DNA from: Calothrix membranacea FACHB-236
GTDB taxonomy: Bacteria > Cyanobacteriota > Cyanobacteriia > Cyanobacteriales > Nostocaceae
Assembly (NCBI RefSeq): GCF_014696315.1
Contig: NZ_JACJPX010000025.1
Location: 1 to 64,000, forward strand
DNA: 64,000 bases
Reading direction: 5' to 3'
In this document: piece after piece, positions 1 to 64,000 of the stretch
Numbering within the stretch: the stretch's first letter is position 1
How the letters are laid out: every line of letters begins with the position of its first letter
The notes under the pieces: generated by a model
What the model saw: only the letters and a program-made list of their open reading frames with translations
Told to the model about the DNA's origin: nothing
The model's database searches: none
Position numbers and translations under genes: made by a program

Positions 1-30
1 CATTCTACTTTGAGCATTCCTGTTTATTTT

Positions 31-1002
<972 letters not shown>

Positions 1003-1010
1003 TTATTAGG

Positions 1011-1059
1011 TATGGGGCATTGGGCATTGGGCATGGGGGGTTGGTAATTGGGGTTTGTC
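1011..1059. repeat. Short heptamer repeat (GGGCATT type)
   Basis: Repeated TGGGCAT units followed by TTGGTAATTGGGG. This is the heptameric short tandem repeat (STRR) class common in heterocystous cyanobacterial spacers. It lies just upstream of the aldo/keto reductase start. Confidence 0.7.
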
Positions 1060-1232
1060 ATTCTTACATTGATTAATTTGTAAAAATAACTTTAGTAACA
1101 ACCTTTATGTTTTAACTGCGATCGCATTGCGGTTTCATCTACCTTATGGTGCGAGACAAAAACAGGGTTTTCGTTGTAATAATCGCAATTGGCAATTTAT
1201 TAGTATAAGGTGCAGGTGCGATCGCATTGGTT

Positions 1233-1442
1233 TGCATCGTTAATGTCAAGCATGACAATGGCAATGTATCGGCTTGCATCGTTAATGTCAGGCGTGACAA
1301 GGGCAATGTATCGGTGTACATCGTTAATGTCAGGGGTGACAATGGCAATGTATCGATGTACATCATTAATGTCAGGCATGACAATGGCAATGTATCGGCT
1401 TGCATCGTTAATGTCAGGGGTGACAATGGCAATGTATCGCTT
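1233..1442. repeat. 42-bp tandem repeat, five copies
   Basis: Five direct copies start at about 1233, 1275, 1317, 1359 and 1401, each 42 bp. Every unit carries ATCRTTAATGTCARG, TGACAA and GGCAATGTATCG with few changes between copies. There are no spacers, so it is not a CRISPR array. Since 42 is a multiple of 3, several reading frames stay open on both strands (for example 1227-1547 on + and 1139-1432 on -), but their low-complexity products look like a by-product of the repeat. It sits 60 bp before a small gene on the + strand. Confidence 0.9.
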
Positions 1443-1500
1443 TGTTATGTTTTTTGTTGTAATGGGCACATTAAATATATGATTTTGCTTATATATACTT

Positions 1501-1857
1501 ATGTCAGCCCAAGACCAAAAACGCCGTCTATCGCCTCAAGCAATTAATCAAGATATAACTTCATTCCACGGTTTGCAAACCATCAGCACATACACTACAA
1601 ACCGTACAGATGCTTCGACTGCACATTTACAGCAAGCCTATCAAAATATGTTGGCACAGCAACAAGCCAAAAATGAGCAATCAACTTTATACCAGGCTGC
1701 TGCTGATGCGGCTCGATTAGCAGAATGGGAATTCCATAATGCGGTGTTAGCTATGAAAGAAGTAGTACTGGGACAATACGGAGCAGACAGCGAGCAAGCG
1801 CAAGCAGTTGGATTCAAGAAAAAATCAGAGCGCAAGCGGCGTATTCGTCACAATTAA
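1501..1857 (+). CDS. Hypothetical protein, 118 aa
   Basis: I do not recognise a domain. The protein is soluble with no signal peptide or membrane segment. Residues 40-90 are Ala/Gln/Glu-rich and probably helical, and the C-terminus is strongly basic (KKKSERKRRIRHN), which would suit nucleic-acid or membrane-surface contact. It starts at ATG 1501, directly after the AT-rich end of the tandem-repeat spacer. The frame through the repeat stops within the gene, so the two are separate. The next gene, a RAYT transposase, is 120 bp downstream beyond a REP-like palindrome. Composition and length look like a real small cyanobacterial gene. Confidence 0.6.
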   Translation: MSAQDQKRRLSPQAINQDITSFHGLQTISTYTTNRTDASTAHLQQAYQNMLAQQQAKNEQSTLYQAAADAARLAEWEFHNAVLAMKEVVLGQYGADSEQAQAVGFKKKSERKRRIRHN

Positions 1858-1910
1858 AGCATTAACAATAATGCGATGGTTTTCTAATTTAACCTTTCTT
1901 TAATTCTCTA

Positions 1911-1943
1911 TGATGCGTTACGCTTCGCTAACGCATCCTACGC
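1911..1943. repeat. REP-like palindrome, copy 1
   Basis: GATGCGTTACGCTTCGCTAA followed by CGCATCCTACGC. The arms GATGCGTTA/TAACGCATC pair around a short GC-rich centre. It belongs to the same family as the elements at 2507-2538, 2577-2600 and 4118-4149, and lies 36 bp upstream of the RAYT gene. Confidence 0.85.
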
Positions 1944-1979
1944 CTGAATACGCCTTAATTTTTTGAATTTTAATTTGCT

Positions 1980-2510
1980 ATGACTAACTATCGGCGAATT
2001 GCAATCGCAGGTGGTACTTATTTCTTTACTCAAGTTACCCATGAGCGTTATCCTTGGCTATGTTATGCCAATGCTCGCGCACTACTGCGACAAGCAATTA
2101 TAGAAGTTCGCCAAAAATATCCATTTACAATTGATGCGCTGGTACTTCTACCGGATCATATTCATTGCATTTGGACATTACCGCCAGGAGATAGTAACTA
2201 TGCTACACGCTGGCGACTGATTAAAACCTACGTGACTAAAAATAAAACCCGCGATTTAGAAATTGATAGCAGCATTAATGAATCAAGAGAGAAGCGAAGA
2301 GAAAACAATCTTTGGCAACGAAGATTCTGGGAACATTGGATTCGTAATGAGGCAGATTTTATCCATCATTGTGATTACATTCATTACAATCCGGTAAAAC
2401 ATGGATTGTGTTCTACACCTAGTGAATGGCCATATTCTAGTTTTCATCGCTTTGTAGCACAGGGTATTTACCCAGCCAATGGGGGAGAAACCCCAGCACC
2501 AAAATCGTAG
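1980..2510 (+). CDS. REP-associated tyrosine transposase (RAYT, Y1 HUH family)
   Basis: Single-strand DNA transposase-like protein of the IS200/Y1 superfamily, thought to cut and move REP palindromes. The HUH motif is seen in LPDHIHCIWTLP near residue 60, and the catalytic tyrosine lies in the CDYIHYNPVKHGL block near residue 138. An N-terminal GGTYFFTQVTHER matches the family. At 176 residues it is full length. The gene is bracketed by REP-like palindromes at 1911-1943, 2507-2538 and 2577-2600. Its own stop codon TAG (2508-2510) is supplied by the first bases of the downstream element, so gene and repeat overlap. It has no second transposon end typical of an insertion sequence, which fits a domesticated RAYT. 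Confidence 0.9.
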   Translation: MTNYRRIAIAGGTYFFTQVTHERYPWLCYANARALLRQAIIEVRQKYPFTIDALVLLPDHIHCIWTLPPGDSNYATRWRLIKTYVTKNKTRDLEIDSSINESREKRRENNLWQRRFWEHWIRNEADFIHHCDYIHYNPVKHGLCSTPSEWPYSSFHRFVAQGIYPANGGETPAPKS

Positions 2511-2538
2511 GATGCGTTAGCGCAGCGTAACGCATCTT
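2507..2538. repeat. REP-like palindrome, copy 2
   Basis: GTAGGATGCGTTAGCGCAGC followed by GTAACGCATCTT. The left edge provides the TAG stop of the RAYT gene. The arms GATGCGTTA/TAACGCATC match copies 1 and 4. Confidence 0.85.
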
Positions 2539-2576
2539 ATATATTAATGTTTAACGTCGCTTCATCAATCAACCCC

Positions 2577-2600
2577 GTAGGATGCGTGATTAACGCATCC
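2577..2600. repeat. REP-like palindrome, copy 3 (short)
   Basis: GTAGGATGCGTGATTAACGC followed by ATCC. This is a short version of the same palindrome with a reduced centre, just downstream of the stop of the leftward deoxyhypusine-synthase-family gene; it could also serve that gene as a terminator hairpin. Confidence 0.75.
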
Positions 2601-2607
2601 CACAGTT

Positions 2608-3783
2608 CTAAGGAGTATTAGGAATCAATCTTCCGCAAGGATAAGTTGCTGCTTGCTGAGATGCATCTTTTGCAACAGCCGCAGGGATTTGATCTGATGG
2701 TTGTGATTTAGCTGCGAGATAATCTTGTCGCAGTGTTTCCACAATTGCATCACGCTTGTCATACAGTCGCTTCAATGGGCGAGGCTGACATTGTTTGAGG
2801 ACGTATGCTGTTACTAATGGTAAAGCGATCGTGCTGTCGGTGTAACAAACAATGGTGCTGGGTAACTCTTCTGGGTCAATCTTACCCCAACTTACAGCTT
2901 CTGAAGGTGTTGCCCCAGATAAACCACCTGTATCAGGACGTGCATCGGTAAACTGCACAAAGTAATCATGTCCCCGTTCTTCTAAGCCTAGTACTTCGTG
3001 AAGTTGCGGTTGGGTTTGTAGCAAGAAATTCTTAGGACTACCACCACCAATAATTACCGCCGCACTTTTACCTTCAGCTTCACGTGCATTGTAGGCGATC
3101 GCAGCTGTTTCGTTTACGTCAATTGAAGGATCTAATATTAACTGTGAACCTTCCAACGCTAAAGCTGCAACGTTCATCCCAATTGAACTATCGCCAGGAG
3201 AAGAAGTATAAATGGGTACGCCATATTCATAGGCTGTAGCTAGCAAGCAGGAATTTTTCACACCCAATTGCTTTTCGATTTCCCAAACATACTTACCTAA
3301 CAAATGGTGAAACTCAGCAGTTCCCATGCGCTTTTGGAAAGGTTCAGCTTGGAGAATCTTGCGGATAAACGCATCGGTTTCTAACAGCACATCGTAACCG
3401 AAAATAATGTCATAAATGCGGATAGTTCCTTCCTGGCGAAGCTTTACATCATCCAAAAATGGATTACCAGCGAAGAGTTCAAAACCTAAGCCATAGTGCA
3501 TATCATGATAAAGATTTGCACCAGTACTAATCATCCAGTCAATAAAGCCGTTGCGAATCAAAGGTGCAAGGACAGAAACACCGAAGCCGGCTGGTGTCAT
3601 TGCACCAGAAAGGCTTACGCCTACAGTTACACCATCTGTCAGTACATCACGACTTAGCAGTTGGCAAATTTCTCGCAACCGCGCCGAATTGTAAGCAGTG
3701 AAGTAATTATCAATCAAATCAACCACCCCAATATCTGCTGACATGGGTACTGGTGCTATTTTTTGACCTAGCTGTTTTGACAT
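2608..3783 (-). CDS. Deoxyhypusine synthase family protein, probable homospermidine synthase
   Basis: NAD-dependent aminobutyl-transfer enzyme of the deoxyhypusine synthase fold. Bacteria have no eIF5A substrate, and bacterial members studied so far make homospermidine, so a polyamine role is inferred. Family landmarks are [37 protein letters not shown] and the [11 protein letters not shown] block, whose Lys (about residue 251) is the likely catalytic imine-forming lysine. I chose the ATG at 3783 ([14 protein letters not shown]), which has GGGA upstream. An in-frame ATG at 3837 adds 18 residues that look unlike the family. The result is 391 residues. It is divergent from ndhK across a 519-bp spacer. 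Confidence 0.85.
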
Positions 3784-3949
3784 TTTGAGAATCCCGAAAA
3801 GTAAACGCGCCGAATCTAATGTTAAGCCGTTACGCATTTAAATTGTAGATTTACTTTTCATGGTTATTCTTTGTCATTGGTTATTAGTCATTTGTGTTTG
3901 CTTCACTCTTCACTCCTCATCCTTTGCCTTTAACTTAACGAAAAGCTTA

Positions 3950-4080
3950 AGTTAGCAGCTTAAAACCTTTATCTTTACTGGTGCAGTTTCAAGATTGATC
4001 GGAAACTTTAGTTAGCAATAGCTAAAGAACTCTAACTTTAGTAGTGCTTTTTCGATATTGTTCAGAAACATTAACTAGCA
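3950..4080. repeat. Degenerate ~60-bp direct repeat in a divergent promoter region
   Basis: Two imperfect copies, starting near 3950 and 4010, share GTTAGCA, CTTTA, TAGTGC/TGGTGC, TTTC, ATTG and GAAACTTTA/GAAACATTA. A third partial start (CTAGCAATT) is at about 4075. The copies lie between two divergent genes and may hold regulatory sites. The rest of the 3838-4302 spacer holds one REP-like palindrome (4118-4149) and no gene. Confidence 0.5.
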
Positions 4081-4117
4081 ATTATGTAGAGATTAAAAGT
4101 TGGTAATCAAAGTCAAC

Positions 4118-4149
4118 GTAGGATGCGTTAGCGATAGCGTAACGCATCG
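4118..4149. repeat. REP-like palindrome, copy 4
   Basis: GTAGGATGCGTTAGCGATAG followed by CGTAACGCATCG. It is the same family as the three copies around the RAYT gene, 1.6 kb away and on the far side of the polyamine gene. Confidence 0.8.
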
Positions 4150-4302
4150 ATGCCATAGCTGAGATTTTTTCAGAAATCAAATCGGATTTCTATCAATGAG
4201 GATTAATCACAAACAGCAATTCTCAGCAGACGTTCACTTTGTACGTCCCCATAGCGTATTACAAACTACGAATTACAAATTATTTATTAAGGTACTCAAA
4301 CT

Positions 4303-5004
4303 ATGACAAGTTCAATCATTAATCCTGTTGAGCGTCCTGAAATTACGCAACAACTATCAGAAAATATTATTCTCACCACCGTAGACGATATTTACAACTG
4401 GGTGAAAATGTCCAGTTTGTATCCATTAATGTTTGGAACAGCTTGTTGTTTCATGGAATTCATGGCTGCTTATGCTTCTCGCTTTGATTTGGAACGATAT
4501 GGAATGATTCCCCGTGCAACTCCGCGACAAGCAGACTTATTAATTACAGCTGGGACAATTACCATGAAGTATGCGCCTAATTTGGTGCGGCTTTATGAGC
4601 AAATGCCAGAACCTAAGTATGTCATTGCAATGGGCGCTTGCACAATTACAGGAGGAATGTTTAGCATCGATTCTCCTAGCGCAGTGCGCGGTGTAGATAA
4701 GTTAATTCCTGTTGATGTTTATATTCCAGGATGTCCACCTCGTCCAGAAGCAGTGATCGATGCAATTATTAAATTGCGAAAGAAAATTGCCAATGAAAGC
4801 ATTCAAGAACGCCATCTCAGCGAACAAACTCATCGTTATTACAGCATTCCTCACCAAATGAAGCCTGTAAATCCTGTGAATGATGGTAAATATCTCAAAA
4901 GTTCAACCAGGGAAGTTGCACCGCCAGAACTTGCGATCGCACCAGGGTTAGAATTACCTTTAACATTGTCAGAAACTCAAAATTCTGAACTTCCCCCAGC
5001 TTAA
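4303..5004 (+). CDS. ndhK: NAD(P)H-quinone oxidoreductase subunit K paralogue (NdhK/NuoB/PSST)
   Basis: Peripheral-arm subunit of the NDH-1 complex that carries the last iron-sulphur cluster (N2) before the quinone. All four expected ligands are visible: Cys48 and Cys49 (GTACCFMEF), Cys113 (MGACTITGG) and Cys144 (GCPPRPEA). The length of 233 residues is normal for the cyanobacterial form. The N-terminal half is more divergent than usual ([20 protein letters not shown]). Cyanobacterial ndhK normally sits in ndhC-ndhK-ndhJ; here neither partner is present, so this is probably a second, orphan copy. A GNAT gene starts on the base after its stop codon. Confidence 0.85.
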
Positions 5005-5436
5005 ATGATTTATACTGCCCTAGCCCAGTCTGATATAGAAATTGAGCGTTGTTTTGCTATCATGCAAGCGCTTCGTCCCCATCTCATGGCTAGTGATTTT
5101 GTGAATCGCATTAGAAGACAAGAACAGCAAGGCTATCATCTTGCTTATCTTGAAGATGAAGGGAAAATCAGGGCAGTAGCAGGATTTAGAATATCTGAAA
5201 GCTTATCTTGGGGTAAGTTTCTCTATGTTGACGATTTAGTCACTCAAGAAAGCGATCGCTCTCAAGGCTATGGTACTAATCTATTAAATTGGTTGGTAAA
5301 CTATGCCAAAGCCAATGCTTGCGAACAATTACATCTCGACTCTGGCGTTCAGCGTTTCGCAGCTCATCGTTTTTACTTCAAGCAACGTTTAGAAATTAGA
5401 GCTTATCACTTTGCTATCAACTTGACTAGTAAGTAA
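5005..5436 (+). CDS. GNAT family N-acetyltransferase
   Basis: Acetyl-CoA-dependent acetyltransferase, 143 residues, substrate unknown. The core is FLYVDDLVTQESDRSQGYGTNLLNWL: the strand-4 segment followed by the Q/R-x-x-G-x-G/A acetyl-CoA pyrophosphate loop (RSQGYGTNL). The C-terminus HRFYFKQRLEIRAYHFAI is typical of GNAT strands 6-7. The ATG follows the TAA of the ndhK paralogue with no gap, so the two are almost certainly translated from one mRNA. Its last codons and stop lie inside the left end of a dispersed repeat (5430-5565). Confidence 0.85.
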   Translation: MIYTALAQSDIEIERCFAIMQALRPHLMASDFVNRIRRQEQQGYHLAYLEDEGKIRAVAGFRISESLSWGKFLYVDDLVTQESDRSQGYGTNLLNWLVNYAKANACEQLHLDSGVQRFAAHRFYFKQRLEIRAYHFAINLTSK

Positions 5437-5565
5437 GTCGGTAAACATAAACCCAACTAGGTTAAAAAACGTAAATAGGTTTAAAATCCTTACCAATGAC
5501 CAATGACCAATGACCAATGACAGCCTCAGCCAATTATCTTTAATTTCGCCAACTTACTTAATAGA
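5430..5565 (+). repeat. Dispersed ~120-135 bp repeat, copy A
   Basis: Reads AAGTAAGTCGGTAAACATAA, then ACCCAACTA, GTAAATAGGTTTAAAATCC, four CCAATGA heptamers and CAGCCTCAGCCA, ending near CGCCAACTTACTTA. A second copy lies in inverted orientation at 26785-26903 with only two heptamers. It overlaps the stop codon of the preceding GNAT gene. The rest of the spacer up to 5671 holds no gene. Confidence 0.85.
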
Positions 5566-5671
5566 TATACCTGTAGCATAATTACGCGATGGCTACGCTA
5601 TCCGCAGCTTTTACTTATCGGCAATATCTTAATGTGAAAGATATTGTTCATTTCTCAAAGGGTGAAAGCTG

Positions 5672-6130
5672 ATGTCGGATTTAGGTTTTACTCACATTGC
5701 TCTTGGGGTAAGCGACATCGATCAAAGTATATCGTTTTATGCAAAGTATGCGGCAATGCAAGTAGTGCATCGTCGTACTGATAAAACGAAGCACGTAGAC
5801 GTTGCTTGGATTAGCGATTTAACTCGACCATTCGTGATTGTCTTAATTCAAGTAGCTGAATTAAAAAGCACACTCGCACCTTCATCTCATCTGGGGGTAG
5901 CTTGTCAAACTCGTGAGGAAGTAGACCGACTCTGTAACGAAGCGCGCTTAGAAAATGTGTTGATCGATGGGCCCCATGATTGGGGATTTCCCGTTGGTTA
6001 CTGGGCTTTTTTCCGAGATCCTGATGGACATACCCTTGAAGTTTCCTATGGTCAAGAAATTAGTTTTACCGTTGACCAGGCGGTTAACAAAAGTAACTCA
6101 AATGTAACAATTGAAAATTTTAGAAGATGA
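5672..6130 (+). CDS. VOC (glyoxalase/bleomycin-resistance fold) family protein
   Basis: Metal-dependent VOC-fold protein, 152 residues. It has the usual paired beta-alpha-beta modules: TH8IALGVSDIDQSISFY at the start, SHLGVACQTREEVDRL in the middle and FRDPDGHTLEVSYG near residue 125. His8, the His of SHLGVA and the Glu of HTLEVS are the likely metal ligands. The substrate could be a glyoxal adduct, an aromatic diol or a fosfomycin-like compound; sequence alone does not decide. It is the first of three co-directional genes (VOC, Coq4-like, P450). The ATG has AAAGGGTGAAAGC upstream. Confidence 0.85.
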   Translation: MSDLGFTHIALGVSDIDQSISFYAKYAAMQVVHRRTDKTKHVDVAWISDLTRPFVIVLIQVAELKSTLAPSSHLGVACQTREEVDRLCNEARLENVLIDGPHDWGFPVGYWAFFRDPDGHTLEVSYGQEISFTVDQAVNKSNSNVTIENFRR

Positions 6131-6269
6131 AGCATGATGACCACAACTAAATTGCAATCCTTGATGAAACAAGTTATTGGGAAATAGTTTACCGCCGTAG
6201 ATATCCCTCGCAAGTTTAAAAGCCTAAAAGTGATGTCTACGACGGGCTGAGCATACGCATCATCCAAAA

Positions 6270-6896
6270 ATGGGTAATTTTATGATGTTAAGCAAACTCA
6301 AAGCTATTTTAGCTGCCAAAAACTCGGGAAACTTAGGCGATTTTGCGATTCTCAAATCAGATTTCTTGGGTGCAAAAGTTGCTCCCGAAGTAGCAGACAA
6401 ATTGCGATCGCTTGCAGGATATCACCCTCCAATTGATTTAGCAAAACTAAGCCAATACTCTCAAGGCTCCTTTGGGCGAGAATACGCCGAACACATGAAT
6501 GCTAACCACCTCCAGCCATTAAATGTTAGCCCTGAACTTGATGAGATAGCTAAACGCAATGTTTTTGCTTTACGCTATGTCGTCACTCACGATATTTTTC
6601 ATGTTTTGCTCGGCTTTGATACTACCTATGCTGGAGAAATTGGTGTTTTGGCTTTTGCAGCTGCTCAAAACTACAGCAAATCGCTAAAAATTAGTTTGTG
6701 GTTAGCCAGATTACTTTATCCAATTCTTGCTCCTCAACAATTTTCCGAAATTTTTGTTAACCTGCAAAAAGGATATGAGCTAGGTAAAAAGGCTGATTTT
6801 CTCCTCGGCTACCGCTTTGAAGACCATTGGGAAGAACCAATTAATGACGTGAGAAAGCGTTTAGATTTACCACAAAATTTCTCACTTACACTTTAG
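6270..6896 (+). CDS. Coq4-family protein
   Basis: Member of the COQ4 family, 208 residues. The zinc/metal motif is complete: His107-Asp108-x2-His111-x11-Glu123 in THDIFHVLLGF...YAGEIG. In ubiquinone-making organisms COQ4 takes part in processing the quinone ring (C1 decarboxylation/hydroxylation). Cyanobacteria make plastoquinone, not ubiquinone, so here the substrate is more likely another prenylated or aromatic compound. The context, between a VOC protein and a P450 with gaps of 139 and 52 bp, supports a small tailoring pathway. ATGs at 6282 and 6285 are alternative starts; 6270 is kept as the longest. Confidence 0.8.
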   Translation: MGNFMMLSKLKAILAAKNSGNLGDFAILKSDFLGAKVAPEVADKLRSLAGYHPPIDLAKLSQYSQGSFGREYAEHMNANHLQPLNVSPELDEIAKRNVFALRYVVTHDIFHVLLGFDTTYAGEIGVLAFAAAQNYSKSLKISLWLARLLYPILAPQQFSEIFVNLQKGYELGKKADFLLGYRFEDHWEEPINDVRKRLDLPQNFSLTL

Positions 6897-6948
6897 ATTA
6901 AGTACAAAATCCAGACAAATTATGTTAATAAATTTCAGGGTATAAGTA

Positions 6949-8340
6949 ATGATTAAACTTCAAGAAAATTCTGCTGAAACAACTGTTGCTAAACTCCCAT
7001 CTGGGAGTCGAAAATCTCAATTATTGCAAACAATCAAAATAATTTTACAACCGATTAAAAATCTGGAAAATCTGCGCCAGCGTTATGGAGATATTTTTTA
7101 TAGCGAATTTGCTAGCTTTCCACCGCAATTAATTATTAGTGACCCAAAAGCTATTCAGGAAATTTTTACTGCTGATTCTAAACTATTTGAATCAGGTGCA
7201 GGAAATCAAGTTATTCAACCCTTGGTAGGGGCAAACTCATTAATTTTATTAGATGGCGATCGCCACGTGCAACAGCGTAAGCTGTTAATGCCTCCCTTCC
7301 ACGGTGAACGGATGCGGGCTTACGGTCAAATTATCCGTGACATTACAGCACAGGTAACTAGCCAATGGGCGATTGGGAAACCTTTTGTTGCTCGTTCCAG
7401 TATGCAGGAGATTTCCTTGCAAGTGATTTTGCGGTCTGTTTTTGGGCTGGAGGAAGGAGAACGTTATCAACAAATTAAGCAAATTTTAGTTGAGATGTTG
7501 AATACTTTTAATACGCCCTTAAGTGCGATTTTACTATTTTTCAAATCGCTACAAAAAGATTTAGGCCCTTGGAGTCCTTGGGGGAAATTTGTTCGGCGCA
7601 GACAGTTACTTGATAAACTGCTTTATCAAGAAATTCAGGAGCGTCGAAAGCAAGGTAAAAGTGACGGTGAAGATATCCTCAGCTTATTAATGTCTGCACG
7701 TGATGAAGCAGGCCAGCCAATGAGTGATGTAGAGTTACGCGATGAGTTGATGACCATGTTATTTGCAGGTCATGAAACAACTGCGATCGCACTGGCTTGG
7801 GCTTTATATTGGATTCATTATCTCCCCGAAGTCCGCGAAAAATTGCTACAGGAACTCAATTCTATTGATATGGTCAATGCAGATCCAATGGCGATCTCCC
7901 AATTGCCATATTTAAATGCTGTTTGTTCAGAAACTCTGCGAATTTATCCAGTGGCTTTCTTTGCTTTCCCCCGCATTCTGCGGAATGATATGCAATTCAT
8001 AGGCTACGATTTACCAAAAGGAATGTACCTATCAATCTGCATTTATTTAACTCACCAGCGTTCTGATATTTATCCTGAACCTAAGCGTTTTCGACCAGAA
8101 CGTTTTTTAGAAAGGCAATTTTCACCCTACGAATTTATACCCTTTGGCGGTGCTAATCGTCGCTGTCTGGGTGCAGCTTTCGCCATGTTTGAAATGAAAC
8201 TGGTATTAGCAAATATCCTATCGCAATACTCCCTAGAATTGCTGGATAAAGTTCCCTTGCAACCAGTCCGCAGAGGTATAGTATTTGCGCCACCTGGGGG
8301 TGTGCGTTTGGCGGTGAGGGAGAATGTGGGGAAGGGGTAA
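6949..8340 (+). CDS. Cytochrome P450 (CYP110-like)
   Basis: Haem-thiolate mono-oxygenase, 463 residues, soluble form. The I-helix oxygen-activation motif is AGHETT, the K-helix ExxR is SETLR, the PERF region is RFRPERFLE, and the haem loop is FGGANRRCLG with Cys406 as the iron ligand. Overall it resembles the CYP110 group common in Nostocales, members of which hydroxylate fatty acids, alkanes or terpenes. It follows the Coq4-like gene by 52 bp. Its TAA stop is the first part of a TAATGAG heptamer repeat (8338-8363), so the repeat starts inside the gene. The substrate is unknown. Confidence 0.93.
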   Translation: MIKLQENSAETTVAKLPSGSRKSQLLQTIKIILQPIKNLENLRQRYGDIFYSEFASFPPQLIISDPKAIQEIFTADSKLFESGAGNQVIQPLVGANSLILLDGDRHVQQRKLLMPPFHGERMRAYGQIIRDITAQVTSQWAIGKPFVARSSMQEISLQVILRSVFGLEEGERYQQIKQILVEMLNTFNTPLSAILLFFKSLQKDLGPWSPWGKFVRRRQLLDKLLYQEIQERRKQGKSDGEDILSLLMSARDEAGQPMSDVELRDELMTMLFAGHETTAIALAWALYWIHYLPEVREKLLQELNSIDMVNADPMAISQLPYLNAVCSETLRIYPVAFFAFPRILRNDMQFIGYDLPKGMYLSICIYLTHQRSDIYPEPKRFRPERFLERQFSPYEFIPFGGANRRCLGAAFAMFEMKLVLANILSQYSLELLDKVPLQPVRRGIVFAPPGGVRLAVRENVGKG

Positions 8341-8363
8341 TGAGTAATGAGTAATGAGTAATG
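8338..8363. repeat. TAATGAG heptamer repeat
   Basis: Three TAATGAG units plus TAATGGG. The first TAA is the P450 stop codon. STRR class. Confidence 0.75.
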
Positions 8364-8392
8364 GGGAAGGGGTAATGGGAAAACAAACACCG

Positions 8393-8881
8393 TTACTGTA
8401 ATATTGCTTTGGCTGTGGCGATCGCATCAATTGCACTATCAACTAAATAAACATTGTCTGGCGAAAGTTTTTTAAAGAACACTTTGCTTTCTACATCCTC
8501 AGTCAATAAAATTACTGGCTGATTTGCTTTCACAGCCAAAGCTATTTCCGAAGCAGTTCCCGCACCCATTCCACAAGCAATAATCACATTACTAGAGAGA
8601 ACATTAATATTGTTTCGAGCGTTCCCCATGTCTGTGAAAATGGCAATATCCACCTCATCACAAATGCTATCTTGCTCATTTCTTGGTAGAATCCCCAGCG
8701 TTAAACCATCCGCAGATTTTGCACCCTTATTTGCTGCATCCATCACCCCCGCATTTCTCCCGCCACTGAGCAAAATCCATCCTTCCTGGGCAATGAGGCT
8801 ACCTAATTCATAAGCATTTTGCAAATCACTTGCGATCGCCTTCTCTCCCGGCCCCATCACTCCCACAATAATCTTTCTCAT
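8393..8881 (-). CDS. SLOG/LOG-like Rossmann protein (TIGR00725 type)
   Basis: Rossmann-fold protein of 162 residues resembling the TIGR00725/lysine-decarboxylase-like group. The N-terminus IIVGVMGPGEKA, the loop LLSGGRNAGVMDAANKGA and the segment ACGMGAGTASEIALA match the nucleotide-binding loops of this superfamily. The canonical PGGxGT-x-x-E motif of cytokinin-activating LOG enzymes is replaced by GMGAGTASE, so phosphoribohydrolase activity is uncertain; nucleotide binding is more secure. It lies 26 bp downstream of the 8908-9486 gene on the same strand and is probably co-transcribed. It converges with the P450 gene. Confidence 0.75.
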   Translation of the reverse strand: MRKIIVGVMGPGEKAIASDLQNAYELGSLIAQEGWILLSGGRNAGVMDAANKGAKSADGLTLGILPRNEQDSICDEVDIAIFTDMGNARNNINVLSSNVIIACGMGAGTASEIALAVKANQPVILLTEDVESKVFFKKLSPDNVYLVDSAIDAIATAKAILQ

Positions 8882-8907
8882 GGCGGTGTCAATTTCTCAA
8901 CAGTCAT

Positions 8908-9486
8908 TTACCACTGTTCCGCCCAATATACAATTTCCGAAGCTGAACTATCAATTGCTACCCCGTAGCTATTACCATGATTCCACTTAAAGCCAGGTGT
9001 GCCTTTATCTTCAGCATCTAATACTAAGATTTCATAACTGGACGGAAAGGAATCTTCTGATGCATCACCTGTATAAAAAAACGTTGTCGGCACTCCTTTA
9101 TCAACGTTAATGTGGTCGTTTGTGTTACCACCTCTATACTCGTATTTTGCAACAGGCTTATACTGCGACAGTAATTTTTTTATCTGTTCAGGTGACTGTT
9201 TTATACGTACTTGGAAAAAACTACCACCTTGTGCAAATCCTGGTGAGTAAGCAATTCTTACATCTTTATCACCATTAGAAATTTGGGTAGGGAAATGTTT
9301 TATCTTGTAATCCTTGGATATTAATTGATTACGTATTTCTGTGTAACGTGACGTGTCAGTAACAACCTCTGGTTCACCCGAACTACTAAAAGCTTTTCTG
9401 AGAAAAAAACTTCCCCCAACAACACCAAGACTGCCAAGGGAAAATAAAACTATCATGGCGATTTTGACAAGATATGATCGCTTCAT
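8908..9486 (-). CDS. Membrane-anchored hypothetical protein, 192 aa
   Basis: No recognised domain. Residues 7-29 form a hydrophobic segment (KIAMIVLFSLGSLGVVGGSFFL) that should be a signal anchor, leaving a periplasmic domain of about 160 residues. The outer part has alternating short hydrophobic stretches (FFQVRIKQ, TFFYTGD, SYEILVLDAED), suggesting a beta-rich fold. The last codons read EIVYWAEQW. It is upstream of, and probably co-transcribed with, the SLOG-fold gene. The 290-bp spacer to the right (9487-9775) holds only short open frames that I do not accept as genes. Confidence 0.6.
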   Translation of the reverse strand: MKRSYLVKIAMIVLFSLGSLGVVGGSFFLRKAFSSSGEPEVVTDTSRYTEIRNQLISKDYKIKHFPTQISNGDKDVRIAYSPGFAQGGSFFQVRIKQSPEQIKKLLSQYKPVAKYEYRGGNTNDHINVDKGVPTTFFYTGDASEDSFPSSYEILVLDAEDKGTPGFKWNHGNSYGVAIDSSASEIVYWAEQW

Positions 9487-9775
9487 GGAGTTGGATAAGG
9501 AGAAAATTTAGAGTTATATATCCAACTACTAAACTAAACTCGTACTATTTCGGATATCACAAGAGCAAGATTGATGAAATCTTTGTGAATTCAGGGAAAA
9601 TACGGTTTATTTGTAAAAGTTTGATGAAGGCAATTAGAGTAAATTGTGCAAAATCGCAGGTAAGTATACTGAGCGCTTATTAATACTTTTGCTTCTCCTT
9701 CAGTGTTACGGAGAAAATACCAGGCTAAATAACTTAGAACTCATGAGAATTGATCAAACAGACCCTAAAATTTAC

Positions 9776-10399
9776 TTAACGACCCAGCCATGTTTTGATA
9801 ATATCAAGCAGACTAGAACCACCCCACATCAATGCAAACAGAATCGATGCAGTCAAAATACCTCCCATTAAACACAAAACTAAACCGCCTAAGCTAATAG
9901 CACCATCATCTTCTAACAAGCCAAAGCCAGTCACAAAAATACCCATAGCAGGTAAGGTATTCGTCCCTGGAATTGGAATCATCATGGAAATTGCCATTAA
10001 TGCGATCGCACTACCAATTGTGACTCTACCCGGTAATGTCGTACAGATATAAGTAAGCCGTGGGCGAGCGATCGCTTCAATTCTTCTTAACCAAGGAATT
10101 CCGCCTTTCAAAAATCCTTGAACTGTTTCTAATTTCAGAGGATGATTCATCATTCGTTGCGGTAACCAAGGGCTTTTAGCACCTGTAATTAGCTGTATTG
10201 CTAGTAGAAAAATCAAGATTCCAAAAGGAGTTGAGTAACCAGGAGCCGGAATTGGTAAAGCAGAAGGTAAAGATAAGATAACTAGTAGAAAGCCAAAAAT
10301 TCTTTCCTGTGCTAGCTTCAAAATATCTGCCAAAGTTACTTGCGCTGGTCGCTCTTCTTCTAAAAAATAGCGATGTAATTCCTGAGAAAGTTTAGCCAT
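9776..10399 (-). CDS. Exopolysaccharide synthesis ExoD family membrane protein
   Basis: Integral membrane protein of the ExoD family, 207 residues. Family features include the N-terminal TLADILKLAQERIFGFLLVILSLPSALPIP block, the following GYSTPFGILIFLLAIQLITG segment, and the later GSAIALMAISMMIPIPGTNTLPAMGIF pair of helices, about five membrane segments in total. ExoD was first linked to exopolysaccharide production in rhizobia; its biochemical role is unclear. It lies 135 bp downstream of a DedA gene on the same strand, an arrangement suggesting a shared envelope role. An AGGAGTATTTTATGG start context supports the ATG. Confidence 0.88.
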   Translation of the reverse strand: MAKLSQELHRYFLEEERPAQVTLADILKLAQERIFGFLLVILSLPSALPIPAPGYSTPFGILIFLLAIQLITGAKSPWLPQRMMNHPLKLETVQGFLKGGIPWLRRIEAIARPRLTYICTTLPGRVTIGSAIALMAISMMIPIPGTNTLPAMGIFVTGFGLLEDDGAISLGGLVLCLMGGILTASILFALMWGGSSLLDIIKTWLGR

Positions 10400-10473
10400 A
10401 AAATACTCCTGATTATTAATTTTGGCAATTATGAAATGTCATTATGGTTGAGTTAAGCACAACATAAATATCC

Positions 10474-10505
10474 AGCCTACCATCTAATTTTTTTCAAGGT
10501 AGGCT
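10474..10505 (-). terminator. Hairpin between DedA and ExoD genes
   Basis: The arms AGCCTACC and GGTAGGCT pair around a 16-nt T-rich loop. It lies 30 bp past the DedA stop. It may end or attenuate the DedA transcript before the ExoD gene. Confidence 0.45.
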
Positions 10506-10534
10506 TTGCTTATATAAGGATATTTTTATAAAAA

Positions 10535-11140
10535 CTAGTTTTTGTTCGCTCTACTTTCTTGGATTACATGAATAATTGAGGGTAGTAGAGAAACAACTAT
10601 AATTAATCCAATAATTGGTAATAAATATTTATCTACTTGTTCGGCTGGTAAAGATTTTCCTAAAAAGAATCCAAGCAAAGTAATTCCAAATGTCCAAGCA
10701 AATCCACCAACTAAGTTATAAGACATAAAGGTCTTATAATGCATAGCACCAACACCAGCAACAATTGGGGCAAAAGTTCTTACTATCGGTACAAAACGCG
10801 CTAAAACAATGGTTTTTTTACCATGTTTTTGATAGAATTTCTGAGTTTTAACAATATGTTTTTTATGAAATAACCAGGAATCTTCTTTGCTAAATAACTT
10901 CCGCCCAAATCTATAGCCAGTGGTGTAACCGACATTATCACCAAGTACGGCAAAAATAAAAGCACCAATAATTAGAATCCAAATATTGAGTAATTGCTGA
11001 GAAGCGACAAATCCAGCTGTAAACAGCAAGCTATCACCAGGAAGAAAAAAACCAATGAGCAAGCCAGACTCAGCAAAGATAATTCCCCATACACCAAAAT
11101 AGCCAAGTGATTTAATCAGTGCTGGTAAATCAAAATGCAT
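10535..11140 (-). CDS. DedA family membrane protein
   Basis: DedA/SNARE-associated (VTT domain) membrane protein of 201 residues. DedA proteins act in the inner membrane in lipid scrambling or transport and help keep the proton motive force. Family features are the N-terminal FAESGLLIGFFLPGDSLLF, the amphipathic loop FGRKLF...HKKHIVKTQKFYQKHGKKTIVLARFVP with conserved Arg and acidic residues, and the RTFAPIVAGVGAMHYKTF segment. It is complete and probably starts a short leftward unit with the ExoD gene. The 148-bp spacer to the right is shared with a divergent ABC permease. Confidence 0.93.
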   Translation of the reverse strand: MHFDLPALIKSLGYFGVWGIIFAESGLLIGFFLPGDSLLFTAGFVASQQLLNIWILIIGAFIFAVLGDNVGYTTGYRFGRKLFSKEDSWLFHKKHIVKTQKFYQKHGKKTIVLARFVPIVRTFAPIVAGVGAMHYKTFMSYNLVGGFAWTFGITLLGFFLGKSLPAEQVDKYLLPIIGLIIVVSLLPSIIHVIQESRANKN

Positions 11141-11288
11141 AGAACATCTTACCTTTAAGCATAAACATACAACATATTAACGTTCAGCAAATTTTCGGAG
11201 AGGGAAATACTGTTAAGTTTACGAAAATTTATTGCTTAGTATAGAAAATATTCATGAAAAACAGTAGATTTTGGGTTAAGGGTACAAA

Positions 11289-12071
11289 ATGCAAAGATAC
11301 TGGAAAGTACTCAGACTATTTTGGAGTACTGCGATCGCAGCTGAGATGGAATATCGAGTTAACTTTATCGTTGCTACCATCACCAGCGTGGGTAACTTAG
11401 CAGGTAGTCTGTTTGGACTGTTCTTGTTTTACCGCACTGGCTATACTTTCGCTGGTTGGTCATGGAATGCGGCTTTAGTTGTTCTCGGTGTTTTTACGCT
11501 ATTACAAGGTTATTCTTCAACTTTTTTAGCTCCTAACCTCAATCGCATTGTCCGTCATGTGCAAGAAGGTACGTTAGACTTTGTGCTACTGAAACCTATC
11601 CGCAGTCAATTTTGGCTTTCTACCCACACCATTTCACCTTGGGGTATGCCAGATTTAGTTTTTGGTACAGCAATTATTGCTTATGCAGGTAAGCGCCTTG
11701 ACTTGAATCTCAACAATTATCTAGTCAGTGCATTACCTCTAGCATTAGGCTTGGTAATTCTTTACAGCCTGTGGTTTATCCTAGGAGCTACTAGCATTTG
11801 GTTTGTCAAAATATACAACGTTACTGAAGTTCTACGGGGTTTATTAGAAGCTGGCAGATATCCAATGACAGCATATCCTGCTGCTTACCGCTTTTTCTTT
11901 ACCTTCGTTGTGCCAGTAGCTTTTTTAACTACAGTTCCAGCGGAAGCCATGTTAGGGCGAGGGCAAATTACCTGGCTCATAGGTGCAATAGTATTGGCAT
12001 TAGGGCTATTTTCACTTTCTACTTGGTTTTGGCGGTTTGCATTGCGTTTTTATACTAGTGCTTCTAGTTGA
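11289..12071 (+). CDS. ABC-2 type transporter permease (DUF990-like)
   Basis: Polytopic membrane protein of 260 residues with about six hydrophobic segments and no ATP-binding motifs. The pattern EYRVNFIVATITSVGNLAGSLF near residue 22, then LDFVLLKPI near residue 98, fits the ABC-2 permease subgroup found as pairs with an ATPase. Neither the ATPase nor the partner permease is next to it, so they must be encoded elsewhere. Transported substrate unknown. The gene is divergent from DedA and followed by 160 bp before the TPS exoprotein. Confidence 0.8.
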   Translation: MQRYWKVLRLFWSTAIAAEMEYRVNFIVATITSVGNLAGSLFGLFLFYRTGYTFAGWSWNAALVVLGVFTLLQGYSSTFLAPNLNRIVRHVQEGTLDFVLLKPIRSQFWLSTHTISPWGMPDLVFGTAIIAYAGKRLDLNLNNYLVSALPLALGLVILYSLWFILGATSIWFVKIYNVTEVLRGLLEAGRYPMTAYPAAYRFFFTFVVPVAFLTTVPAEAMLGRGQITWLIGAIVLALGLFSLSTWFWRFALRFYTSASS

Positions 12072-12232
12072 ATCCACAAGCGAAGCGATATTAAATTTTG
12101 CTTTGTTTAGAGTAATTTCTGATTGCAAGACGCTTTTGCCGCACTTATATTATTACAACACTTCCGTGATAAATGTGTTTGAAACTATACGCAATTGGGC
12201 ATATTAAATTGCGTATATAAGGAGGCTGGAAA

Positions 12233-14977
12233 ATGCGATCGCTCTTTGTTGTCTCAAGTTTAGTGAATCGCGTCTTGGCAAGTTTAATACTGCCATTAGG
12301 AATGATTTTCCTGGGCAACAACTATGCTCATGCTCAGGTGATATCTGATGACACTACAAACACTAATGTTAACTCTAGCGATAATAATTTTACAATTCTT
12401 AATGGTATAGCTAAAGGAAATAATCTATTTCATAGCTTTAGTAATTTTTCTGTTCCTTCGGGTGGTACAGCAACCTTTGATTTAGTCAACACACCAAATA
12501 TTACAAACATATTTAGTCGGGTGACAGGTGGAAATGTCTCCCATATTGACGGGTTGATTAGCACAATCAATCACAACAACTCAGTCAGTTTATTTTTGCT
12601 GAATCCAGCAGGAATTGTATTTGGGCCAAATGCCAGCCTAAATATTGGTGGTACGTTTGTAGGGACAACGGCGAGTAGTATCAAATTTGCTGATGGGGTG
12701 GAATTTAGTGCGCTAAATTCCGCGACACCACCATTATTAACGATGAGTGTACCTGTGGGATTGCAACTAGGAGCAAATGCTGGCGGGATTCGCGCTCAAG
12801 GTAACTCATCAGCCAACGTCCTGTATGGTTCCCCACAAATATTTAAGGCGGAAACTGTAGCGTTAATAGGTAGTGATATTGATATGAATCAGACCTATTT
12901 GGCTAATCCTGATGGCAGAGTTGAATTATGGGCATTGCGGAATGCTGAGGTAGGTTTAAATAATCAAGCAGGACTACAACTAATTAGCCCTGCTGCGGCT
13001 GATTGGGGAAATATTTTGCTCAGACAGTCCTCATATATCCAAACTAACGGCATGAATGGGGGAGCAATCAACATTCGGGGGCGGGGTTTGACACTTCAGG
13101 ACGGTTCGCAAATCAGTTCCAGTACTGGAACCTTAGGAAAAGGGCAAGGAATCAACATTAAAACTACAGAATTTGTAGATTTGTTAGGCGCATCTGCCGC
13201 AGACCAATATTCTACGCCCGGTTTACACACTAGCGTCATGGGGAATCAAGGTAGAGCAGGAGATATTACAGTCGAAACCGGGCGTTTACGTTTAGCCAAT
13301 GGAGCTTGGATAGAGTCTACTCTGAGTTCTCCCTTCGACTTTATATCCTTTAGCCCCATCGCTAGTAATGATTCGAGAACGGGAGATATTAATATTAAAG
13401 CTGCAACTGTGGAAGTTACTGGTTACAATCGATTTCCTTATTTCTTTATAGGTTCTGATTTAGGTCTATACTTTACTAGCGCTATTACTACTTTAATTAG
13501 CGGTGGTCACTCGAATGAAAATGGCAAGGTAACTGTTGATGCTCAAAGGGTGAGTCTGCTTGATGGTGGTTTTATTAGTGCAGATTTAATCGGCTTTTAT
13601 ATCCCTGGTTTTTCTGAGTCTCCCACCATCGGTAAGTCTGGAGACATTGTGATTCGAGCATCTGAGAAACTAGAAATTTCGGGATTGGGAGCTAATAACT
13701 CAAACAGTGCCGTAATTAGTTCGATTCAACCTTTTACAGTAGGTCAAGCTGGCAATATCTTGATTGATACTCCACACTTGTCGCTGTCAAAGGGTGGGGC
13801 TATTGCTAATGATGTAACAGGAAGTGGCCAAGCGGGAAATATAGAGATTCATGCTCAGGATGTAGAAGTTAGTGACCCAATAATTGATGATTTTAACCAA
13901 GCAGTGAGTGGCATTACTGTGGGAGTGGGTAAGGATGCTGTTGGTCGGGGTGGGACAATTAACCTGACAGCAGATAGTTTGCGTGTATTTAACGGTGGAC
14001 AGATAACTTCCTCTAGCTTGGGTCAGGGATCTGCTGGTAGTGTTAACCTCAACGTGAAAAATATTGACGTACAAGGAACTTCCCAAAGCATAATTAATGG
14101 TGTCTATCTGCCCAGTGCGATCGCTGCATCCTCCGCTAATAGCTTGCCTGCGGGGTCTATCAATATCACATCAGATAATGTCACTGTTAAAGATAATGCA
14201 GTAATTACTGTGAGTAATACAGGCAATGGTGATGCAGGTAACCTTAATATTACAGCCAAGAACCTTTTCCTCGATAATAGCGCTAGCCTACGTTCTGAGG
14301 TGAATGGAGGTGGTCAGGGTAATATCGACCTCAATGTCAATAATGTTTTGCTATTACGGCATGGCAGTAAAATTATCACCAATGCTTTGGGTGCTTCCAC
14401 AGGGGGCAACATTAATATGCGTGTGGGGTCGATAGTCGCTGTGCCAAGTGAAAACAGCGATATTTCAGCGAATGCTGTCTTAGGAAGTGGTGGTAATATC
14501 CAAATTACCACTCAAGGCATCTTCGGGTTAGAGTTTCAAAACCAACCCACACTCAATAGTGACATCACTGCCAGTTCACAATTTGGGCTGAGTGGTAATG
14601 TACAAGTGAATACTATTGGTGTTGACCCGAATTCTGGTTTACTCGAACTACCAGAGAATGTCACAGATTCATCGCAGCAAATTGCTTCAGGTTGTGCAGC
14701 TAATACTGGTAGCACGTTTGTGGCTACAGGTCGGGGTGGAGTCCCTCAAAATCCGATGCAGGAAGTCAGCAGCGATCGCACTTGGTCTGATATCCGTGAT
14801 ATCTCTGCATATCGGAAAAATGGTGCAATTACAGCACAGATACCTCAATCGCCAAAAACTCTTATGCAAGCTACTGCTTGGCATCGTCACGCTGATGGCA
14901 AAATTGAGTTAGTAGCAGCGCCATCTCCCGCAAATATCCAGCCGCAGTTAACTTGTGCTGCACTTTCTCAAATTTAA
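12233..14977 (+). CDS. Filamentous haemagglutinin N-terminal domain exoprotein (TPS type)
   Basis: Large secreted beta-helix protein of 914 residues, probably a two-partner-secretion (TpsA) substrate. A signal peptide ends near NYAHAQ (about residue 35). The TPS domain follows: FHSFSNFSVPSGGTATFDL, then SLFLLNPAGIVFGPNASLNIGGTFVGTTASSI, where the NPAGIVFG motif is diagnostic. The rest is Gly/Asn/Ser-rich with repeated GNI/AGNI turns spaced like parallel beta-helix coils. Near the C-terminus a SGCAANTGSTFVATGRGGVPQNP block marks the cyanobacterial subgroup. The matching TpsB/Omp85 pore gene is not in this window. The start has AAGGAGG, a very strong ribosome binding site, 8 bp upstream. Confidence 0.9.
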   Translation: MRSLFVVSSLVNRVLASLILPLGMIFLGNNYAHAQVISDDTTNTNVNSSDNNFTILNGIAKGNNLFHSFSNFSVPSGGTATFDLVNTPNITNIFSRVTGGNVSHIDGLISTINHNNSVSLFLLNPAGIVFGPNASLNIGGTFVGTTASSIKFADGVEFSALNSATPPLLTMSVPVGLQLGANAGGIRAQGNSSANVLYGSPQIFKAETVALIGSDIDMNQTYLANPDGRVELWALRNAEVGLNNQAGLQLISPAAADWGNILLRQSSYIQTNGMNGGAINIRGRGLTLQDGSQISSSTGTLGKGQGINIKTTEFVDLLGASAADQYSTPGLHTSVMGNQGRAGDITVETGRLRLANGAWIESTLSSPFDFISFSPIASNDSRTGDINIKAATVEVTGYNRFPYFFIGSDLGLYFTSAITTLISGGHSNENGKVTVDAQRVSLLDGGFISADLIGFYIPGFSESPTIGKSGDIVIRASEKLEISGLGANNSNSAVISSIQPFTVGQAGNILIDTPHLSLSKGGAIANDVTGSGQAGNIEIHAQDVEVSDPIIDDFNQAVSGITVGVGKDAVGRGGTINLTADSLRVFNGGQITSSSLGQGSAGSVNLNVKNIDVQGTSQSIINGVYLPSAIAASSANSLPAGSINITSDNVTVKDNAVITVSNTGNGDAGNLNITAKNLFLDNSASLRSEVNGGGQGNIDLNVNNVLLLRHGSKIITNALGASTGGNINMRVGSIVAVPSENSDISANAVLGSGGNIQITTQGIFGLEFQNQPTLNSDITASSQFGLSGNVQVNTIGVDPNSGLLELPENVTDSSQQIASGCAANTGSTFVATGRGGVPQNPMQEVSSDRTWSDIRDISAYRKNGAITAQIPQSPKTLMQATAWHRHADGKIELVAAPSPANIQPQLTCAALSQI

Positions 14978-15029
14978 TGTGCCTGAATAAATTAAATGCC
15001 TCAAAAGTCGATATCAATTTAAAAAAAGA

Positions 15030-15064
15030 AAAAGGGAAAAGGTTTTAATTTACTCTTTCCCCTT
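15030..15064. terminator. Possible bidirectional terminator
   Basis: An AAAAAGGGAAAAGG run is followed by CTCTTTCCCCTTT, imperfectly complementary, between two convergent genes (the TPS exoprotein and the DUF2231 gene). Confidence 0.4.
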
Positions 15065-15112
15065 TGCTGTCTCTACACTCTTAAATTGATGAGGTTTCCC
15101 CTTGTCCTTTAA

Positions 15113-15664
15113 CTAAGGGTATCTTTTACTACCTGCTCCTACGACTCCGATTTTGTGGCGATAGGAAAGTTCTGCACCGAACCACCCAGAAAGGCTAGTC
15201 AGTGTACCGACAACCAGCGAGATTAACAATCCCCAAGGTAGTATGCGTGACTCTATATCACCAAGACGAATCAGGAAATTAACAAGAGTTAAAACAAGGA
15301 CAGAAACATTTAGTATCAAATGTGCCCAGCCAGCCTTGCGCTTGCGGACTCGCTCTATTTTCATAAAGTCGCTGAGGCCGATGAGTGCGGCTAAGACTCC
15401 GCCTGCTAATCCCAGTCCGATTAACCAGAAGGAAGCCCTAGCCCAGAAGAAATCTTTGGTTAACCAGTAACCGAAATCACTTCCCAAAGCTGCTGCTAAA
15501 AACGCTATAGGAAAGATGACACTTAGAGGGTGTAGGGGATGACCTGCGATCGCAACTGTACTGGGTACACCGCTATCAAGATATTCGCGATCGTCACTTT
15601 CAATAATTGGTGGAATATTGGGAAATGGTGTCGAGGTTGTTTGTGTATTCTCTGTAGTTTCCAT
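15113..15664 (-). CDS. DUF2231 domain membrane protein
   Basis: Integral membrane protein of 183 residues. The DUF2231 hallmark is AIAGHPLHPLSVIFPIAFLAAALGSD near residue 40, followed by three more membrane segments (ASFWLIGLGLAGGVLAALIGL, AHLILNVSVLVLTLVNFLI, WGLLISLVVGTLTSLSGWFG). The paired His-Pro-x-His of the first helix has been suggested to bind metal or haem in this family, but its function is unknown. It follows the DUF2993 gene by 12 bp on the same strand, so the two form an operon. Confidence 0.88.
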   Translation of the reverse strand: METTENTQTTSTPFPNIPPIIESDDREYLDSGVPSTVAIAGHPLHPLSVIFPIAFLAAALGSDFGYWLTKDFFWARASFWLIGLGLAGGVLAALIGLSDFMKIERVRKRKAGWAHLILNVSVLVLTLVNFLIRLGDIESRILPWGLLISLVVGTLTSLSGWFGAELSYRHKIGVVGAGSKRYP

Positions 15665-15676
15665 TATTTTAGTACC

Positions 15677-16423
15677 TTAATTTTCAGAAGAAGGAATTTG
15701 CTCAACATAAGCTTGAGCTTGGAGTATCAGTTTTCCTGGTTCTACCTTTAAACTGTTAACTTGCAAGGTCATTCCTTCCAAGTCAAAGTTGCTCAAGTTT
15801 AAAAGTTCACTGGTTTGATTTACCAAAGCTTTAGTGAGTTCTGGCGATATTTCTTCACCCTGTCCATACTCGACATTTTCTAAAGAAACAGTTTTGCCGT
15901 TAGAACTGACACGGGGTACTGCGTCAAAAGCAACTTTGTGTGTTTCGCCAGTTTCTACTAACAAAATGTTTGCATTGACTGTAACTTTCCCGTCGCCTGG
16001 TAGATGAAACTCTACATTTTGTGGGTTAATCGTTCTCGCTTCTCCATTGACATTTATTTTCTGACTTTGAAGCTGAGAACGCACATAATCTGAGTTAAAA
16101 GCGCGGTTAATATCTGCTTCAGTTAAAACAACTCGCGCACTGCCAACAGTGGGTTTTGTTAGTTCAATTTTGCCAAAAGCAACACTTAAAGGATTGATGG
16201 CGACGCTTTGGATTTGCATATCCATTTCCTCAACTCGGAGGTCTTTTTGCATCACCATACCTTCTCCTTCAATGGAGACTGAATCTAATTGTCCTTGAAC
16301 CAATTTGAGCGGATCGGTTTTAATATCGACATCTAAATTTTCTACTTCATCTAACTGGCTAGATAAACCGACTTCTGCCGCTTTATTAAGCGCCTGCTCT
16401 CCTAGCCCAGGACTTTCAGCCAT
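15677..16423 (-). CDS. DUF2993 (LmeA-like) protein
   Basis: DUF2993 protein of 248 residues, widespread in cyanobacteria and related to the mycobacterial phospholipid-binding protein LmeA. It begins MAESPGLGEQALNKAAEVGLSSQLDEVENLDVDIKTDPLKLVQGQLDSV, the usual family opening, and continues with beta-strand-rich text including IQSVAINPLSVAFGKIEL. No signal peptide is visible. Members are thought to act at membranes, with lipid binding inferred only from fold. First gene of a two-gene leftward operon with the DUF2231 protein. The 424-bp spacer to its right (16424-16847) holds no gene and must contain divergent promoters. Confidence 0.85.
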   Translation of the reverse strand: MAESPGLGEQALNKAAEVGLSSQLDEVENLDVDIKTDPLKLVQGQLDSVSIEGEGMVMQKDLRVEEMDMQIQSVAINPLSVAFGKIELTKPTVGSARVVLTEADINRAFNSDYVRSQLQSQKINVNGEARTINPQNVEFHLPGDGKVTVNANILLVETGETHKVAFDAVPRVSSNGKTVSLENVEYGQGEEISPELTKALVNQTSELLNLSNFDLEGMTLQVNSLKVEPGKLILQAQAYVEQIPSSEN

Positions 16424-16847
16424 GATAATTTAATCTCCGAATTTGACCAGAAAAATGAATTGTAAAGCCTAAAAAATGATAAAATTTTGTATTTCTTACG
16501 CCTGCAATCTAAGTAAATAAATATCTATTTTCAGGATTTATAACCTATTTATAGACGTAGAGCGTAATTTTATACATCATTTTTCAGCCTTTATCCTTCA
16601 TTCTTCAATTGACTACCTTTGAGTCAATCTAGAAAATTGGCGCAGAAAAATTATCTATCTGACGGTGGAGTAAATATTGAATATCTCTATATCTAAAAGT
16701 AGAAGTATTTATTTATGAATAAAATTTTTTATTTTTCTACCCGAAGTTATTAAAGTAATCACTCAAAAGAAAGAGGGAAGGATTCTCAGCCGTATGCAAA
16801 CTTGATATTAGTGACAAATAAGAATTCTTTCTGAGGAGAACTGAATA

Positions 16848-17900
16848 ATGGTAGCTAGTTTAGATGATACTAAACGTAATGCAATTGCCGTTAAATTGGC
16901 AGATATGAAAGCTCTGCAAGAGTTAGTTCTACAAAATGAACAACAACTTTTACAGCAAGGTCTTGATTCCGAAATTGCTGACCGCATTCGGGATTTCATC
17001 AAAGACGATCAAAAAAACTTAGGCATTTTGGAAACCGTAATTGGTCAGTATGGTATCCAAGCTCAACCCAGACAAACAGTTCAACAATTTATTGACAAAG
17101 CTAGTCAATTATTCAAAGGTTCTGAACTCAGCTTGTATGAGAAAGTATCTCAGCATGAATTGTTGAAGCATCAAATAGTAATGAGTGGCTTAATTATTCA
17201 CAAGGCTGCTCAAAAAGTTGGTGCTGACGTGATGGTTGCGATCGGGCCTTTGAATGCAGTTAACTTTGAAAACCGCGCTCACCAAGAACAACTAAAAGGC
17301 GTTCTCGAAATTCTAGGTGTTCGCGAACTCACTGGACAAGAAGCAGATCAAGGTATTTGGGCACGTGTTCAGGATGCTATGGCTGCAGTTAGTGGTGCAG
17401 TAGGTAGCGCCGTTACCCAAAGCAGTGACAAAAAGGATATGAATATCCAAGATGTCATTCGTTCAGATCATGCTAAGGTAAATACTCTATTTACTGAACT
17501 GTTGCAAAGCAACAATCCCCAAAAAATTCAAGAGTACTTCGGTCAAATCTACAAGGATTTAACCGCCCACGCTGAAGCAGAAGAAGAAGTAGTTTACCCA
17601 CGTGTACGTGCTTTCTACGGTGAAGGTGACACCCAAGAACTGTATGACGAGCAAGCTGAAATGAAGCGGGTATTAGAAGAAATTAAAGCAATTAGCCCCT
17701 CTTCAGATCAATTCAAAGATAAAGTCAGACAGTTGATGAATGACGTTGGCGACCATATCCGCCAAGAAGAAAGCACAATGTTTGCTGCTATTCGCAACAA
17801 CCTCAGCAGCGAGCAGACCGAACAATGGGCTACTGAATTCAAAGCCGCTAAGAAGAAAATTCAAGAAAGACTTGGCGTTGTCAGCGAAGCTAACGTCTAG
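16848..17900 (+). CDS. Hemerythrin-like (HHE) domain protein with N-terminal ferritin-like half
   Basis: Soluble helical protein of 350 residues in two halves. Residues 1-165 look like a four-helix ferritin-like domain (MKALQELVLQNEQQLLQQ, KHQIVMSGLIIHKAAQ). Residues 200-330 form an HHE domain: IRSDHAKV, TAHAEAEEEVVYP and VGDHIRQEESTMF supply His, His-x-x-x-Glu and His-x-x-x-Glu type ligands. The middle His expected in the third helix is not obvious (YDEQAEMKRVL), so the di-iron site may be altered. It could bind oxygen, NO or iron, or act in stress response. Monocistronic, with a good terminator at 17949-17974. Confidence 0.85.
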   Translation: MVASLDDTKRNAIAVKLADMKALQELVLQNEQQLLQQGLDSEIADRIRDFIKDDQKNLGILETVIGQYGIQAQPRQTVQQFIDKASQLFKGSELSLYEKVSQHELLKHQIVMSGLIIHKAAQKVGADVMVAIGPLNAVNFENRAHQEQLKGVLEILGVRELTGQEADQGIWARVQDAMAAVSGAVGSAVTQSSDKKDMNIQDVIRSDHAKVNTLFTELLQSNNPQKIQEYFGQIYKDLTAHAEAEEEVVYPRVRAFYGEGDTQELYDEQAEMKRVLEEIKAISPSSDQFKDKVRQLMNDVGDHIRQEESTMFAAIRNNLSSEQTEQWATEFKAAKKKIQERLGVVSEANV

Positions 17901-17948
17901 GATATCTTCAAGCTTTCTTTGGAAGCTAGTAAAGGTTAGTTAGAAGCT

Positions 17949-17974
17949 ACTCCCAGCACCTCGGTGTTGGGAGT
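17949..17974 (+). terminator. Intrinsic terminator of the hemerythrin-like gene
   Basis: ACTCCCAGCACC pairs with GGTGTTGGGAGT (11 Watson-Crick pairs and one G-T) around a TC-type loop, followed by ATTATTT. It starts 48 bp after the stop codon. Confidence 0.8.
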
Positions 17975-17997
17975 ATTATTTACAAATAACCAAGATT

Positions 17998-19221
17998 TTA
18001 GGCAATTTGCGGAGACTGCCAATACTTATAAGCCGTATAAGCCATAGTTATCACCCCAGTGATAATTGCAGATTCATCAACCTCAAATTCTGGATGGTGT
18101 AGGGGGTGATTAATAATTCTATCTTTGTAGCCTACGCCCAAGCGGAACATGGCACCAGGGGCGTGTTCTAAATATACAGAAAAATCTTCAGCACCCAGGG
18201 AAGATTCAGGTAAGACTTGGACGCGATCGCTACTCCATGCTTCTTCTGCTGCTGATTGCAATAATTGAGTCAGGGCATAATCATTTTGGACGCTGGGTAC
18301 ACCCTGGTGATAATTGACTTGATACTTAGCCCCAAAGGAATGGCAAACATTAGCCACAATTTTTTCAATCCAGTTGGGGAGACTAGCACGGGTTTCGGGG
18401 TGAAGCGATCGCACAGTTCCCAACAAACGTACTTTATCAGCAATTACGTTGGGCGCTCTGCCACCAGTAATTTGCCCAATGCTCAAAACTACAGGCCTTA
18501 GGGGATTTTGCGTCCGGCTAATGGCTTGTTGCAATGCAGTAATTACCTGCGCTGCAATCCAAATCGCATCTATCGCTTCATGGGGACGGGCCCCATGTCC
18601 AGACTCGCCAACAATGATAATCTCTAAATCATCAGCCGCAGCAGTTAACGCACCATAACGCACGCCAATGGAACCCGCGGGTATAGAAGGGAAAACATGA
18701 ACCCCCAATATTGCCGAAACTTTTTCCATTGCGCCATCTTTTACCATCCAGCTTGCGCCCTGGGCAATTTCCTCGGCTGGCTGAAATAAGAACCGGGTTT
18801 TACCGCCTAATTCTTCTGCTATTTGGGACAGTACCATTGCTGTTCCTAATCCCACTGTGGTGTGGACATCATGACCGCAAGCGTGCATCACACCTTCAGC
18901 GCGAGAGGCGTATTCCAAGCGTGTGCGTTCTTGAATGGGTAAAGCGTCCATATCGGTACGAATTGCCAATAAACGCTCATCACTACCATTACCTTGTAGT
19001 TCTCCAATCACACCGGTTTTACCAACACCCTCTTGCACGTGAAGTCCACTAGAAGAAAGCACACCAGCAACAAAAGCAGATGTTTGGTATTCTTGACCGC
19101 TGAGTTCAGGGTGAGAGTGAATATGACGGCGAATTTCAATCAGACGAGGTGCTAGTTTTTTGGATAAATCTTTAATCTGGGTAAGCATGAATTGATCGCA
19201 AGTGACAGGCTTTGTTCCCAT
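17998..19221 (-). CDS. M20 family amidohydrolase
   Basis: Zinc peptidase-family amidohydrolase related to hippurate hydrolase and IAA-amino-acid hydrolases; it should cleave an N-acyl amino acid. Landmarks are RRHIHSHPELSGQE at the N-terminus, RTDMDALPIQE, MHACGHDVHTTVGLG (metal-binding Cys/His), FQPAEEIAQGASWM (metal-binding Glu pair), GHGARPHEAIDA in the dimerisation domain and SLGAEDFSVYLEHAPGAMFRLG near the end. I chose the ATG at 19221 (MGTKPVTCDQ); the open frame runs 8 codons further to a TTG, and MLTQIKDLSK at 19188 is a shorter option. The gene stands alone. Confidence 0.92.
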   Translation of the reverse strand: MGTKPVTCDQFMLTQIKDLSKKLAPRLIEIRRHIHSHPELSGQEYQTSAFVAGVLSSSGLHVQEGVGKTGVIGELQGNGSDERLLAIRTDMDALPIQERTRLEYASRAEGVMHACGHDVHTTVGLGTAMVLSQIAEELGGKTRFLFQPAEEIAQGASWMVKDGAMEKVSAILGVHVFPSIPAGSIGVRYGALTAAADDLEIIIVGESGHGARPHEAIDAIWIAAQVITALQQAISRTQNPLRPVVLSIGQITGGRAPNVIADKVRLLGTVRSLHPETRASLPNWIEKIVANVCHSFGAKYQVNYHQGVPSVQNDYALTQLLQSAAEEAWSSDRVQVLPESSLGAEDFSVYLEHAPGAMFRLGVGYKDRIINHPLHHPEFEVDESAIITGVITMAYTAYKYWQSPQIA

Positions 19222-19300
19222 GATAAAGAAAGGGTTAAGGGTCAAGAGTCAAAGGTCAACAGTTAAGGGTCAAAATTCAAGAGTTATTTCTCCCCATTAT

Positions 19301-19347
19301 CCATTCCATTACCCATTACCCATTACCCATTACCCATTACCCAATCC
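19301..19347. repeat. CCCATTA heptamer repeat
   Basis: Five to six CCCATTA units end one base before the TAG stop of the leftward pentapeptide gene. STRR class. Confidence 0.8.
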
Positions 19348-19875
19348 CTATTTCTTCTGATTCGCTTGCGCGTCTGGCCCTTCTTGTAAAGACCAACCAT
19401 AAGGTTTGTCAGAAGTAACCACACCATTAGCCATAGTTGTCAGCCGGAAATTTGCCGCCCGGAAATTAGTAAACAGCAATGTAGCACCTTTGAGGTTAGC
19501 TGCTTCTAAATTGGCACTGATAAAACCGGCATAGGAAAGATTGGCATTTTCTAAAGTTGCTGATTTTAAATTAGTACCTGTTAAAGAAGCACCAGTAAGA
19601 TTTGCAGCACTCAGAACCGCAGCTTCTAAATCTGCACCAGTGAGATCAGCATTCGTAAGATTTACCTGGGATAAATTAGTTGATTTCAGGTTAGACCCTC
19701 GTAAGTTTGCACCAGCTAAATTCAGCTGAGTGAGGTCAGCACCACTTAAATCGCACCGTGGACAGGAAGCAGAAGCTTTTAACTGATCCACATCTTGCTG
19801 ATTGAAGGCTAAAGCTTGTTCTGCTAACCCAAAACAAGCTAACAGGCTAAGGATAGCAACAATCTTGAATTTCAT
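19348..19875 (-). CDS. Exported pentapeptide-repeat protein
   Basis: Protein of 175 residues with a signal peptide (MKFKIVAILSLLACFGLAEQALAF, cleavage after ALA). Residues 33-145 are pentapeptide repeats of the A(D/N)Lxx form (SGADLTQLNLAGANLRGSNL and on), which fold as a right-handed square beta-helix. A CPRCDLSG motif just before the repeats could form a disulphide in the periplasm or thylakoid lumen. Such lumenal pentapeptide proteins are common in cyanobacteria, and their roles are mostly unknown. The stop codon touches a CCCATTA heptamer array. Confidence 0.88.
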   Translation of the reverse strand: MKFKIVAILSLLACFGLAEQALAFNQQDVDQLKASASCPRCDLSGADLTQLNLAGANLRGSNLKSTNLSQVNLTNADLTGADLEAAVLSAANLTGASLTGTNLKSATLENANLSYAGFISANLEAANLKGATLLFTNFRAANFRLTTMANGVVTSDKPYGWSLQEGPDAQANQKK

Positions 19876-20811
19876 ATTTTTTACGGATATTCACTAAATT
19901 GGTGATATGTAATATCTTGTACTATTGAAAGACCATAATACTGATATTAGCTATTTGCCTTGAAGACGAGGCAGAGTGCCAGATTACAGTATATTCGAGG
20001 ATACAAGATGTAGTATCACAACTATAGCTGTTGTCATACCCAACATATCCAAATTTTTCGCTAAATTACAACTAATGAAGCGTCAATGAAGAAGTTATAA
20101 AATTAGTATAAATTCTCGTGATTATACTACCCAAAAGCAAGTCTAGGGTTTAGAATCATCTCGTAACCAACTATACTGAACCTCTTATAGACTACCACAT
20201 ATTGCGATCCCCCTAGCTCACGAGAAAAGCAGCTAGGGGGATCTTAAATTTTTAGGGGAAATAAGGAATAAGGGATTTCCAACTAAAACAATATACTATC
20301 GCTTTACAATACCGTTGCCAATTTACGAGGGTGGGTTGATGATGCTTTCACCATTAACTCGCTGTTATCTAATGTTTGGCAAAAACAATAAGTCCTAAAA
20401 ATTCCTTCCAGGTTTCCATATTGGATTTTTTTGGCGTATTGTCGCAGTATAAAGGGTTTGAGCTTCCAACCTCCCTTGTCAGCTGAACGCTTATGTATGG
20501 GTCATTTTGCCATTTTTGCCAAAATTTGTTTGCCCTCTTATTTTGGCAAAGGTATTGATTAGTACTCAATATTTGGTTGTCTTAATTTTTCCCTACTCCC
20601 AACAACCTACCTACACGAGCTTTCAGCTTTTCTTAGTGCCATTCAACTCTGAGACTGTAACTATCTAAGAAATCAGGTCTAGAACAGAGAAAGGAAGAAA
20701 ACGGAACTCTCTAGAATACTGACAATTACAAAATATCCATCTTGCAGGAATCTAATCAGGCTTGTAAATGTAGGGAATAAGAATCTGATAGCCAGATTAT
20801 AGAATTACAAC
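19876..20811. other. Gene-poor spacer, 0.94 kb
   Basis: No convincing protein gene. It contains a perfect 13-bp stem hairpin at 20206-20243 that does not follow any annotated gene. A 66-codon open frame at 20369-20569 (-) has no ribosome binding site or family resemblance and is not accepted. Confidence 0.6.
20206..20243 (+). terminator. Orphan strong hairpin, possible end of a small RNA
   Basis: GATCCCCCTAGCT pairs perfectly with AGCTAGGGGGATC around a 12-nt loop, then TTAAATTTTTAG follows on the + strand. No + strand gene lies upstream within 2.3 kb, so it may end an unannotated RNA. Confidence 0.5.
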
Positions 20812-20845
20812 GAAGTAGAGGCGCAAAGATGTGCGTTTCTACTTC
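20812..20845 (-). terminator. Terminator of the ATP-grasp gene
   Basis: GAAGTAGAGGCGCA and TGCGTTTCTACTTC pair with two mismatches around a short AAGATG loop. It begins 23 bp beyond the ATP-grasp stop codon. Confidence 0.7.
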
Positions 20846-20867
20846 ATTTACTAGAGAATATTCTGTT

Positions 20868-22166
20868 CTAAAACTGCAAACCTTTGTTTTGTAAATTACG
20901 CTCAATATCCTCTATATTTTCTACAGTTTCTCCCGCCACTATTCCATAAATTTCGGTGTAGATTTTGCCGTATTTAACCTTCTCTAAAGCCGATAAAATT
21001 ATTAAATCTTTGTGTTCTAATTCGGGTTGTAAATTCACTAAAATAGAGTCTAATGTTCCATCTATGCGGTAATCTGTGGAATATTTAGCTACTGCTTTTC
21101 CTAAATCCAATAGAGTATGGCGCTGTAAGCAAAGTGGAGTTGAGCCATTGACACGGAAATTAGCGTCTATCATATAAAATTCTCCGTCTTGATCTTCTAA
21201 GACATCGAAGCCAATCACACCGAAATAGCCCTGTTTGTGAGCATACTGACCAATTGCAGCAATCATTTCATAAAATCTGCTCATGTCAGTGTTGAGGTAG
21301 TCAATCAACCCACCTAAATAGTCGCCTTGTGGAGTTACAACTTGATTTGTAGTTCCTATAAGGGTAATATCTCCTACTTTGTTGACATAGAATTGAACAC
21401 ACCAGTTTTGTATGGCATTCTTGACGAACTCTGAAACAATAATTGTCGAGAGCAACTGAATATTAAGATATTTCTTAATTTCTGTGAGACAGTAGTTTAA
21501 ATCACTAGCGTTTTTGATAATATAAGTGCCTTCGCCAGAAAGCCCATGAGAAGTTTTGATGAGATAGGGAAATTTTTCTGGTAGCTGAATATCTTCTAAA
21601 TTGACAGAGTACAGATTGTAGCTAGTGTATTTAGGGCATTGCACTCCTAATTCAGCTAAAGTTACTTTACTGAGTAAACGGTAATGGGTATCGGGAGCGA
21701 TCGCGTGTTTTTCTGGCTTCAGATGATCGAAGGGAAATAGAGTGATAATTTTGTCAAAACGTTCGCTATGGCTGAGTTCATCCAAATAAACTGAGCAATC
21801 TCTCATTTCTATATTGCTATAGCTACAGGGAAAATGCGATCGCCAGTAGTCAACTAGCAATTTATGCGGTGGAATAATGATAATTCCAGGAATAGCATCA
21901 CCTAAAATAGCCAAATTTTTCCAAGCTTCCTTCTGACAAATCTTGTCAAAGGAGGTTTTAGTCGATTCGCTGCTACCATCTTGAATAAAATATTTTTTCG
22001 TGTTGGGGTAAGCTGCCCAACTAGCGGTTGCTGGATAGTTTAATAAAAATCCATAAGCGGCATCTGTGATGTCTTGAGCAAACAGATCTGACAAAAAACT
22101 CCCTTGAAAGTACTGAAAATTATATGTTGAGTTCATAAGCAATCTTTTCAAGACCCACTTCTGCAT
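20868..22166 (-). CDS. ATP-grasp domain protein
   Basis: Probable carboxylate-amine or carboxylate-thiol ligase of the ATP-grasp superfamily, 432 residues. The ATP-binding part reads PYLIKTSHGLSGEGTYII (lysine then glycine-rich loop, about residue 200). The metal/ATP end is GVIGFDVLEDQDGEFYMIDANFRVNGSTP near residues 320-345, with the Asp...Asp-x-Asn pattern of the fold. The N-terminal 150 residues hold HKLLVDYWR and DCSVYLDELSHSERFD and are not recognised. An internal ATG at 22133 (MNSTYNFQYF) is an alternative start. Divergent from an SDR gene across a 723-bp spacer; joint use in a peptide or lipid-like product is only a guess. Confidence 0.8.
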   Translation of the reverse strand: MQKWVLKRLLMNSTYNFQYFQGSFLSDLFAQDITDAAYGFLLNYPATASWAAYPNTKKYFIQDGSSESTKTSFDKICQKEAWKNLAILGDAIPGIIIIPPHKLLVDYWRSHFPCSYSNIEMRDCSVYLDELSHSERFDKIITLFPFDHLKPEKHAIAPDTHYRLLSKVTLAELGVQCPKYTSYNLYSVNLEDIQLPEKFPYLIKTSHGLSGEGTYIIKNASDLNYCLTEIKKYLNIQLLSTIIVSEFVKNAIQNWCVQFYVNKVGDITLIGTTNQVVTPQGDYLGGLIDYLNTDMSRFYEMIAAIGQYAHKQGYFGVIGFDVLEDQDGEFYMIDANFRVNGSTPLCLQRHTLLDLGKAVAKYSTDYRIDGTLDSILVNLQPELEHKDLIILSALEKVKYGKIYTEIYGIVAGETVENIEDIERNLQNKGLQF

Positions 22167-22889
22167 TTACTTGATAAACAAGGTATTAATTGTAGAATGG
22201 TGATGCTTCTGTCTTTAAGTAGAAAACAGATTGCTCTAAGTATTAAAAATTTATTTTTGTATCTATGACTTTTGTATTACTCAAAACCTTAACAGTTACA
22301 AATAAGTTAATAGTATTTAAAATATAAAATCTAGCAAAATAGAAATTTATAGATAGCAGATTTTATAATTATAATGAAAAATTAAATATGTATAACCAAT
22401 GACAAAAATAACAATATTAATTTTAAGTTAATTCAAGAGCTAAATGCTGAACTGTAATGTTAATAAACAAAGTATTTTTACTTACAAAATAAAAGTCATC
22501 AAGCAGAAAATATTTTTCTAATCTAAAATTTTTAATTCAAAAAAAATATATATAGTAATCTGCTTTAAGGATGTGTATGCTGCCAAATCTACTAATTATC
22601 TAAAATCCAACAACAGTTGCAAACTTTGGAACTTAGACAAAATCGAAATTTCTTAATTTTGAATTTCCAATGCTACTAGTGCCACTGTGCGAAAGTCAAA
22701 AGGATTGTATTCAGGGCTTTTACACAATTGGAAATGGTCTGTTTATTTACGCCGCACTTTACTAGGCATTGATTAATGCCAGTGAAAAACTTTACCCCTT
22801 GTCTGAGAATTGATTTTGCTTCTGTAGAAATGTCTTGGATAACACCTCTACTTACACACTAAATTGTCGTTTCAATTGAGGAAATTAAG
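22167..22889. other. AT-rich spacer without a gene, 0.72 kb
   Basis: Very AT-rich region between two divergent genes. I see no open frame with a start signal, no RNA gene and no clear repeat. Confidence 0.6.
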
Positions 22890-23684
22890 ATGGTTACCAT
22901 ACAACCTCAGAGAAATCAGAACTCTCAAATTGATCGGTTAATGCGCGATCGCGTCGTTCTCATCACTGGCGCAAGCCGCGGAATCGGTGCAGCCACAGCT
23001 AAATTGTTGAGTCTTCATGGTGCAGCAGTAGGGGTAAATTACTACAGCAGTGAAAAAGCTGCTCAACAGGTTGTAGAAGAAATATCTGCTAATGGAGGTA
23101 AAGCAATAGCAGTCAAGGCTGATGTTAGAGACTTTCAGCAAGTAAACGCAATGGTGCAAGAAGTTTCTGAGGCTTTTGGCGCAATTGATACACTTGTGAT
23201 CAACGCCAACGCTAATTTTCCCATTGCTCCTTTTGTTGAATATTGCTGGGAAGACTTTGAAGCTAAATTACTTGGAGAACTTCAAGGAGCTTTTTTTCCT
23301 TGCAAAGCAGTTGTACCATCGATGATTGAACATCAGCGGGGTTGCATTATTGCTATAAGTAGTGGGCTATCTCGCAATCCTGGTGAGGGATTCTCAGCTC
23401 ACAGCACCGCTAAATCTGGATTGGATGCTTTTGTGAAAAGTTTAGCCGTAGAACTAGGCCCCCACGGAATTCGTGTGAATGCGATCGCGCCTGGATTAAC
23501 TCTTACAGATGCAACTGCAAGATTACCACAAGAACACAAAACAGCAGCGGCTCAATTTACACCTTTGAAAAGAAACGGAATGCCAGAAGACATTGCTAGC
23601 GCAATTTTAATGTTAGCTTCTGACGAAGCTAGATTTATTACAGGTGTTTATTTACCTGTTAGCGGTGGTGATCAGATGCTTTAA
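22890..23684 (+). CDS. Short-chain dehydrogenase/reductase with His in place of catalytic Tyr
   Basis: SDR of 264 residues resembling FabG-type 3-oxoacyl reductases. The NAD(P) loop is LITGASRGIGAA (residues 24-35), Asp78 is in KADVRD, and the C-terminal GVYLPVSGGDQML is typical. The catalytic Ser158 (AISSG) and Lys175 are present, but the position of the catalytic Tyr is His171 (FSAHSTAKSG; codon CAC at 23400-23402, one base from TAC). The usual NNAG motif reads NANA. The enzyme may therefore be inactive, use a different mechanism, or act as a binding protein. The ATG at 22890 follows GAGGAAATTAAG. A long hairpin at 23795-23823 probably ends the transcript. Confidence 0.88.
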   Translation: MVTIQPQRNQNSQIDRLMRDRVVLITGASRGIGAATAKLLSLHGAAVGVNYYSSEKAAQQVVEEISANGGKAIAVKADVRDFQQVNAMVQEVSEAFGAIDTLVINANANFPIAPFVEYCWEDFEAKLLGELQGAFFPCKAVVPSMIEHQRGCIIAISSGLSRNPGEGFSAHSTAKSGLDAFVKSLAVELGPHGIRVNAIAPGLTLTDATARLPQEHKTAAAQFTPLKRNGMPEDIASAILMLASDEARFITGVYLPVSGGDQML

Positions 23685-23794
23685 TTTGGTCTTTAAAGCT
23701 AGAAGCTAGAGCCTCAAGAAAAGAGATATTCATGACTCATTGTGTAATTTATCACGTGCTCTTCTAGTTTGAAAAAGAATACAAATATTATGAT

Positions 23795-23823
23795 GTAAGG
23801 GCACAAAAATTTTGTGCCCTTAC
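23795..23823. terminator. Long hairpin after the SDR gene
   Basis: GTAAGGGCACAAAA pairs with TTTTGTGCCCTTAC (14 bp) around one base. It lies between the convergent SDR and 23875-24786 genes and could serve both. Confidence 0.75.
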
Positions 23824-23874
23824 CTATCTGTTGATTATTGTTTCAACTTAGTATTTCTTTGTGCAGATGGCTAA

Positions 23875-24786
23875 TTACGAATTAGTAATTAACTTCGGTG
23901 CTTTTGCATGTGAACCATATAACTCTACAAATCGCTTAAACAGCAACATGGTTTGATGATTGGATGCAAAGTTTATATTAAATAAACGCTCAAGATTTTT
24001 CTCACCCAAGTTGCGTAAATAAGGTAAATCTTCAAACAGCGTCAAGCAAGCAGCGAGATGTAATAAAATTTGTAATATAGGCTTTGGCCAATCTAAATCG
24101 CTGTAGATTTCTATAAATAGATAATGCTCGCTCTGAGTTAAAGGCAATGCATAAAACATGACAGTGATTCGTTTGCCATTGTAAACTGGAATACTCAGTT
24201 CAACCGTATAGGGAGTATGCAAAATTAAATCCACTTCAACAATTGGTTGCCGCCAAATTCTTAGCGCATTCACTGGAGACTCTAATATTGTTTGAAATTG
24301 GATTTTACCCCCAATCTCTGTAGGTTGAAAAGAGTTAATATTAATCACCCGCAGATTGTTCAAGCTGAACTTGTGGATGGTTTCTAAATGTTTTAGATTC
24401 AACAAATGGTAGATTTGGCACAGATAAGGGAAAGGTAAAATGTATTCTTGGCTAATCATGTGCCGCTTCTTCAAGTCAAACTTGTTATCTTGAATGGGAC
24501 ATAGAGAGCCTGCATTGCTATTTACATCTTGTTCCGGTCTTAAATACAGCCAACTCAAAAAGAAGAATGACGCTGTAAATAGCTGAAACACTTCCAGAGT
24601 AGAGATATAACCATCGGCAAATGCAGCAAAACTTCTATCAGTTATGCCAAAAAGCCAAGAGGGAATTCCTGCTAGCCAAATACCATTTTTGAAGTTTAGT
24701 ATAAAAAGACCAAATTCAAACTCTAGTGATTGAGTAGTATTTTCAGGAGTTTGATCACTCTGGTCATGTATGAGGTTAGTAGACAT
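23875..24786 (-). CDS. Hypothetical protein, 303 aa
   Basis: No domain recognised. The middle has one or two hydrophobic stretches (GYISTLEVFQLFTASFFFLSWLYL near residue 75; ILQILLHLAACLTLFEDL near residue 250), so it may be membrane-associated. The text between is rich in beta-strand-like segments (VNALRIWRQPIVEVDLILHTPYTVELSIPV). I chose the ATG at 24786 (MSTNLIHDQS); a TTG at 24834 would add 16 residues of poor quality. It converges with the SDR gene. The spacer to the right (24787-25356) holds no protein gene but has a terminator-like hairpin at 25297-25318. Confidence 0.55.
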   Translation of the reverse strand: MSTNLIHDQSDQTPENTTQSLEFEFGLFILNFKNGIWLAGIPSWLFGITDRSFAAFADGYISTLEVFQLFTASFFFLSWLYLRPEQDVNSNAGSLCPIQDNKFDLKKRHMISQEYILPFPYLCQIYHLLNLKHLETIHKFSLNNLRVININSFQPTEIGGKIQFQTILESPVNALRIWRQPIVEVDLILHTPYTVELSIPVYNGKRITVMFYALPLTQSEHYLFIEIYSDLDWPKPILQILLHLAACLTLFEDLPYLRNLGEKNLERLFNINFASNHQTMLLFKRFVELYGSHAKAPKLITNS

Positions 24787-25296
24787 ATTATTCAAAATAA
24801 AATCTATCTCTATAGCAATAATTACTATCTGCAATTGCCTCGATTCTAGCTATAGATAATTTCATCAACCTCTACCTCTGGCTGTAAATACAAGATTTAT
24901 GTAATCAATAAATGATTGCTTAAATATACATTTTATATTTAGGCAAAAAGTAATTTTAGTTACTAAAGAATTCAATGCTAGTATTTGATATTTACTAGAT
25001 TGACAGAGTTAATTAAATAAAAATATTTCTTGGAGAAGAGGTCAACTTAGATAAACTGACTCAGAAAGTCAATGAAGAGTAAATATATTGGATATCATGA
25101 CTAACTACAATAATCAATCTGAGCATCTATAGATAGAATAGTTTCACTCAGTTATCCTGACATTGAAATAGTTACCCTGATTGAGATTCACTAAATTTAC
25201 GTAAATAAACTAATAAAAATATTTGGGGGAAACTAACAGAAATAAATACTCCTCGAAAAGCAACACAATAATTAGCACCTCAACCTATAGAATTAC

Positions 25297-25318
25297 TACC
25301 GCTAAGGCGGTATTATTT
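25297..25318 (+). terminator. Intrinsic terminator upstream of a GNAT gene
   Basis: TACCGC-TAAG-GCGGTA followed by TTATTTTT: a compact 6-bp stem with a T-run, the classic form. It lies 38 bp before the GNAT start and has no protein gene before it on this strand, so it could be an attenuator in the GNAT leader or the end of a small RNA. Confidence 0.65.
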
Positions 25319-25356
25319 TTAAATATTTTCGCCAAAATTCCCCAGAGACAGCAGTA

Positions 25357-25851
25357 ATGAGTATCCGCCATGCGACTGAAATTGACTTACCAGCTATTGT
25401 GGCAATTTACAATGCTGCAATTCCTACCCGCATGGCTAGCGCTGATTTAGAACCGGTGTCTGTAGAAAGCCGCCTAAATTGGTTTCGCGGGCGATCGCCT
25501 TCCCATAGACCCCTATGGGTTATAGAAGTAAACGGTGTAATAGCTGGGTGGTTGAGTTTCCAATCCTTTTATGGACGACCAGCCTATAGTAAGACTGCCG
25601 AAATTAGTATTTACATTTCTCCAAACTTCCAAAAATGCGGTTTAGGACAACAACTCTTAGCACAAGCAATAAAGCAAAGTCCAGATTTAGGTTTAAATAC
25701 TTTAATCGGTTTCATATTTGCCCACAATCAGCCCAGTTTAAAGCTATTTGAAAGATTTGGATTCACTGCTTGGGGACACTTACCCAAAGTTGCAGAACTT
25801 GATAGCGTAGAACGCGACTTAGTAATTATGGGACTGCGACTCAAGAACTAA
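25357..25851 (+). CDS. GNAT N-acetyltransferase, phosphinothricin acetyltransferase-like
   Basis: GNAT enzyme of 164 residues. The opening IRHATEIDLPAIVAIYNAAIPTRMASADLEPV and the acetyl-CoA loop SPNFQKCGLGQQLLAQAI (residues 88-105) match the phosphinothricin/methionine-sulphoximine acetyltransferase group. FIFAHNQPSLKLFERFGFTAWGHLPKVAEL is the usual C-terminal strand-helix end with the conserved N-x-x-S-x-x-L-F-x-x-x-G-F pattern. Such chromosomal copies usually acetylate amino-acid analogues and need not give resistance. Monocistronic, preceded closely by a terminator-like hairpin. Confidence 0.88.
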   Translation: MSIRHATEIDLPAIVAIYNAAIPTRMASADLEPVSVESRLNWFRGRSPSHRPLWVIEVNGVIAGWLSFQSFYGRPAYSKTAEISIYISPNFQKCGLGQQLLAQAIKQSPDLGLNTLIGFIFAHNQPSLKLFERFGFTAWGHLPKVAELDSVERDLVIMGLRLKN

Positions 25852-26212
25852 TAGGTTGGTGTTTATTGTTTGGTGCTTGTCTCCCTCATCCCCCTGTCAA
25901 GGAGTGCTGTAATTTTGAATTTTGAATTGATTTATCCCCAATCCCCCACTGTAGGGTGAAAGACATCTGCACTCTCACCCCTCGTAATAGCTAAAATAAA
26001 AGCGCCAGTGAATACGGTGTAAAAGCTGGCGCTGGTGTTATCGGTATTTGTGGAAGCATAATCTTATGCCATGTGTTGATGATGCGCTAGTATGGTAAGT
26101 CCCCTTGCGGGTTTCACCCCTAGTGGGCTTTATGCTGATTGGTGATGAAACAGCACGAATTTATACACATAAAATACATTACAAATCTTTAGTGAGGTAA
26201 TTTGTAATTAAT
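25852..26212. other. Spacer with a hairpin, no gene
   Basis: Contains AGCGCCAG...CTGGCGCT (26001-26033, perfect 8-bp arms) about 150 bp downstream of the GNAT gene and a GC-rich stretch around 26098-26132 (CCCCTTGCGGG, CACCCCTAGTGGGC) that may fold. No protein gene seen. Confidence 0.5.
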
Positions 26213-26268
26213 AATTCGTAATACCCTGTGAGTGCGTCTTTAGGCTATCTCCCAGGGTATTACGAATT
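26213..26268 (-). terminator. Terminator of the Rieske protein gene
   Basis: AATTCGTAATACCCTG pairs perfectly (16 bp) with CAGGGTATTACGAATT around a 24-nt loop, 17 bp past the stop codon of the leftward Rieske gene. Confidence 0.75.
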
Positions 26269-26284
26269 ACGAATTAATTGTTTA

Positions 26285-26638
26285 CTATTGCAATCCCACC
26301 CAAATATTTCCTTCTTCTACACGAGTAGGAAATACAGGTACTGATTTTTCTTTAGAAATCATGCCCATAACCTTGTTAATACCTGGGGGAAAGGTAATCC
26401 ATTCAGTAGGGTTGCCAGTGGCAAGGTCAAAAGCGCTACGGTGAAATGGGCAGACGATCGCACCATTATCTGTGATTTTCCCTTTCTTCAAAGGTAGCTT
26501 CATGTGGGGGCAAGAATTTTCTAGGGCGTAGATTTGGTTGTTGTGGTGAACTAATAAGATATTGCGTTGTTCTACTTTTACCACTTTGCGATCGTTAGGT
26601 GGCAGTTCATTTTCCGGAAGAACGTTGATCCAGTTCAT
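26285..26638 (-). CDS. Rieske [2Fe-2S] ferredoxin-like protein
   Basis: Small Rieske protein of 117 residues. The cluster ligands are Cys43 and His45 (NSCPHMKLPL) and Cys63 and His66 (IVCPFHRSAFDL). It is a stand-alone soluble form like those serving as electron donors to oxygenases or nitrite reductase small subunits; it lacks the membrane anchor of the cytochrome b6f Rieske protein. It is the most distal gene of a leftward group with a V4R-like protein, a protoglobin, a roadblock protein and a GTPase, though 333 bp separate it from the nearest, including a dispersed repeat. Its partner is unknown. Confidence 0.9.
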   Translation of the reverse strand: MNWINVLPENELPPNDRKVVKVEQRNILLVHHNNQIYALENSCPHMKLPLKKGKITDNGAIVCPFHRSAFDLATGNPTEWITFPPGINKVMGMISKEKSVPVFPTRVEEGNIWVGLQ

Positions 26639-26784
26639 AATTACCTCGATACCTCGCTGAACATCATCTACAGGGCCGCTGCTTGATGGAAGACGTGGAA
26701 ATATTATGCTCTTTTAGCCATCAACAAGCTGATTAACTCCATCATTTCACAAGTGTGTAGCTCTATAGATAGCTTGATAGAGAA

Positions 26785-26903
26785 CTAAGTAGATTGGCGA
26801 AATTAAAGATAACTGGCTGAGGCTGTCATTGGTCATTGGTAAGGATTTTAAACCTATTTACGTTTATTAACATAGTTGGGTTTATTTTTACCGACTTACT
26901 TAT
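26785..26903 (-). repeat. Dispersed ~120-135 bp repeat, copy B (inverted)
   Basis: On the minus strand it reads AAGTAAGTCGGTAAAAATAA, ACCCAACTA, GTAAATAGGTTTAAAATCC, two CCAATGA heptamers and CAGCCTCAGCCA, nearly identical to copy A at 5430-5565. The copies differ mainly in heptamer number (two here, four there). Confidence 0.85.
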
Positions 26904-26971
26904 ATGAACTATTTCTCCCAGAGACAACGCATCTATACTTATACCAACTGCTTTCCTTTCTAGGGGTATTA

Positions 26972-27439
26972 TTAGTGAGATGACAATTCCGTAAACTCAA
27001 AGACATCATGGCTGCTACCACGTAGCACTGATTCAGTATGTTTGCCAATTAATCGCTTACCAGTAGCCTGTTCTAATACTCCCCAAATAGCACCTAATGT
27101 ATAAGTACATTTACGTGTAGAACCAGGTATTTCACCCGCAGAACATAAAGTATCTGATGCAAAAATATTGATAGTATCGCCTTCTTGCTGGACTTTCTCA
27201 ATAATACACAGGCGAGTACCATTTTTGCCTAAAGCTAAACCTATTTTGGAGACGACATCCTCTAAAGGTAAATTAGTTTTTACTAAGGCTAATTCTTGCG
27301 CTAATTGCTTACCACGACTACGACCAGCAGCAATCAAAGCGATCGCAGTTGCTTTTTCACCTAAAGCTTCTTCCATCCCTCTAATTGCTGCTTTAAAACA
27401 AATAATACTACTAAAATCTCCCAAAGTTGGACGTAACAT
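26972..27439 (-). CDS. V4R-like small-molecule-binding protein (tentative)
   Basis: Soluble protein of 155 residues. The C-terminal half, LCSAGEIPGSTRKCTYTLGAIWGVLEQATGKRLIGKHTESVLRGSSHDVFEF, follows the pattern of V4R (4-vinyl-reductase) or hydrocarbon-binding domains: a Cys pair, then a G-x-x-x-G-x-L-E helix and a terminal beta-strand. The late Cys residues usual in V4R are missing, so the assignment is weak. The start has AGGAG upstream. It lies 303 bp downstream of the protoglobin on the same strand, and the grouping with a roadblock protein and GTPase suggests a sensor or adaptor role. Confidence 0.5.
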   Translation of the reverse strand: MLRPTLGDFSSIICFKAAIRGMEEALGEKATAIALIAAGRSRGKQLAQELALVKTNLPLEDVVSKIGLALGKNGTRLCIIEKVQQEGDTINIFASDTLCSAGEIPGSTRKCTYTLGAIWGVLEQATGKRLIGKHTESVLRGSSHDVFEFTELSSH

Positions 27440-27624
27440 TAATAATTAATTCTCCTGTTCTAAGAAATCTATTTTTTATATCTACAATGTCTAAAAATAT
27501 TGCGGTAAAAATTGTATTTTGTGAGACAAATAATTAATTTTATAATTCTTGTGTATCTAGCTGTAAATAAGCTTATAAGCTAACTGTTAAAATATCCTCT
27601 TATATCAAGTCCAGATAATTACTT

Positions 27625-27720
27625 ACGATATGATTGGTCTTGTTGGTAATTGGTAATTGGTAAACTGTATTTTTCTTTCCTATTACCCATTACCCATTAC
27701 CAACCTTCACACGATATGAT
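27625..27720. repeat. Inverted heptamer-repeat block flanked by 10-bp direct repeats
   Basis: TTGGTAA units (27642-27664) and TTACCCA/TTACCAA units (27681-27703) face each other and can fold back. The block is bounded by identical ACGATATGAT at 27625-27634 and 27711-27720, like a target-site duplication. It sits between the protoglobin and V4R-like genes. Confidence 0.7.
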
Positions 27721-27742
27721 AAATACTCAAACGAACATGATA

Positions 27743-28297
27743 TTACATAGCTTTAGCACCAGTACTAATTAAGCGCTTAAATAAACCTTCTGACCAGCCT
27801 GTTTCCTTCAAAACCGCAGATGAAGATACTTCTATATAAGCTTGTTCAATAAAGGCTAAGTCAATCATGCAAATACGACCGAGAGCGTCTTTGAGATCTG
27901 CGCTTTTACCATCGTTTGTCAGCCGCTTACCTACTTCATAAATTACTGTCGCCATTGCAGGAACAACGTGTTGCGGGCCAATACCAATCCGGACGTGAAT
28001 GAGACCAATTTTCCAACGTCTTTCGGCGTAAGCATCTCCCCAGTTATCCATACCTGTAAACATTTCATGAAACCATTGAATAAAGGTTTCCCGGAGGCGA
28101 TGTATACGTCCGCTACCATCATGTAAAATCGCACTCATTTCTGGATCGCGTTCCAAGTAATCATAAAAATATTCAGCCATATTTGGTGCTACTTCTAAAC
28201 CCCAATCTGCCTGAGATTTTAGTAATTCTTTATCCTCAGATGTCAAACCAACACGCTTTTCTAAGATGGAGAAGAACTTATGTGGATCTAAAGTCAT
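27743..28297 (-). CDS. Protoglobin (globin-coupled-sensor-type globin)
   Basis: Single-domain haem protein of 184 residues. The text RRWKIGLIHVRIGIGPQHVVPAM places the proximal haem ligand at His101, as in protoglobins and the globin part of HemAT-type sensors. The distal part, GLEVAPNMAEYFYDYLERDPEMSAILHD, fits the B-E helices. There is no output domain after residue 180, so any signalling must pass to another protein. It lies in a leftward group after a CvnD-type GTPase and a roadblock protein and before a V4R-like protein, so a gas (O2, NO or CO) sensing role coupled to the GTPase is inferred. Confidence 0.88.
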   Translation of the reverse strand: MTLDPHKFFSILEKRVGLTSEDKELLKSQADWGLEVAPNMAEYFYDYLERDPEMSAILHDGSGRIHRLRETFIQWFHEMFTGMDNWGDAYAERRWKIGLIHVRIGIGPQHVVPAMATVIYEVGKRLTNDGKSADLKDALGRICMIDLAFIEQAYIEVSSSAVLKETGWSEGLFKRLISTGAKAM

Positions 28298-28400
28298 AGT
28301 TGAGCTTTCCTACAATACGCAAAAATTAGTGTTGGCTGGCTATTAAAAAGAAAGTAAATTATTCAGTTGTGCTGTTGAACTGATAAATTTATCGCAGCAG

Positions 28401-28441
28401 AATATTTTGGTTTTTGGATGACATCCAAAAACCAAAATATT
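28401..28441 (-). terminator. Long perfect hairpin between roadblock and globin genes
   Basis: AATATTTTGGTTTTTGGAT pairs perfectly (19 bp) with its complement after a 3-nt loop (28420-28422). It starts 16 bp past the roadblock stop. It may end the GTPase-roadblock transcript or act as a processing site before the globin gene. Confidence 0.75.
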
Positions 28442-28456
28442 AGCTATATCTTGTTC

Positions 28457-28825
28457 TTAACTAATTAAAGGTGCAATTTGAGCAACGGCACGTTTGATTT
28501 CTAGAAATAACAAGCCTTGTTTAACAGCTGCATTCGCTAAAACCAATAAAACTGCATCTGGGCCACAGCTAACTACAATACCAAAGCCTTTTTCACCTTC
28601 AACAACAATCCGGTCAATAGTGCCCCGTACTAGTTCGCTACCGATACGTTCCCCTAAAGAAAGCATTGCTGCTGACATAGCAGCAGTACGGTCTTCATCC
28701 ATTTCTGCTGGTAATACAGAAGCTAAAGCTAAACCATCAGGGCTAACTAAGGCTGCACCTTGAATGTTAGAGGTTCCGCTGACAAAGTTTTGTAGAACTT
28801 CTTGTAACATTGAAATATTAATCAT
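28457..28825 (-). CDS. Roadblock/LC7 domain protein (CvnB-like)
   Basis: Roadblock/LC7 protein of 122 residues, expected to form dimers and bind or regulate a small Ras-like GTPase. The text SNIQGAALVSPDGLALASVLP, then DEDRTAAMSAAMLSLGERIGSELVRGTIDRIVVEGEKGFGIVV, is typical. I chose the ATG at 28825 (MINISMLQEV) because GAGGAA lies 7 bp before it. The frame is open up to 28981, which would add about 52 residues with no domain character. It follows the GTPase gene (gap 185 bp) and is followed by a strong hairpin and the protoglobin. Confidence 0.9.
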   Translation of the reverse strand: MINISMLQEVLQNFVSGTSNIQGAALVSPDGLALASVLPAEMDEDRTAAMSAAMLSLGERIGSELVRGTIDRIVVEGEKGFGIVVSCGPDAVLLVLANAAVKQGLLFLEIKRAVAQIAPLIS

Positions 28826-29010
28826 GCTTGTTTCCTCAGTGATTCTTGCTAAAGCTGGTTGATGACTTGCCAATAAATTGGTTTGTGAATCTGTTGGCAG
28901 GTTGGCAGTTTTATCTGCAATTAAAAACATTTTGATAAATGTTCTTGGGAGGAGCTTGAGAATATTTCCCAAATGCATCAATGCTCATCTGCTTACTACA
29001 AAATGGTTGT

Positions 29011-29535
29011 TTAAATTATTTTGGGGATGATGAGATTTAAAGCCTCAGTAATTGAAGCTTTTTGGGTAGGATTCACCGCAATTAAAGGTGGTTGGTGATT
29101 TAAATTTTGCAATCCTAATGCGATCGCTATTTTTTCCGGTTCCACAATTCTGGGACAATCAGTATGAGTTAGCCCTATCAGTATCGGAATTTGCACCCTT
29201 TGGTTAACGAAATCGAGAATGTGAGTCCCATAGTGGAAATGTTCAGGACGATGAGCATCCACAAGCAGGATGCAAGCTTGAACTTGGCGAATCAGGATAT
29301 CCCACATAAAATCAAATCTAGGTTGTCCTGGTGTGCCATAAAGGTGAACTACTTGATTTGGTAAGATTGTGAGCAGCCCAAAATCCAACGCTACTGTAGT
29401 TTTAGATTTGAGTAGCGCTAATTCATCTGTGCTGTTTTTATCGGTATCAACGGCCTCAATTTCACTAATAGTGCGAATAAAGCTCGTTTTCCCTGCACCA
29501 ACGCTCCCTGCGATCGCAATGCGTAGGATTTCCAT
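29011..29535 (-). CDS. Small GTPase of the conservon CvnD/MglA-like type
   Basis: GTP-binding protein of 174 residues. The P-loop is GSVGAGKTS (10-18). The switch region TTVALDFG (46-53) and LYGTPGQPRFDFMWDILIRQ (65-84) match the CvnD-like family, where Gly-Thr replaces the usual Asp of the G3 motif (DxxG). THTD (123-126) is the G4 motif. In Streptomyces conservons such GTPases are encoded with a roadblock protein and a kinase; in Myxococcus the related MglA acts with the roadblock protein MglB in polarity. Here it heads a leftward unit with roadblock and protoglobin genes. A GGAGG sequence 8 bp before the ATG is a strong ribosome binding site. Confidence 0.9.
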   Translation of the reverse strand: MEILRIAIAGSVGAGKTSFIRTISEIEAVDTDKNSTDELALLKSKTTVALDFGLLTILPNQVVHLYGTPGQPRFDFMWDILIRQVQACILLVDAHRPEHFHYGTHILDFVNQRVQIPILIGLTHTDCPRIVEPEKIAIALGLQNLNHQPPLIAVNPTQKASITEALNLIIPKII

Positions 29536-30209
29536 TTAAACCTCCGCAAGGATATTACTTCCCTAGGTACTAGGAAAAGTTGGGACAGTTGAGATAATTG
29601 CAAATCTGTTTTCTATGAAAGTAAGGCCATAAGCTTTACCCTCACTGAATCTTAGGAATGCAAATAGATTCTGCGAGTACATCAGTAGTTTGTTCTGCTT
29701 TGAGAATTACCTCAGTAAATATTTTTCCTCAATGATGCAATTCACAAAGCAATTGCACCAGATATTTGCACCCTAAATTTTTGATATCCGTATAATAACG
29801 GATTTTACACTAGTATTATTTTCTTTTTCAAACATTAAAGTATTAAATTTTTTTATTTTGGCTATATGTAATTGAATATACTCACCATGAATTCTCTATA
29901 TTCTGCTGTATTGAGTTATCTTGCAAGAATAAATAGTAATTACCTGTATTTAGCTGCTTTTATCTCTTTTTGTTTAGCTTAAGCAAGTGTTGCCGCTTGA
30001 TAACGCGTCTAATTTTTTTATGGTTCAGATGTGTTAAAAAATAAAAAATGTAAACTTATATCCTAATTCCATTAAAGATATGTTTTAGAAAAATGTAACT
30101 TAAACTACAAATTAGTAAGTTTTGGAATTAGCAGTCCTTGGAGTGAGCAAAATACCACACAATTGTTTTGTAGAGAAATCTTGTCTGGATTCACAATTAA
30201 TTACTGCTC
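29536..30209. other. AT-rich divergent spacer, 0.67 kb
   Basis: No gene, RNA or clear repeat seen. It must carry the promoters of the leftward GTPase unit and the rightward DUF6816-like gene. Confidence 0.55.
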
Positions 30210-30983
30210 ATGAAGGCGATTTGGAGTTTGTGCTTGGTTGCTTGCTTCTGTTTTAGCTGGAGTGGAAACGCCGTTGCGGGGGAATTATCGCAACGACTAG
30301 CAAATTTTCCTCAGTGGGAAAAATTAACTTCAGTGCAACCAGCGGTGGGGGATTTGGTTTATCCTGATTGGATGGGTGGTTCTTGGCAAGTTACAAGTAC
30401 ATTGGTGGATTTAGTTGCACCTTTAGCACCAGATATCGTTACACCTGGATTTGAAGCTAATCGCCAACAACTCAATCAGCCAGTGAATTTTCTGGTAAGA
30501 TTTATTAAAGAAAAGTTACCTATTACTCGATTAAAAATACTTGCACAGATAGATGATAAATCAGCTAATTTTATAGCCGATAGAGCATTTAATAGCTTGA
30601 ATTTGGCACGGGCTTATTTAGGTGATGGCGCAGTACTATCAGTAAAAGTAGATCCAGATTCGCCAAATCGTCAGATTACTTTATTACGTGGAGAACGGCA
30701 ACTAGTTTCTATTGTCACAGCACGGGCTACAGAAACTACATCTGATGGTAAATTCATCACTACAGAACTTTTTCAACAACTATTTAAAGGTGGTTCTCGT
30801 CCTTATTTCAATTCTGTAGAATCTACAACTTCCTATCACAAACTGTCTACATCCAATCCAGCAATTGAAGCAGATCAAGTAACTGCTGTCTACCTATCAC
30901 CCCAAGATCCAGATTACTTTAGAGCAGCCTCAAGGCCAGTTGCGCTTTATCGTTATCGTCTAGAATTTTCTCCCATTCAATGA
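30210..30983 (+). CDS. DUF6816-like exported protein
   Basis: Exported protein of 257 residues with a signal peptide (MKAIWSLCLVACFCFSWSGNAVAGE, cleavage after VAG or AVA). The mature part, PAVGDLVYPDWMGGSWQVTSTLVDLVAPLAPDIVTPGFE, is a signature I associate with a family conserved in cyanobacteria and plastids (DUF6816), probably located in the thylakoid lumen or periplasm. A later HKLSTSNPAIEADQVTAVYLSPQDPDYF is also conserved-looking. The biochemical role is unknown. It is followed after 109 bp by an ABC exporter on the same strand. Confidence 0.7.
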   Translation: MKAIWSLCLVACFCFSWSGNAVAGELSQRLANFPQWEKLTSVQPAVGDLVYPDWMGGSWQVTSTLVDLVAPLAPDIVTPGFEANRQQLNQPVNFLVRFIKEKLPITRLKILAQIDDKSANFIADRAFNSLNLARAYLGDGAVLSVKVDPDSPNRQITLLRGERQLVSIVTARATETTSDGKFITTELFQQLFKGGSRPYFNSVESTTSYHKLSTSNPAIEADQVTAVYLSPQDPDYFRAASRPVALYRYRLEFSPIQ

Positions 30984-31092
30984 CTAAATCCTCCCTGAGA
31001 ATGATTTAGCGAGTTCACTCTTGACTACGTTGTAGTATGAATGTAGTATAAAGATTCCAAGCTCAAGCTTACGCTCTTGGAAAGAGTGCATC

Positions 31093-32913
31093 ATGGCCAA
31101 ATTTAGAGATATTCTGCATTATTTTCGTCCTTACTGGGGGCTGAGTATATTCAGTATTACAGCATCCAGCATTTACGAAATTATTGATTTAGTTGTACCT
31201 TATGCCATTGGGCAAATTTTAAACATCTTATCTGGTCAACCATTAGATAAACCGCTTGCAGGTGCGATCGCCAATTTTTCCAACCTAATTAATTACCCAG
31301 TTAATAACAATCTATCTTTGGGTGTATTGCTGGGGATAATTTTTGTTGTAACTGTTGTGAGAGCGCCAACGCAGCCTTGGTTAACTAGTTGGTTTCACTG
31401 GGATATAGCATTAAGAGCGCGTCGAGAAAAAACGCAAACAGCAATAGCTAAAATTCTCACTCTCCCGCTGGAATTTTATGATGAAAATAACCCCGGACGT
31501 ATTGCCGGTAGAGTAGCTAGAGGTCTTACTAATCACACTTGGACATATCCCGAAATTGCTGGACAGTTAATTCCTAAACTGCTGCGGGTGCTGGGAATTT
31601 TTGTGTTCATTGTGTTAATTGATTGGCGGATTGCGACTTTATATCTAATTTCTTTTGTAATTATTCTCTGGTTTAGCTTGAGAGATTTACAAAGAATAAT
31701 TAGGTACGAAAGCCGCCTAGATAAGTACATGGAAAATACAGAAAGTCGCACTTCTGAGCTAATCACCAATATTAAAACGGTGAAAGCATTTGCTACAGAA
31801 GCTGAAGAACTCAAGCGACAACAGCAACGCTTAACTAGGGAACTGAAAGTAGTAGATTATCGTATCCACAAAGGTTACGTAAATCTCCTAACTTGGCAAA
31901 AGACTGTAATTCAGTTTTGCGTATTTGCAATTTTGGGCTTAACTTTAGCAGCCACAGTAGGCGGAAAGATTTCTCTTGGTCATTTCGTCATGACTTTAAC
32001 TCTTTCCAGCATGGCATACGCTGAATTAGAGCCTATAAGCAACCTCGCAGAAGTTTTTGCCAGGCGCTATTCTTCAATGCTGCGGTTTCACGAATTTCTG
32101 CACGAGCCAGTTGGTGCGGAAGCAGAGAGTTTGTTAGCTGACATTAGTGAGAGAGAATCGCCTTATCAATTTACAGGCAAAATTGAATTATCCCACGTTA
32201 CTTTTGGCTATGATGCCAACCGTCTAGTTCTACAAGATATCAACTTATTGATTGAGCCATACCAAACAGTAGCCTTAGTTGGCCGTTCCGGTTCTGGTAA
32301 ATCAACCTTAGTCAAGCTGTTATTGCGCTATTTTGACCCCCAACAGGGCCAAATTCTGATTGATGGTCAAGATATCCGCACATTGAATGTAGGTAATTAC
32401 AGACGCAGACTAGCGATCGTTCACCAAGAAGTAGATATCTTCAACGGCACTGTATTAGATAACCTCACCTATGGTAGACCAAATGCCACTTTGGAGGAGG
32501 TTCAGGAAGCCTGTAGGATTGCCAGAGTTGATGAAGTCGTACAACACCTACCCCAAGGTTATTACACCGTTGTTGGGGAACGTGGTGTGAGATTATCTGG
32601 TGGACAAAGACAGCGCTTAGGAATTGCGAGAGCCTTGCTAGTAGAACCAGACGTGTTAGTTTTTGACGAAGCAACCTCCAGCCTAGATTATGAGTCGGAG
32701 CGTTCCATTCAGTTGGCAATGCGATCAATTCAAGGTACTCGCACCACAATTATCATTGCTCACCGCCTGAGTACAGTGCGAGAAGCCGATAAAATTGTCG
32801 TTCTCGATCAGGGAAGAATTGTAGAAGTGGGTAGTCACGAAGAACTTTTGCGCCAAGAAGGCATTTATCGCCGCTTGCATTCCTTGCAAGAAACAGGCGA
32901 ACTCCTGAGTTAG
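31093..32913 (+). CDS. ABC transporter, fused permease and ATPase
   Basis: Exporter half-transporter of 606 residues. The N-terminal 330 residues form six membrane helices. The ATPase part has Walker A GRSGSGKST (from residue 397), the Q-loop region AIVHQEVDIF, signature LSGGQRQRLGIARAL, Walker B VLVFDEATSSLD and a switch His in IIAHRLSTV. It would work as a homodimer in the inner membrane. The MsbA/HlyB-like arrangement does not reveal the cargo, which may be a lipid, peptide or drug. It has a clean terminator directly after its stop codon. Confidence 0.93.
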   Translation: MAKFRDILHYFRPYWGLSIFSITASSIYEIIDLVVPYAIGQILNILSGQPLDKPLAGAIANFSNLINYPVNNNLSLGVLLGIIFVVTVVRAPTQPWLTSWFHWDIALRARREKTQTAIAKILTLPLEFYDENNPGRIAGRVARGLTNHTWTYPEIAGQLIPKLLRVLGIFVFIVLIDWRIATLYLISFVIILWFSLRDLQRIIRYESRLDKYMENTESRTSELITNIKTVKAFATEAEELKRQQQRLTRELKVVDYRIHKGYVNLLTWQKTVIQFCVFAILGLTLAATVGGKISLGHFVMTLTLSSMAYAELEPISNLAEVFARRYSSMLRFHEFLHEPVGAEAESLLADISERESPYQFTGKIELSHVTFGYDANRLVLQDINLLIEPYQTVALVGRSGSGKSTLVKLLLRYFDPQQGQILIDGQDIRTLNVGNYRRRLAIVHQEVDIFNGTVLDNLTYGRPNATLEEVQEACRIARVDEVVQHLPQGYYTVVGERGVRLSGGQRQRLGIARALLVEPDVLVFDEATSSLDYESERSIQLAMRSIQGTRTTIIIAHRLSTVREADKIVVLDQGRIVEVGSHEELLRQEGIYRRLHSLQETGELLS

Positions 32914-32920
32914 TTTAAAG

Positions 32921-32950
32921 GCGGTGGTAGCTACCACCGCTAATTTTTTT
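32921..32950 (+). terminator. Intrinsic terminator of the ABC exporter
   Basis: GCGGTGGTAGCTACCACCGC is a perfect 20-bp palindrome followed by TAATTTTTTT. It starts 8 bp after the stop codon. Confidence 0.9.
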
Positions 32951-33013
32951 AAGGGAGTCCAAAAATAAATCCCTATCCCTGGTTCAATATGACTTTCTCT
33001 CACGCTGCTCGTG

Positions 33014-33035
33014 GAGACGCGATTAATCGCGTCTC
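33014..33035. repeat. Dispersed palindrome AGACGCGAT family, copy 1
   Basis: GAGACGCGATT followed by AATCGCGTCTC is a perfect 22-bp palindrome. A near-identical element is at 57019-57038. It lies between the ABC exporter and tRNA-Tyr. Confidence 0.8.
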
Positions 33036-33142
33036 TACCCTGCTCCCCTATTTCAAGGCGATGAAATATTTTTTATTTATTAGTCCCTAACCCCTTGCTA
33101 TTTCCAAAAAGAGGCGCTACTATTATAAATCGTGAGACAAAT

Positions 33143-33228
33143 GGGTCGGTGTCCGAGTGGTTAATGGAGACGGACTGTAAATCCGTTGGTTTACGCCTAC
33201 GCTGGTTCAAATCCAGCCCGGCCCACCA
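33143..33228 (+). tRNA. tRNA-Tyr (GTA)
   Basis: Class II tRNA of 86 nt with CCA encoded (33226-33228). The acceptor GGGTCGG pairs with CCGGCCC (one G-T). The anticodon stem-loop is ACGGA-CTGTAAA-TCCGT, so the anticodon is GTA. The variable arm TTGGTTTACGCCTAC is long, as expected for bacterial tRNA-Tyr. The T-loop is GGTTCAAATCC. A TATTATAAAT box 10 bp upstream is a likely -10 region. Confidence 0.95.
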
Positions 33229-33312
33229 CTTCACAGATAAGAGTTATAATCTCTGGGAGATTGGTAAAGCTCACAAGATTATAGCTCTTAACTAAAAACA
33301 AAAGTTAAGTTC

Positions 33313-33384
33313 GCCCGTGTGGCTCAGTGGTAGAGCACACCCTTGGTAAGGGTGAGGTCACGAGTTCAATCCTCGTCACGGGCT
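33313..33384 (+). tRNA. tRNA-Thr (GGT)
   Basis: 72-nt tRNA. The acceptor GCCCGTG pairs with CACGGGC. The anticodon stem-loop CACCC-TTGGTAA-GGGTG gives anticodon GGT. The D-arm is GCTCAGTGGTAGAGC, the T-loop GTTCAATCC. No CCA is encoded; the gene is followed by TTTTTATTTTTT, a likely terminator. It lies 84 bp after tRNA-Tyr, so both may share a transcript. Confidence 0.95.
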
Positions 33385-33545
33385 TTTTATTTTTTCTATC
33401 ACAATAACAATAAATAAAAGATTTAGGTATTTGTAATCTACTCAGATGTACAAAAGATAAATTCTTTACTTATGTTTTTGCCTAGGACTTGACCATTGGG
33501 TGAAAATTTTGGGTATCAAATAGGCAATGTTGAAATAGGTAAAAT

Positions 33546-34025
33546 ATGAGTAAAAAATTAGTAGACGCAGTCAAAGCTAATGATCTTAACCTGGCAAAAC
33601 AACTGATTGCTCAAGGTGCAGATGTCAACCAAACAGATAGTAGCGGTAATAGCTTGTTAATTGTGAGTTCTGCCAACGGTAACGCGGCAATAGTAAAGTT
33701 GCTAATAGATGCTGGCGCTGATATTAATGCTGTGGACTCCAGTATGAAAGCAACTGCATTACACGCTGCTGCTTATTTAAGGCATCCAGAGGTAATGCAG
33801 GTATTAGTTAATCATGGTATTGATATCGATGCTCAAGGCCCTTATAACGGCTACACTGCTTTACATGATGCTGTTTGGCAAAATAATATCGAAGGTGTCA
33901 AAATTTTAGTGAAATCAGGGGCTAATTTAAATATTAAAGGGAACAACGGTGCTACACCGCTAGAATTAGCAACTCAAAGTAGGCATAAAGAGATTGTTGA
34001 AATTCTCAAAGCAGCTAGTTCTTAA
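33546..34025 (+). CDS. Ankyrin-repeat protein
   Basis: Soluble protein of 159 residues made of about four ankyrin repeats: VKANDLNLAKQLIAQGADVN, GNSLLIVSSANGNAAIVKLLI, ATALHAAAYLRHPEVMQVLV and YTALHDAVWQNNIEGVKILV, closing with GATPLELATQSRHKEIVEIL. Ankyrin repeats bind other proteins; the partner is unknown. No signal peptide. It stands alone and has its own terminator (34065-34101). Confidence 0.93.
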   Translation: MSKKLVDAVKANDLNLAKQLIAQGADVNQTDSSGNSLLIVSSANGNAAIVKLLIDAGADINAVDSSMKATALHAAAYLRHPEVMQVLVNHGIDIDAQGPYNGYTALHDAVWQNNIEGVKILVKSGANLNIKGNNGATPLELATQSRHKEIVEILKAASS

Positions 34026-34064
34026 TCAAGCAATAACAAAATTCCTATATTCCCTTATCAAAAA

Positions 34065-34101
34065 AAGTTTCAGCCAGGTTTTAAGGCCCTGACTGAAACT
34101 T
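34065..34101 (+). terminator. Terminator of the ankyrin gene
   Basis: AAGTTTCAGCCAGG pairs with CCTGACTGAAACTT (one G-T) around a 9-nt loop, 40 bp after the stop codon. Confidence 0.8.
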
Positions 34102-34225
34102 AATGGATTTTTAGAATCAAGATGATTAGTTTTTCTAGTTTATAACTCTTCAGTTTAATAAAACTTTCTATTGTGCAAATTTATTTGAAGTTTCTCAACT
34201 AGTTTATATGATAAATCGTACTTAT

Positions 34226-34267
34226 TGCCTTATGGAAAACTAACTATGAAAATGTTTCCATAAGGCA
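34226..34267 (-). terminator. Terminator of the UBP zinc-finger gene
   Basis: TGCCTTATGGAAA pairs perfectly (13 bp) with TTTCCATAAGGCA around a 16-nt loop, 20 bp beyond the stop of the leftward gene. Confidence 0.75.
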
Positions 34268-34286
34268 TATATCTCAGTTACAAAAA

Positions 34287-34544
34287 TTATAAGAAAGTTT
34301 GATCTAGATAGCACCAACGCCAGTTTTCACCACGTTCAAATGACTGTACTAAAGGATGATTAGTGGCATGGAAATGCTTGGTAGCATGTTTGTTTTTCGA
34401 GGAATCACAGCAGCCGATATGTCCACAAGTGAGGCACATACGTAAATGTACCCAGCGATCGCCTGTTTTCAGGCATTCTTCACATCCTTGGGCACTGGGG
34501 GTAACGCTTTGAATTTGATCGGCATGATTGCAGCGTGAACTCAT
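34287..34544 (-). CDS. UBP-type zinc-finger protein
   Basis: Small protein of 85 residues that is almost only a ZnF-UBP domain. The metal-binding residues are seen as CNHADQI near the start, GCEECLKTGDRWVHLRMCLTCGHIGCCDSS, then HATKHFHATNHPLVQ, matching the C/H pattern of the domain, and it closes with the WRWCYLD block. In eukaryotes the domain binds the C-terminus of ubiquitin. Cyanobacteria have no ubiquitin, so the ligand here is unknown; a free Gly-Gly C-terminus of another protein is a possibility. GAGGT lies 5-9 bp before the ATG, so the start is secure. Confidence 0.88.
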   Translation of the reverse strand: MSSRCNHADQIQSVTPSAQGCEECLKTGDRWVHLRMCLTCGHIGCCDSSKNKHATKHFHATNHPLVQSFERGENWRWCYLDQTFL

Positions 34545-35003
34545 AAATACCTCGGATTTACATAAGATGGGTAAACAGACTTAAAAGGTAATCGCCTATG
34601 GGAGATAGAAGGTGTTCAAATTAGCTACATATAGCCATATATAGCTTTCTTAGAAATTACTTCCATACTCCTTAATATCTGGTTAAGGATGTGATTATTC
34701 TGGTTATGGTTGTGAAAGATATATACAGCTGATGAGCCAAACTATTTTGCATAATCTGAATGATTATGATTTTATCGATTAATGGTATATTTCAAAACTT
34801 ATGATAAAAATCGTAAAATACTTTAATGTGAATTATATTTCATATACAAAAATTACATAGAAAGCATAGTAACCCCGAAATTACGTCTATCAGAAGATTG
34901 TGCAATCGGTGAATTATAACTAAAGCTGCCTAGTAATTAGCCAAGACTTTAGTACTATAAACAAGGGCAAAGTGCTGACTACAAACTGATTTAGCTATTA
35001 CAG
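34545..35003. other. AT-rich spacer, no gene
   Basis: Divergent promoter region between the UBP zinc-finger and S4 genes. No open frame with start signals, no RNA and no repeat seen. Confidence 0.5.
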
Positions 35004-35198
35004 ATGATTAAACTCGACCAATTTTTAAAGTTAATAGGCATAGCCTCAACTGGAGGGCAAGCAAAACTGATAATTCTTGATGGTGATGTAAAAGTTAATG
35101 GCATAGTTGAAACCCGGCGAGGACGAAAATTATTCTCAGGCGATCAAGTAACCGTAGAAGGGCAAACTTTTCAGGTTGGGGATGTAATTAATGAGTAG
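35004..35198 (+). CDS. S4 RNA-binding domain protein (YbcJ-like)
   Basis: Single S4 domain of 64 residues: IKLDQFLKLIGIASTGGQAKLIILDGDVKVNGIVETRRGRKLFSGDQVTV. This alpha-L RNA-binding fold is shared with ribosomal protein S4 and the YbcJ/RlbA small proteins. It should bind structured RNA such as rRNA or tRNA. The length is normal for a stand-alone S4 protein. The spacer after it contains heptamer repeats (GGTAATT, CCCAATG types, 35211-35345) up to the HD-Pnk stop. Confidence 0.88.
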   Translation: MIKLDQFLKLIGIASTGGQAKLIILDGDVKVNGIVETRRGRKLFSGDQVTVEGQTFQVGDVINE

Positions 35199-35342
35199 TT
35201 GTTATGAATTTGGTAATGGGTAATTGGTAATTGAGGAGTATAGAGAAAAGAATAATGAATGATGAACGCCAAATGACGGCAGTTGCGCCACTTGGGGTTT
35301 CCCTAAGACCTCCCCAATGCCCAATTCCCCATGCCCAATACC

Positions 35343-36476
35343 CTATACAACCCAATCTACAGCCTGTGCTTCAGTAATATCGGGTACGTCAAGGCGATTT
35401 TTCAACCGATAAAGTACTTTTTCTGGTAAGTTAGCAGTGCGATCGCAGTTTCTCCCTAAGAGTTCTTCCCAAGATGTTTCTAAGTAAACAATGCGAATCC
35501 GACCTTGATAATTAGCAAACATCCTTATTAGCATCCCCCGTAATTGGCGGCTAAGGTTGGTGGCGTTCCACACAAAGGATTGTCCATTTCGCATATATTC
35601 TTTGGCTAGGGCTTTAGCTGCATTCGCTATTACACCTTGGTCGTCTTCTGGGTCGATTCCCATTTGCTGACGCAGTTTATCGAGGGAAATTACCTCCCAG
35701 TTGGGGAGATTTTCTTTAATCCAAGTATCTTTTCCCGAACCTGGTAATCCTGACATCATCACTACTTGAAAGCGAGTATCATCGTAGGCTTCATAGTTTG
35801 GGTTACAATTTTCTTTTTGAAAATAAATAAACCGACTGTGTGCTGATGGGAATGTTCGCGGTTGGTCAAAGCAGTGATTTTCTTGGCAAAATTCGCGGAA
35901 AAACTCGATACGTTCGAGTAATTGCGCTTGGTCATTGCAGTATCGCCCGCGTACATCTGCTTCTGCCAGCATTGCCAGCATATCGCAACGGATGATTTGG
36001 CTAGCTTTGATAACTGCCCGTTCTGGGTTGGACTTATCCCAAAACCATAGAGGTAAACTACCATATTTCACCAAAGAAGCGATCGCCTCGCGTTCCTTAA
36101 ATGGTACTTGCAAATCCCAAAGAATCTGCTGTGCCATTTTTGCGCCTTGGAGTACGTGACCTTTCGAGGATATAGCACCATCTTCTGCAATTTCAGTAGC
36201 TGCAGGTTTTGCCACATCATGTAGCAAAGCGGCTGCAAATAGAACTGATCGCTCCTTAGCTGGTAATGCTCGCCATTGGGGTAAAGCTACTAATGCTTCA
36301 CATACTAATTTTGTATGAATAAGAACATCACCTTCAGCATGATAGCGCGGATCTTGGGGACAATCAGCAAGCGATCGCAACCAATTAAATTCTGCTTCCA
36401 GCGCCGACCAATTAATCGACCAATCAGTTTCGCTGGGACAATAAGGAAAAGACCAATCTTGACTAGAGGAATTCAT
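35343..36476 (-). CDS. HD-domain polynucleotide kinase (HD-Pnk)
   Basis: Two-domain RNA/DNA end-healing enzyme of 377 residues. The N-terminal HD phosphohydrolase shows His54 (VLIHTKLV), His86-Asp87 (LLHDVAKP) and His107 (SKGHVLQ). In characterised HD-Pnk this domain removes 2',3'-cyclic and 3' phosphates. The C-terminal kinase has a P-loop GLPGSGKDT (243-251) and S-x-D-x-x-R (264-269, general base Asp266), followed by VWNATNLSRQLRG; it would phosphorylate 5'-OH ends using NTP. It lies 92 bp downstream of an RNA ligase on the same strand, completing a heal-and-seal pair. The start is the ATG at 36476. Confidence 0.88.
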   Translation of the reverse strand: MNSSSQDWSFPYCPSETDWSINWSALEAEFNWLRSLADCPQDPRYHAEGDVLIHTKLVCEALVALPQWRALPAKERSVLFAAALLHDVAKPAATEIAEDGAISSKGHVLQGAKMAQQILWDLQVPFKEREAIASLVKYGSLPLWFWDKSNPERAVIKASQIIRCDMLAMLAEADVRGRYCNDQAQLLERIEFFREFCQENHCFDQPRTFPSAHSRFIYFQKENCNPNYEAYDDTRFQVVMMSGLPGSGKDTWIKENLPNWEVISLDKLRQQMGIDPEDDQGVIANAAKALAKEYMRNGQSFVWNATNLSRQLRGMLIRMFANYQGRIRIVYLETSWEELLGRNCDRTANLPEKVLYRLKNRLDVPDITEAQAVDWVV

Positions 36477-36568
36477 AAGTTTTACACCGTGAATAATTAA
36501 GGGTGCAAGGGAGATGAAGGGGATGAGGGGGAAATGATCAATGACAAATGCCCAATGCCCAACACAAA

Positions 36569-37354
36569 CTACCCAAACAAATCTGCATCAGAACGCAGGA
36601 TATTTGGTATGATTGGGCGATTGAGCCAATGCCCATCGGATTGTTGAATGGTGGTTAAAAAGCTGGAACGTACATATTTATAACGCGCAATTACTGTATC
36701 TCCTGGTTCAACTTTGATGTATAAACCCTCCATCAACGAACTTTGGTCAGTTTGTTTGAGAGAACGTTCTACATCCAGTCCTCTTTCTTGACAAATGGTG
36801 CAGAAAGTTTGCAAATGTGCGGGGGTTTGATAATGTGACTCACCCACCAAACCAATCATTTGTTTGTAGGATTGAAGCTTACCGGAAAACAGCACAGGTA
36901 CAGAACATAAAGGCAATCCAGCTAGTAACTGCTGACGGCTTTTAGTGCTGAGGAATACTTGCTTTTCTAAATCCAGTACGTCGTATTCTAAAAAGTAGTG
37001 GGGTAAGGCATCATAAAATACCGTGTGTTTGGCATAAAGCCATTCCCCAAACAGAATATAGCGACTTCCCAATACTTGCCAAAAAGCTAAAGCGTGAGTA
37101 TGCGCCCACTGTTTAAAAAAATTGAAGTGCTTTTCTCTCGCCCCACCTGTTAAATAGTGTCCTCGACTTTGCAGTCGGATTTGCCCATCAGTAGCAAAAC
37201 TAATGGCTGCATTAGCACCATCAACTTTTTCTTCAACAACTACATACTGTTCTTTGAGTGCATCAAAGGGAATACTATCTAGGTCTTCATCCCCAGGTTG
37301 CAACCGCGAACCCTGAATGTGATGGGTACGCGGATATTTATAGATTTGTTCCAT
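36569..37354 (-). CDS. RNA ligase (Rnl2/Rnl5-like)
   Basis: ATP-dependent RNA ligase of 261 residues. Motif I is EKVDGAN with Lys43 as the AMP-accepting lysine. Motif III is YILFGEWLYAKH (99-110), motif IV LMEGLYIKVE (207-216) and motif V VIARYKYVR (221-229). It would join 3'-OH and 5'-phosphate RNA ends made ready by the HD-Pnk encoded next. The two genes face leftward with a 92-bp gap filled partly by heptamer repeats. Role: repair of cleaved tRNA or other RNA after stress or toxin attack (inferred from family). Confidence 0.88.
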   Translation of the reverse strand: MEQIYKYPRTHHIQGSRLQPGDEDLDSIPFDALKEQYVVVEEKVDGANAAISFATDGQIRLQSRGHYLTGGAREKHFNFFKQWAHTHALAFWQVLGSRYILFGEWLYAKHTVFYDALPHYFLEYDVLDLEKQVFLSTKSRQQLLAGLPLCSVPVLFSGKLQSYKQMIGLVGESHYQTPAHLQTFCTICQERGLDVERSLKQTDQSSLMEGLYIKVEPGDTVIARYKYVRSSFLTTIQQSDGHWLNRPIIPNILRSDADLFG

Positions 37355-37578
37355 GACTTTTCTACCTTGCTGATAGCAATCAAATATTTGCGCGGCGAAC
37401 TGAAACGAATAAGCAATTTTTCTAAATGAGAAAATCAGAAATTGCTAGCATTCGCCATTGAAGTGAATTTGATTGAGACCAGGGACTACATATGCCGTTA
37501 CCGTAGTTTTCCAAGATTATTACTTTTATAATATATATGCTCCACAAGCTGAAGCAATGTTTCCGGAAGCGAGCATTT

Positions 37579-37611
37579 AGAAACCCGACTTTTTGAAAAA
37601 GTTGGGTTTCT
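37579..37611. repeat. Hairpin repeat AGAAACCCGACTTTTT
   Basis: AGAAACCCGACTTTTT pairs with AAAAAGTTGGGTTTCT (one G-T) around a single base. Highly similar hairpins are scattered in many cyanobacterial spacers. It sits in the 389-bp spacer between the sugar transferase and the RNA ligase (37355-37743), which has no gene. Confidence 0.75.
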
Positions 37612-37743
37612 CGGTAGCAAGTTTTGCTTCAGTAAGTAGCATTTCAACCTACATATACTGAAAGTGTGGCAAACTTAAATCAGATTGCGATCGCATATTT
37701 ATTTTTATATATTTATTTTAATAATTTTAAAATAGAAATAATA

Positions 37744-38436
37744 CTAAAAAGCACCGTCTTTCTTAAAGACAACTTTGAGAGTTTTAATAATTAAAATAAT
37801 ATCGTAAGCTATAGACCATTTACTTTGGTAGTTAATATCCATACTAAAAATATCTTCAAAGTCTTTAATTTGAGAACGTCCATTAGCTTGCCATTCTCCA
37901 GTTATACCAGGTTTAACATTTAAACGTTGCCAATGGTGACTTGAGTAATGCATCACTTCATCAGGAGTGGGAGGACGCGTACCTACTAGGCTCATTTCTC
38001 CTAGCAATACGTTCCAAAACTGAGGGAGTTCATCTAGACTCGTACGTCGGAGAAGCTTCCCTACCCTTGTAATCCGAGGGTCATTCTCATTTTTAAAAAT
38101 ACGCTTATTTTGAGCTTCGTTATTAACAAGATGTTTGAGTTTTTCAGCACCAACTACCATAGAACGAAATTTCCAAATTCGGAAAGAGCGCCCATTTAGC
38201 CCACAGCGAATTTGACTATAAAATATAGGGCCAGGATTATCTAATTGAATAGCTATAGCTACCGGAATCAAAATAATTACCATAATCCCTAGTCCTATTA
38301 CAGCACCTAAGATGTCAATTATCCTTTTTGCTTTGCTATTAACAGAGGGATGAATTGGGAGTTGAGCAACATGGGAAATATAGGCGCTATTCACAAATGG
38401 TATGTCAATTGGTTGTGAATTAGAGGGTTTAGGCAT
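37744..38436 (-). CDS. Undecaprenyl-phosphate sugar phosphotransferase (WcaJ/RfbP-like)
   Basis: Initiating sugar transferase of about 230 residues. The N-terminal KRIIDILGAVIGLGIMVIILIPVAIAIQLDNPGPIFY membrane hairpin and the cytoplasmic GRSFRIWKFRSMVVGAE, TRVGKLLRRTSLDELPQFWNVLLGEMSLVGTRPP and KPGITGEWQANGRS blocks are full family hallmarks. It would move a sugar-1-phosphate from UDP-sugar to undecaprenyl phosphate to start an exopolysaccharide or O-antigen unit. The start is the ATG at 38436; the frame extends to a TTG at 38457. It is 86 bp downstream of a WecG-type transferase. Confidence 0.92.
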   Translation of the reverse strand: MPKPSNSQPIDIPFVNSAYISHVAQLPIHPSVNSKAKRIIDILGAVIGLGIMVIILIPVAIAIQLDNPGPIFYSQIRCGLNGRSFRIWKFRSMVVGAEKLKHLVNNEAQNKRIFKNENDPRITRVGKLLRRTSLDELPQFWNVLLGEMSLVGTRPPTPDEVMHYSSHHWQRLNVKPGITGEWQANGRSQIKDFEDIFSMDINYQSKWSIAYDIILIIKTLKVVFKKDGAF

Positions 38437-38522
38437 AGTGATTAAAAGTCCAGTCAATTATTATTAAAAGCCAAGAGTATCGATAAAAACTTTGGTTAAT
38501 ATTTAAGGACATTTAATTGGTA

Positions 38523-39422
38523 TTATTGAACTCTTAATTTACTGCTCTGTTCCTCGCTAGTTGTCATTTGATAAAAATTAAGTTTTTGTTGCAAAATTAA
38601 CCATAAAAAAGGTACATCTTCAATTAAATATCTTTTCCATAATCTCTGGGGTTCACATAACATTCTATACAACCATTCAAAACCTAAATTACTAATAAAT
38701 ACTGGTGCTCTTTGGATATTTCCAGCTTCAAAGTCAATCGTCGCACCTATTGCTAAAAATATCTTGATATTGGGCAATTGCTCTTTATATTTATAGATCC
38801 ATTTTTCTTGTTTGGGTGCACCCAAACCAACTGCTAAGACAGTCGCTCCTGAATCATTAATTAATTTCACTATGCTTTTGCATTCTTGTTCATTTTTTTC
38901 AAAACCAAAAGTTGGTGAATAGTTACCCACAACAATATTGCGGCGGACTTTAGTATTGATTCTCTCTTGAGCTTGATCTGCTACACCTTTAGCTGCACCC
39001 AGTAAAAAAATTTTGATTTGCTCGTTTTTTTTGTGAAAATTGTAAAAGGCGGGAAAGAAATCAGAACCAGATATTTTTTCTTTGATGGGATTACCTAAAA
39101 ATCTAGAAGCATAAATCAGAATTTGGCTATCACAGAGTTTATAGTCAGCGCTACTATATGCCTCTAAAAACTCCTGATCGCGTTGCAGTTTCATTAGATG
39201 ATCGACATTAGGCGTAAAGACAATACCGTCATGAAGATTTTCTAAAATCTCAGTTTTGAGTAAATTATCAATTTCAATATTTAAAACATTAACTTTTTCC
39301 GTAAATTCCTGATTGATAGAATTACGATAACGGGGGAAAAATCGCCTGCGTAAAAGTTTGATTTTCCTAGAAAAGAAAATATTTCCAAAACGAGGAGTGA
39401 GATAACTCATTCGGTTTGCCAT
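38523..39422 (-). CDS. WecG/TagA/CpsF family glycosyltransferase
   Basis: Glycosyltransferase family 26 enzyme of 299 residues, acting on a lipid-linked sugar. Landmarks: TPNVDHLMKLQRDQEFLEAY, the YKLCDSQILIYASRFLG stretch, FLLGAAKGVADQA, VGLGAPKQEKWIY and FLAIGATIDFEAGNIQRAPVFISNLGFEWLYRMLCEP. The N-terminal 40 residues are basic (KIKLLRRRFFPRYR), which may aid membrane contact. Paired with the sugar transferase downstream in a leftward unit. The 631-bp spacer to its right holds no gene. Confidence 0.9.
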   Translation of the reverse strand: MANRMSYLTPRFGNIFFSRKIKLLRRRFFPRYRNSINQEFTEKVNVLNIEIDNLLKTEILENLHDGIVFTPNVDHLMKLQRDQEFLEAYSSADYKLCDSQILIYASRFLGNPIKEKISGSDFFPAFYNFHKKNEQIKIFLLGAAKGVADQAQERINTKVRRNIVVGNYSPTFGFEKNEQECKSIVKLINDSGATVLAVGLGAPKQEKWIYKYKEQLPNIKIFLAIGATIDFEAGNIQRAPVFISNLGFEWLYRMLCEPQRLWKRYLIEDVPFLWLILQQKLNFYQMTTSEEQSSKLRVQ

Positions 39423-40053
39423 ATATTTTGAAGCCCATTATTGACAGTTGGTAAATGCTGGGGCGCTGTGCAATCAGCACAATTTACACACCACTTGATG
39501 CTTAGGTAAAATCAAAACTCTTTACTTGCTTGTCATACAAGGAATGCCATAGGTCAAAATCTATCAAGACCTTGAGAATATTCGCATTACAAGCTTATGC
39601 ATCAACACGATAAGAGTCTTGATGTAACTAGAGGTTTTATTTATGTGATATGCGTACAGTCTCCTCTGCTGATATCAATATAAAAAACTATCTAACGGCT
39701 ATTTAAACTCTCATCAATACAGCATCCCCATCAACCAATAAGATTATCCACATAGCTATCCGCTTGGTTGTAGCGTACAGATAGCTAAAACTTCATAATA
39801 AATTCATCTATATTGAGTAGATAAAAAACCTGGGCTTCTAGTGATTAACTAGCTAAAAATAAACCCTAAAATATAATATAAAGATGCAGCACCTAAACGT
39901 TGCTTATGACCAGTGATTTATGAATTAAAGATTGCTATTGCCTTTAATGAAGAGGGTAATAATCCAAGCTATATAATTTTTGAATCCCCGAAACATTTTT
40001 GCGATCGCTATCATCTCTAGCTGTATTATCCTCTCAATCATTCGGTCGTTGTC
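39423..40053. other. Spacer without a gene, 0.63 kb
   Basis: Between the leftward WecG gene and the rightward 99-aa gene. AT-rich; I see no RNA, repeat or open frame with a start signal. Likely divergent promoters. Confidence 0.5.
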
Positions 40054-40353
40054 ATGGAAAGACCTCGCGTTATGGTCATTGGTAGTAAAGTCACTATGGT
40101 GCAACGTGTCAGTCGCTACTGCCTAAAAAAGGATTTAGAAGTGTTCCCTTACTATGGGATTCCCCTCAATGAAGAGATAACTCTATTCAATCCCCATGTT
40201 TTTGTACTTTGCCAGCCTCTACCTGAAGGCTTCTTGCCATGCACAGCACAACCCTACATTTTGTTGTCAGAGCAAGCAATTGATGGGGATATAAACGATG
40301 TTAGATCCCCATCAGAATTGTCTATACGCTTGCAAGAAGTCCTCCAAATTTAA
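40054..40353 (+). CDS. Hypothetical protein, 99 aa (receiver-like fold possible)
   Basis: Small soluble protein without recognised domain. The opening PRVMVIGSKVTMVQRVSRYC and NPHVFVLCQPLP read like the first strands of a receiver or Rossmann-type alpha/beta fold, but no phospho-accepting Asp is placed correctly. It stops at 40353, and the TAA shares three bases with the stop codon of the convergent response regulator (40350-40352). Its location next to a two-component pair hints at a related regulatory job, without proof. Confidence 0.55.
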   Translation: MERPRVMVIGSKVTMVQRVSRYCLKKDLEVFPYYGIPLNEEITLFNPHVFVLCQPLPEGFLPCTAQPYILLSEQAIDGDINDVRSPSELSIRLQEVLQI

Positions 40354-41030
40354 ATTAATCCTTCTCTGATAGCAATTGCGGCTGCTTGAACGCGATCGTC
40401 TACGCTGAGTTTATTCAGGATCATACGTACATAGGACTTCACTGTTCCTAGTGACAGGTATAATTCATCAGCAATGCTTTGGTTGGAATAGCCATCAGCA
40501 ATTAATTTTAAAATTTCCCGTTCCCGATTGCTCAGGACTGGCTGTTGCCCGATTTCAGTCACAGTCGCTTTATTATGAGCAACTATCACGGGTTTAAGCA
40601 TTCGGGACACCTTTTGGGCAATTTTTGGGTCTAAATAGGCACCACCTTGTAGGATCAATTGAATCACTGCAATCAATTGCTCCCATTCAATACTCTTTAA
40701 ACAGTAACCATCTGCACCAGCTGCTAGCATCCCCATCACCTGAGTATCATGGTCGAATGCGCTCAAAGCTAGAATGCGGATATTAGGGCGATCGCTTTTA
40801 ATTTGCTGTGTAGCTGTGATGCCATCCATAACTGGCATATCAATGTCCATTAAAATCACATCTGGCTGGAGTTTTATAGCTAGTTCTATTGCCTGTGTGC
40901 CGTCTGTAGCCTCTCCCACGACATCAAAACCAGGTTCCATAGTAAACTGGCCTTTCATCCCTCGGCGTACCAAAGCATGATCGTCTACTAATAAAATCTG
41001 TACGTTTTTTTGCTCGTCACTCTCAGACAT
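40350..41030 (-). CDS. NarL/FixJ-type response regulator
   Basis: Two-component response regulator of 226 residues. The receiver domain has VQILLVDDHALVRRGMKGQF, the phospho-accepting Asp in PDVILMDIDMPVMDG, and Lys in DGYCLKS. The DNA-binding domain is LuxR-type: LSNREREILKLIADGYSNQSIADELYLSLGTVKSYVRMILNKL. I chose the ATG at 41030 (MSESDEQ) with AGGAATC before it. An in-frame start at 41144 would overlap the upstream kinase gene by 89 bp. The gene follows its probable partner kinase by 25 bp, and shares stop-codon bases with the convergent 40054-40353 gene. Confidence 0.93.
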   Translation of the reverse strand: MSESDEQKNVQILLVDDHALVRRGMKGQFTMEPGFDVVGEATDGTQAIELAIKLQPDVILMDIDMPVMDGITATQQIKSDRPNIRILALSAFDHDTQVMGMLAAGADGYCLKSIEWEQLIAVIQLILQGGAYLDPKIAQKVSRMLKPVIVAHNKATVTEIGQQPVLSNREREILKLIADGYSNQSIADELYLSLGTVKSYVRMILNKLSVDDRVQAAAIAIREGLI

Positions 41031-41055
41031 GATTCCTGTTCCTACACTTTTGACA

Positions 41056-42564
41056 CTATGCATGATGGAACCTAGCCTTATCTGTATTAGCTGGTAGGGT
41101 AAACCAAAAGGTACTACCTTTACCGAGGGAACTGTCAACGCCAATTATGCCACCATGAGCTTCAATGATTTGACGGCATAAATAAAGACCTAGTCCACAT
41201 TTACCACGTCGGCCCCGTCCTTGTACAAAACGGTAAAACAGTTGTTCTTTTTCCTGTGGTGCAATCCCTCTACCTTGATCACGCACCGAAACTTTGACTT
41301 GGTTGTGTTTGAAGCTAGCAACCTCAATTGATATTTGTTTGTGAAGTTCACTAACGCGCACAGCATTGTCTAACAAATTTTGTAAAACGCGTCGGATCTC
41401 TAACTCATCACCATAGATAGTTGGTAAATAGTGGGCAATGCGATAATTTATACAAAAATCAGACTCAGAAATAGCCTGAATTTGGTCAATAACTTTCACA
41501 ACTATCTTTTCCCAATTCAGAGGCTCATAATTCAAGCTCACTTGATTACCAGCTTCATAACGAGAGATATCTAAAAGAGCTTCCACCAACCTGATCAAAT
41601 CCTCGTTAGTTTGGTGGTATTCTTTAAATACTTCTCTCCAAGTGTCACTAACTGCACCGAAAGCCCCTTTGAGCATACTCTCTAGAGTGGTACGAGTAGC
41701 TAAGAGGGGGGTGCGGAGGTCGTGAGATAGGGTACAGATCAGCTCTTCAAGATTTTGATTACGTACCTGTATGCATATTTGACGACGTTGAATCTCATTC
41801 ACCATTGCATCAACAACTTCTGTCAATTGACTGATTTTGTCAGGATTCCGATAGTCAGTTGCAGATTTTCTGTGCTTTTTTTTCAACTGGTGCAAAGTTA
41901 CTGTAGCTCGTCGATGCAAAAGCTGGAGATGAAAACCCACTGCTAGCAATATCAGTACTGTGCTAATGATATTGAGAACAATGTTGATTTGGTGTAAATC
42001 AGTGAGCCACATTGTGCGATCGCTCAACAGGTTTTGCTCTTGCTCAACTAAGCCTTGAACTTTATTTCGCAAAGCGCCAAATAAAGTCATTTCTACGCGA
42101 CTATCACGGCTTTGAACATTAGAGAAATTCTGTTGACTCAACTCACTTTGTAATTGCTGATAAACATCTTTAATGTGATCGAGTTGCCTTAGTTGACTAG
42201 GGTTATCCTTTAAAAGATGGTATAGACGATTGAAGTTATTCTCAAAAGAGATAGTCTCTAATTCATCACCCTCAACTAAGCGTTTTTCTAGGTCAATCAC
42301 AGCGTTGAGGAGATGATCCTCTTCTTGCTCTAGCAATACAGCATGAGTTAAATTTTCAGATGCTTCGTGTTTGAAATATCCTAGCCAAAGGTTTAAGCCA
42401 TGTTGGACTAATATCAACAACACCACCATGAACAAGCTAGTATACAACGGTCTAAATAAATAACTTTTCTGAGTCGATGGAGTTATTAACCGTAAGAAAT
42501 TAATAGCAAACACCCTAACAAATCCGTAAGCTGACATCAGCAATATCCAGCGCTTGGCTGGCAT
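41056..42564 (-). CDS. Sensor histidine kinase with CHASE3-like input
   Basis: Membrane kinase of about 502 residues. Helix 1 (YTSLFMVVLLILVQHGLNLWL, about residue 45) and helix 2 (IVLNIISTVLILLAVGFHLQL, about residue 195) bracket a ~130-residue helical extracytoplasmic domain like CHASE3. The H-box is LSHDLRTPL, the N-box RVLQNLLDNAVRV, G1 DQGRGIA, G2 GKCGLGLYLC, so all catalytic motifs are present. It should phosphorylate the response regulator encoded 25 bp downstream. I chose the ATG at 42564; a TTG at 42579 is in frame. The signal is unknown. Confidence 0.92.
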   Translation of the reverse strand: MPAKRWILLMSAYGFVRVFAINFLRLITPSTQKSYLFRPLYTSLFMVVLLILVQHGLNLWLGYFKHEASENLTHAVLLEQEEDHLLNAVIDLEKRLVEGDELETISFENNFNRLYHLLKDNPSQLRQLDHIKDVYQQLQSELSQQNFSNVQSRDSRVEMTLFGALRNKVQGLVEQEQNLLSDRTMWLTDLHQINIVLNIISTVLILLAVGFHLQLLHRRATVTLHQLKKKHRKSATDYRNPDKISQLTEVVDAMVNEIQRRQICIQVRNQNLEELICTLSHDLRTPLLATRTTLESMLKGAFGAVSDTWREVFKEYHQTNEDLIRLVEALLDISRYEAGNQVSLNYEPLNWEKIVVKVIDQIQAISESDFCINYRIAHYLPTIYGDELEIRRVLQNLLDNAVRVSELHKQISIEVASFKHNQVKVSVRDQGRGIAPQEKEQLFYRFVQGRGRRGKCGLGLYLCRQIIEAHGGIIGVDSSLGKGSTFWFTLPANTDKARFHHA

Positions 42565-43418
42565 CTTAAATAACTGCAAATTGTTGATATTTCAAGCTTG
42601 ATATTCAGGTATATTCGCCACTGTTATTATCCTGAATAATTCTGACATGATAGCAAGTATACGCTTACAAGCTTGACTGCTATTTCCATCCCGGGATAGA
42701 TGCAAAATAAGTTGTAAATAAATGCATTTTATCAGTCATACTACACTCATAAACTTGATTACCATTTTTTGTTAAAGAGATTACCCTATCAGTTTATTTT
42801 AACAGGTATGGAAGCAGTGTATCACTAACAAAGTTCTTTTAAACGCTATATTGTTAAACTTCTATATAAGATTAGTCTGCACTAAAATATGATGTATCTT
42901 TGTTGTAAAATTTCGCTTCTACAAAAAACACTTTTTACTATACCGTTACTGAATAAATTTGTAATCCACAAAACTTGTAAGCCATATCCAGTAAAGCTTT
43001 TAGTTGATAAAAATTATTGATTTTCTATATTTATGTCATGATATTTTAGAGTGAAATCTAGATTGTTTATCCACAAAAAATGTTACATAGTTTGCATCCA
43101 CAGCAGATAAATACTGAGAATTATTGCTCAAAATAAAATCACAATATACTTATCACTATCTCTGTCTTTATCTAAGATTAATATTTTAGATGTCGCCATA
43201 TTAATGGCTGAATATTGCCATATTATTATTTCTTAAGAGTAAAATAATTCACCCAATAACGCAATTTTTACGTTCGATAAAATCAGGATAAATTATAATA
43301 AATTTAAAATTAGCTTGCCTCAAAATATAAAAAATCTTTAGCAAAGATGGATGCTCATCAAAAAAGTAATTTGATGCATAATTAATCTCTCAACTTTTAG
43401 GTCAAATTTTAAACAATA
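42565..43418. other. AT-rich spacer without a gene, 0.85 kb
   Basis: The longest gene-free stretch in the polysaccharide area. It is AT-rich with no open frame with a start signal and no RNA gene that I can recognise. Confidence 0.55.
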
Positions 43419-43463
43419 AATACTTCTCAGATAATACTACCAATTACTTATCTGAGAAGTATT
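43419..43463 (-). terminator. Terminator of the GH74-like gene
   Basis: AATACTTCTCAGATAA pairs perfectly (16 bp) with TTATCTGAGAAGTATT around a 13-nt loop. On the minus strand it is followed by a TTATTG/TTTAAAATT tract and lies 48 bp past the GH74-like stop. It probably also ends the polysaccharide transcript. Confidence 0.8.
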
Positions 43464-43510
43464 TTGACCAAATTACTTAAGAGTAATTGACCACACACAA
43501 GTGTATTCAA

Positions 43511-45634
43511 TTACGGGCTGCCATAGTAAATTCCTCGCCCATTTGTACCAATAAAGACCAGCCCAAATTGCTGTTTACTGGCTTCCATTACATTCGGGTT
43601 ATTGCCGATAGGTATTTGGGAATCGCCAATACTTGTCCATGTTTTGGCATTATCTAGAGAACGGAATACTCCTTCCCCTAGACCAGTAATTTTGCCATAC
43701 AAATACAATGCAGGAATTGTGCTGCCCGTTTGTGGCTTTCCAAAAGCAAATAAATAAGCTCTCTCCACTTGGGGAATCTTTGTAAATGTCTGACCACCAT
43801 TGGTTGAGCGATGTAATCCATTCCAGTTGAGACTTACCCAAACCTCGCCGCTTACCCCTGGAACTGTTTTAAGGGTAGACCAATTTTCATTGGCTAGGGA
43901 TGAGTTGACAACGCTGAAAGATGCACCACCGTCGTTACTGCGGTAAAGTTTGCCACTACTGTAATAGTAAAATACATTGCCATTAACTTTGTCTGCGGCT
44001 AGTGGCTGGCCCCAATACCAAGGCCCCTGGGGGCCATTGGGCAATCCTGATACTTTACTCCAAGAAGCACCGCTATTGGTAGTACGGAGCGGCTGACTTT
44101 GACTATTGATGACGACAAACAAATTGGGGTTAGTTGCAGATATGGCTGCACGCAGAGGTATGGTCTTAGAGGGGAATGATGAAAATTTGTTCCAAGTCTT
44201 GCCGCCGTCTGTAGAAGTTGCTCCTGTATAGGTATTGTTCCAGCGATTGCCGCCTAAACGCACCATACGTAAAGGATTGGTTTCACTGTAATCAATACTG
44301 TAGGTGTCTTGAAACCTGAGACCATTATTACCACCAAACTGTGTGCAAGGATAAGCCTTGAGTCCTTTGTGGTGATGAAAGCCATCAACATCAGCTAAAC
44401 CGCTTAATAACACCGAGCCACTGGGAGGAGCAGCGAGGGCAAAGCTAACCACTTCCTCATGCCCTTGTTCGTAATTAGACCAGATAGGTGATTCAACATT
44501 GATATTATCTGTTTGCCATGTTCCATACCAATCTGTTAACCAGACCCTACCGGGAATTTTGGGATCAAATTCAATATCTGCGGTTGCAGAAGCAAAATAC
44601 CAGTCAGGCCACCAAGGTACTTGAGAGTTTAAAGTGCGTTTTTTAGCTTGCCATGAAGATCCACCATTAGTGGATTGGAAGATGGTGTAAGAGTTGTTTT
44701 TTTGATACTGGTCGTAAACAACTAAAATGTGATTAGGGTTGCTAGGATTGACTGCGATCGCACCAAAGCTAGCTTGAGCATTAGGAGGAGTGACATTAGT
44801 CCACACTCCATTTGTATATTTGCTGACTCCGGCTTTATGGGTCGCATAAACAATACCGTTGCTGACAACCGTCATGCGATTAATATGGGAAGGGCTACCT
44901 GCGATTTTACGCCAGGTGAGACCATGATCACTAGATTGATATATCCCATCACCGTAGGTATTGGCATATACAATACCAGATGCTTTTTTATCAAACACGA
45001 TGGCGGCAATGCCAATATCTGCTTGAGGTTTTGCAGGTAAGCTAGTCACTTTCTGCCATTTACTGCCACCATCAGATGACTTCCATAGCCCATTTGTACG
45101 GGAACCAAAGAAGATGATATTGGAATTAAAGGGACTAACAGCCAGTCTTTCACTAGCCCAACGCTGATTTTCATTGCCACCCATCGGCAAGTCAATATTC
45201 AACTTCGTCCAAGTTTTGCCTTGATTAGTAGATTTAAAGATTGTCCCCAAACCAGCCCAGCTACCAGTGTATTTACCCGCAGCAATATAGACAACATTGG
45301 GGTTTTGAGGGTCGAGTGCTAAAGCTTCGCCTCCATAGTAGTTACTTTGGGCCAGGGGAAAACGCTCTGTTAAAGGTATCCATGTCTTATTTGCAGGATT
45401 CCAACGGTAAAAGCCACCGATATCAGTTCGGATGTAGACAAGATTTTGCTGTAGAGGGTGCAGATAAATACCTGTAACATAGCCACCTCCCCCGATAGCG
45501 ACATTTTGCCACTGGTAGCCGGATGTCGCACTACAACTCGGTTTTACAGGTGTAATTGCAATAGCAGCAGTCAGCACCATCATGCCAATGCAGCCAGCAT
45601 TGACTAAGGGAATGCAGAATTTGCGATCGCTCAT
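43511..45634 (-). CDS. GH74-type xyloglucanase-like secreted glycanase
   Basis: Exported twin beta-propeller enzyme of 707 residues. A signal peptide covers about residues 1-36 (MSDRKFCIPLVNAGC...SCSA). The opening GGGYVTGIYLHPLQQNLVYIRTDIGGFYRW gives one catalytic Asp (Asp71), and LSGLADVDGFHHHKGL near residue 410 matches the region of the second Asp of GH74 endoglucanases. Asp-box-like motifs (STNQGKTWTKL, SSDGGSKWQKV, STNGGQTFTKI) repeat along the chain. It is the last gene of the leftward polysaccharide cluster, so it may trim the polymer or act on a similar glucan. The true substrate is unproven. Confidence 0.88.
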   Translation of the reverse strand: MSDRKFCIPLVNAGCIGMMVLTAAIAITPVKPSCSATSGYQWQNVAIGGGGYVTGIYLHPLQQNLVYIRTDIGGFYRWNPANKTWIPLTERFPLAQSNYYGGEALALDPQNPNVVYIAAGKYTGSWAGLGTIFKSTNQGKTWTKLNIDLPMGGNENQRWASERLAVSPFNSNIIFFGSRTNGLWKSSDGGSKWQKVTSLPAKPQADIGIAAIVFDKKASGIVYANTYGDGIYQSSDHGLTWRKIAGSPSHINRMTVVSNGIVYATHKAGVSKYTNGVWTNVTPPNAQASFGAIAVNPSNPNHILVVYDQYQKNNSYTIFQSTNGGSSWQAKKRTLNSQVPWWPDWYFASATADIEFDPKIPGRVWLTDWYGTWQTDNINVESPIWSNYEQGHEEVVSFALAAPPSGSVLLSGLADVDGFHHHKGLKAYPCTQFGGNNGLRFQDTYSIDYSETNPLRMVRLGGNRWNNTYTGATSTDGGKTWNKFSSFPSKTIPLRAAISATNPNLFVVINSQSQPLRTTNSGASWSKVSGLPNGPQGPWYWGQPLAADKVNGNVFYYYSSGKLYRSNDGGASFSVVNSSLANENWSTLKTVPGVSGEVWVSLNWNGLHRSTNGGQTFTKIPQVERAYLFAFGKPQTGSTIPALYLYGKITGLGEGVFRSLDNAKTWTSIGDSQIPIGNNPNVMEASKQQFGLVFIGTNGRGIYYGSP

Positions 45635-45841
45635 AGCCGATTACTTAAATTACGGAACACATCTACATCTACAGTAGAAAACCGAAGCCACAGGAAGATT
45701 AAGCAATATCACTACTCCTAATATGACTAATTTCAAGGATTGTCTCGAAAATTTAGTTTTATTGCCAGATATTGCAGAATATTACCAAAATTTGTGATTT
45801 ACATCAAAATGTGAAGCCTGTTAATTGATCATCCATCATGA

Positions 45842-46876
45842 TTAACTGGCTTGGTCTTGCAAAATTTGCCGCCTTTGATTATCCCCTGTACGTTTTAAAG
45901 CCATAGCCTCCATAAAATTGTAAATAGAATGGGGTAAAAGCCAAGCAGAATAGGCAGCTGCTAAGGTTAAAAGCGTACGACTGGGTTGCTCCAAAATAAT
46001 ACCCAAGTTAGTTGCTAAAGATTGATTGATCAGTTTCACAGCTAGCGAACCATCTTGCAAACTGACTGCTCTGCGAGCTGCATATCGCAAATGATAGGCT
46101 CTAGCCAAAGTTCCAGATTCATTAATTAGTTGTGGAGCATAAGAACGAGCTTTTTCAATCACCTTTTCTAGAGAATCTAATTGTTTGAGCAAGTTTGCTG
46201 ACAAACCACCGGAATTAACCCGATATAAAGTTAGAGCTTCAGGAATACCTTCTATTTGCCAATTAGTCTTCACAGCCATACGCAACCAACATTCCACATC
46301 TGTTGCATCAGAATTAGGATGGCGCAATCGCTCATCGAAGTAAAAATCTTCTACATTGCCGTGAAGATTATCGAAAAATTTAATCTCTTCAAACACTTTT
46401 CTCCGAATAACTGCGGCTGAACCATTGCTAATGGGATTGCGGCAAATAATCAAGGCTGGCGTAATTCCTGTCAGCTGAGGAATTTGATAAATACCTAATG
46501 GTTCTCCAGCCTCATTAATAAAAGCAGAACGGCTAAAACTAACTCCTACTGTTGGAGAAGTTTCTAGATGCTGAATATGTTTTTCTAACTTTTCTGGTAG
46601 CCAAATATCATCTGCATCGAGAAAAGTTAAATAATCACCTTGTGCGTAACGAATACCAGTGTTTCTTGCTCCAGGTAATCCCCGATTCTTTTGACGAATA
46701 ATTTTAATTCTGGGGTCTGTAAATTGTTGGCAAACTTCAATACTCCTATCAGGAGATTCATCATCAATAATTAAAATTTCTAGATTTTTATAAGTTTGCT
46801 CTAGGGCAGATTTTACTGTAGCAGCTACATATTTTTCGGCTTTATAAACTGGAATAATAATCGAGACTTTTTTCAT
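45842..46876 (-). CDS. Family 2 glycosyltransferase (copy 2 of a tandem pair)
   Basis: GT-A glycosyltransferase of 344 residues. N-terminal KKVSIIIPVYKAEKYVAATVKSALEQTY, nucleotide-sugar binding IDDESPDRS, the DADD (DxD) motif, then conserved PEALTLYRVNSGGLSANLLKQLDS and a hydrophobic C-terminus (LTLAAAYSAWLLPHSIYNF). Strongly similar along its whole length to the neighbouring 46951-47979 gene, so a tandem duplication; the two differ mainly in residues 150-190 and the tail. Donor and acceptor unknown. Confidence 0.92.
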   Translation of the reverse strand: MKKVSIIIPVYKAEKYVAATVKSALEQTYKNLEILIIDDESPDRSIEVCQQFTDPRIKIIRQKNRGLPGARNTGIRYAQGDYLTFLDADDIWLPEKLEKHIQHLETSPTVGVSFSRSAFINEAGEPLGIYQIPQLTGITPALIICRNPISNGSAAVIRRKVFEEIKFFDNLHGNVEDFYFDERLRHPNSDATDVECWLRMAVKTNWQIEGIPEALTLYRVNSGGLSANLLKQLDSLEKVIEKARSYAPQLINESGTLARAYHLRYAARRAVSLQDGSLAVKLINQSLATNLGIILEQPSRTLLTLAAAYSAWLLPHSIYNFMEAMALKRTGDNQRRQILQDQAS

Positions 46877-46950
46877 GGGTGAATCTTCCTATTAATTTCT
46901 CCGAATTGATATTGAATAATGAGGGATTTTATGAACTATCTACAACCTGC

Positions 46951-47979
46951 TTAACGCGCCAAAACTTGGTCTTGAAGAATCTGGCGTTTTTGGCTAGCTC
47001 CTGTAATTTTCAGGGCAACTGTCTCAATAAAACTGTAAAGAGACTGGGGAAATAGCCACAGAAAATAAGCCCCAGCTAAAGTTAAAATCATCTTGCGGGG
47101 GATTTCCAAAAGAATAAGCCAATTGCTCATTAAAGCTTGATTAATGAGTTTTACAGCCATTGAACCAGCTTGGAGACGAATAGCATTACGCGCTAAATAC
47201 TGCAATTGGTATGCTCTAGCTAGTGTTTCCCATTGAGTAACTAATTCGGGAGCATAAGAGCGTGTTTTTAGCATCACTTTTTCCCAAGAATCTAACTGCT
47301 TAAGTAAGTTTGCAGATAGCCCACTCGAATTGACACGATATAATGTTAAGGCTTCTGGAATACCTTCTATTTGCCAATTAGTTTGAATAGATATGCGAAT
47401 CCAAAATTCGATATCTTCTGATTGTCGGAAGTGTTCATCAAAATAGAAATCTTCTAGAGAACCGTATAAATTATCTAGAAATTTAATTTCTTGAAAAACT
47501 TGTCTCTTCACTACAGCAGCCGAACCATTACCAACAGGATTAATACAGAATAAATAAGGTGTATTTATCTCTGTGAGTTTAGGCATTTGATAACTACCTA
47601 GAGGTTTACCATCAGCATCAATAAAAGCCGAACGGCTAAAGCTAACACCAACTTCTGGCGAAGTTTCTAAATGAGCAATATGTTTTTCTAGTTTCTCTGG
47701 TAGCCAGAGATCATCCCCATCTAAAAAAGCTAAATAGTCTCCTTGGGCGTGACGAATACCAGTATTTCTCGCTCCAGCTAGCCCGCGGTTTTCTTGGTGA
47801 ATAATTCTAATTCTAGCGTCAGTAAATTGCTGGCAAATTTCTATGCTTTGATCACTAGAAGCATCATCAATAATGAGAATTTCCAAATTTGTATAGGTTT
47901 GCTCCAGAACAGATTGCAATGTAGAGGCGATAAAATTTTCAACTCCATATACCGGAATAATTACAGAAACTTTTTTCAT
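46951..47979 (-). CDS. Family 2 glycosyltransferase (copy 1 of a tandem pair)
   Basis: GT2 enzyme of 342 residues with KKVSVIIPVYGVENFIASTLQSVLEQTY, IDDASSDQS and DGDD (DxD) motifs. The shared segment IEGIPEALTLYRVNS links it to the next gene. Its ATG overlaps the stop of the flippase gene by 4 bp (ATGA), so they are translationally coupled. Likely adds a sugar to the lipid-linked repeat unit of the polymer. Confidence 0.92.
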   Translation of the reverse strand: MKKVSVIIPVYGVENFIASTLQSVLEQTYTNLEILIIDDASSDQSIEICQQFTDARIRIIHQENRGLAGARNTGIRHAQGDYLAFLDGDDLWLPEKLEKHIAHLETSPEVGVSFSRSAFIDADGKPLGSYQMPKLTEINTPYLFCINPVGNGSAAVVKRQVFQEIKFLDNLYGSLEDFYFDEHFRQSEDIEFWIRISIQTNWQIEGIPEALTLYRVNSSGLSANLLKQLDSWEKVMLKTRSYAPELVTQWETLARAYQLQYLARNAIRLQAGSMAVKLINQALMSNWLILLEIPRKMILTLAGAYFLWLFPQSLYSFIETVALKITGASQKRQILQDQVLAR

Positions 47980-49268
47980 TTCGTAACTACCTCTCTTTTG
48001 CTAGGCTGTTCTTTGAGTACAAATAGGGTGACTACAAATGTGTAGATAGGTAGAGCGATCGCATGAGCTACTAAGACTCCTATAGCTAGCCCTAAGATAT
48101 TCCACTGCACACCAATGAATAAGGCTGCAGCAAAAATAGCTGTGAAACATAAATTCCAGCGCAAGTCCCAATGGGGTTTATTTAATGCCCATAAACTTTG
48201 AGAAGCTGCATTAGCAAACGGTCTAGGAATAGCTGACAAACAAATTAAAATCAAAATTGGAATCGCTGCTATCCATTTTTGTCCAAAAATTATGGGTACG
48301 TAAAAATTAGCCAGGCTCGATTGCAACACTACTAAAGGGATGATAAGTAAACCTATAGTTTTTAAGCTCTTGAGATAATTATGCTTAAACTTTGCGGGGT
48401 CTGATTTGAAAGTACAAAAATGGGGAAATAAAGCTGTATCTAGAGCATTAATTATGCTTAAACTAATTCCCAGTCCAGCATTAAAGGCGAAATAATATAT
48501 ACCTAAAGCTTCCACACCTAAAAACCGCCCAGCAATCAGGTAGTCTAGGTTGTTCCGTAAAGTTGCTAACAGTTCAACCCCTAGAATACTTCTGCTGAAA
48601 TTAACTATCTCTTGCCATTTAGCTAAAGTAAATTTTTGTGGTGGTCGCCATTTATGATGGCGATAATATATAAATGCCCAAATGGGGGCTATTAAGACTT
48701 TAGGCAAAACCATTGCCCACATTCCCCAGCCTAAAAATGCCAAAATGATGGCGAGTATATTATCTAAGCAAGTGGTTAATCCTCCTGCCAATGCCATAAT
48801 GTGTAATTTATTTTCTCGTTGAATTAGTGATGCTTGTACCAAGCCAACGGGAATAATTAAATACACCAAAGATATAAGACAAATTGGCAGGATAACTTGC
48901 TGCTCGTGATATAGCCAAGCTACAGGAAAAGCAACGAGACATTGAATTAAAAATAATGCCCCGCATACGAACCAATTAAGCCAATATGCAGTCTGGCTTA
49001 ATTCCTTGATATCTTTTTCATCGGCTTGAACTAGCTTGGCCCAAATACCATTACTAGTAAAAACTTTGACAAATTCATTAGTTGTCAGGACTATGGCTGC
49101 TAAACCATAGTCATAAGGATGTAATAACCGAGCTAAAACAACAGTAGTTAGCAGGCGAAAAATGCGGTTAATAATTTCTGCTGTACCCAACCAGCTAAGA
49201 TTACGAATTAGCTGGTTAGCAAATAATTTTTGGAGCAACGTAGAAGCAAAACCTGCAACTTTTGTCAT
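47976..49268 (-). CDS. Wzx-type polysaccharide flippase
   Basis: Polytopic membrane protein of 430 residues of the MATE/polysaccharide-transport (Wzx) class, about 12-14 helices. N-terminal LIRNLSWLGTAEIINRIFRLLTTVVLARLLHPYDYGLAAIVLTTNEFV and later FNAGLGISLSIINALDTALFPHF are typical. It would flip lipid-linked repeat units across the inner membrane for the polymerase. It is coupled by a 4-bp overlap to the downstream GT2 gene. The spacer to its right (49269-49491) holds only GC-rich inverted repeat remnants (CCCCCTGCC / GGGGGGCAGG). Confidence 0.92.
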   Translation of the reverse strand: MTKVAGFASTLLQKLFANQLIRNLSWLGTAEIINRIFRLLTTVVLARLLHPYDYGLAAIVLTTNEFVKVFTSNGIWAKLVQADEKDIKELSQTAYWLNWFVCGALFLIQCLVAFPVAWLYHEQQVILPICLISLVYLIIPVGLVQASLIQRENKLHIMALAGGLTTCLDNILAIILAFLGWGMWAMVLPKVLIAPIWAFIYYRHHKWRPPQKFTLAKWQEIVNFSRSILGVELLATLRNNLDYLIAGRFLGVEALGIYYFAFNAGLGISLSIINALDTALFPHFCTFKSDPAKFKHNYLKSLKTIGLLIIPLVVLQSSLANFYVPIIFGQKWIAAIPILILICLSAIPRPFANAASQSLWALNKPHWDLRWNLCFTAIFAAALFIGVQWNILGLAIGVLVAHAIALPIYTFVVTLFVLKEQPSKREVVTK

Positions 49269-49491
49269 TTGTAAGTAAGTCAGTGCAATAAAACCAAACT
49301 ATGTGAAGAAAAGTCAATAAGGCTCAAACTCTTTCTCACCCTGCTCCCCACCCCCCGCCCCCTGCCTTATTCCAACAATAATTATTTCTGCCGACCTGAC
49401 TTGAAAAAGCAGGGGGGCAGGAAGCAGGGAGCAAGGGGGATTAATGAATTTTTCATGTGTTCTGGTGTACCCAGTTCATGACGGCTACTTA

Positions 49492-51318
49492 CTATTTGGA
49501 CTCCCGACTGACAGACCAATAATTGAGCATGGTGGCGATGCGAAAGAAATCGTAAGGATTTTTAGCCCATTGATCTAAAGAGATTTGCCAAGGATTACTT
49601 CCCCATAAATCTGTCATGAGTTGGCGATCGCTTGTTGAAGTGGTTTCCCACATATCCCGCAATGTGGCGCTGTGGCGGATATACCAGCCTAACTCCGGCC
49701 AAGAACCATCTGTAGCTGGCCCTTTATTTTGAAATTTCGGAATTAACCCTAAGCGTCTGCGGAACCAATCTCTGGTAAAAATCAGCAGTTTTTCTACATT
49801 GGAGAGACCGGGTTTCCAGCCATAGTTAGCATCAACAATTGAATTTCCACAAATTCTGGCGACGACTTCACCCCAAACCACAGCGTTTAATTTCCATTTA
49901 GGCGGGATACGACTGTAGCAATCGGCGATCGCTGTGTCGGCTAAGAAGGCATCGTAAGGTAAAATGCGGAACATTACAGGCCCAGATAAAGCTGGCCCGT
50001 AACATACAGGACGAACTCGTTTATCTTCTGCATGGAGGCGATCGATATCATTCTGTAGATTTATGGGGATTCCATTAAACCAATGGTTTTGGCGTGCTTC
50101 CATTGACTCGGCAAACATCGTCGGTCGAGACTCTGGATAAGATTTTCTAAAGCCTTCTTCGCGTTGAGATTTCAGCCGAGCCAAGGGTAGCTTGCGCCCA
50201 AACATCCCTATATCTGAGTAATCGAGGTTGTATCCTTTAAACAAATCATCAATTAAGCAGGCACTGAGTACTGTGCGAGTTCCTAATTTGCGAATTTCTT
50301 CCCTAGTTCCTAAAAAGTGGTTATCTTCTAAAGACCACATCGCGCCAGAAACCTGAACACCTGAACGCATCCAGCGAGGATAGTAATCATCATCCCTAGC
50401 AAAACCAACATATTTAACGCCTGCTTGTTGACATAACAACTTAGCGATCGCAGCTTCTTGGTTAAATACATCGTAGATATTAAAGCCAATCACAGAACTA
50501 GGATCGGCGGCGGTAAATAGTACTACACGAGAATCTAAGCCGCCACTGGTATAGTTAACAGTAGGACTTAATCGTGGTAAGGTGCGGATATAGACGCTAT
50601 GACGTACTGCTTGCTCTAGTGCATCAGCAGCTTCGGTTAAACTTCCATAAAAATCTTCTTGAAAAGGTTGCCAATACTCCCGACAATGGTAAGTTCTCTT
50701 GGCTAAGTTCCATACTGAGTGGGTAGCTGCACCAGCATATTTGATTTCTTGGTAATAGGTGTGAGGCGGAGTTGCTTTCCATTGCCAGAGAAACTCCGCC
50801 ATAGAAACAGGATCTATAGTAACTGTGAGCGCTGGATCGTTGGCGATCGCTTCGGGAAAAGAGGATATGACACAACCCTCTACAATTTGTGGTTGATATA
50901 CAAATAAGGGATAAAAACCCAATTGATCGGAGAACAGATGAATCAGTTGCTCTCTGGGATCGTAAATTAGGAGTGCAGCTGAGCCGTTATGACGTTCTAC
51001 AGCACTGACTCCTCCAGATAAATATTGCTCTAGTATGAGTCGATTACTCAGACCACCACTATATTGATCTAGCTTTTCGGCTCGTTGCCATGCTGATTCA
51101 TCCCAAGCCACTCGTCCAGAGGTAATGACTCTCACACCAGTGGCGCTGTGAAATGCGGGTGCAAACAAAGTAGGATCGTCTTGAGTTACCCAAGCGATCG
51201 CTAAATCTGGCTCGACAATAATCTCTCGATGTTCATCTGGAAAAAAGGTTAGACGTTCTGCTGCTGCTGTGATGCGGTCAGTATCACTGTGACCGATGGT
51301 TAGGTATAATCCTGCCAT
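49492..51318 (-). CDS. Asparagine-synthase-like protein lacking the glutaminase Cys
   Basis: Protein of 608 residues with asparagine synthetase (B-type) architecture. The N-terminal Ntn domain includes VTSGRVAWDE and FSDQLGFYPLFVY, but residue 2 is Ala (MAGLYL), not the nucleophilic Cys, so it cannot use glutamine as amide donor in the normal way. The C-terminal synthetase part has the PP-loop VNYTSGGLDSRVV near residue 258 and the later IDDLFKGYNLDYSDIG region. It lies 18 bp after a GT4 gene in a polysaccharide operon; similar genes in such clusters may amidate uronic acids or modify sugars. True substrate unknown. Confidence 0.85.
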   Translation of the reverse strand: MAGLYLTIGHSDTDRITAAAERLTFFPDEHREIIVEPDLAIAWVTQDDPTLFAPAFHSATGVRVITSGRVAWDESAWQRAEKLDQYSGGLSNRLILEQYLSGGVSAVERHNGSAALLIYDPREQLIHLFSDQLGFYPLFVYQPQIVEGCVISSFPEAIANDPALTVTIDPVSMAEFLWQWKATPPHTYYQEIKYAGAATHSVWNLAKRTYHCREYWQPFQEDFYGSLTEAADALEQAVRHSVYIRTLPRLSPTVNYTSGGLDSRVVLFTAADPSSVIGFNIYDVFNQEAAIAKLLCQQAGVKYVGFARDDDYYPRWMRSGVQVSGAMWSLEDNHFLGTREEIRKLGTRTVLSACLIDDLFKGYNLDYSDIGMFGRKLPLARLKSQREEGFRKSYPESRPTMFAESMEARQNHWFNGIPINLQNDIDRLHAEDKRVRPVCYGPALSGPVMFRILPYDAFLADTAIADCYSRIPPKWKLNAVVWGEVVARICGNSIVDANYGWKPGLSNVEKLLIFTRDWFRRRLGLIPKFQNKGPATDGSWPELGWYIRHSATLRDMWETTSTSDRQLMTDLWGSNPWQISLDQWAKNPYDFFRIATMLNYWSVSRESK

Positions 51319-51336
51319 AATTTTTTCTCTTACTTA

Positions 51337-52371
51337 CTAAAATTTGTTGCTTACTATCAAATTTTTTGATTCAGTTAACCCATCTACAGGTCTAATTTCT
51401 GAAAGTAGAGTTTTCCACTGATACAAATACTCTTTCCATGCACCTTTGGCTAACTCTCTACCGTTCTTACCCCAAGTTTCTAACTGCGTCTGGGGTAGCG
51501 CTATCAAAGTCTCAATTGCTGCGGCGAGTTTTTCCGGGTTATCTGGAGGAACTAAAATTCCACAATCTGTCATCTGCTCGACTAAACCATCTACTCTAGA
51601 AGCAATCACTGGTTTACCCGCAGCTTTAGCTTCTAGACAAACATTACCCCAAGGTTCCCAACGGGAAGGAATGACGACAACATCGCAAGTTTGCAAAAAA
51701 GCCGGAACGTCATCAATTCGCCCCACAAATTTCACGTTATCTAAACCTTGAGCTAATTGCTTCAGTTCTTGCTCATCTGAGCCTTCACCACCAATGAAAA
51801 GTTTAATAGGTGCGTGGGGAATTAATGCGATCGCTTTGAGTAATACATCAAATCCCTTTTGCAGACAAAAGCGCCCATAGGCACCTAAAATTAGAGGACG
51901 ATTTATTGGTTTTTGAGTAACGCTCAAGAATTTATCAAGCTGTGGACACTGTGAAATTACTTTCAATTTCTCTTGAGACACTAGCTGTCTTTCTAGCATC
52001 CATTGACCTTGGGCTTGAGACACAGCTACTACTCGATTACTCACAGCATAGGATAGTTTGAGTAGTAACTCGAATCGTTTGATTGAAGGAACTGTTTGAG
52101 TAAAACCTTCCGAGTAGTGATGGTCGTGAATTAAAACTTGAGAATTTTGTCTATAGGATAACAGTTGAGGAAGCTGCGACCAAGTACATGCATAGTGAAT
52201 GATGATCAAATCAGGCTTCCAGGTTTTGACTACATTAGGAGCCTCAGTTATCGGTGAGATACAAAAATCCCACTGATTTAACTCTTGTGAAGCTAGAGAA
52301 GGTTGCAAACAAGAGCGAATCCCACCAACTTTTTTATCACCTACTATATGCAATACTTTCATTTTATTCAT
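51337..52371 (-). CDS. Family 4 glycosyltransferase
   Basis: GT-B glycosyltransferase of 344 residues. The C-terminal domain has PLILGAYGRFCLQKGFDVLLKAI, then LFIGGEGSDEQELK and VVIPSRWEPWGNVCLEAKAAGKPVIASRVDGLVEQ, whose E-x7-E is the nucleotide-sugar binding signature. It starts MNKMKVLHIVGD (an ATG 3 codons in is an alternative). It lies 38 bp after the polymerase gene. It probably adds an internal sugar of the repeat unit. Confidence 0.92.
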   Translation of the reverse strand: MNKMKVLHIVGDKKVGGIRSCLQPSLASQELNQWDFCISPITEAPNVVKTWKPDLIIIHYACTWSQLPQLLSYRQNSQVLIHDHHYSEGFTQTVPSIKRFELLLKLSYAVSNRVVAVSQAQGQWMLERQLVSQEKLKVISQCPQLDKFLSVTQKPINRPLILGAYGRFCLQKGFDVLLKAIALIPHAPIKLFIGGEGSDEQELKQLAQGLDNVKFVGRIDDVPAFLQTCDVVVIPSRWEPWGNVCLEAKAAGKPVIASRVDGLVEQMTDCGILVPPDNPEKLAAAIETLIALPQTQLETWGKNGRELAKGAWKEYLYQWKTLLSEIRPVDGLTESKNLIVSNKF

Positions 52372-52409
52372 AGCTATATTTTTTTAGATAAACTTTTGAT
52401 TAACTGTTA

Positions 52410-53657
52410 TTAATTTTTTTGTTCTTTTAACGCAATACCAAATACTACTAAAGCAGGCCAATAAATGTATGTTAAAGTTTCTATTCTTTCACCAAAACTA
52501 TATAAAACAATTATCAAAAGTAAGCTTATACAAATTTTTGACAGCGGATATTTATGAGATTTGTAAATTAAAATGATAAAACTCCAAATTAATGGACAAA
52601 CTAATGCAATGTAACCCACCATTCCTTTTTCAAATAGTAAACTAAACCAAGTATGGTGAGTCCCAATTGGCATAAAAGCTGTAATCGCAGGCCCTGTTGT
52701 CTCAACAATTCCATGACCCCATATAGGTGCTTCTCCCCAGCGTTCTAAAGCCATGCGCCCCAAGATTTCTCGCACACGTGAAGAACTAGCTCGTGCTTTC
52801 ATAAACTGTTCTTTAAATGTTTGGAATAAATCTATTAACTTAGTAGCAAAAATACCAGCAAAAAAACTTAATATGCCTGTAAAAATTTGGACTTTAGCTT
52901 TGTAAAAATTTACTAAAAACCAAGTTAGTATGGGAACAGTTGCTAAACATAGCATCCCTAACCTAGAAAAAGAATTTATGATTAAAGCTATGGCGGCTAT
53001 CATACCAATTGCTCGCCATTTTTTATTGGATTCTTGACAGGCAAGGATAAAATGGATGTTAGCTACCATGCCCAAAGCTGGTGCCCAAGGTGCAAACAAT
53101 TTGAGACGAGTTTGATGAGTTTCCTCTTCAAAACCATAAAGCCCAACCAGGTAATAAGCTATATCATTGCCCCCAATACTATGTAGGGGAGAAATATATA
53201 ATTCATTGGGTAATTTTAAAGCATAGAGAATGTAGCAAATTGGTAGAATTAGTAAACTTTGTAAGTCTAGGATACAAACTGCTCGGTAAATCAGTTGTGG
53301 TCGGATATTCAAACAGCCAATCAGGGGAAATAAAGCCAGATAAGCCCAAGTTCTCGCCCAATTGATTGAGGTAGTAATTATTTTTCCTAAACCCAAATCA
53401 AAATCTATATGCGCCATAATGACTGTAACTTCCATGACTAACATGGAAATTATCCATACCCAAATAGTTAAGGGTATATTCAGTTTTTGACCAGTCGATG
53501 GATTGGCTTTTTGGCGATAAAGTTTGAATATTAGATAGAAACTTAATAACCAAGCAATTAAAGATACATAAATGTAGTAAGCTCCTAGAAAATAAAAAAC
53601 ATAGGTTCCTATTATTGAATACCAAACTATTTTTTCTTCAAGATTCTGGGGTTTCAT
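52410..53657 (-). CDS. O-antigen ligase/Wzy polymerase-like membrane protein
   Basis: Polytopic protein of 415 residues with about ten helices and a large periplasmic loop containing RASSSRVREILGRMALERWGEAPIWGHGIVETTGPAITAFMPIGTHHTWFSLLFEKGM. The R...W...P-x-x-G-x-G and H-x-W/F pattern is that of Wzy/WaaL (O-antigen ligase) proteins. It should polymerise repeat units on the periplasmic side. It lies between the Wzz-like gene (102 bp upstream) and a GT4 gene (38 bp downstream). Confidence 0.88.
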   Translation of the reverse strand: MKPQNLEEKIVWYSIIGTYVFYFLGAYYIYVSLIAWLLSFYLIFKLYRQKANPSTGQKLNIPLTIWVWIISMLVMEVTVIMAHIDFDLGLGKIITTSINWARTWAYLALFPLIGCLNIRPQLIYRAVCILDLQSLLILPICYILYALKLPNELYISPLHSIGGNDIAYYLVGLYGFEEETHQTRLKLFAPWAPALGMVANIHFILACQESNKKWRAIGMIAAIALIINSFSRLGMLCLATVPILTWFLVNFYKAKVQIFTGILSFFAGIFATKLIDLFQTFKEQFMKARASSSRVREILGRMALERWGEAPIWGHGIVETTGPAITAFMPIGTHHTWFSLLFEKGMVGYIALVCPLIWSFIILIYKSHKYPLSKICISLLLIIVLYSFGERIETLTYIYWPALVVFGIALKEQKN

Positions 53658-53759
53658 CTGATAGCTAATCTAGAATTTTATATATTGTTAAAAATACTCA
53701 TATCTCCAAATAATAATTAACGTTGAATCTGTTGATTATTTTGAGTCTTAGCAAAGAAT

Positions 53760-55175
53760 TTAAATATCAGATTCCGTATGTTTACTAGCACGTAACCAAA
53801 GTAAAACAAAACCAAGTGTTGTTAACAAGGTGGCAACACTTGTACCTAGGTAAACGAATAATTTCTTCGGTTCACTGGGAGTATCTGGTAAGGTTGGTTC
53901 TGTAATAATTTGAATAAATGGATAAGAACCAAAAGCGTTTGATTTCCCGATATCTAACCTAGTTAAAGTTGTAGAAAACACTGCTTCTGCTACTTGCATA
54001 TCTCGTCTTAGTTCATCTAGACTAGACTGTTTCTGTGTCAGGCTTTTCAGTCTAGCTTCTAGCTTGGCAATTTCTTTCTCAATTTTTTGGGCTTGGATAT
54101 TTAGCCCTTTTTGATCTACTTGAGCTTTAACTAATTCTTGGAAAATAACTTCCCTAGGAGCAGTATTATTAGTATTACTATTTAAGCTTAATTTCTCGAT
54201 ACCTTCTAGTGTAATTGAACGTCCTAAAAGGGACTGACTACGCTCGATTACAGCTTTTTTAGCAGCTTCTACCTTAGCTTTTTCTGTAATTACTGTGGGA
54301 TGATTAGGTAAAAATTTCGATTCTAAAACAACTAGATTAGAGCTAGCGTCACTATAATTTTTGAGATTCTCTTGCAATATTTGATCTGTTTGCAGAGTAA
54401 ACGCATCTGTAGCTTTTGATGCAGAGAGTTTTACATTAGCCGATAGTTCTTCTAGACGAGTTTTTGCTTGCTGTGCTTGAGCTAATGTTTCAGAGTGTTG
54501 TCTACGTAGTTGCTCAATGTTAATTGTTAGCTCTTTAATTTGCTCATCAGAGTTCAAACCTGAATTGGCTTTGTAATTAGAAAGACGCTTTTGAGCAGCT
54601 TGTAATTTTATTTGTGAAGCACTAAGTGCTGTTTGAAAACCTATGTCTCGTCGCCTAGCTTCTTGAAATCTTAATTTATTGAGTTCAGCTTCCAAGGCTT
54701 TGTAAAAAGCAATAGATTTTTTTTGCGCTTCCTCTGGAGTTCTACCTTGGAACTCGACCTCCATAATGGTGGTGTTATCTAATACTTTAATCCGCGGGCT
54801 GCCAAACTCTTCTATAGTCATGTCCAGTTGAGCAGATGCAGACCTCAGTACAGATTCACCTTCAGCAATAAATTTATAATTTTCTCTTGGATCTTGTGTA
54901 GAGCTATAAGAGTATGGAGATGAATTTTCATAAGAAGCTTGTCCAATGCCTGGTAAATTGACATTGGCGTTGGAAGCTGCTCCTGGTAAATTAATAGCCG
55001 ACTTACTGGTATAGGTTGGTGGTGTAAACCTTAAATAAGAAAAAGCTAATAGCCAAAATACTAAATTGGTAGTGATCCCTAAAAACAAATAAGGTTGCCA
55101 ACGCCCCTTATTTGCTGCTCTTGATTTGCCTAATTTACCAGAATATCCGGTGGAGATTTCTATCCAATTAGTCAT
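53760..55175 (-). CDS. Wzz/GumC-type chain-length protein
   Basis: Polysaccharide co-polymerase of 471 residues. Helix 1 (PYLFLGITTNLVFWLLAFSYL) and a C-terminal helix (LFVYLGTSVATLLTTLGFVLLWL) enclose a periplasmic part rich in coiled coil (ELNKLRFQEARRRDIGF, IEQLRRQHSETLAQ, KIEKEIAKLEARLKSLTQ). The Pro-rich EPTLPDTPSEPKKLF segment precedes helix 2 as in Wzz proteins. No tyrosine kinase domain is attached. I chose the ATG at 55175 because AGAGGA lies 6-12 bp before it; the frame runs to 55235. It sets polymer length with the Wzy protein. Confidence 0.9.
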   Translation of the reverse strand: MTNWIEISTGYSGKLGKSRAANKGRWQPYLFLGITTNLVFWLLAFSYLRFTPPTYTSKSAINLPGAASNANVNLPGIGQASYENSSPYSYSSTQDPRENYKFIAEGESVLRSASAQLDMTIEEFGSPRIKVLDNTTIMEVEFQGRTPEEAQKKSIAFYKALEAELNKLRFQEARRRDIGFQTALSASQIKLQAAQKRLSNYKANSGLNSDEQIKELTINIEQLRRQHSETLAQAQQAKTRLEELSANVKLSASKATDAFTLQTDQILQENLKNYSDASSNLVVLESKFLPNHPTVITEKAKVEAAKKAVIERSQSLLGRSITLEGIEKLSLNSNTNNTAPREVIFQELVKAQVDQKGLNIQAQKIEKEIAKLEARLKSLTQKQSSLDELRRDMQVAEAVFSTTLTRLDIGKSNAFGSYPFIQIITEPTLPDTPSEPKKLFVYLGTSVATLLTTLGFVLLWLRASKHTESDI

Positions 55176-55464
55176 GAAAAATCCTCTAAAAGTCAGGAAA
55201 TTATGGAATTCCAGAGGCTCAACGGTGTTATGCAATCAATAACTCGGCTCCGCTTATTGCCTGAAAATACCTGTATACATAGGTTTTGGTTACATGCACT
55301 TGATAGATAAGCCTTGATTAAATTTTCTTACAACAGCGGGGATCGCCACTACTATCTCATGGCTATGGTCACGCGTAGAGTAGATAGTATCCTGGCAATG
55401 ATGAGACTATCCACCTGGATAACCAAGTGGATATGATGAATAATTGGTAATGGGTAATGGGTAA

Positions 55465-56988
55465 TTAGGAACTACTTGACTTGCGGGTATAGCGATGTTT
55501 TACGCCAATGGGGAAATATTCTGGATCGCCAGTAGGTGCTAATGCAACCTGTGGCATTTGATATTCTTTGGGAACGTAGTTAGCAAACTCGCTGTTCAGA
55601 CGCAGAAGTTCAGAGAGAATTGAGGATGCGATCGCATTTCTTTTTTCCTCGCTGGCCTCTACTCCTGGTGCTAACTCTACTACGACAGATAATAAGCGGT
55701 TCTGGTCTGCGTCTTCTTTGACCTGCAACACAAATTTACCTGTTACCCATTGGGGAATGGGCGATCGCTCTAAACCAACTGTGACATTTTCCGGATAGAT
55801 ATTTGCACCAAAGTAAGAAACTGTAAAATTAGACCGTCCAAAAACATAAACAAAAGGTAAGGGGTGAATTCCTCTGGCTGGCTGAATGTCGGTAGCTAGG
55901 CTTTCATCTTGCAATGGATCGAATCCCCACTCTGCCAAGAACTGGAGCATGGCATCATAACTAATGATGCCGCCTGTATCTAAGATGTTATAACGCACTA
56001 AAGGAATGCCATTGTCTCCAGAAAATAGCAATGTGCCATTCTCAACTTCAAAAAATCGGCTGATGGGGTCATACTGTACTAGCGTTGGTAATCGAGATTC
56101 CCCAAATAACGCTTTCGCCGCATCGGGATGTTGTGCTAAAAAACGACGAATGCAGATACTTAAAGGTGTTTCATTTCCTAAAACACCTGCATCAGCAGTT
56201 CCGTAAAGCGATGCAAAATCGTAGCAGGGATTTTCTGAACCTATGCGTTCCCCAACTAAACTGCGCCATTCTTCACTAAATACCTCTCCCGCCATCACCA
56301 ACTTAATATGATATTGCTGCCACTGTACACCACGGGCAATCCCTGTATCAATCACATCTTTTAGAAACGGTGGATATCCCAGCAAAACAACTTGCTCAAA
56401 TCCTGAACCAAGCTCCTGTACAACACGCAAGATTTCATCTTTATTATTACCAGGAGTAATCATCGTCACAGGGTAACCTTTGCTGGCGAGGTAACGACAG
56501 CAATTTGTTGTGAACATTCCCCCTACCCACGTACCCAAAGTAAAGCAAACCACTGCTAAAGTACGTTTGGTGTCTGCAGAAAAGCTATCGTGAAAAATTT
56601 GCTCAAAGCGGGTGGCGATTTGCAATTCATCGGTGAAGAAGCGGGGCCAAAATGTCGGTTTACCAGTGGAACCAGAAGAAGCAGCAATCATGTCACATTC
56701 CGACAACTGGCCGTAACGACACAAATCAGTTAAAGGATAACGCTGAATGTAATTTTCCTTGGCGATCGCAGGCAATTTTTGGAAATCCGCTAAACTCTGG
56801 ATAGTCGCCGCATCAATGTTTTCTGCCGCCAGAAACGCTTTGTATGCTGGTACATTAGCAGCCACATCATGAAATAAAGCCAAAGCTGCTGCTTCTGCTG
56901 AAGTTGCAAGATGCTGTTGTAATAGTGTTTCTAGGGGAGTAGATAAAAAATCTTGAAAGGCTGTGATTGCTTTTTGGGATTTTTGCAT
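55465..56988 (-). CDS. Phenylacetate-CoA ligase/CapK-like adenylate-forming protein
   Basis: Adenylate-forming protein of 507 residues, PaaK/CapK type. The nucleotide loop AASSGSTGKPTFWPR (about residue 103) matches the SSGTTGKPT signature. The C-terminus VYVFGRSNFTVSYFGANIYPENV and VELAPGVEAS follow the PaaK fold. CapK-like members occur in capsule clusters, probably activating an acyl group for transfer to the polymer. It is first in the leftward polysaccharide direction, 289 bp upstream of the Wzz-like gene, so may have its own transcript. Acid substrate unknown. Confidence 0.85.
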   Translation of the reverse strand: MQKSQKAITAFQDFLSTPLETLLQQHLATSAEAAALALFHDVAANVPAYKAFLAAENIDAATIQSLADFQKLPAIAKENYIQRYPLTDLCRYGQLSECDMIAASSGSTGKPTFWPRFFTDELQIATRFEQIFHDSFSADTKRTLAVVCFTLGTWVGGMFTTNCCRYLASKGYPVTMITPGNNKDEILRVVQELGSGFEQVVLLGYPPFLKDVIDTGIARGVQWQQYHIKLVMAGEVFSEEWRSLVGERIGSENPCYDFASLYGTADAGVLGNETPLSICIRRFLAQHPDAAKALFGESRLPTLVQYDPISRFFEVENGTLLFSGDNGIPLVRYNILDTGGIISYDAMLQFLAEWGFDPLQDESLATDIQPARGIHPLPFVYVFGRSNFTVSYFGANIYPENVTVGLERSPIPQWVTGKFVLQVKEDADQNRLLSVVVELAPGVEASEEKRNAIASSILSELLRLNSEFANYVPKEYQMPQVALAPTGDPEYFPIGVKHRYTRKSSSS

Positions 56989-57018
56989 GGATTGGGGAAG
57001 GGGTAATGATCTGTGAAA

Positions 57019-57038
57019 GACGCGATGAATCGCGTCTC
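57019..57038. repeat. Dispersed palindrome AGACGCGAT family, copy 2
   Basis: AGACGCGAT-GA-ATCGCGTCT, followed by CTAC. It is the same as the element at 33014-33035 but for the central bases. It lies between divergent genes. Confidence 0.8.
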
Positions 57039-57089
57039 TACAATTGTTGACTCTTATTTAATTACGAATTTAATTAGGGAAGGAAGTAA

Positions 57090-57377
57090 ATGCGATTGAT
57101 TTTATATACGAAACCAGGATGTCATTTATGCGAGGGTTTGCAGGAAAAGCTGGAAAAAATCCAAAATATTAGTTTTGAGTTAGAACTGCGGGATATTACG
57201 ACTCGTGATGATTGGTTTTTAGCTTATCAGTATGAAGTTCCGGTTTTATATTTCTCTGAAAGTAAAGCCACAGAAGGCACAGAGGAAAACTTAATAGAAA
57301 AACCTTTGCCACGCCCTTCTCCTCGTGCTAGTGTGCAGCAGTTGGAGCAGATGCTGCATAAGTATTTGTCCAATTAG
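57090..57377 (+). CDS. Glutaredoxin/thioredoxin-fold protein (DUF836-like)
   Basis: Small protein of 95 residues. MRLILYTKPGCHLCEGLQEKL has a C-x-x-C motif (Cys11, Cys14) in glutaredoxin position, then the FELELRDITTRDDWFLAYQYEVPVLYF strand-helix with the cis-Pro of VPV. The family (DUF836/glutaredoxin-like) is presumed to handle disulphides or bind metals. GGAAGGAAG lies 6-14 bp before the ATG. It is 51 bp upstream of murE on the same strand, so the two probably share a transcript. Confidence 0.88.
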   Translation: MRLILYTKPGCHLCEGLQEKLEKIQNISFELELRDITTRDDWFLAYQYEVPVLYFSESKATEGTEENLIEKPLPRPSPRASVQQLEQMLHKYLSN

Positions 57378-57428
57378 TAAAATAATGCACAATAAACGCA
57401 AGATATAGTGTGTGACGAGGTTCACAAG

Positions 57429-58925
57429 ATGAAACTGCGGGAACTACTAGCAGCAATAGACACTGTAGAGCAATTGCCAAACCATCCGGCTTTAGAGGAT
57501 GCGGAAGTCAAAGGCTTGAAAACAAATTCTCATGCTTGCGGTTCGGGAGATTTGTTTATTGGGATGCCAGGAACCAGGGTAGATGGTGGAGAATTTTGGC
57601 AAAGTGCGATCGCATTGGGTGCTGTAGGTGCAATTGTCTCTCCCCAAGCTGTGCAAAAAAATCCTCCCACACCAGAGGCTTTTGTCGTTAGTGCCAGTAA
57701 TATGACGAAAGCTTGTGCCCAATTAGCCAGCACTTTTTATGGTTATCCTGGGCGAAAACTCAAACTGGTGGGTGTGACTGGTACTAATGGTAAAACTACA
57801 ACTACTCACCTGATTGAATATTTTTTAGGTAAGGCAAATCTACCCACAGCCTTGATGGGTACTCTCTATACTCGCTGGCCGGGTTTTGAAGAAACTGCTA
57901 TTCACACTACGCCGTTTGCTGTGGAACTGCAACAGCAACTAGCAGCAGCAGTAGATGCTGGTTGTGAGTTTGGGGTGATGGAAGTCAGTTCCCATGCTTT
58001 AGCCCAAGGTCGAGTTTTGGGTTGTGAGTTTGAGGTGGGGGTATTTAGCAATCTCACCCAAGACCACTTAGATTATCACCGCGATATGGAAGATTATTTC
58101 GCGGCGAAGGCATTATTGTTTAGCCCAGATTATCTCAAAGGAAAGGCGATAATTAATGCTGATGATTCCTATGGTCAAAGATTAATTGCCTCTTTAGGTG
58201 CAGAAAAAGTTTGGAGTTACAGCGTTAATCATACTAATGCTGATTTGTGGATGAGCGATTTAAATTATGAACCTAATGGTGTTAGCGGTACATTGCATAC
58301 ACCAAAGGGGAATGTAGCTTTTCGCTCGCCTTTAGTGGGTCAATATAATTTAGAAAATCTCTTAGCAGCAGTAGGTGCAGTTTTACATTTGGGTTTAGAT
58401 TTACATTTTGTTGCAGCAGCAATTCCTAATTTTCCTGGCGTTCCCGGACGCATGGAAAGAGTGCAGATTGCCGCTAATCAAGACATTAGCGTGATTGTCG
58501 ATTATGCCCATACACCAGATAGTTTAGAGAATTTACTCAAAGCGGCTCGTCCGTTTATTCCCGGTAAAATGATTTGTGTATTTGGTTGTGGAGGCGATCG
58601 CGATCGCACTAAGCGCCCGAAAATGGGTAAAATTGCCGCTGAATTAGCAGATGTAGCTGTAGTAACTTCCGATAATCCCCGCACTGAAGACCCAGAAAAG
58701 ATTTTGCAAGATATTCTGGCAGGAATTCCCGCAACTTTAAATCCTACAGTCATAGGCGATCGCGCTACCGCCATTCGCACGGCAATTTTACAAGCACAAC
58801 CAGGCGATGGTGTCTTACTTGCAGGTAAAGGTCACGAAGATTACCAAATTCTCGGTACAGAAAAAATCCACTTTGATGACCGCGAACACGCACGCGCAGC
58901 TTTACAAGCAAGACTGAAGATTTGA
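57429..58925 (+). CDS. murE: UDP-N-acetylmuramoyl-tripeptide synthetase (MurE)
   Basis: Mur ligase that adds the third amino acid to UDP-MurNAc-L-Ala-D-Glu in the cytoplasm, 498 residues. N-terminal LKTNSHACGSGDLFIGMPG, P-loop GVTGTNGKTTTTHL (about 115), middle HTTPFAVELQQQL and VMEVSSHALAQGR, and C-terminal DYAHTPDSLENLL. The DNPRTEDP motif near residue 415 is the signature of meso-diaminopimelate specificity, so EC 6.3.2.13. The ATG at 57429 has GAGG 9-12 bp before it; a GTG at 57408 in frame adds seven residues and is less likely. Confidence 0.96.
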   Translation: MKLRELLAAIDTVEQLPNHPALEDAEVKGLKTNSHACGSGDLFIGMPGTRVDGGEFWQSAIALGAVGAIVSPQAVQKNPPTPEAFVVSASNMTKACAQLASTFYGYPGRKLKLVGVTGTNGKTTTTHLIEYFLGKANLPTALMGTLYTRWPGFEETAIHTTPFAVELQQQLAAAVDAGCEFGVMEVSSHALAQGRVLGCEFEVGVFSNLTQDHLDYHRDMEDYFAAKALLFSPDYLKGKAIINADDSYGQRLIASLGAEKVWSYSVNHTNADLWMSDLNYEPNGVSGTLHTPKGNVAFRSPLVGQYNLENLLAAVGAVLHLGLDLHFVAAAIPNFPGVPGRMERVQIAANQDISVIVDYAHTPDSLENLLKAARPFIPGKMICVFGCGGDRDRTKRPKMGKIAAELADVAVVTSDNPRTEDPEKILQDILAGIPATLNPTVIGDRATAIRTAILQAQPGDGVLLAGKGHEDYQILGTEKIHFDDREHARAALQARLKI

Positions 58926-58953
58926 AGAAGGCAGGAGGCAGAGGGCAGAAGGT

Positions 58954-58987
58954 GCAATTACTGGGGGTCAGAATCCCCAGTAATTGC
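58954..58987 (+). terminator. Terminator-like hairpin after murE
   Basis: GCAATTACTGGGG pairs perfectly (13 bp) with CCCCAGTAATTGC around an 8-nt loop, 28 bp after the murE stop. No strong T-run follows. The remaining spacer (to 59356) is repeat-rich (GGCAGGAGGCAGAGG) and AT-rich without a gene. Confidence 0.65.
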
Positions 58988-59356
58988 AGACCACTAAATA
59001 GCAGATAAGGGTGCAGAAAAAGCAGGGGGTAGAAGGGAAACAAATCATTCAGAATCATCCACTGTTGCCTGTTCCTTGTTCCCTTTTACATCAACCTTTG
59101 ACCCATATCTAAATTAATAAAAATATAATCAATGATAAAACTAATAAATTCTCAATGGATTTTCACCCATATCTACTTGCTACATTATGGGGTAAATGAT
59201 ACACTCCATTAGTTTTATAATTTATGCTTCATAATTAGTGATAAATATTAAATTTTGTGGATTTCTTGTAAATAAGGTAAATATTAGGGTGAAAAGCAAA
59301 GGCAGAATTATTTATTCCCTTTATCCTTCCTCATTTTTCCTTCTTGTGCTTGACTC

Positions 59357-60769
59357 ATGAATGATTTTCTGGCTCAGGATCTGTCCGTTTATCACTTAAT
59401 TGCGGGAGTGCAAGCGCCTCCCCCAGCATTGCCTCTCACTCCAGCGGCTCTGTTATCATTAGTGCGGTCACAAATTGACTTGCTGATTGAACAGAAAATT
59501 GCTGCGACTTTATGGGTAAAGCTACCGCCTGGAAAAATTTGGTATTCAGAGTTGGAGCGTTATCAATCCGCAGTTGATGTGCCTGTTGTAATTTATAACT
59601 GTCAGATGGAAGAAAGGCGGAAAGGGGAAGAGAGAAAGAATAGATACCTGAGTCCCGTACTGAATAATCAGGTGATTAAGTTATTACCAAATAGACAACT
59701 GCAACGGGAATACTTTTTTATAATTTTGTCGCCACAGTTTTGTAGTTTAATTTTGGCTTATAGACCAATCAAAAGACGCAGGAACCCGATATTTAAAAAG
59801 GTAACTACTAATAAATCTACACCTTTGTTAGCAATTAATACTGTTGAAGGTAGAGTAATTCAGCAAGTACTAGATGGCATTAAAAAAGCCACCATACCAG
59901 AATCTTCACCAATTGTGCCGACTGATTTTCTTTGCCCCAGTATGCCTGAATCTACACTCATGAATCAGCTGTTGGTCAAACAAATTCAGCGACAGGATGA
60001 AATTAATCTACAACAAATTAAAAAGCGCACTGCCAAGTTGCAGCAGCAAAATCAAAAATTATACAGCAGAGGAAAAGCTAAAGATGACTACCTGAGCAAT
60101 GTGTGTCAGGAGTTGCGTACACCCTTGACCCACATGAAGACAGCGTTGTCGTTATTAAATTCTCCTACCCTCAAACCACCCCAGCGGCAACGCTATTTAC
60201 AAATGTTAAATAGCCAATGCGATCGCCAAAATTCTTTAATTAATGGTTTAGTAGATTTAGTTAATTTGGAGCGTAATTTGCAGGATTCAACCCTAGAAGC
60301 GGTTAGTCTTGCAGATATTGTCCCAGGCATAGTCAGTACATACCAGCCTGTAGCTCAAGAAAAAGGCATTATGCTAGCCTATACAGTTCCCACAGAACTA
60401 CCTTATGTGTGGTGTGTAGCTGGGGGATTGCGACTAATCGTAATTAATTTACTACATAACAGTATTAAATTTACCCCGAGTGGCGGTCAGGTGTGGGTGC
60501 GATCGCGCGTGCATGGCAATTTTGTGCAACTAGAGTTCCGCGACACAGGTATTGGCATAGCTGAAACCGAGATTTCTAAAATCTTTGACAGCTTTTATCG
60601 CGTGCGTTCTGGAACAATAGATGAATCTAGTGGCCCAGGTTTAGGCTTAACAATTGTGCAGCAGCTACTTTGGCGTTGCGGTGGCTCAATTACCGTCAGA
60701 AGTAAACCTGTTGAAGGCTCGACGTTTACAGTTAATTTAGCGCGTGTTCAAGATCAGCCAGTCATTTAA
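59357..60769 (+). CDS. DICT-domain sensor kinase with Gln in place of the phospho-accepting His
   Basis: Soluble kinase-like protein of 470 residues. Residues 1-170 look like a DICT sensory domain (LSVYHLIAGVQAPPPALPLTPAALLSLV..., VDVPVVIYNC, FFIILSPQFCSLILA). A coiled segment leads to the dimerisation helix VCQELRTPLTHMKTALSLL, where the normal H-box His is Gln251 (codon CAG, 60107-60109). The ATPase is complete: N-box INLLHNSIKF, G1 DTGIGIA, F-box FDSFYRV and G2 GPGLGLTIV. It can probably bind ATP but not autophosphorylate on that site. It converges with another kinase-like gene 175 bp away. Confidence 0.88.
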   Translation: MNDFLAQDLSVYHLIAGVQAPPPALPLTPAALLSLVRSQIDLLIEQKIAATLWVKLPPGKIWYSELERYQSAVDVPVVIYNCQMEERRKGEERKNRYLSPVLNNQVIKLLPNRQLQREYFFIILSPQFCSLILAYRPIKRRRNPIFKKVTTNKSTPLLAINTVEGRVIQQVLDGIKKATIPESSPIVPTDFLCPSMPESTLMNQLLVKQIQRQDEINLQQIKKRTAKLQQQNQKLYSRGKAKDDYLSNVCQELRTPLTHMKTALSLLNSPTLKPPQRQRYLQMLNSQCDRQNSLINGLVDLVNLERNLQDSTLEAVSLADIVPGIVSTYQPVAQEKGIMLAYTVPTELPYVWCVAGGLRLIVINLLHNSIKFTPSGGQVWVRSRVHGNFVQLEFRDTGIGIAETEISKIFDSFYRVRSGTIDESSGPGLGLTIVQQLLWRCGGSITVRSKPVEGSTFTVNLARVQDQPVI

Positions 60770-60894
60770 ATTTTGAATTAAAAATAAAAAAATCATGCCA
60801 TAAATAAATGAGTAGGAGCGCAAAAGCTTTCATTAGTATCAACTTCAGCTAAAACGCTTACCCTACAAGTAAATAGCAGAATATAGTAATTTTG

Positions 60895-60925
60895 GACTTT
60901 TGACTTTTGACTTTTGACTTTTGAC
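60895..60925. repeat. ACTTTTG heptamer repeat
   Basis: Four tandem ACTTTTG units between the two convergent kinase-like genes. STRR class. Confidence 0.8.
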
Positions 60926-60944
60926 AGCTGATTTACATAATGGC

Positions 60945-62363
60945 TTACCATTGCTTAGCGCTAACTTCCAAAGGTAAGAAAATAGTCATCACTTCGCCAT
61001 AGTGCGGACGCTGACGCACAATGAGTTTGCCGCCGATTGCTTGAAACAAATGCTTTGTTGCCGCAATATTGAGACTAATTGTACCGGTTTCCGGTTGGAA
61101 CATCAGCAATTGACCCAAGGCTTTGCGAATTGGTGGCGTTGTCGGTGTCGGCGCTTTACTAGTATCTTTGCACTGAAATTGCGGCGACAATTGTAACTTT
61201 AGTTGATCACCAGCGGGAATAACTTGAACTTGAATATGACTCCCAGCAGGTAAACTGCGAGTAAAATTCTCAATCAAATTAGTCAGTACCCTGTCTAACA
61301 TCGTTGGGTTACTAACTACCGTTGGTAATTGTTGAGGTAAAACCACATCCAAAGTTAAATTGCGCCGAGTTGCAGCTTGTTCCCAACGGGGAATACTCTG
61401 CTGCAAGACTTGATCGAGAGACATGGGTGTCAGCTGAGTGTGGGTAGATTTCACCGAGTTAGATGTTTCTAATTCTGCGGCTTTAAACAGCAACTCCATC
61501 CGGTCAATTTGCTCAGTACACTCGTGATCAATCACTTCTAAGCGACTAATAACATTCGCAGGTAAATCTCGCCGCTTCAGCAGTAAGCGAGTCATGGTGC
61601 GAATAGTGGTTAAGGGAGTGCGAACTTCATGAGCAAAGGCTTGCAGTAATTCTACATCGGGACGAGATGAGGCAGAAGCCACAGAAGGGGCAGGTGCAGG
61701 AGTCGGAATGTTTTCCTTATACTGTTCTGGTTCTGCAAATTCTTGCAGCAAAAACTGACTAAACTGCATGACAGTGCGGTAATCGGGAGGCACGACATCA
61801 TACTTTTGTACTAATGCATCCAAATCGCCGTAAAAATCAGGGTTAGTTAGCATTACCCTTGCGCCAACAGCCAGCCAAGCTTGCTGCACTACCTCTGGCT
61901 CAAAGGAAAATAAAAATGTTTTTTGGCCGTTCTTTTGTTCAGCCAAAACTAGTACTAATCTAAATTTATCTGTAAAAACTAAGCAGAATTGTTCTGTCCC
62001 TAGAGGATCGGCAGGTAATAAGCGTAATACTGATTCATGAGACGCAGCATCCTCTACCGTTTCTAGGGGAATCGGCATTTCAAATGGCATCAACGCCAAG
62101 GGATTAAATGGCTTGGCTGTAAAAGTTACAGTTTGTAAGCTTTGAGTAAGTGATGCTTGGCTAAACAGGGGTGCTGGTGCAGCTAAAACTAATCTTTGGG
62201 TTGTATCAGGTGCAGCAGAAGCTAAAGAATTGATCAGCAAATGTTCTGTTGCTGCCAAGCTGATACGCCACTGCCATTCTGCTTTGGCTGATGAACATTC
62301 AGTCAACGGTGACTGACTCTCAGCTAAAATTTCCTTCAGACTTGGCAATATCCATTCGTACAC
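60945..62363 (-). CDS. Histidine-kinase-like protein with degraded ATP lid
   Basis: Soluble protein of 472 residues. The first 230 residues hold an unrecognised sensory part (QFCLVFTDKFRLVLVLAEQ), then a Pro/Ala-rich linker (TPAPAPSVASASS). The H-box is intact: FAHEVRTPLTTIRTMTRLL with His245. An N-box remnant LTNLIENFTRSL is present, but the G1 motif (DxGxG) is absent (LKLQLSPQFQC) and G2 reads ETGTISLNIAATKHL, lacking the Gly pattern. The protein may accept phosphate without making it. It starts with GTG at 62363, with AAGGGG before it; no ATG fits. Confidence 0.85.
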   Translation of the reverse strand: MYEWILPSLKEILAESQSPLTECSSAKAEWQWRISLAATEHLLINSLASAAPDTTQRLVLAAPAPLFSQASLTQSLQTVTFTAKPFNPLALMPFEMPIPLETVEDAASHESVLRLLPADPLGTEQFCLVFTDKFRLVLVLAEQKNGQKTFLFSFEPEVVQQAWLAVGARVMLTNPDFYGDLDALVQKYDVVPPDYRTVMQFSQFLLQEFAEPEQYKENIPTPAPAPSVASASSRPDVELLQAFAHEVRTPLTTIRTMTRLLLKRRDLPANVISRLEVIDHECTEQIDRMELLFKAAELETSNSVKSTHTQLTPMSLDQVLQQSIPRWEQAATRRNLTLDVVLPQQLPTVVSNPTMLDRVLTNLIENFTRSLPAGSHIQVQVIPAGDQLKLQLSPQFQCKDTSKAPTPTTPPIRKALGQLLMFQPETGTISLNIAATKHLFQAIGGKLIVRQRPHYGEVMTIFLPLEVSAKQW

Positions 62364-62920
62364 AGGTTTTCACCCCTTGATTGGAAAGCGACTAATAACA
62401 GCTAGGTTAAGCATTTCATTACTTACCTACGAGGTTATAGCCATTTGCGTACTGGCGACAGTCGTATAACCGAACAATCTAGGCGCAATTTCCCCTGTGA
62501 TTGAGATTAACCCGCCAAGAGCGATCGCCACACTCATAAAAATCCCTAATGAAATATTATTAAATTTTGGGCAATAATGTGCCAAAACTATTTAGATCTG
62601 ATAACATCTATTGTCTATTGAGGGACTGAATAAAGCCTACCTTGGAGGAAAGTCACTTGGCATTTAGATTGTGACGATAAAACCATCAAGTGTATGTAAA
62701 GTCTGACTCATTAGTAGCCGTAACTGAAATTAAATTGGTGCTTCTCTAAATTGGCTGAAATATCCCAGCCTCTAGAAGTTTCCTCTATTTCAGATTTTAA
62801 TTACCTGTGTGCTGAATTTAGTACTTATGTAAGTTCAAATTTAATTGTTTTTTAACATTCGCTCCTCCACATAACACACGACTTAGTTAATCGCTTCAAG
62901 TAGTCAATTCGGAGATTGAT
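62364..62920. other. Spacer without a gene, 0.56 kb
   Basis: Divergent region between the kinase-like gene and the BON lipoprotein. I see no open frame, RNA or clear repeat. Confidence 0.5.
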
Positions 62921-63292
62921 ATGAAAAAGCTCATACCCTTGTTAGTCAGCAGCATTTTGGTGATTGGTAGTTTTGGTTGCCAAGATGCAAGCAAAAATGC
63001 ATCAGAAACTCCCACCACTAATGAAGCCACCAAAACAGCCAAAGAAGCATCTACCAAGACGAAAACCGCTGCCAAAACTACTACTGAAACTGCTGCTAAA
63101 AGCTTAATTCTGAGCAAGCTAACCGAAAAAATTCCCGGTAGCAAATTAGTAGTTGAAGACAAAGATGGTGTTGTTACCGTCAAAGGAACAGTTCCTACTG
63201 AGGCTGATATTAAGAAAATTGAACCCTTAGTAAAACAGCAAAAAGGTGTTAAGACTGTAAAAGTAGAAGCAAAGGCTGCTAAAGCTCAATAG
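62921..63292 (+). CDS. BON-domain lipoprotein
   Basis: Exported lipoprotein of 123 residues. The lipobox is in MKKLIPLLVSSILVIGSFGCQDASK, so Cys20 should be lipidated. A Thr/Lys/Ala-rich linker (residues 30-60) leads to one BON domain: ILSKLTEKIPGSKLVVEDKDGVVTVKGTVPTEADIKKIEPLVKQQKGVKTVKV. BON domains bind phospholipid or act in envelope stability (OsmY type). GGAG 7-10 bp before the ATG supports the start. A terminator follows. Confidence 0.88.
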   Translation: MKKLIPLLVSSILVIGSFGCQDASKNASETPTTNEATKTAKEASTKTKTAAKTTTETAAKSLILSKLTEKIPGSKLVVEDKDGVVTVKGTVPTEADIKKIEPLVKQQKGVKTVKVEAKAAKAQ

Positions 63293-63332
63293 CATCAAAA
63301 AAATCTTCTCTTAAGAGTTTGATAATTCTCAG

Positions 63333-63361
63333 CAGGGCTTATAAGATATAAGTCCTGTTTT
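63333..63361 (+). terminator. Intrinsic terminator of the BON lipoprotein gene
   Basis: CAGGGCTTATA pairs with TATAAGTCCTG (one G-T) around AGA, followed by TTTTCTG. It begins 40 bp after the stop codon. Confidence 0.85.
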
Positions 63362-63643
63362 CTGTGACCTATATTCTATAGATATATCATCTTTAGCAGG
63401 GTTCACGACATTCTACATCGGTAATACGAGAGCGATCGCACTCAAGTCTTGGCTTAGTAGCCTGAAAAGCATACCTCCCCAATTTGAGCAGCACTATTAT
63501 TTTTTAGTAATTTTAGTTACTAATTTAAATTTTTAATGATTTTAATGTATTTATATTTTCTGGATAACTATTATTAGTTACCAATTTAAAACTTTGCTTT
63601 CTTTAATATAAATACAGGCAATTCTATAAATTGGGGATGTACC

Positions 63644-64000
63644 ATGCCAAAACGCCTGATTACAGAGTTAAATAATTGGTTACAACGAGATAGAATTGTA
63701 CGTAATCTAGAAATCTTTCAAGACTTTATAATTATCTCACTCTGTCTAGGCTTATTTTGTGTAATGCTGATCCGTCTGACAGATATGTTTACTTCCTTTT
63801 TGCACCCATTAGATTTACGGGAAGTAACATCTGATATTTTGTTTATTTTAATTCTAGTAGAGTTATTCCGCTTGTTAATCGATTACCTACAAGCACAACG
63901 GATATCTGTAGGAGCAGCAGTAGAAATTACTATTGTTTCAGCTCTACGAGAGGTGATTTTACGTGGTGTGCTGGAAATACCCCGCGATCAGCTACTTAGT
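63644..64000 (+). CDS. PsiE-family (phosphate-starvation-inducible-like) membrane protein, cut by window end
   Basis: The frame is open from ATG 63644 to the last base, 119 codons with no stop, so the gene is partial. It begins MPKRLITELNNWLQRDRIVR, then shows hydrophobic segments FIIISLCLGLFCVMLI and ILFILILVELFRLLIDYL, and VGAAVEITIVSALREVIL, which is the pattern of PsiE-family proteins. PsiE genes respond to phosphate limitation in E. coli; the molecular function is not known. No regulatory Pho box was looked for reliably here. Confidence 0.75.
   Translation, partial: MPKRLITELNNWLQRDRIVRNLEIFQDFIIISLCLGLFCVMLIRLTDMFTSFLHPLDLREVTSDILFILILVELFRLLIDYLQAQRISVGAAVEITIVSALREVILRGVLEIPRDQLLS

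Follow-up and report, generated by a model that had tools for sequence, protein, structure and literature searches.

A single-domain protoglobin encoded with a small GTPase and a roadblock protein across cyanobacteria: a probable gas- or redox-sensing signalling unit

In this study, we observed that the genes of a small GTPase, a roadblock protein and a single-domain globin are kept together across many genera, nearly always on one strand, and that a V4R or a DUF4388 gene joins them in part of the loci; this conservation is well supported. The set was found in a stretch of 64,000 nucleotides from Calothrix membranacea FACHB-236 (contig NZ_JACJPX010000025.1), here called the window, and on balance we take it to represent a signalling unit conserved among cyanobacteria, in which haem-based sensing by the globin would be coupled to the GTPase via the roadblock protein. 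The four open reading frames were verified in the sequence at the predicted places, all on the minus strand. Searched against the 8.8 Mb genome, the four family profiles (GTPase, roadblock, globin, V4R) give a single match each, and the set recurs in many genera, which places the grouping beyond chance. The original prediction of a GTPase-roadblock pair accompanied by a globin of the haem type and a protein of the V4R fold stands, while its likening of the set to a conservon and its extension to a Rieske ferredoxin do not.

The small Ras-like GTPase (29011..29535, minus strand, 174 aa) carries the motifs G1 GSVGAGKT, G2 TT, G3 GTPGQ and G4 THTD. The predicted P-loop GSVGAGKTS and the switch sequences TTVALDFG and GTPGQPRF were all read in the sequence, and the protein matches PF03029 at 2.2e-11, other small-GTPase models being weaker. 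In its family the G4 motif is THxD, with T123 in 157, H124 in 160 and D126 in 165 of 166 aligned rows. The neighbouring MglB/CvnB-like protein (28457..28825, minus strand, 122 aa) is a roadblock/LC7 protein, as had been proposed (PF03259, 3.6e-16). Its start is likely the ATG at 28825 and not the TTG at 28981 of the open reading frame list, because comparison with relatives favours the former. The family profile matches the CvnB5 structure 3leq at 2.8e-13, and an Asp-Gly pair is invariant in 27 aligned rows. As expected of an MglA/MglB-type system, a small GTPase gene thus lies beside a Robl_LC7 gene with the Asp-Gly pair, and judged by sequence the roadblock protein is likely a regulator of the GTPase.

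The protoglobin (27743..28297, minus strand, 184 aa) matches PF11563 at 9e-21 and, in agreement with the prediction of a single-domain protein with proximal His101 and no output domain, Pfam shows no second domain. His101 is present in all 135 aligned distinct globin sequences; Tyr45, which by HemAT numbering we take to be the distal B10 place, is found in 134 of them, the remaining one having a gap. The PF11563 match together with the proximal His places the protein among protoglobins and sensor globins. A bilin-type globin was considered and ruled out by the kept proximal His and the absence of CXRD from the window globin. Known sensor globins for the most part signal by way of an output domain in the same protein. 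The window globin resembles the globin-coupled sensors HemAT, AfGcHK and DosC in its sensor-globin fold and proximal His, but unlike them it has no fused output domain, and its output would act in trans. Its predicted model is closest to PDB 8h17, and the next nearest solved relatives are sensor globins. A globin identical to 8h17 (Tlr1989, Thermosynechococcus) heads a globin-roadblock-GTPase-DUF4388 run with gaps of 72, 34 and 24 bases; our literature search found no paper on Tlr1989 or 8h17. In another family, a globin only 29% identical to that of the window occupies the same arrangement (L081, L082).

The fourth protein (26972..27439, minus strand, 155 aa), tentatively called V4R-like before, has no Pfam V4R match itself; with E values up to 1 allowed, PF02830 matches 8 of the 19 homologues in the alignment, the strongest at 2.3e-4. 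The assignment gained from its predicted model (pLDDT 83), for which the best Foldseek match was the MopR V4R domain 5kbe at 2.3e-7, with further matches to the V4R domains of PoxR and DmpR and to Bet3/TRAPPC3. With C78, D/E96, C99 and C111 conserved, sequence and model make it a likely ligand-binding protein. Beyond it, a Rieske gene is indeed present (26638-26285). We rejected it as a member of the unit, as the only other match in 59 fetched neighbourhoods was weak: a protein of 349 aa encoded on the opposite strand in L075, scoring 28 bits.

The four window genes are separated by 159 to 303 bases, and a perfect 20-bp inverted repeat (28401..28441) lies between the roadblock and globin genes; it is a possible attenuator, terminator or processing hairpin. 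With such gaps and this hairpin, the window genes may not share one transcript. A search of 25800-30300 against Rfam gave no match, and promoter and terminator patterns were no commoner than in shuffles. The hairpin does not characterise the unit at large: when 31 gaps between roadblock and globin genes were compared in the named loci, a long stem (18 pairs) occurred in L092 only, the next longest being 10 pairs in L093 and 9 in L091, with the remainder at 9 or fewer.

A lack of conserved synteny in related genomes had been named as one way to refute the original prediction, and the prediction passed this check. Among 291 genomes of the order, GTPase and roadblock were both present in 40 of the 41 counted as globin-bearing and in 23 of the remaining 250, a comparison whose statistical test treats related genomes as independent. 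Because these 23 genomes have the pair without a globin, the globin is best seen as an accessory to the GTPase and roadblock. Proximity was counted within 4 kb of the globin in a named set (82 globins in 80 loci), an order set (51 globins) and the loci L179-L198 (17 globins). In the named set, roadblock lay near 78 globins, GTPase near 69 and DUF4388 near 50. Ten loci outside the order (L179-L188) all had GTPase and roadblock, with DUF4388 in nine and V4R in two. Both partners accompany 25 of the 35 order-set globins located away from contig ends, and opposite-strand neighbours are few (roadblock 2/42 and GTPase 1/36 in the order set, roadblock 1/78 in the named set). Neither partner was found near 9 of the 51 order-set globins; for seven of these nine, the same genome holds a second globin with both. 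At two loci (L192 and L062) the unit around the globin is decayed or partly missing. The globin tree does not separate globins that have partners nearby cleanly from those that lack them (5 changes), although 6 of 10 partnerless globins form one supported set. Co-occurrence, proximity, the conserved haem-type pocket and the divergent globin in the same place were counted in favour of a globin-GTPase unit; partnerless globins, the frequent absence of V4R and DUF4388, opposite-strand neighbours and wide gaps were counted against it.

The frequent DUF4388 (PATAN) member had been overlooked in the original prediction, as had the other ligand- or pigment-binding proteins that lie beside the roadblock gene in some globin-free loci. 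DUF4388 is often the fifth gene of the unit; it is missing near 35 of the 51 order-set globins and absent beside the window's set, where tblastn found no decayed copy either (best window match E 0.015, at 56 kb). Six DUF4388 matches occur elsewhere in the genome.

Several known systems resemble this unit in part. In conservons, CvnA is a histidine kinase and CvnC a DUF742 protein. Actinobacterial conservons (CvnA-D; mfp) likewise bring together a signal input, a small GTPase with GTPGQ and a roadblock protein of the MglB type, whereas the unit described here has a globin, V4R and often DUF4388 instead of the DUF742 protein and kinase. PF05331 (DUF742) had no match in the whole genome, a result to be read with the fact that no control genome passed the cut-off either and two matched below it, leaving no strong positive control; among the main open reading frames from 26285 to 30983 there was no kinase. 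At 40350-42579, some 11 kb from the set, two neighbouring genes resemble a kinase and a regulator. As far as the available text of the source goes, Group 2 (conservon) GTPases combine G3 GTPGQ with G4 NxFD (PMC4316618); the window GTPase has GTPGQ, but its G4 is THTD. Conservon membership was therefore abandoned on the G4 motif and on the missing DUF742 protein and histidine kinase. The same portion of text describes Group 5 MglA as found in cyanobacteria, with varied neighbourhoods and a kept [NT]KxD, and PATAN genes as sometimes near Group 1 and 5 MglA genes; the word "globin" does not appear in it (PMC4316618). The GTPase and roadblock pair and occasional PATAN neighbours are thus shared with MglA/MglB and Group 5 MglA as described there, whereas THxD sets the window's GTPase family apart from Group 5. 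The globin-linked unit is best read as a new form of the MglA/MglB-type switch. In the slr0144-slr0149 and pre-PcyA clusters of cyanobacteria, V4R genes likewise accompany genes for a globin and an iron-sulphur protein; in the sections available, the globin there is related to phycobiliproteins and of the bilin-binding kind, with CXRD in some members, and the slr0144-slr0149 type of cluster has two V4R genes (PMC10151467). In contrast, the window set has a protoglobin with a proximal His and no CXRD, one V4R gene, and a GTPase and roadblock pair. TRAPP and the Asgard GTPase, roadblock and TRAPPC3 proteins, as presented in the accessible part of PMC10933270, share the V4R/Bet3 fold, the roadblock fold and a small GTPase; the window unit, however, is bacterial, its V4R is optional, and the likeness rests on folds, not on exchange activity or a membrane role.

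The presence of a globin beside switch genes in many cyanobacteria suggests that oxygen or another gas may control the switch. We infer that the globin uses haem to sense gas or redox state, that this sensing is coupled to the GTPase and that the output concerns pili. In this scheme, haem in the globin would respond to O2, to NO or to redox state; depending on the ligand, the globin would touch the roadblock protein differently and thereby change roadblock action on the GTPase. In its GTP form, the GTPase would then drive an output. In most genomes this may be the PATAN protein encoded nearby, which would in turn affect type IV pili, and the V4R protein may provide a second, small-molecule input.

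A globin without an output domain might instead be an enzyme or scavenger that protects the cell or the system through reactions of NO, peroxynitrite or O2. The Methanosarcina protoglobin is reported to reduce nitrite and to isomerise peroxynitrite in the available part of one source (PMC4020757), and the partnerless order-set globins fit such a role. We nevertheless consider it unlikely, as the globin is related to sensor globins and kept beside a regulator and a switch, and as other ligand- or pigment-binding proteins take up a similar position. We fetched 40 GTPase/roadblock places that have no globin nearby: V4R is present in 13 of them and a helical carotenoid protein in 7, while the other 20 have neither, and where such a protein is present (20/40) it mostly adjoins the roadblock gene. 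Therefore, the sensor place of the unit may be exchangeable. On the roadblock tree, computed from 123 columns by a quick method with 47 of 94 inner branches unresolved, the sensor label needs 12 changes against 26.0 in shuffles, and the starred branches by themselves require just 3 changes for globin and 3 for V4R; the label is thus clustered, yet it switches several times.

The 13 places with V4R and no globin, and the view that V4R domains bind hydrophobic ligands and signal (PMC2253512, in the part available), could also mean that V4R is the true sensor and that the globin merely supplies or changes its ligand or redox state. This is rather improbable, since V4R lies near just 35/82 named, 19/51 order-set and 4/17 L179-L198 globins, so that over half lack it in all three sets, and since V4R is missing from the close relative L091, where GTPase, roadblock and globin are all present. 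That co-regulation or shared inheritance holds the genes together without a common mechanism is very improbable: spacing is often large, gene order differs between lineages and a hairpin separates two of the window genes, but the set persists in distant families with its order changed and its strand nearly always kept, and a divergent globin occupies the same place.

Coupling of a haem globin to the GTPase via the roadblock protein thus remains our preferred reading. A wider one is put forward more tentatively: the unit could be a general bacterial small-GTPase input board, a roadblock-GTPase-PATAN core with interchangeable separate sensors (haem globin for gas or redox, helical carotenoid protein for light or singlet oxygen, V4R for small hydrophobic ligands) that controls movement by pili or some other function of the cell surface. 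If true, it would be a kinase-free gas- and pigment-gated G protein built from folds that eukaryotes use in TRAPP (V4R/Bet3, roadblock, small GTPase). That bacteria encode these three next to one another is relevant to how TRAPP-like regulators arose. The unit also offers a testable function, in a compact system, for PDB 8h17 (Tlr1989), and certain helical carotenoid proteins may gain one as well. Gating of a Ras-like GTPase in trans by a globin, if true, would be another entry for gas or redox state into bacterial signalling.

In the window, four genes on the minus strand encode a small GTPase of 174 aa (29535-29011), a roadblock protein (28825-28457, with the start at 28825 chosen from aligned relatives), a protoglobin of 184 aa (28297-27743) and a V4R-fold protein of 155 aa (27439-26972). 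Each of the four families has a single match in the genome at E values up to 0.001, and the rough chance of two such single genes both lying within 2 kb of the globin gene is 2e-7. The four-gene observation of the original prediction is confirmed, and is stronger than could be known from a first reading. Among the best 80 of 165 matches, the named genomes closest to the window are those of Nostoc carneum NIES-2107, whose globin is 99% identical, and Nostoc linckia FACHB-104, at 98%. Downstream of the roadblock gene, positions 28401-28441 form a perfect inverted repeat of 20 bp, looped over a single base, that occurs once in the genome; a stem of 18 bp is retained in the relative L092, where a change on one side is matched by a paired change on the other. 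Between the globin and V4R genes (27642-27704), the short repeats GGTAATT and TTACCCA make an inverted pair; repeats of this type are common between cyanobacterial genes.

To follow the set across the order, 291 genomes were searched with the window globin, a GTPase profile and a roadblock profile. The globin was matched in 47 genomes. Six were left out of the main count: in G023, G071, G088, G276 and G280 the match was weak and fell within a longer sensor protein, and G235 had a C-terminal globin fragment. GTPase and roadblock were both present in 40 of the remaining 41 globin genomes and in 23 of the 250 others, or in 40/47 against 23/244 with the six restored; related genomes were counted as independent in both comparisons, and the p-values should not be read literally. 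One globin genome (G289) had neither partner at 1e-20; in another of the 41 (G162), the frame that contains the globin (L079) is 363 aa long and points away from the partners.

The association extends to gene neighbourhoods, counted within 4 kb. In the named-genome set (82 globins from the best 80 of 165 matches), a roadblock gene was found near 78 globins, one on the other strand, a GTPase gene near 69 and both near 69, together with DUF4388 in 50 and V4R in 35; at L118, L139, L158 and L164 neither partner lay within 4 kb. Away from contig ends, both partners accompanied 52 of 60 globins. The order sample comprised 51 globins above 100 bits, with roadblock in 42 (in two cases not confined to the globin's strand), GTPase in 36 (in one case likewise), both in 36, neither in nine, V4R in 19 and DUF4388 in 16; away from contig ends, both partners were present in 25/35. 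The cut-off excluded L080 to L090, that is, a distant globin without the unit (L080), two globins with it (L081, L082), longer proteins (L083 to L089) and a fragment (L090). At L052, L059, L065, L069, L071, L074 and L077 the partnerless globin is a second copy, its genome having another globin with both partners; the genome of partnerless L075 has another globin adjoining roadblock only. At L062, V4R and a 179-aa DUF4388 frame adjoin the partnerless globin, and GTPase and roadblock profile searches of its genome gave no match. In three loci (L040, L046, L143) a single contig carries two globin genes, of which some have a roadblock gene to themselves, and NB-ARC-like and dehydrogenase-like genes, labelled by eye from sequence, recur near the unit in this group. 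Likewise labelled by eye, histidine-kinase-like and response-regulator-like genes lie on the same strand just upstream of the unit at L043, L049, L064, L066, L067, L073, L137, L163, L169 and L197.

In a sample of the phylum, the globin was matched in 37/386 genomes. Twenty further loci were inspected: L179-L188 come from outside the order (ten), L189-L191 are multi-domain proteins (three) and L192-L198 belong to the window's family, within the order (seven). The ten outside the order have GTPase and roadblock throughout, DUF4388 in nine and V4R in two; jointly with the seven from the family, GTPase is present in 17 of 17 loci, roadblock in 16, DUF4388 in 16 and V4R in four. The L179 globin matches the 8h17 sequence at 100% identity, and because of this we take its genome to be Thermosynechococcus. 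Here globin, roadblock, GTPase and DUF4388 follow each other with gaps of 72, 34 and 24 bases, one of the most operon-like arrangements observed. Within the window's family, L192 (G585) is a decayed cluster with remnants of globin, GTPase and DUF4388, and L090 (G235) is a decayed copy of which the globin end remains. At L081 and L082, from two genomes of one genus, a globin 29% identical to that of the window adjoins the roadblock, GTPase and DUF4388 of the unit; its divergence may reflect either fast change or recruitment of a second globin, and either favours a functional link.

The window globin matches the Pfam protoglobin family (9e-21), and the Pfam search found no second domain. Among 135 aligned distinct sequences above 100 bits, His101, aligned with the proximal histidine of HemAT, is kept in all, and Tyr45 in 134, the remaining row being a gap. 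The family profile finds 8h17 (Tlr1989) best in the PDB (1.9e-90), followed by a Geobacter sensor globin, AfGcHK and HemAT, and 8h17 is also the best fold match of the predicted model (pLDDT 90). This conservation and these matches argue that the window globin likely binds haem.

The V4R-like assignment, tentative at first, is borne out at the level of fold. Pfam gives no V4R match for the window protein itself but does so for 8/19 aligned homologues, and the predicted model of the window protein (pLDDT 83) has fold matches to Bet3/TRAPPC3 and to the sensor domains of MopR, PoxR and DmpR, with H-NOX as a weaker match. Cysteines 78, 99 and 111 are kept in 63, 65 and 61 of 68 rows and position 96 is acidic in 66, a pattern presumably resembling the zinc site of V4R proteins.

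DUF4388, which we equate with PATAN, matched PF14332 at 1.6e-28 to 2.2e-26 in three examples. It is often part of the unit elsewhere, but does not adjoin the window's set; six matches in the window's genome lie away from it, in open frames 364 to 500 codons long. One ground for the PATAN label is kinship to PatA, and MglA genes of Group 1 and 5 are reported to occur occasionally near PATAN genes (both from PMC4316618). The Synechocystis pilus motor PilB1 is bound by PATAN response regulators, as cited in PMC9090330. On this ground the pilus might be guessed as an output of the unit.

Gene association, motifs and folds are the whole of what is shown on mechanism. For MglB, a roadblock protein, both a GAP and a GEF role towards MglA have been described (PMC11016934). 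The most economical reading would run from sensor to roadblock, GTPase and PATAN or another partner: globin, V4R or carotenoid protein would alter the action of the roadblock protein on the GTPase, whose GTP form would be read by the PATAN protein or another partner. The sensor role of the globin is plausible and testable. The unit had been likened to an actinobacterial conservon with a globin in the sensor place; the mode of working may hold, whereas membership fails. Searches with most subscription journals outside their reach found no literature joining roadblock, GTPase, cyanobacteria and globin, and none on Tlr1989 or on 8H17 with globin; among the matches listed in broader searches no description of the set was found, which does not prove that none exists. 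Of the cyanobacterial clusters described with V4R and a globin, slr0144-slr0149 comes closest, and it has a globin of the bilin-binding type (PMC10151467).

Forty GTPase or roadblock loci were selected away from a globin gene; some of their genomes have a globin elsewhere and several loci end at a contig edge. They contain DUF4388 (34), V4R (13) or a helical carotenoid protein (seven), and 20 have neither of the latter two. Three of the seven carotenoid proteins match Pfam Carot_N (1.7e-59 to 1.1e-60) and the other four were identified by a profile built from these, which had no match in the other 159 scanned loci. The gene is directly upstream of roadblock in five loci (L209:5823-6353, L223:7738-8271, L226:7769-8302, L227:3317-3847 and L236:3113-3643), with gaps of 276 to 501 bases, and about 2.3 kb away in L207 and L208. 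On a quick, poorly resolved roadblock tree (105 rows, 75 labelled by neighbouring sensor), the sensor label needs 12 changes against a mean of 26.0 for shuffled labels, and the five carotenoid-linked rows need one. The picture is of a shared switch that may take any of several inputs, and in the GTPase clusters of these other cyanobacteria a signalling role is possible for helical carotenoid proteins.
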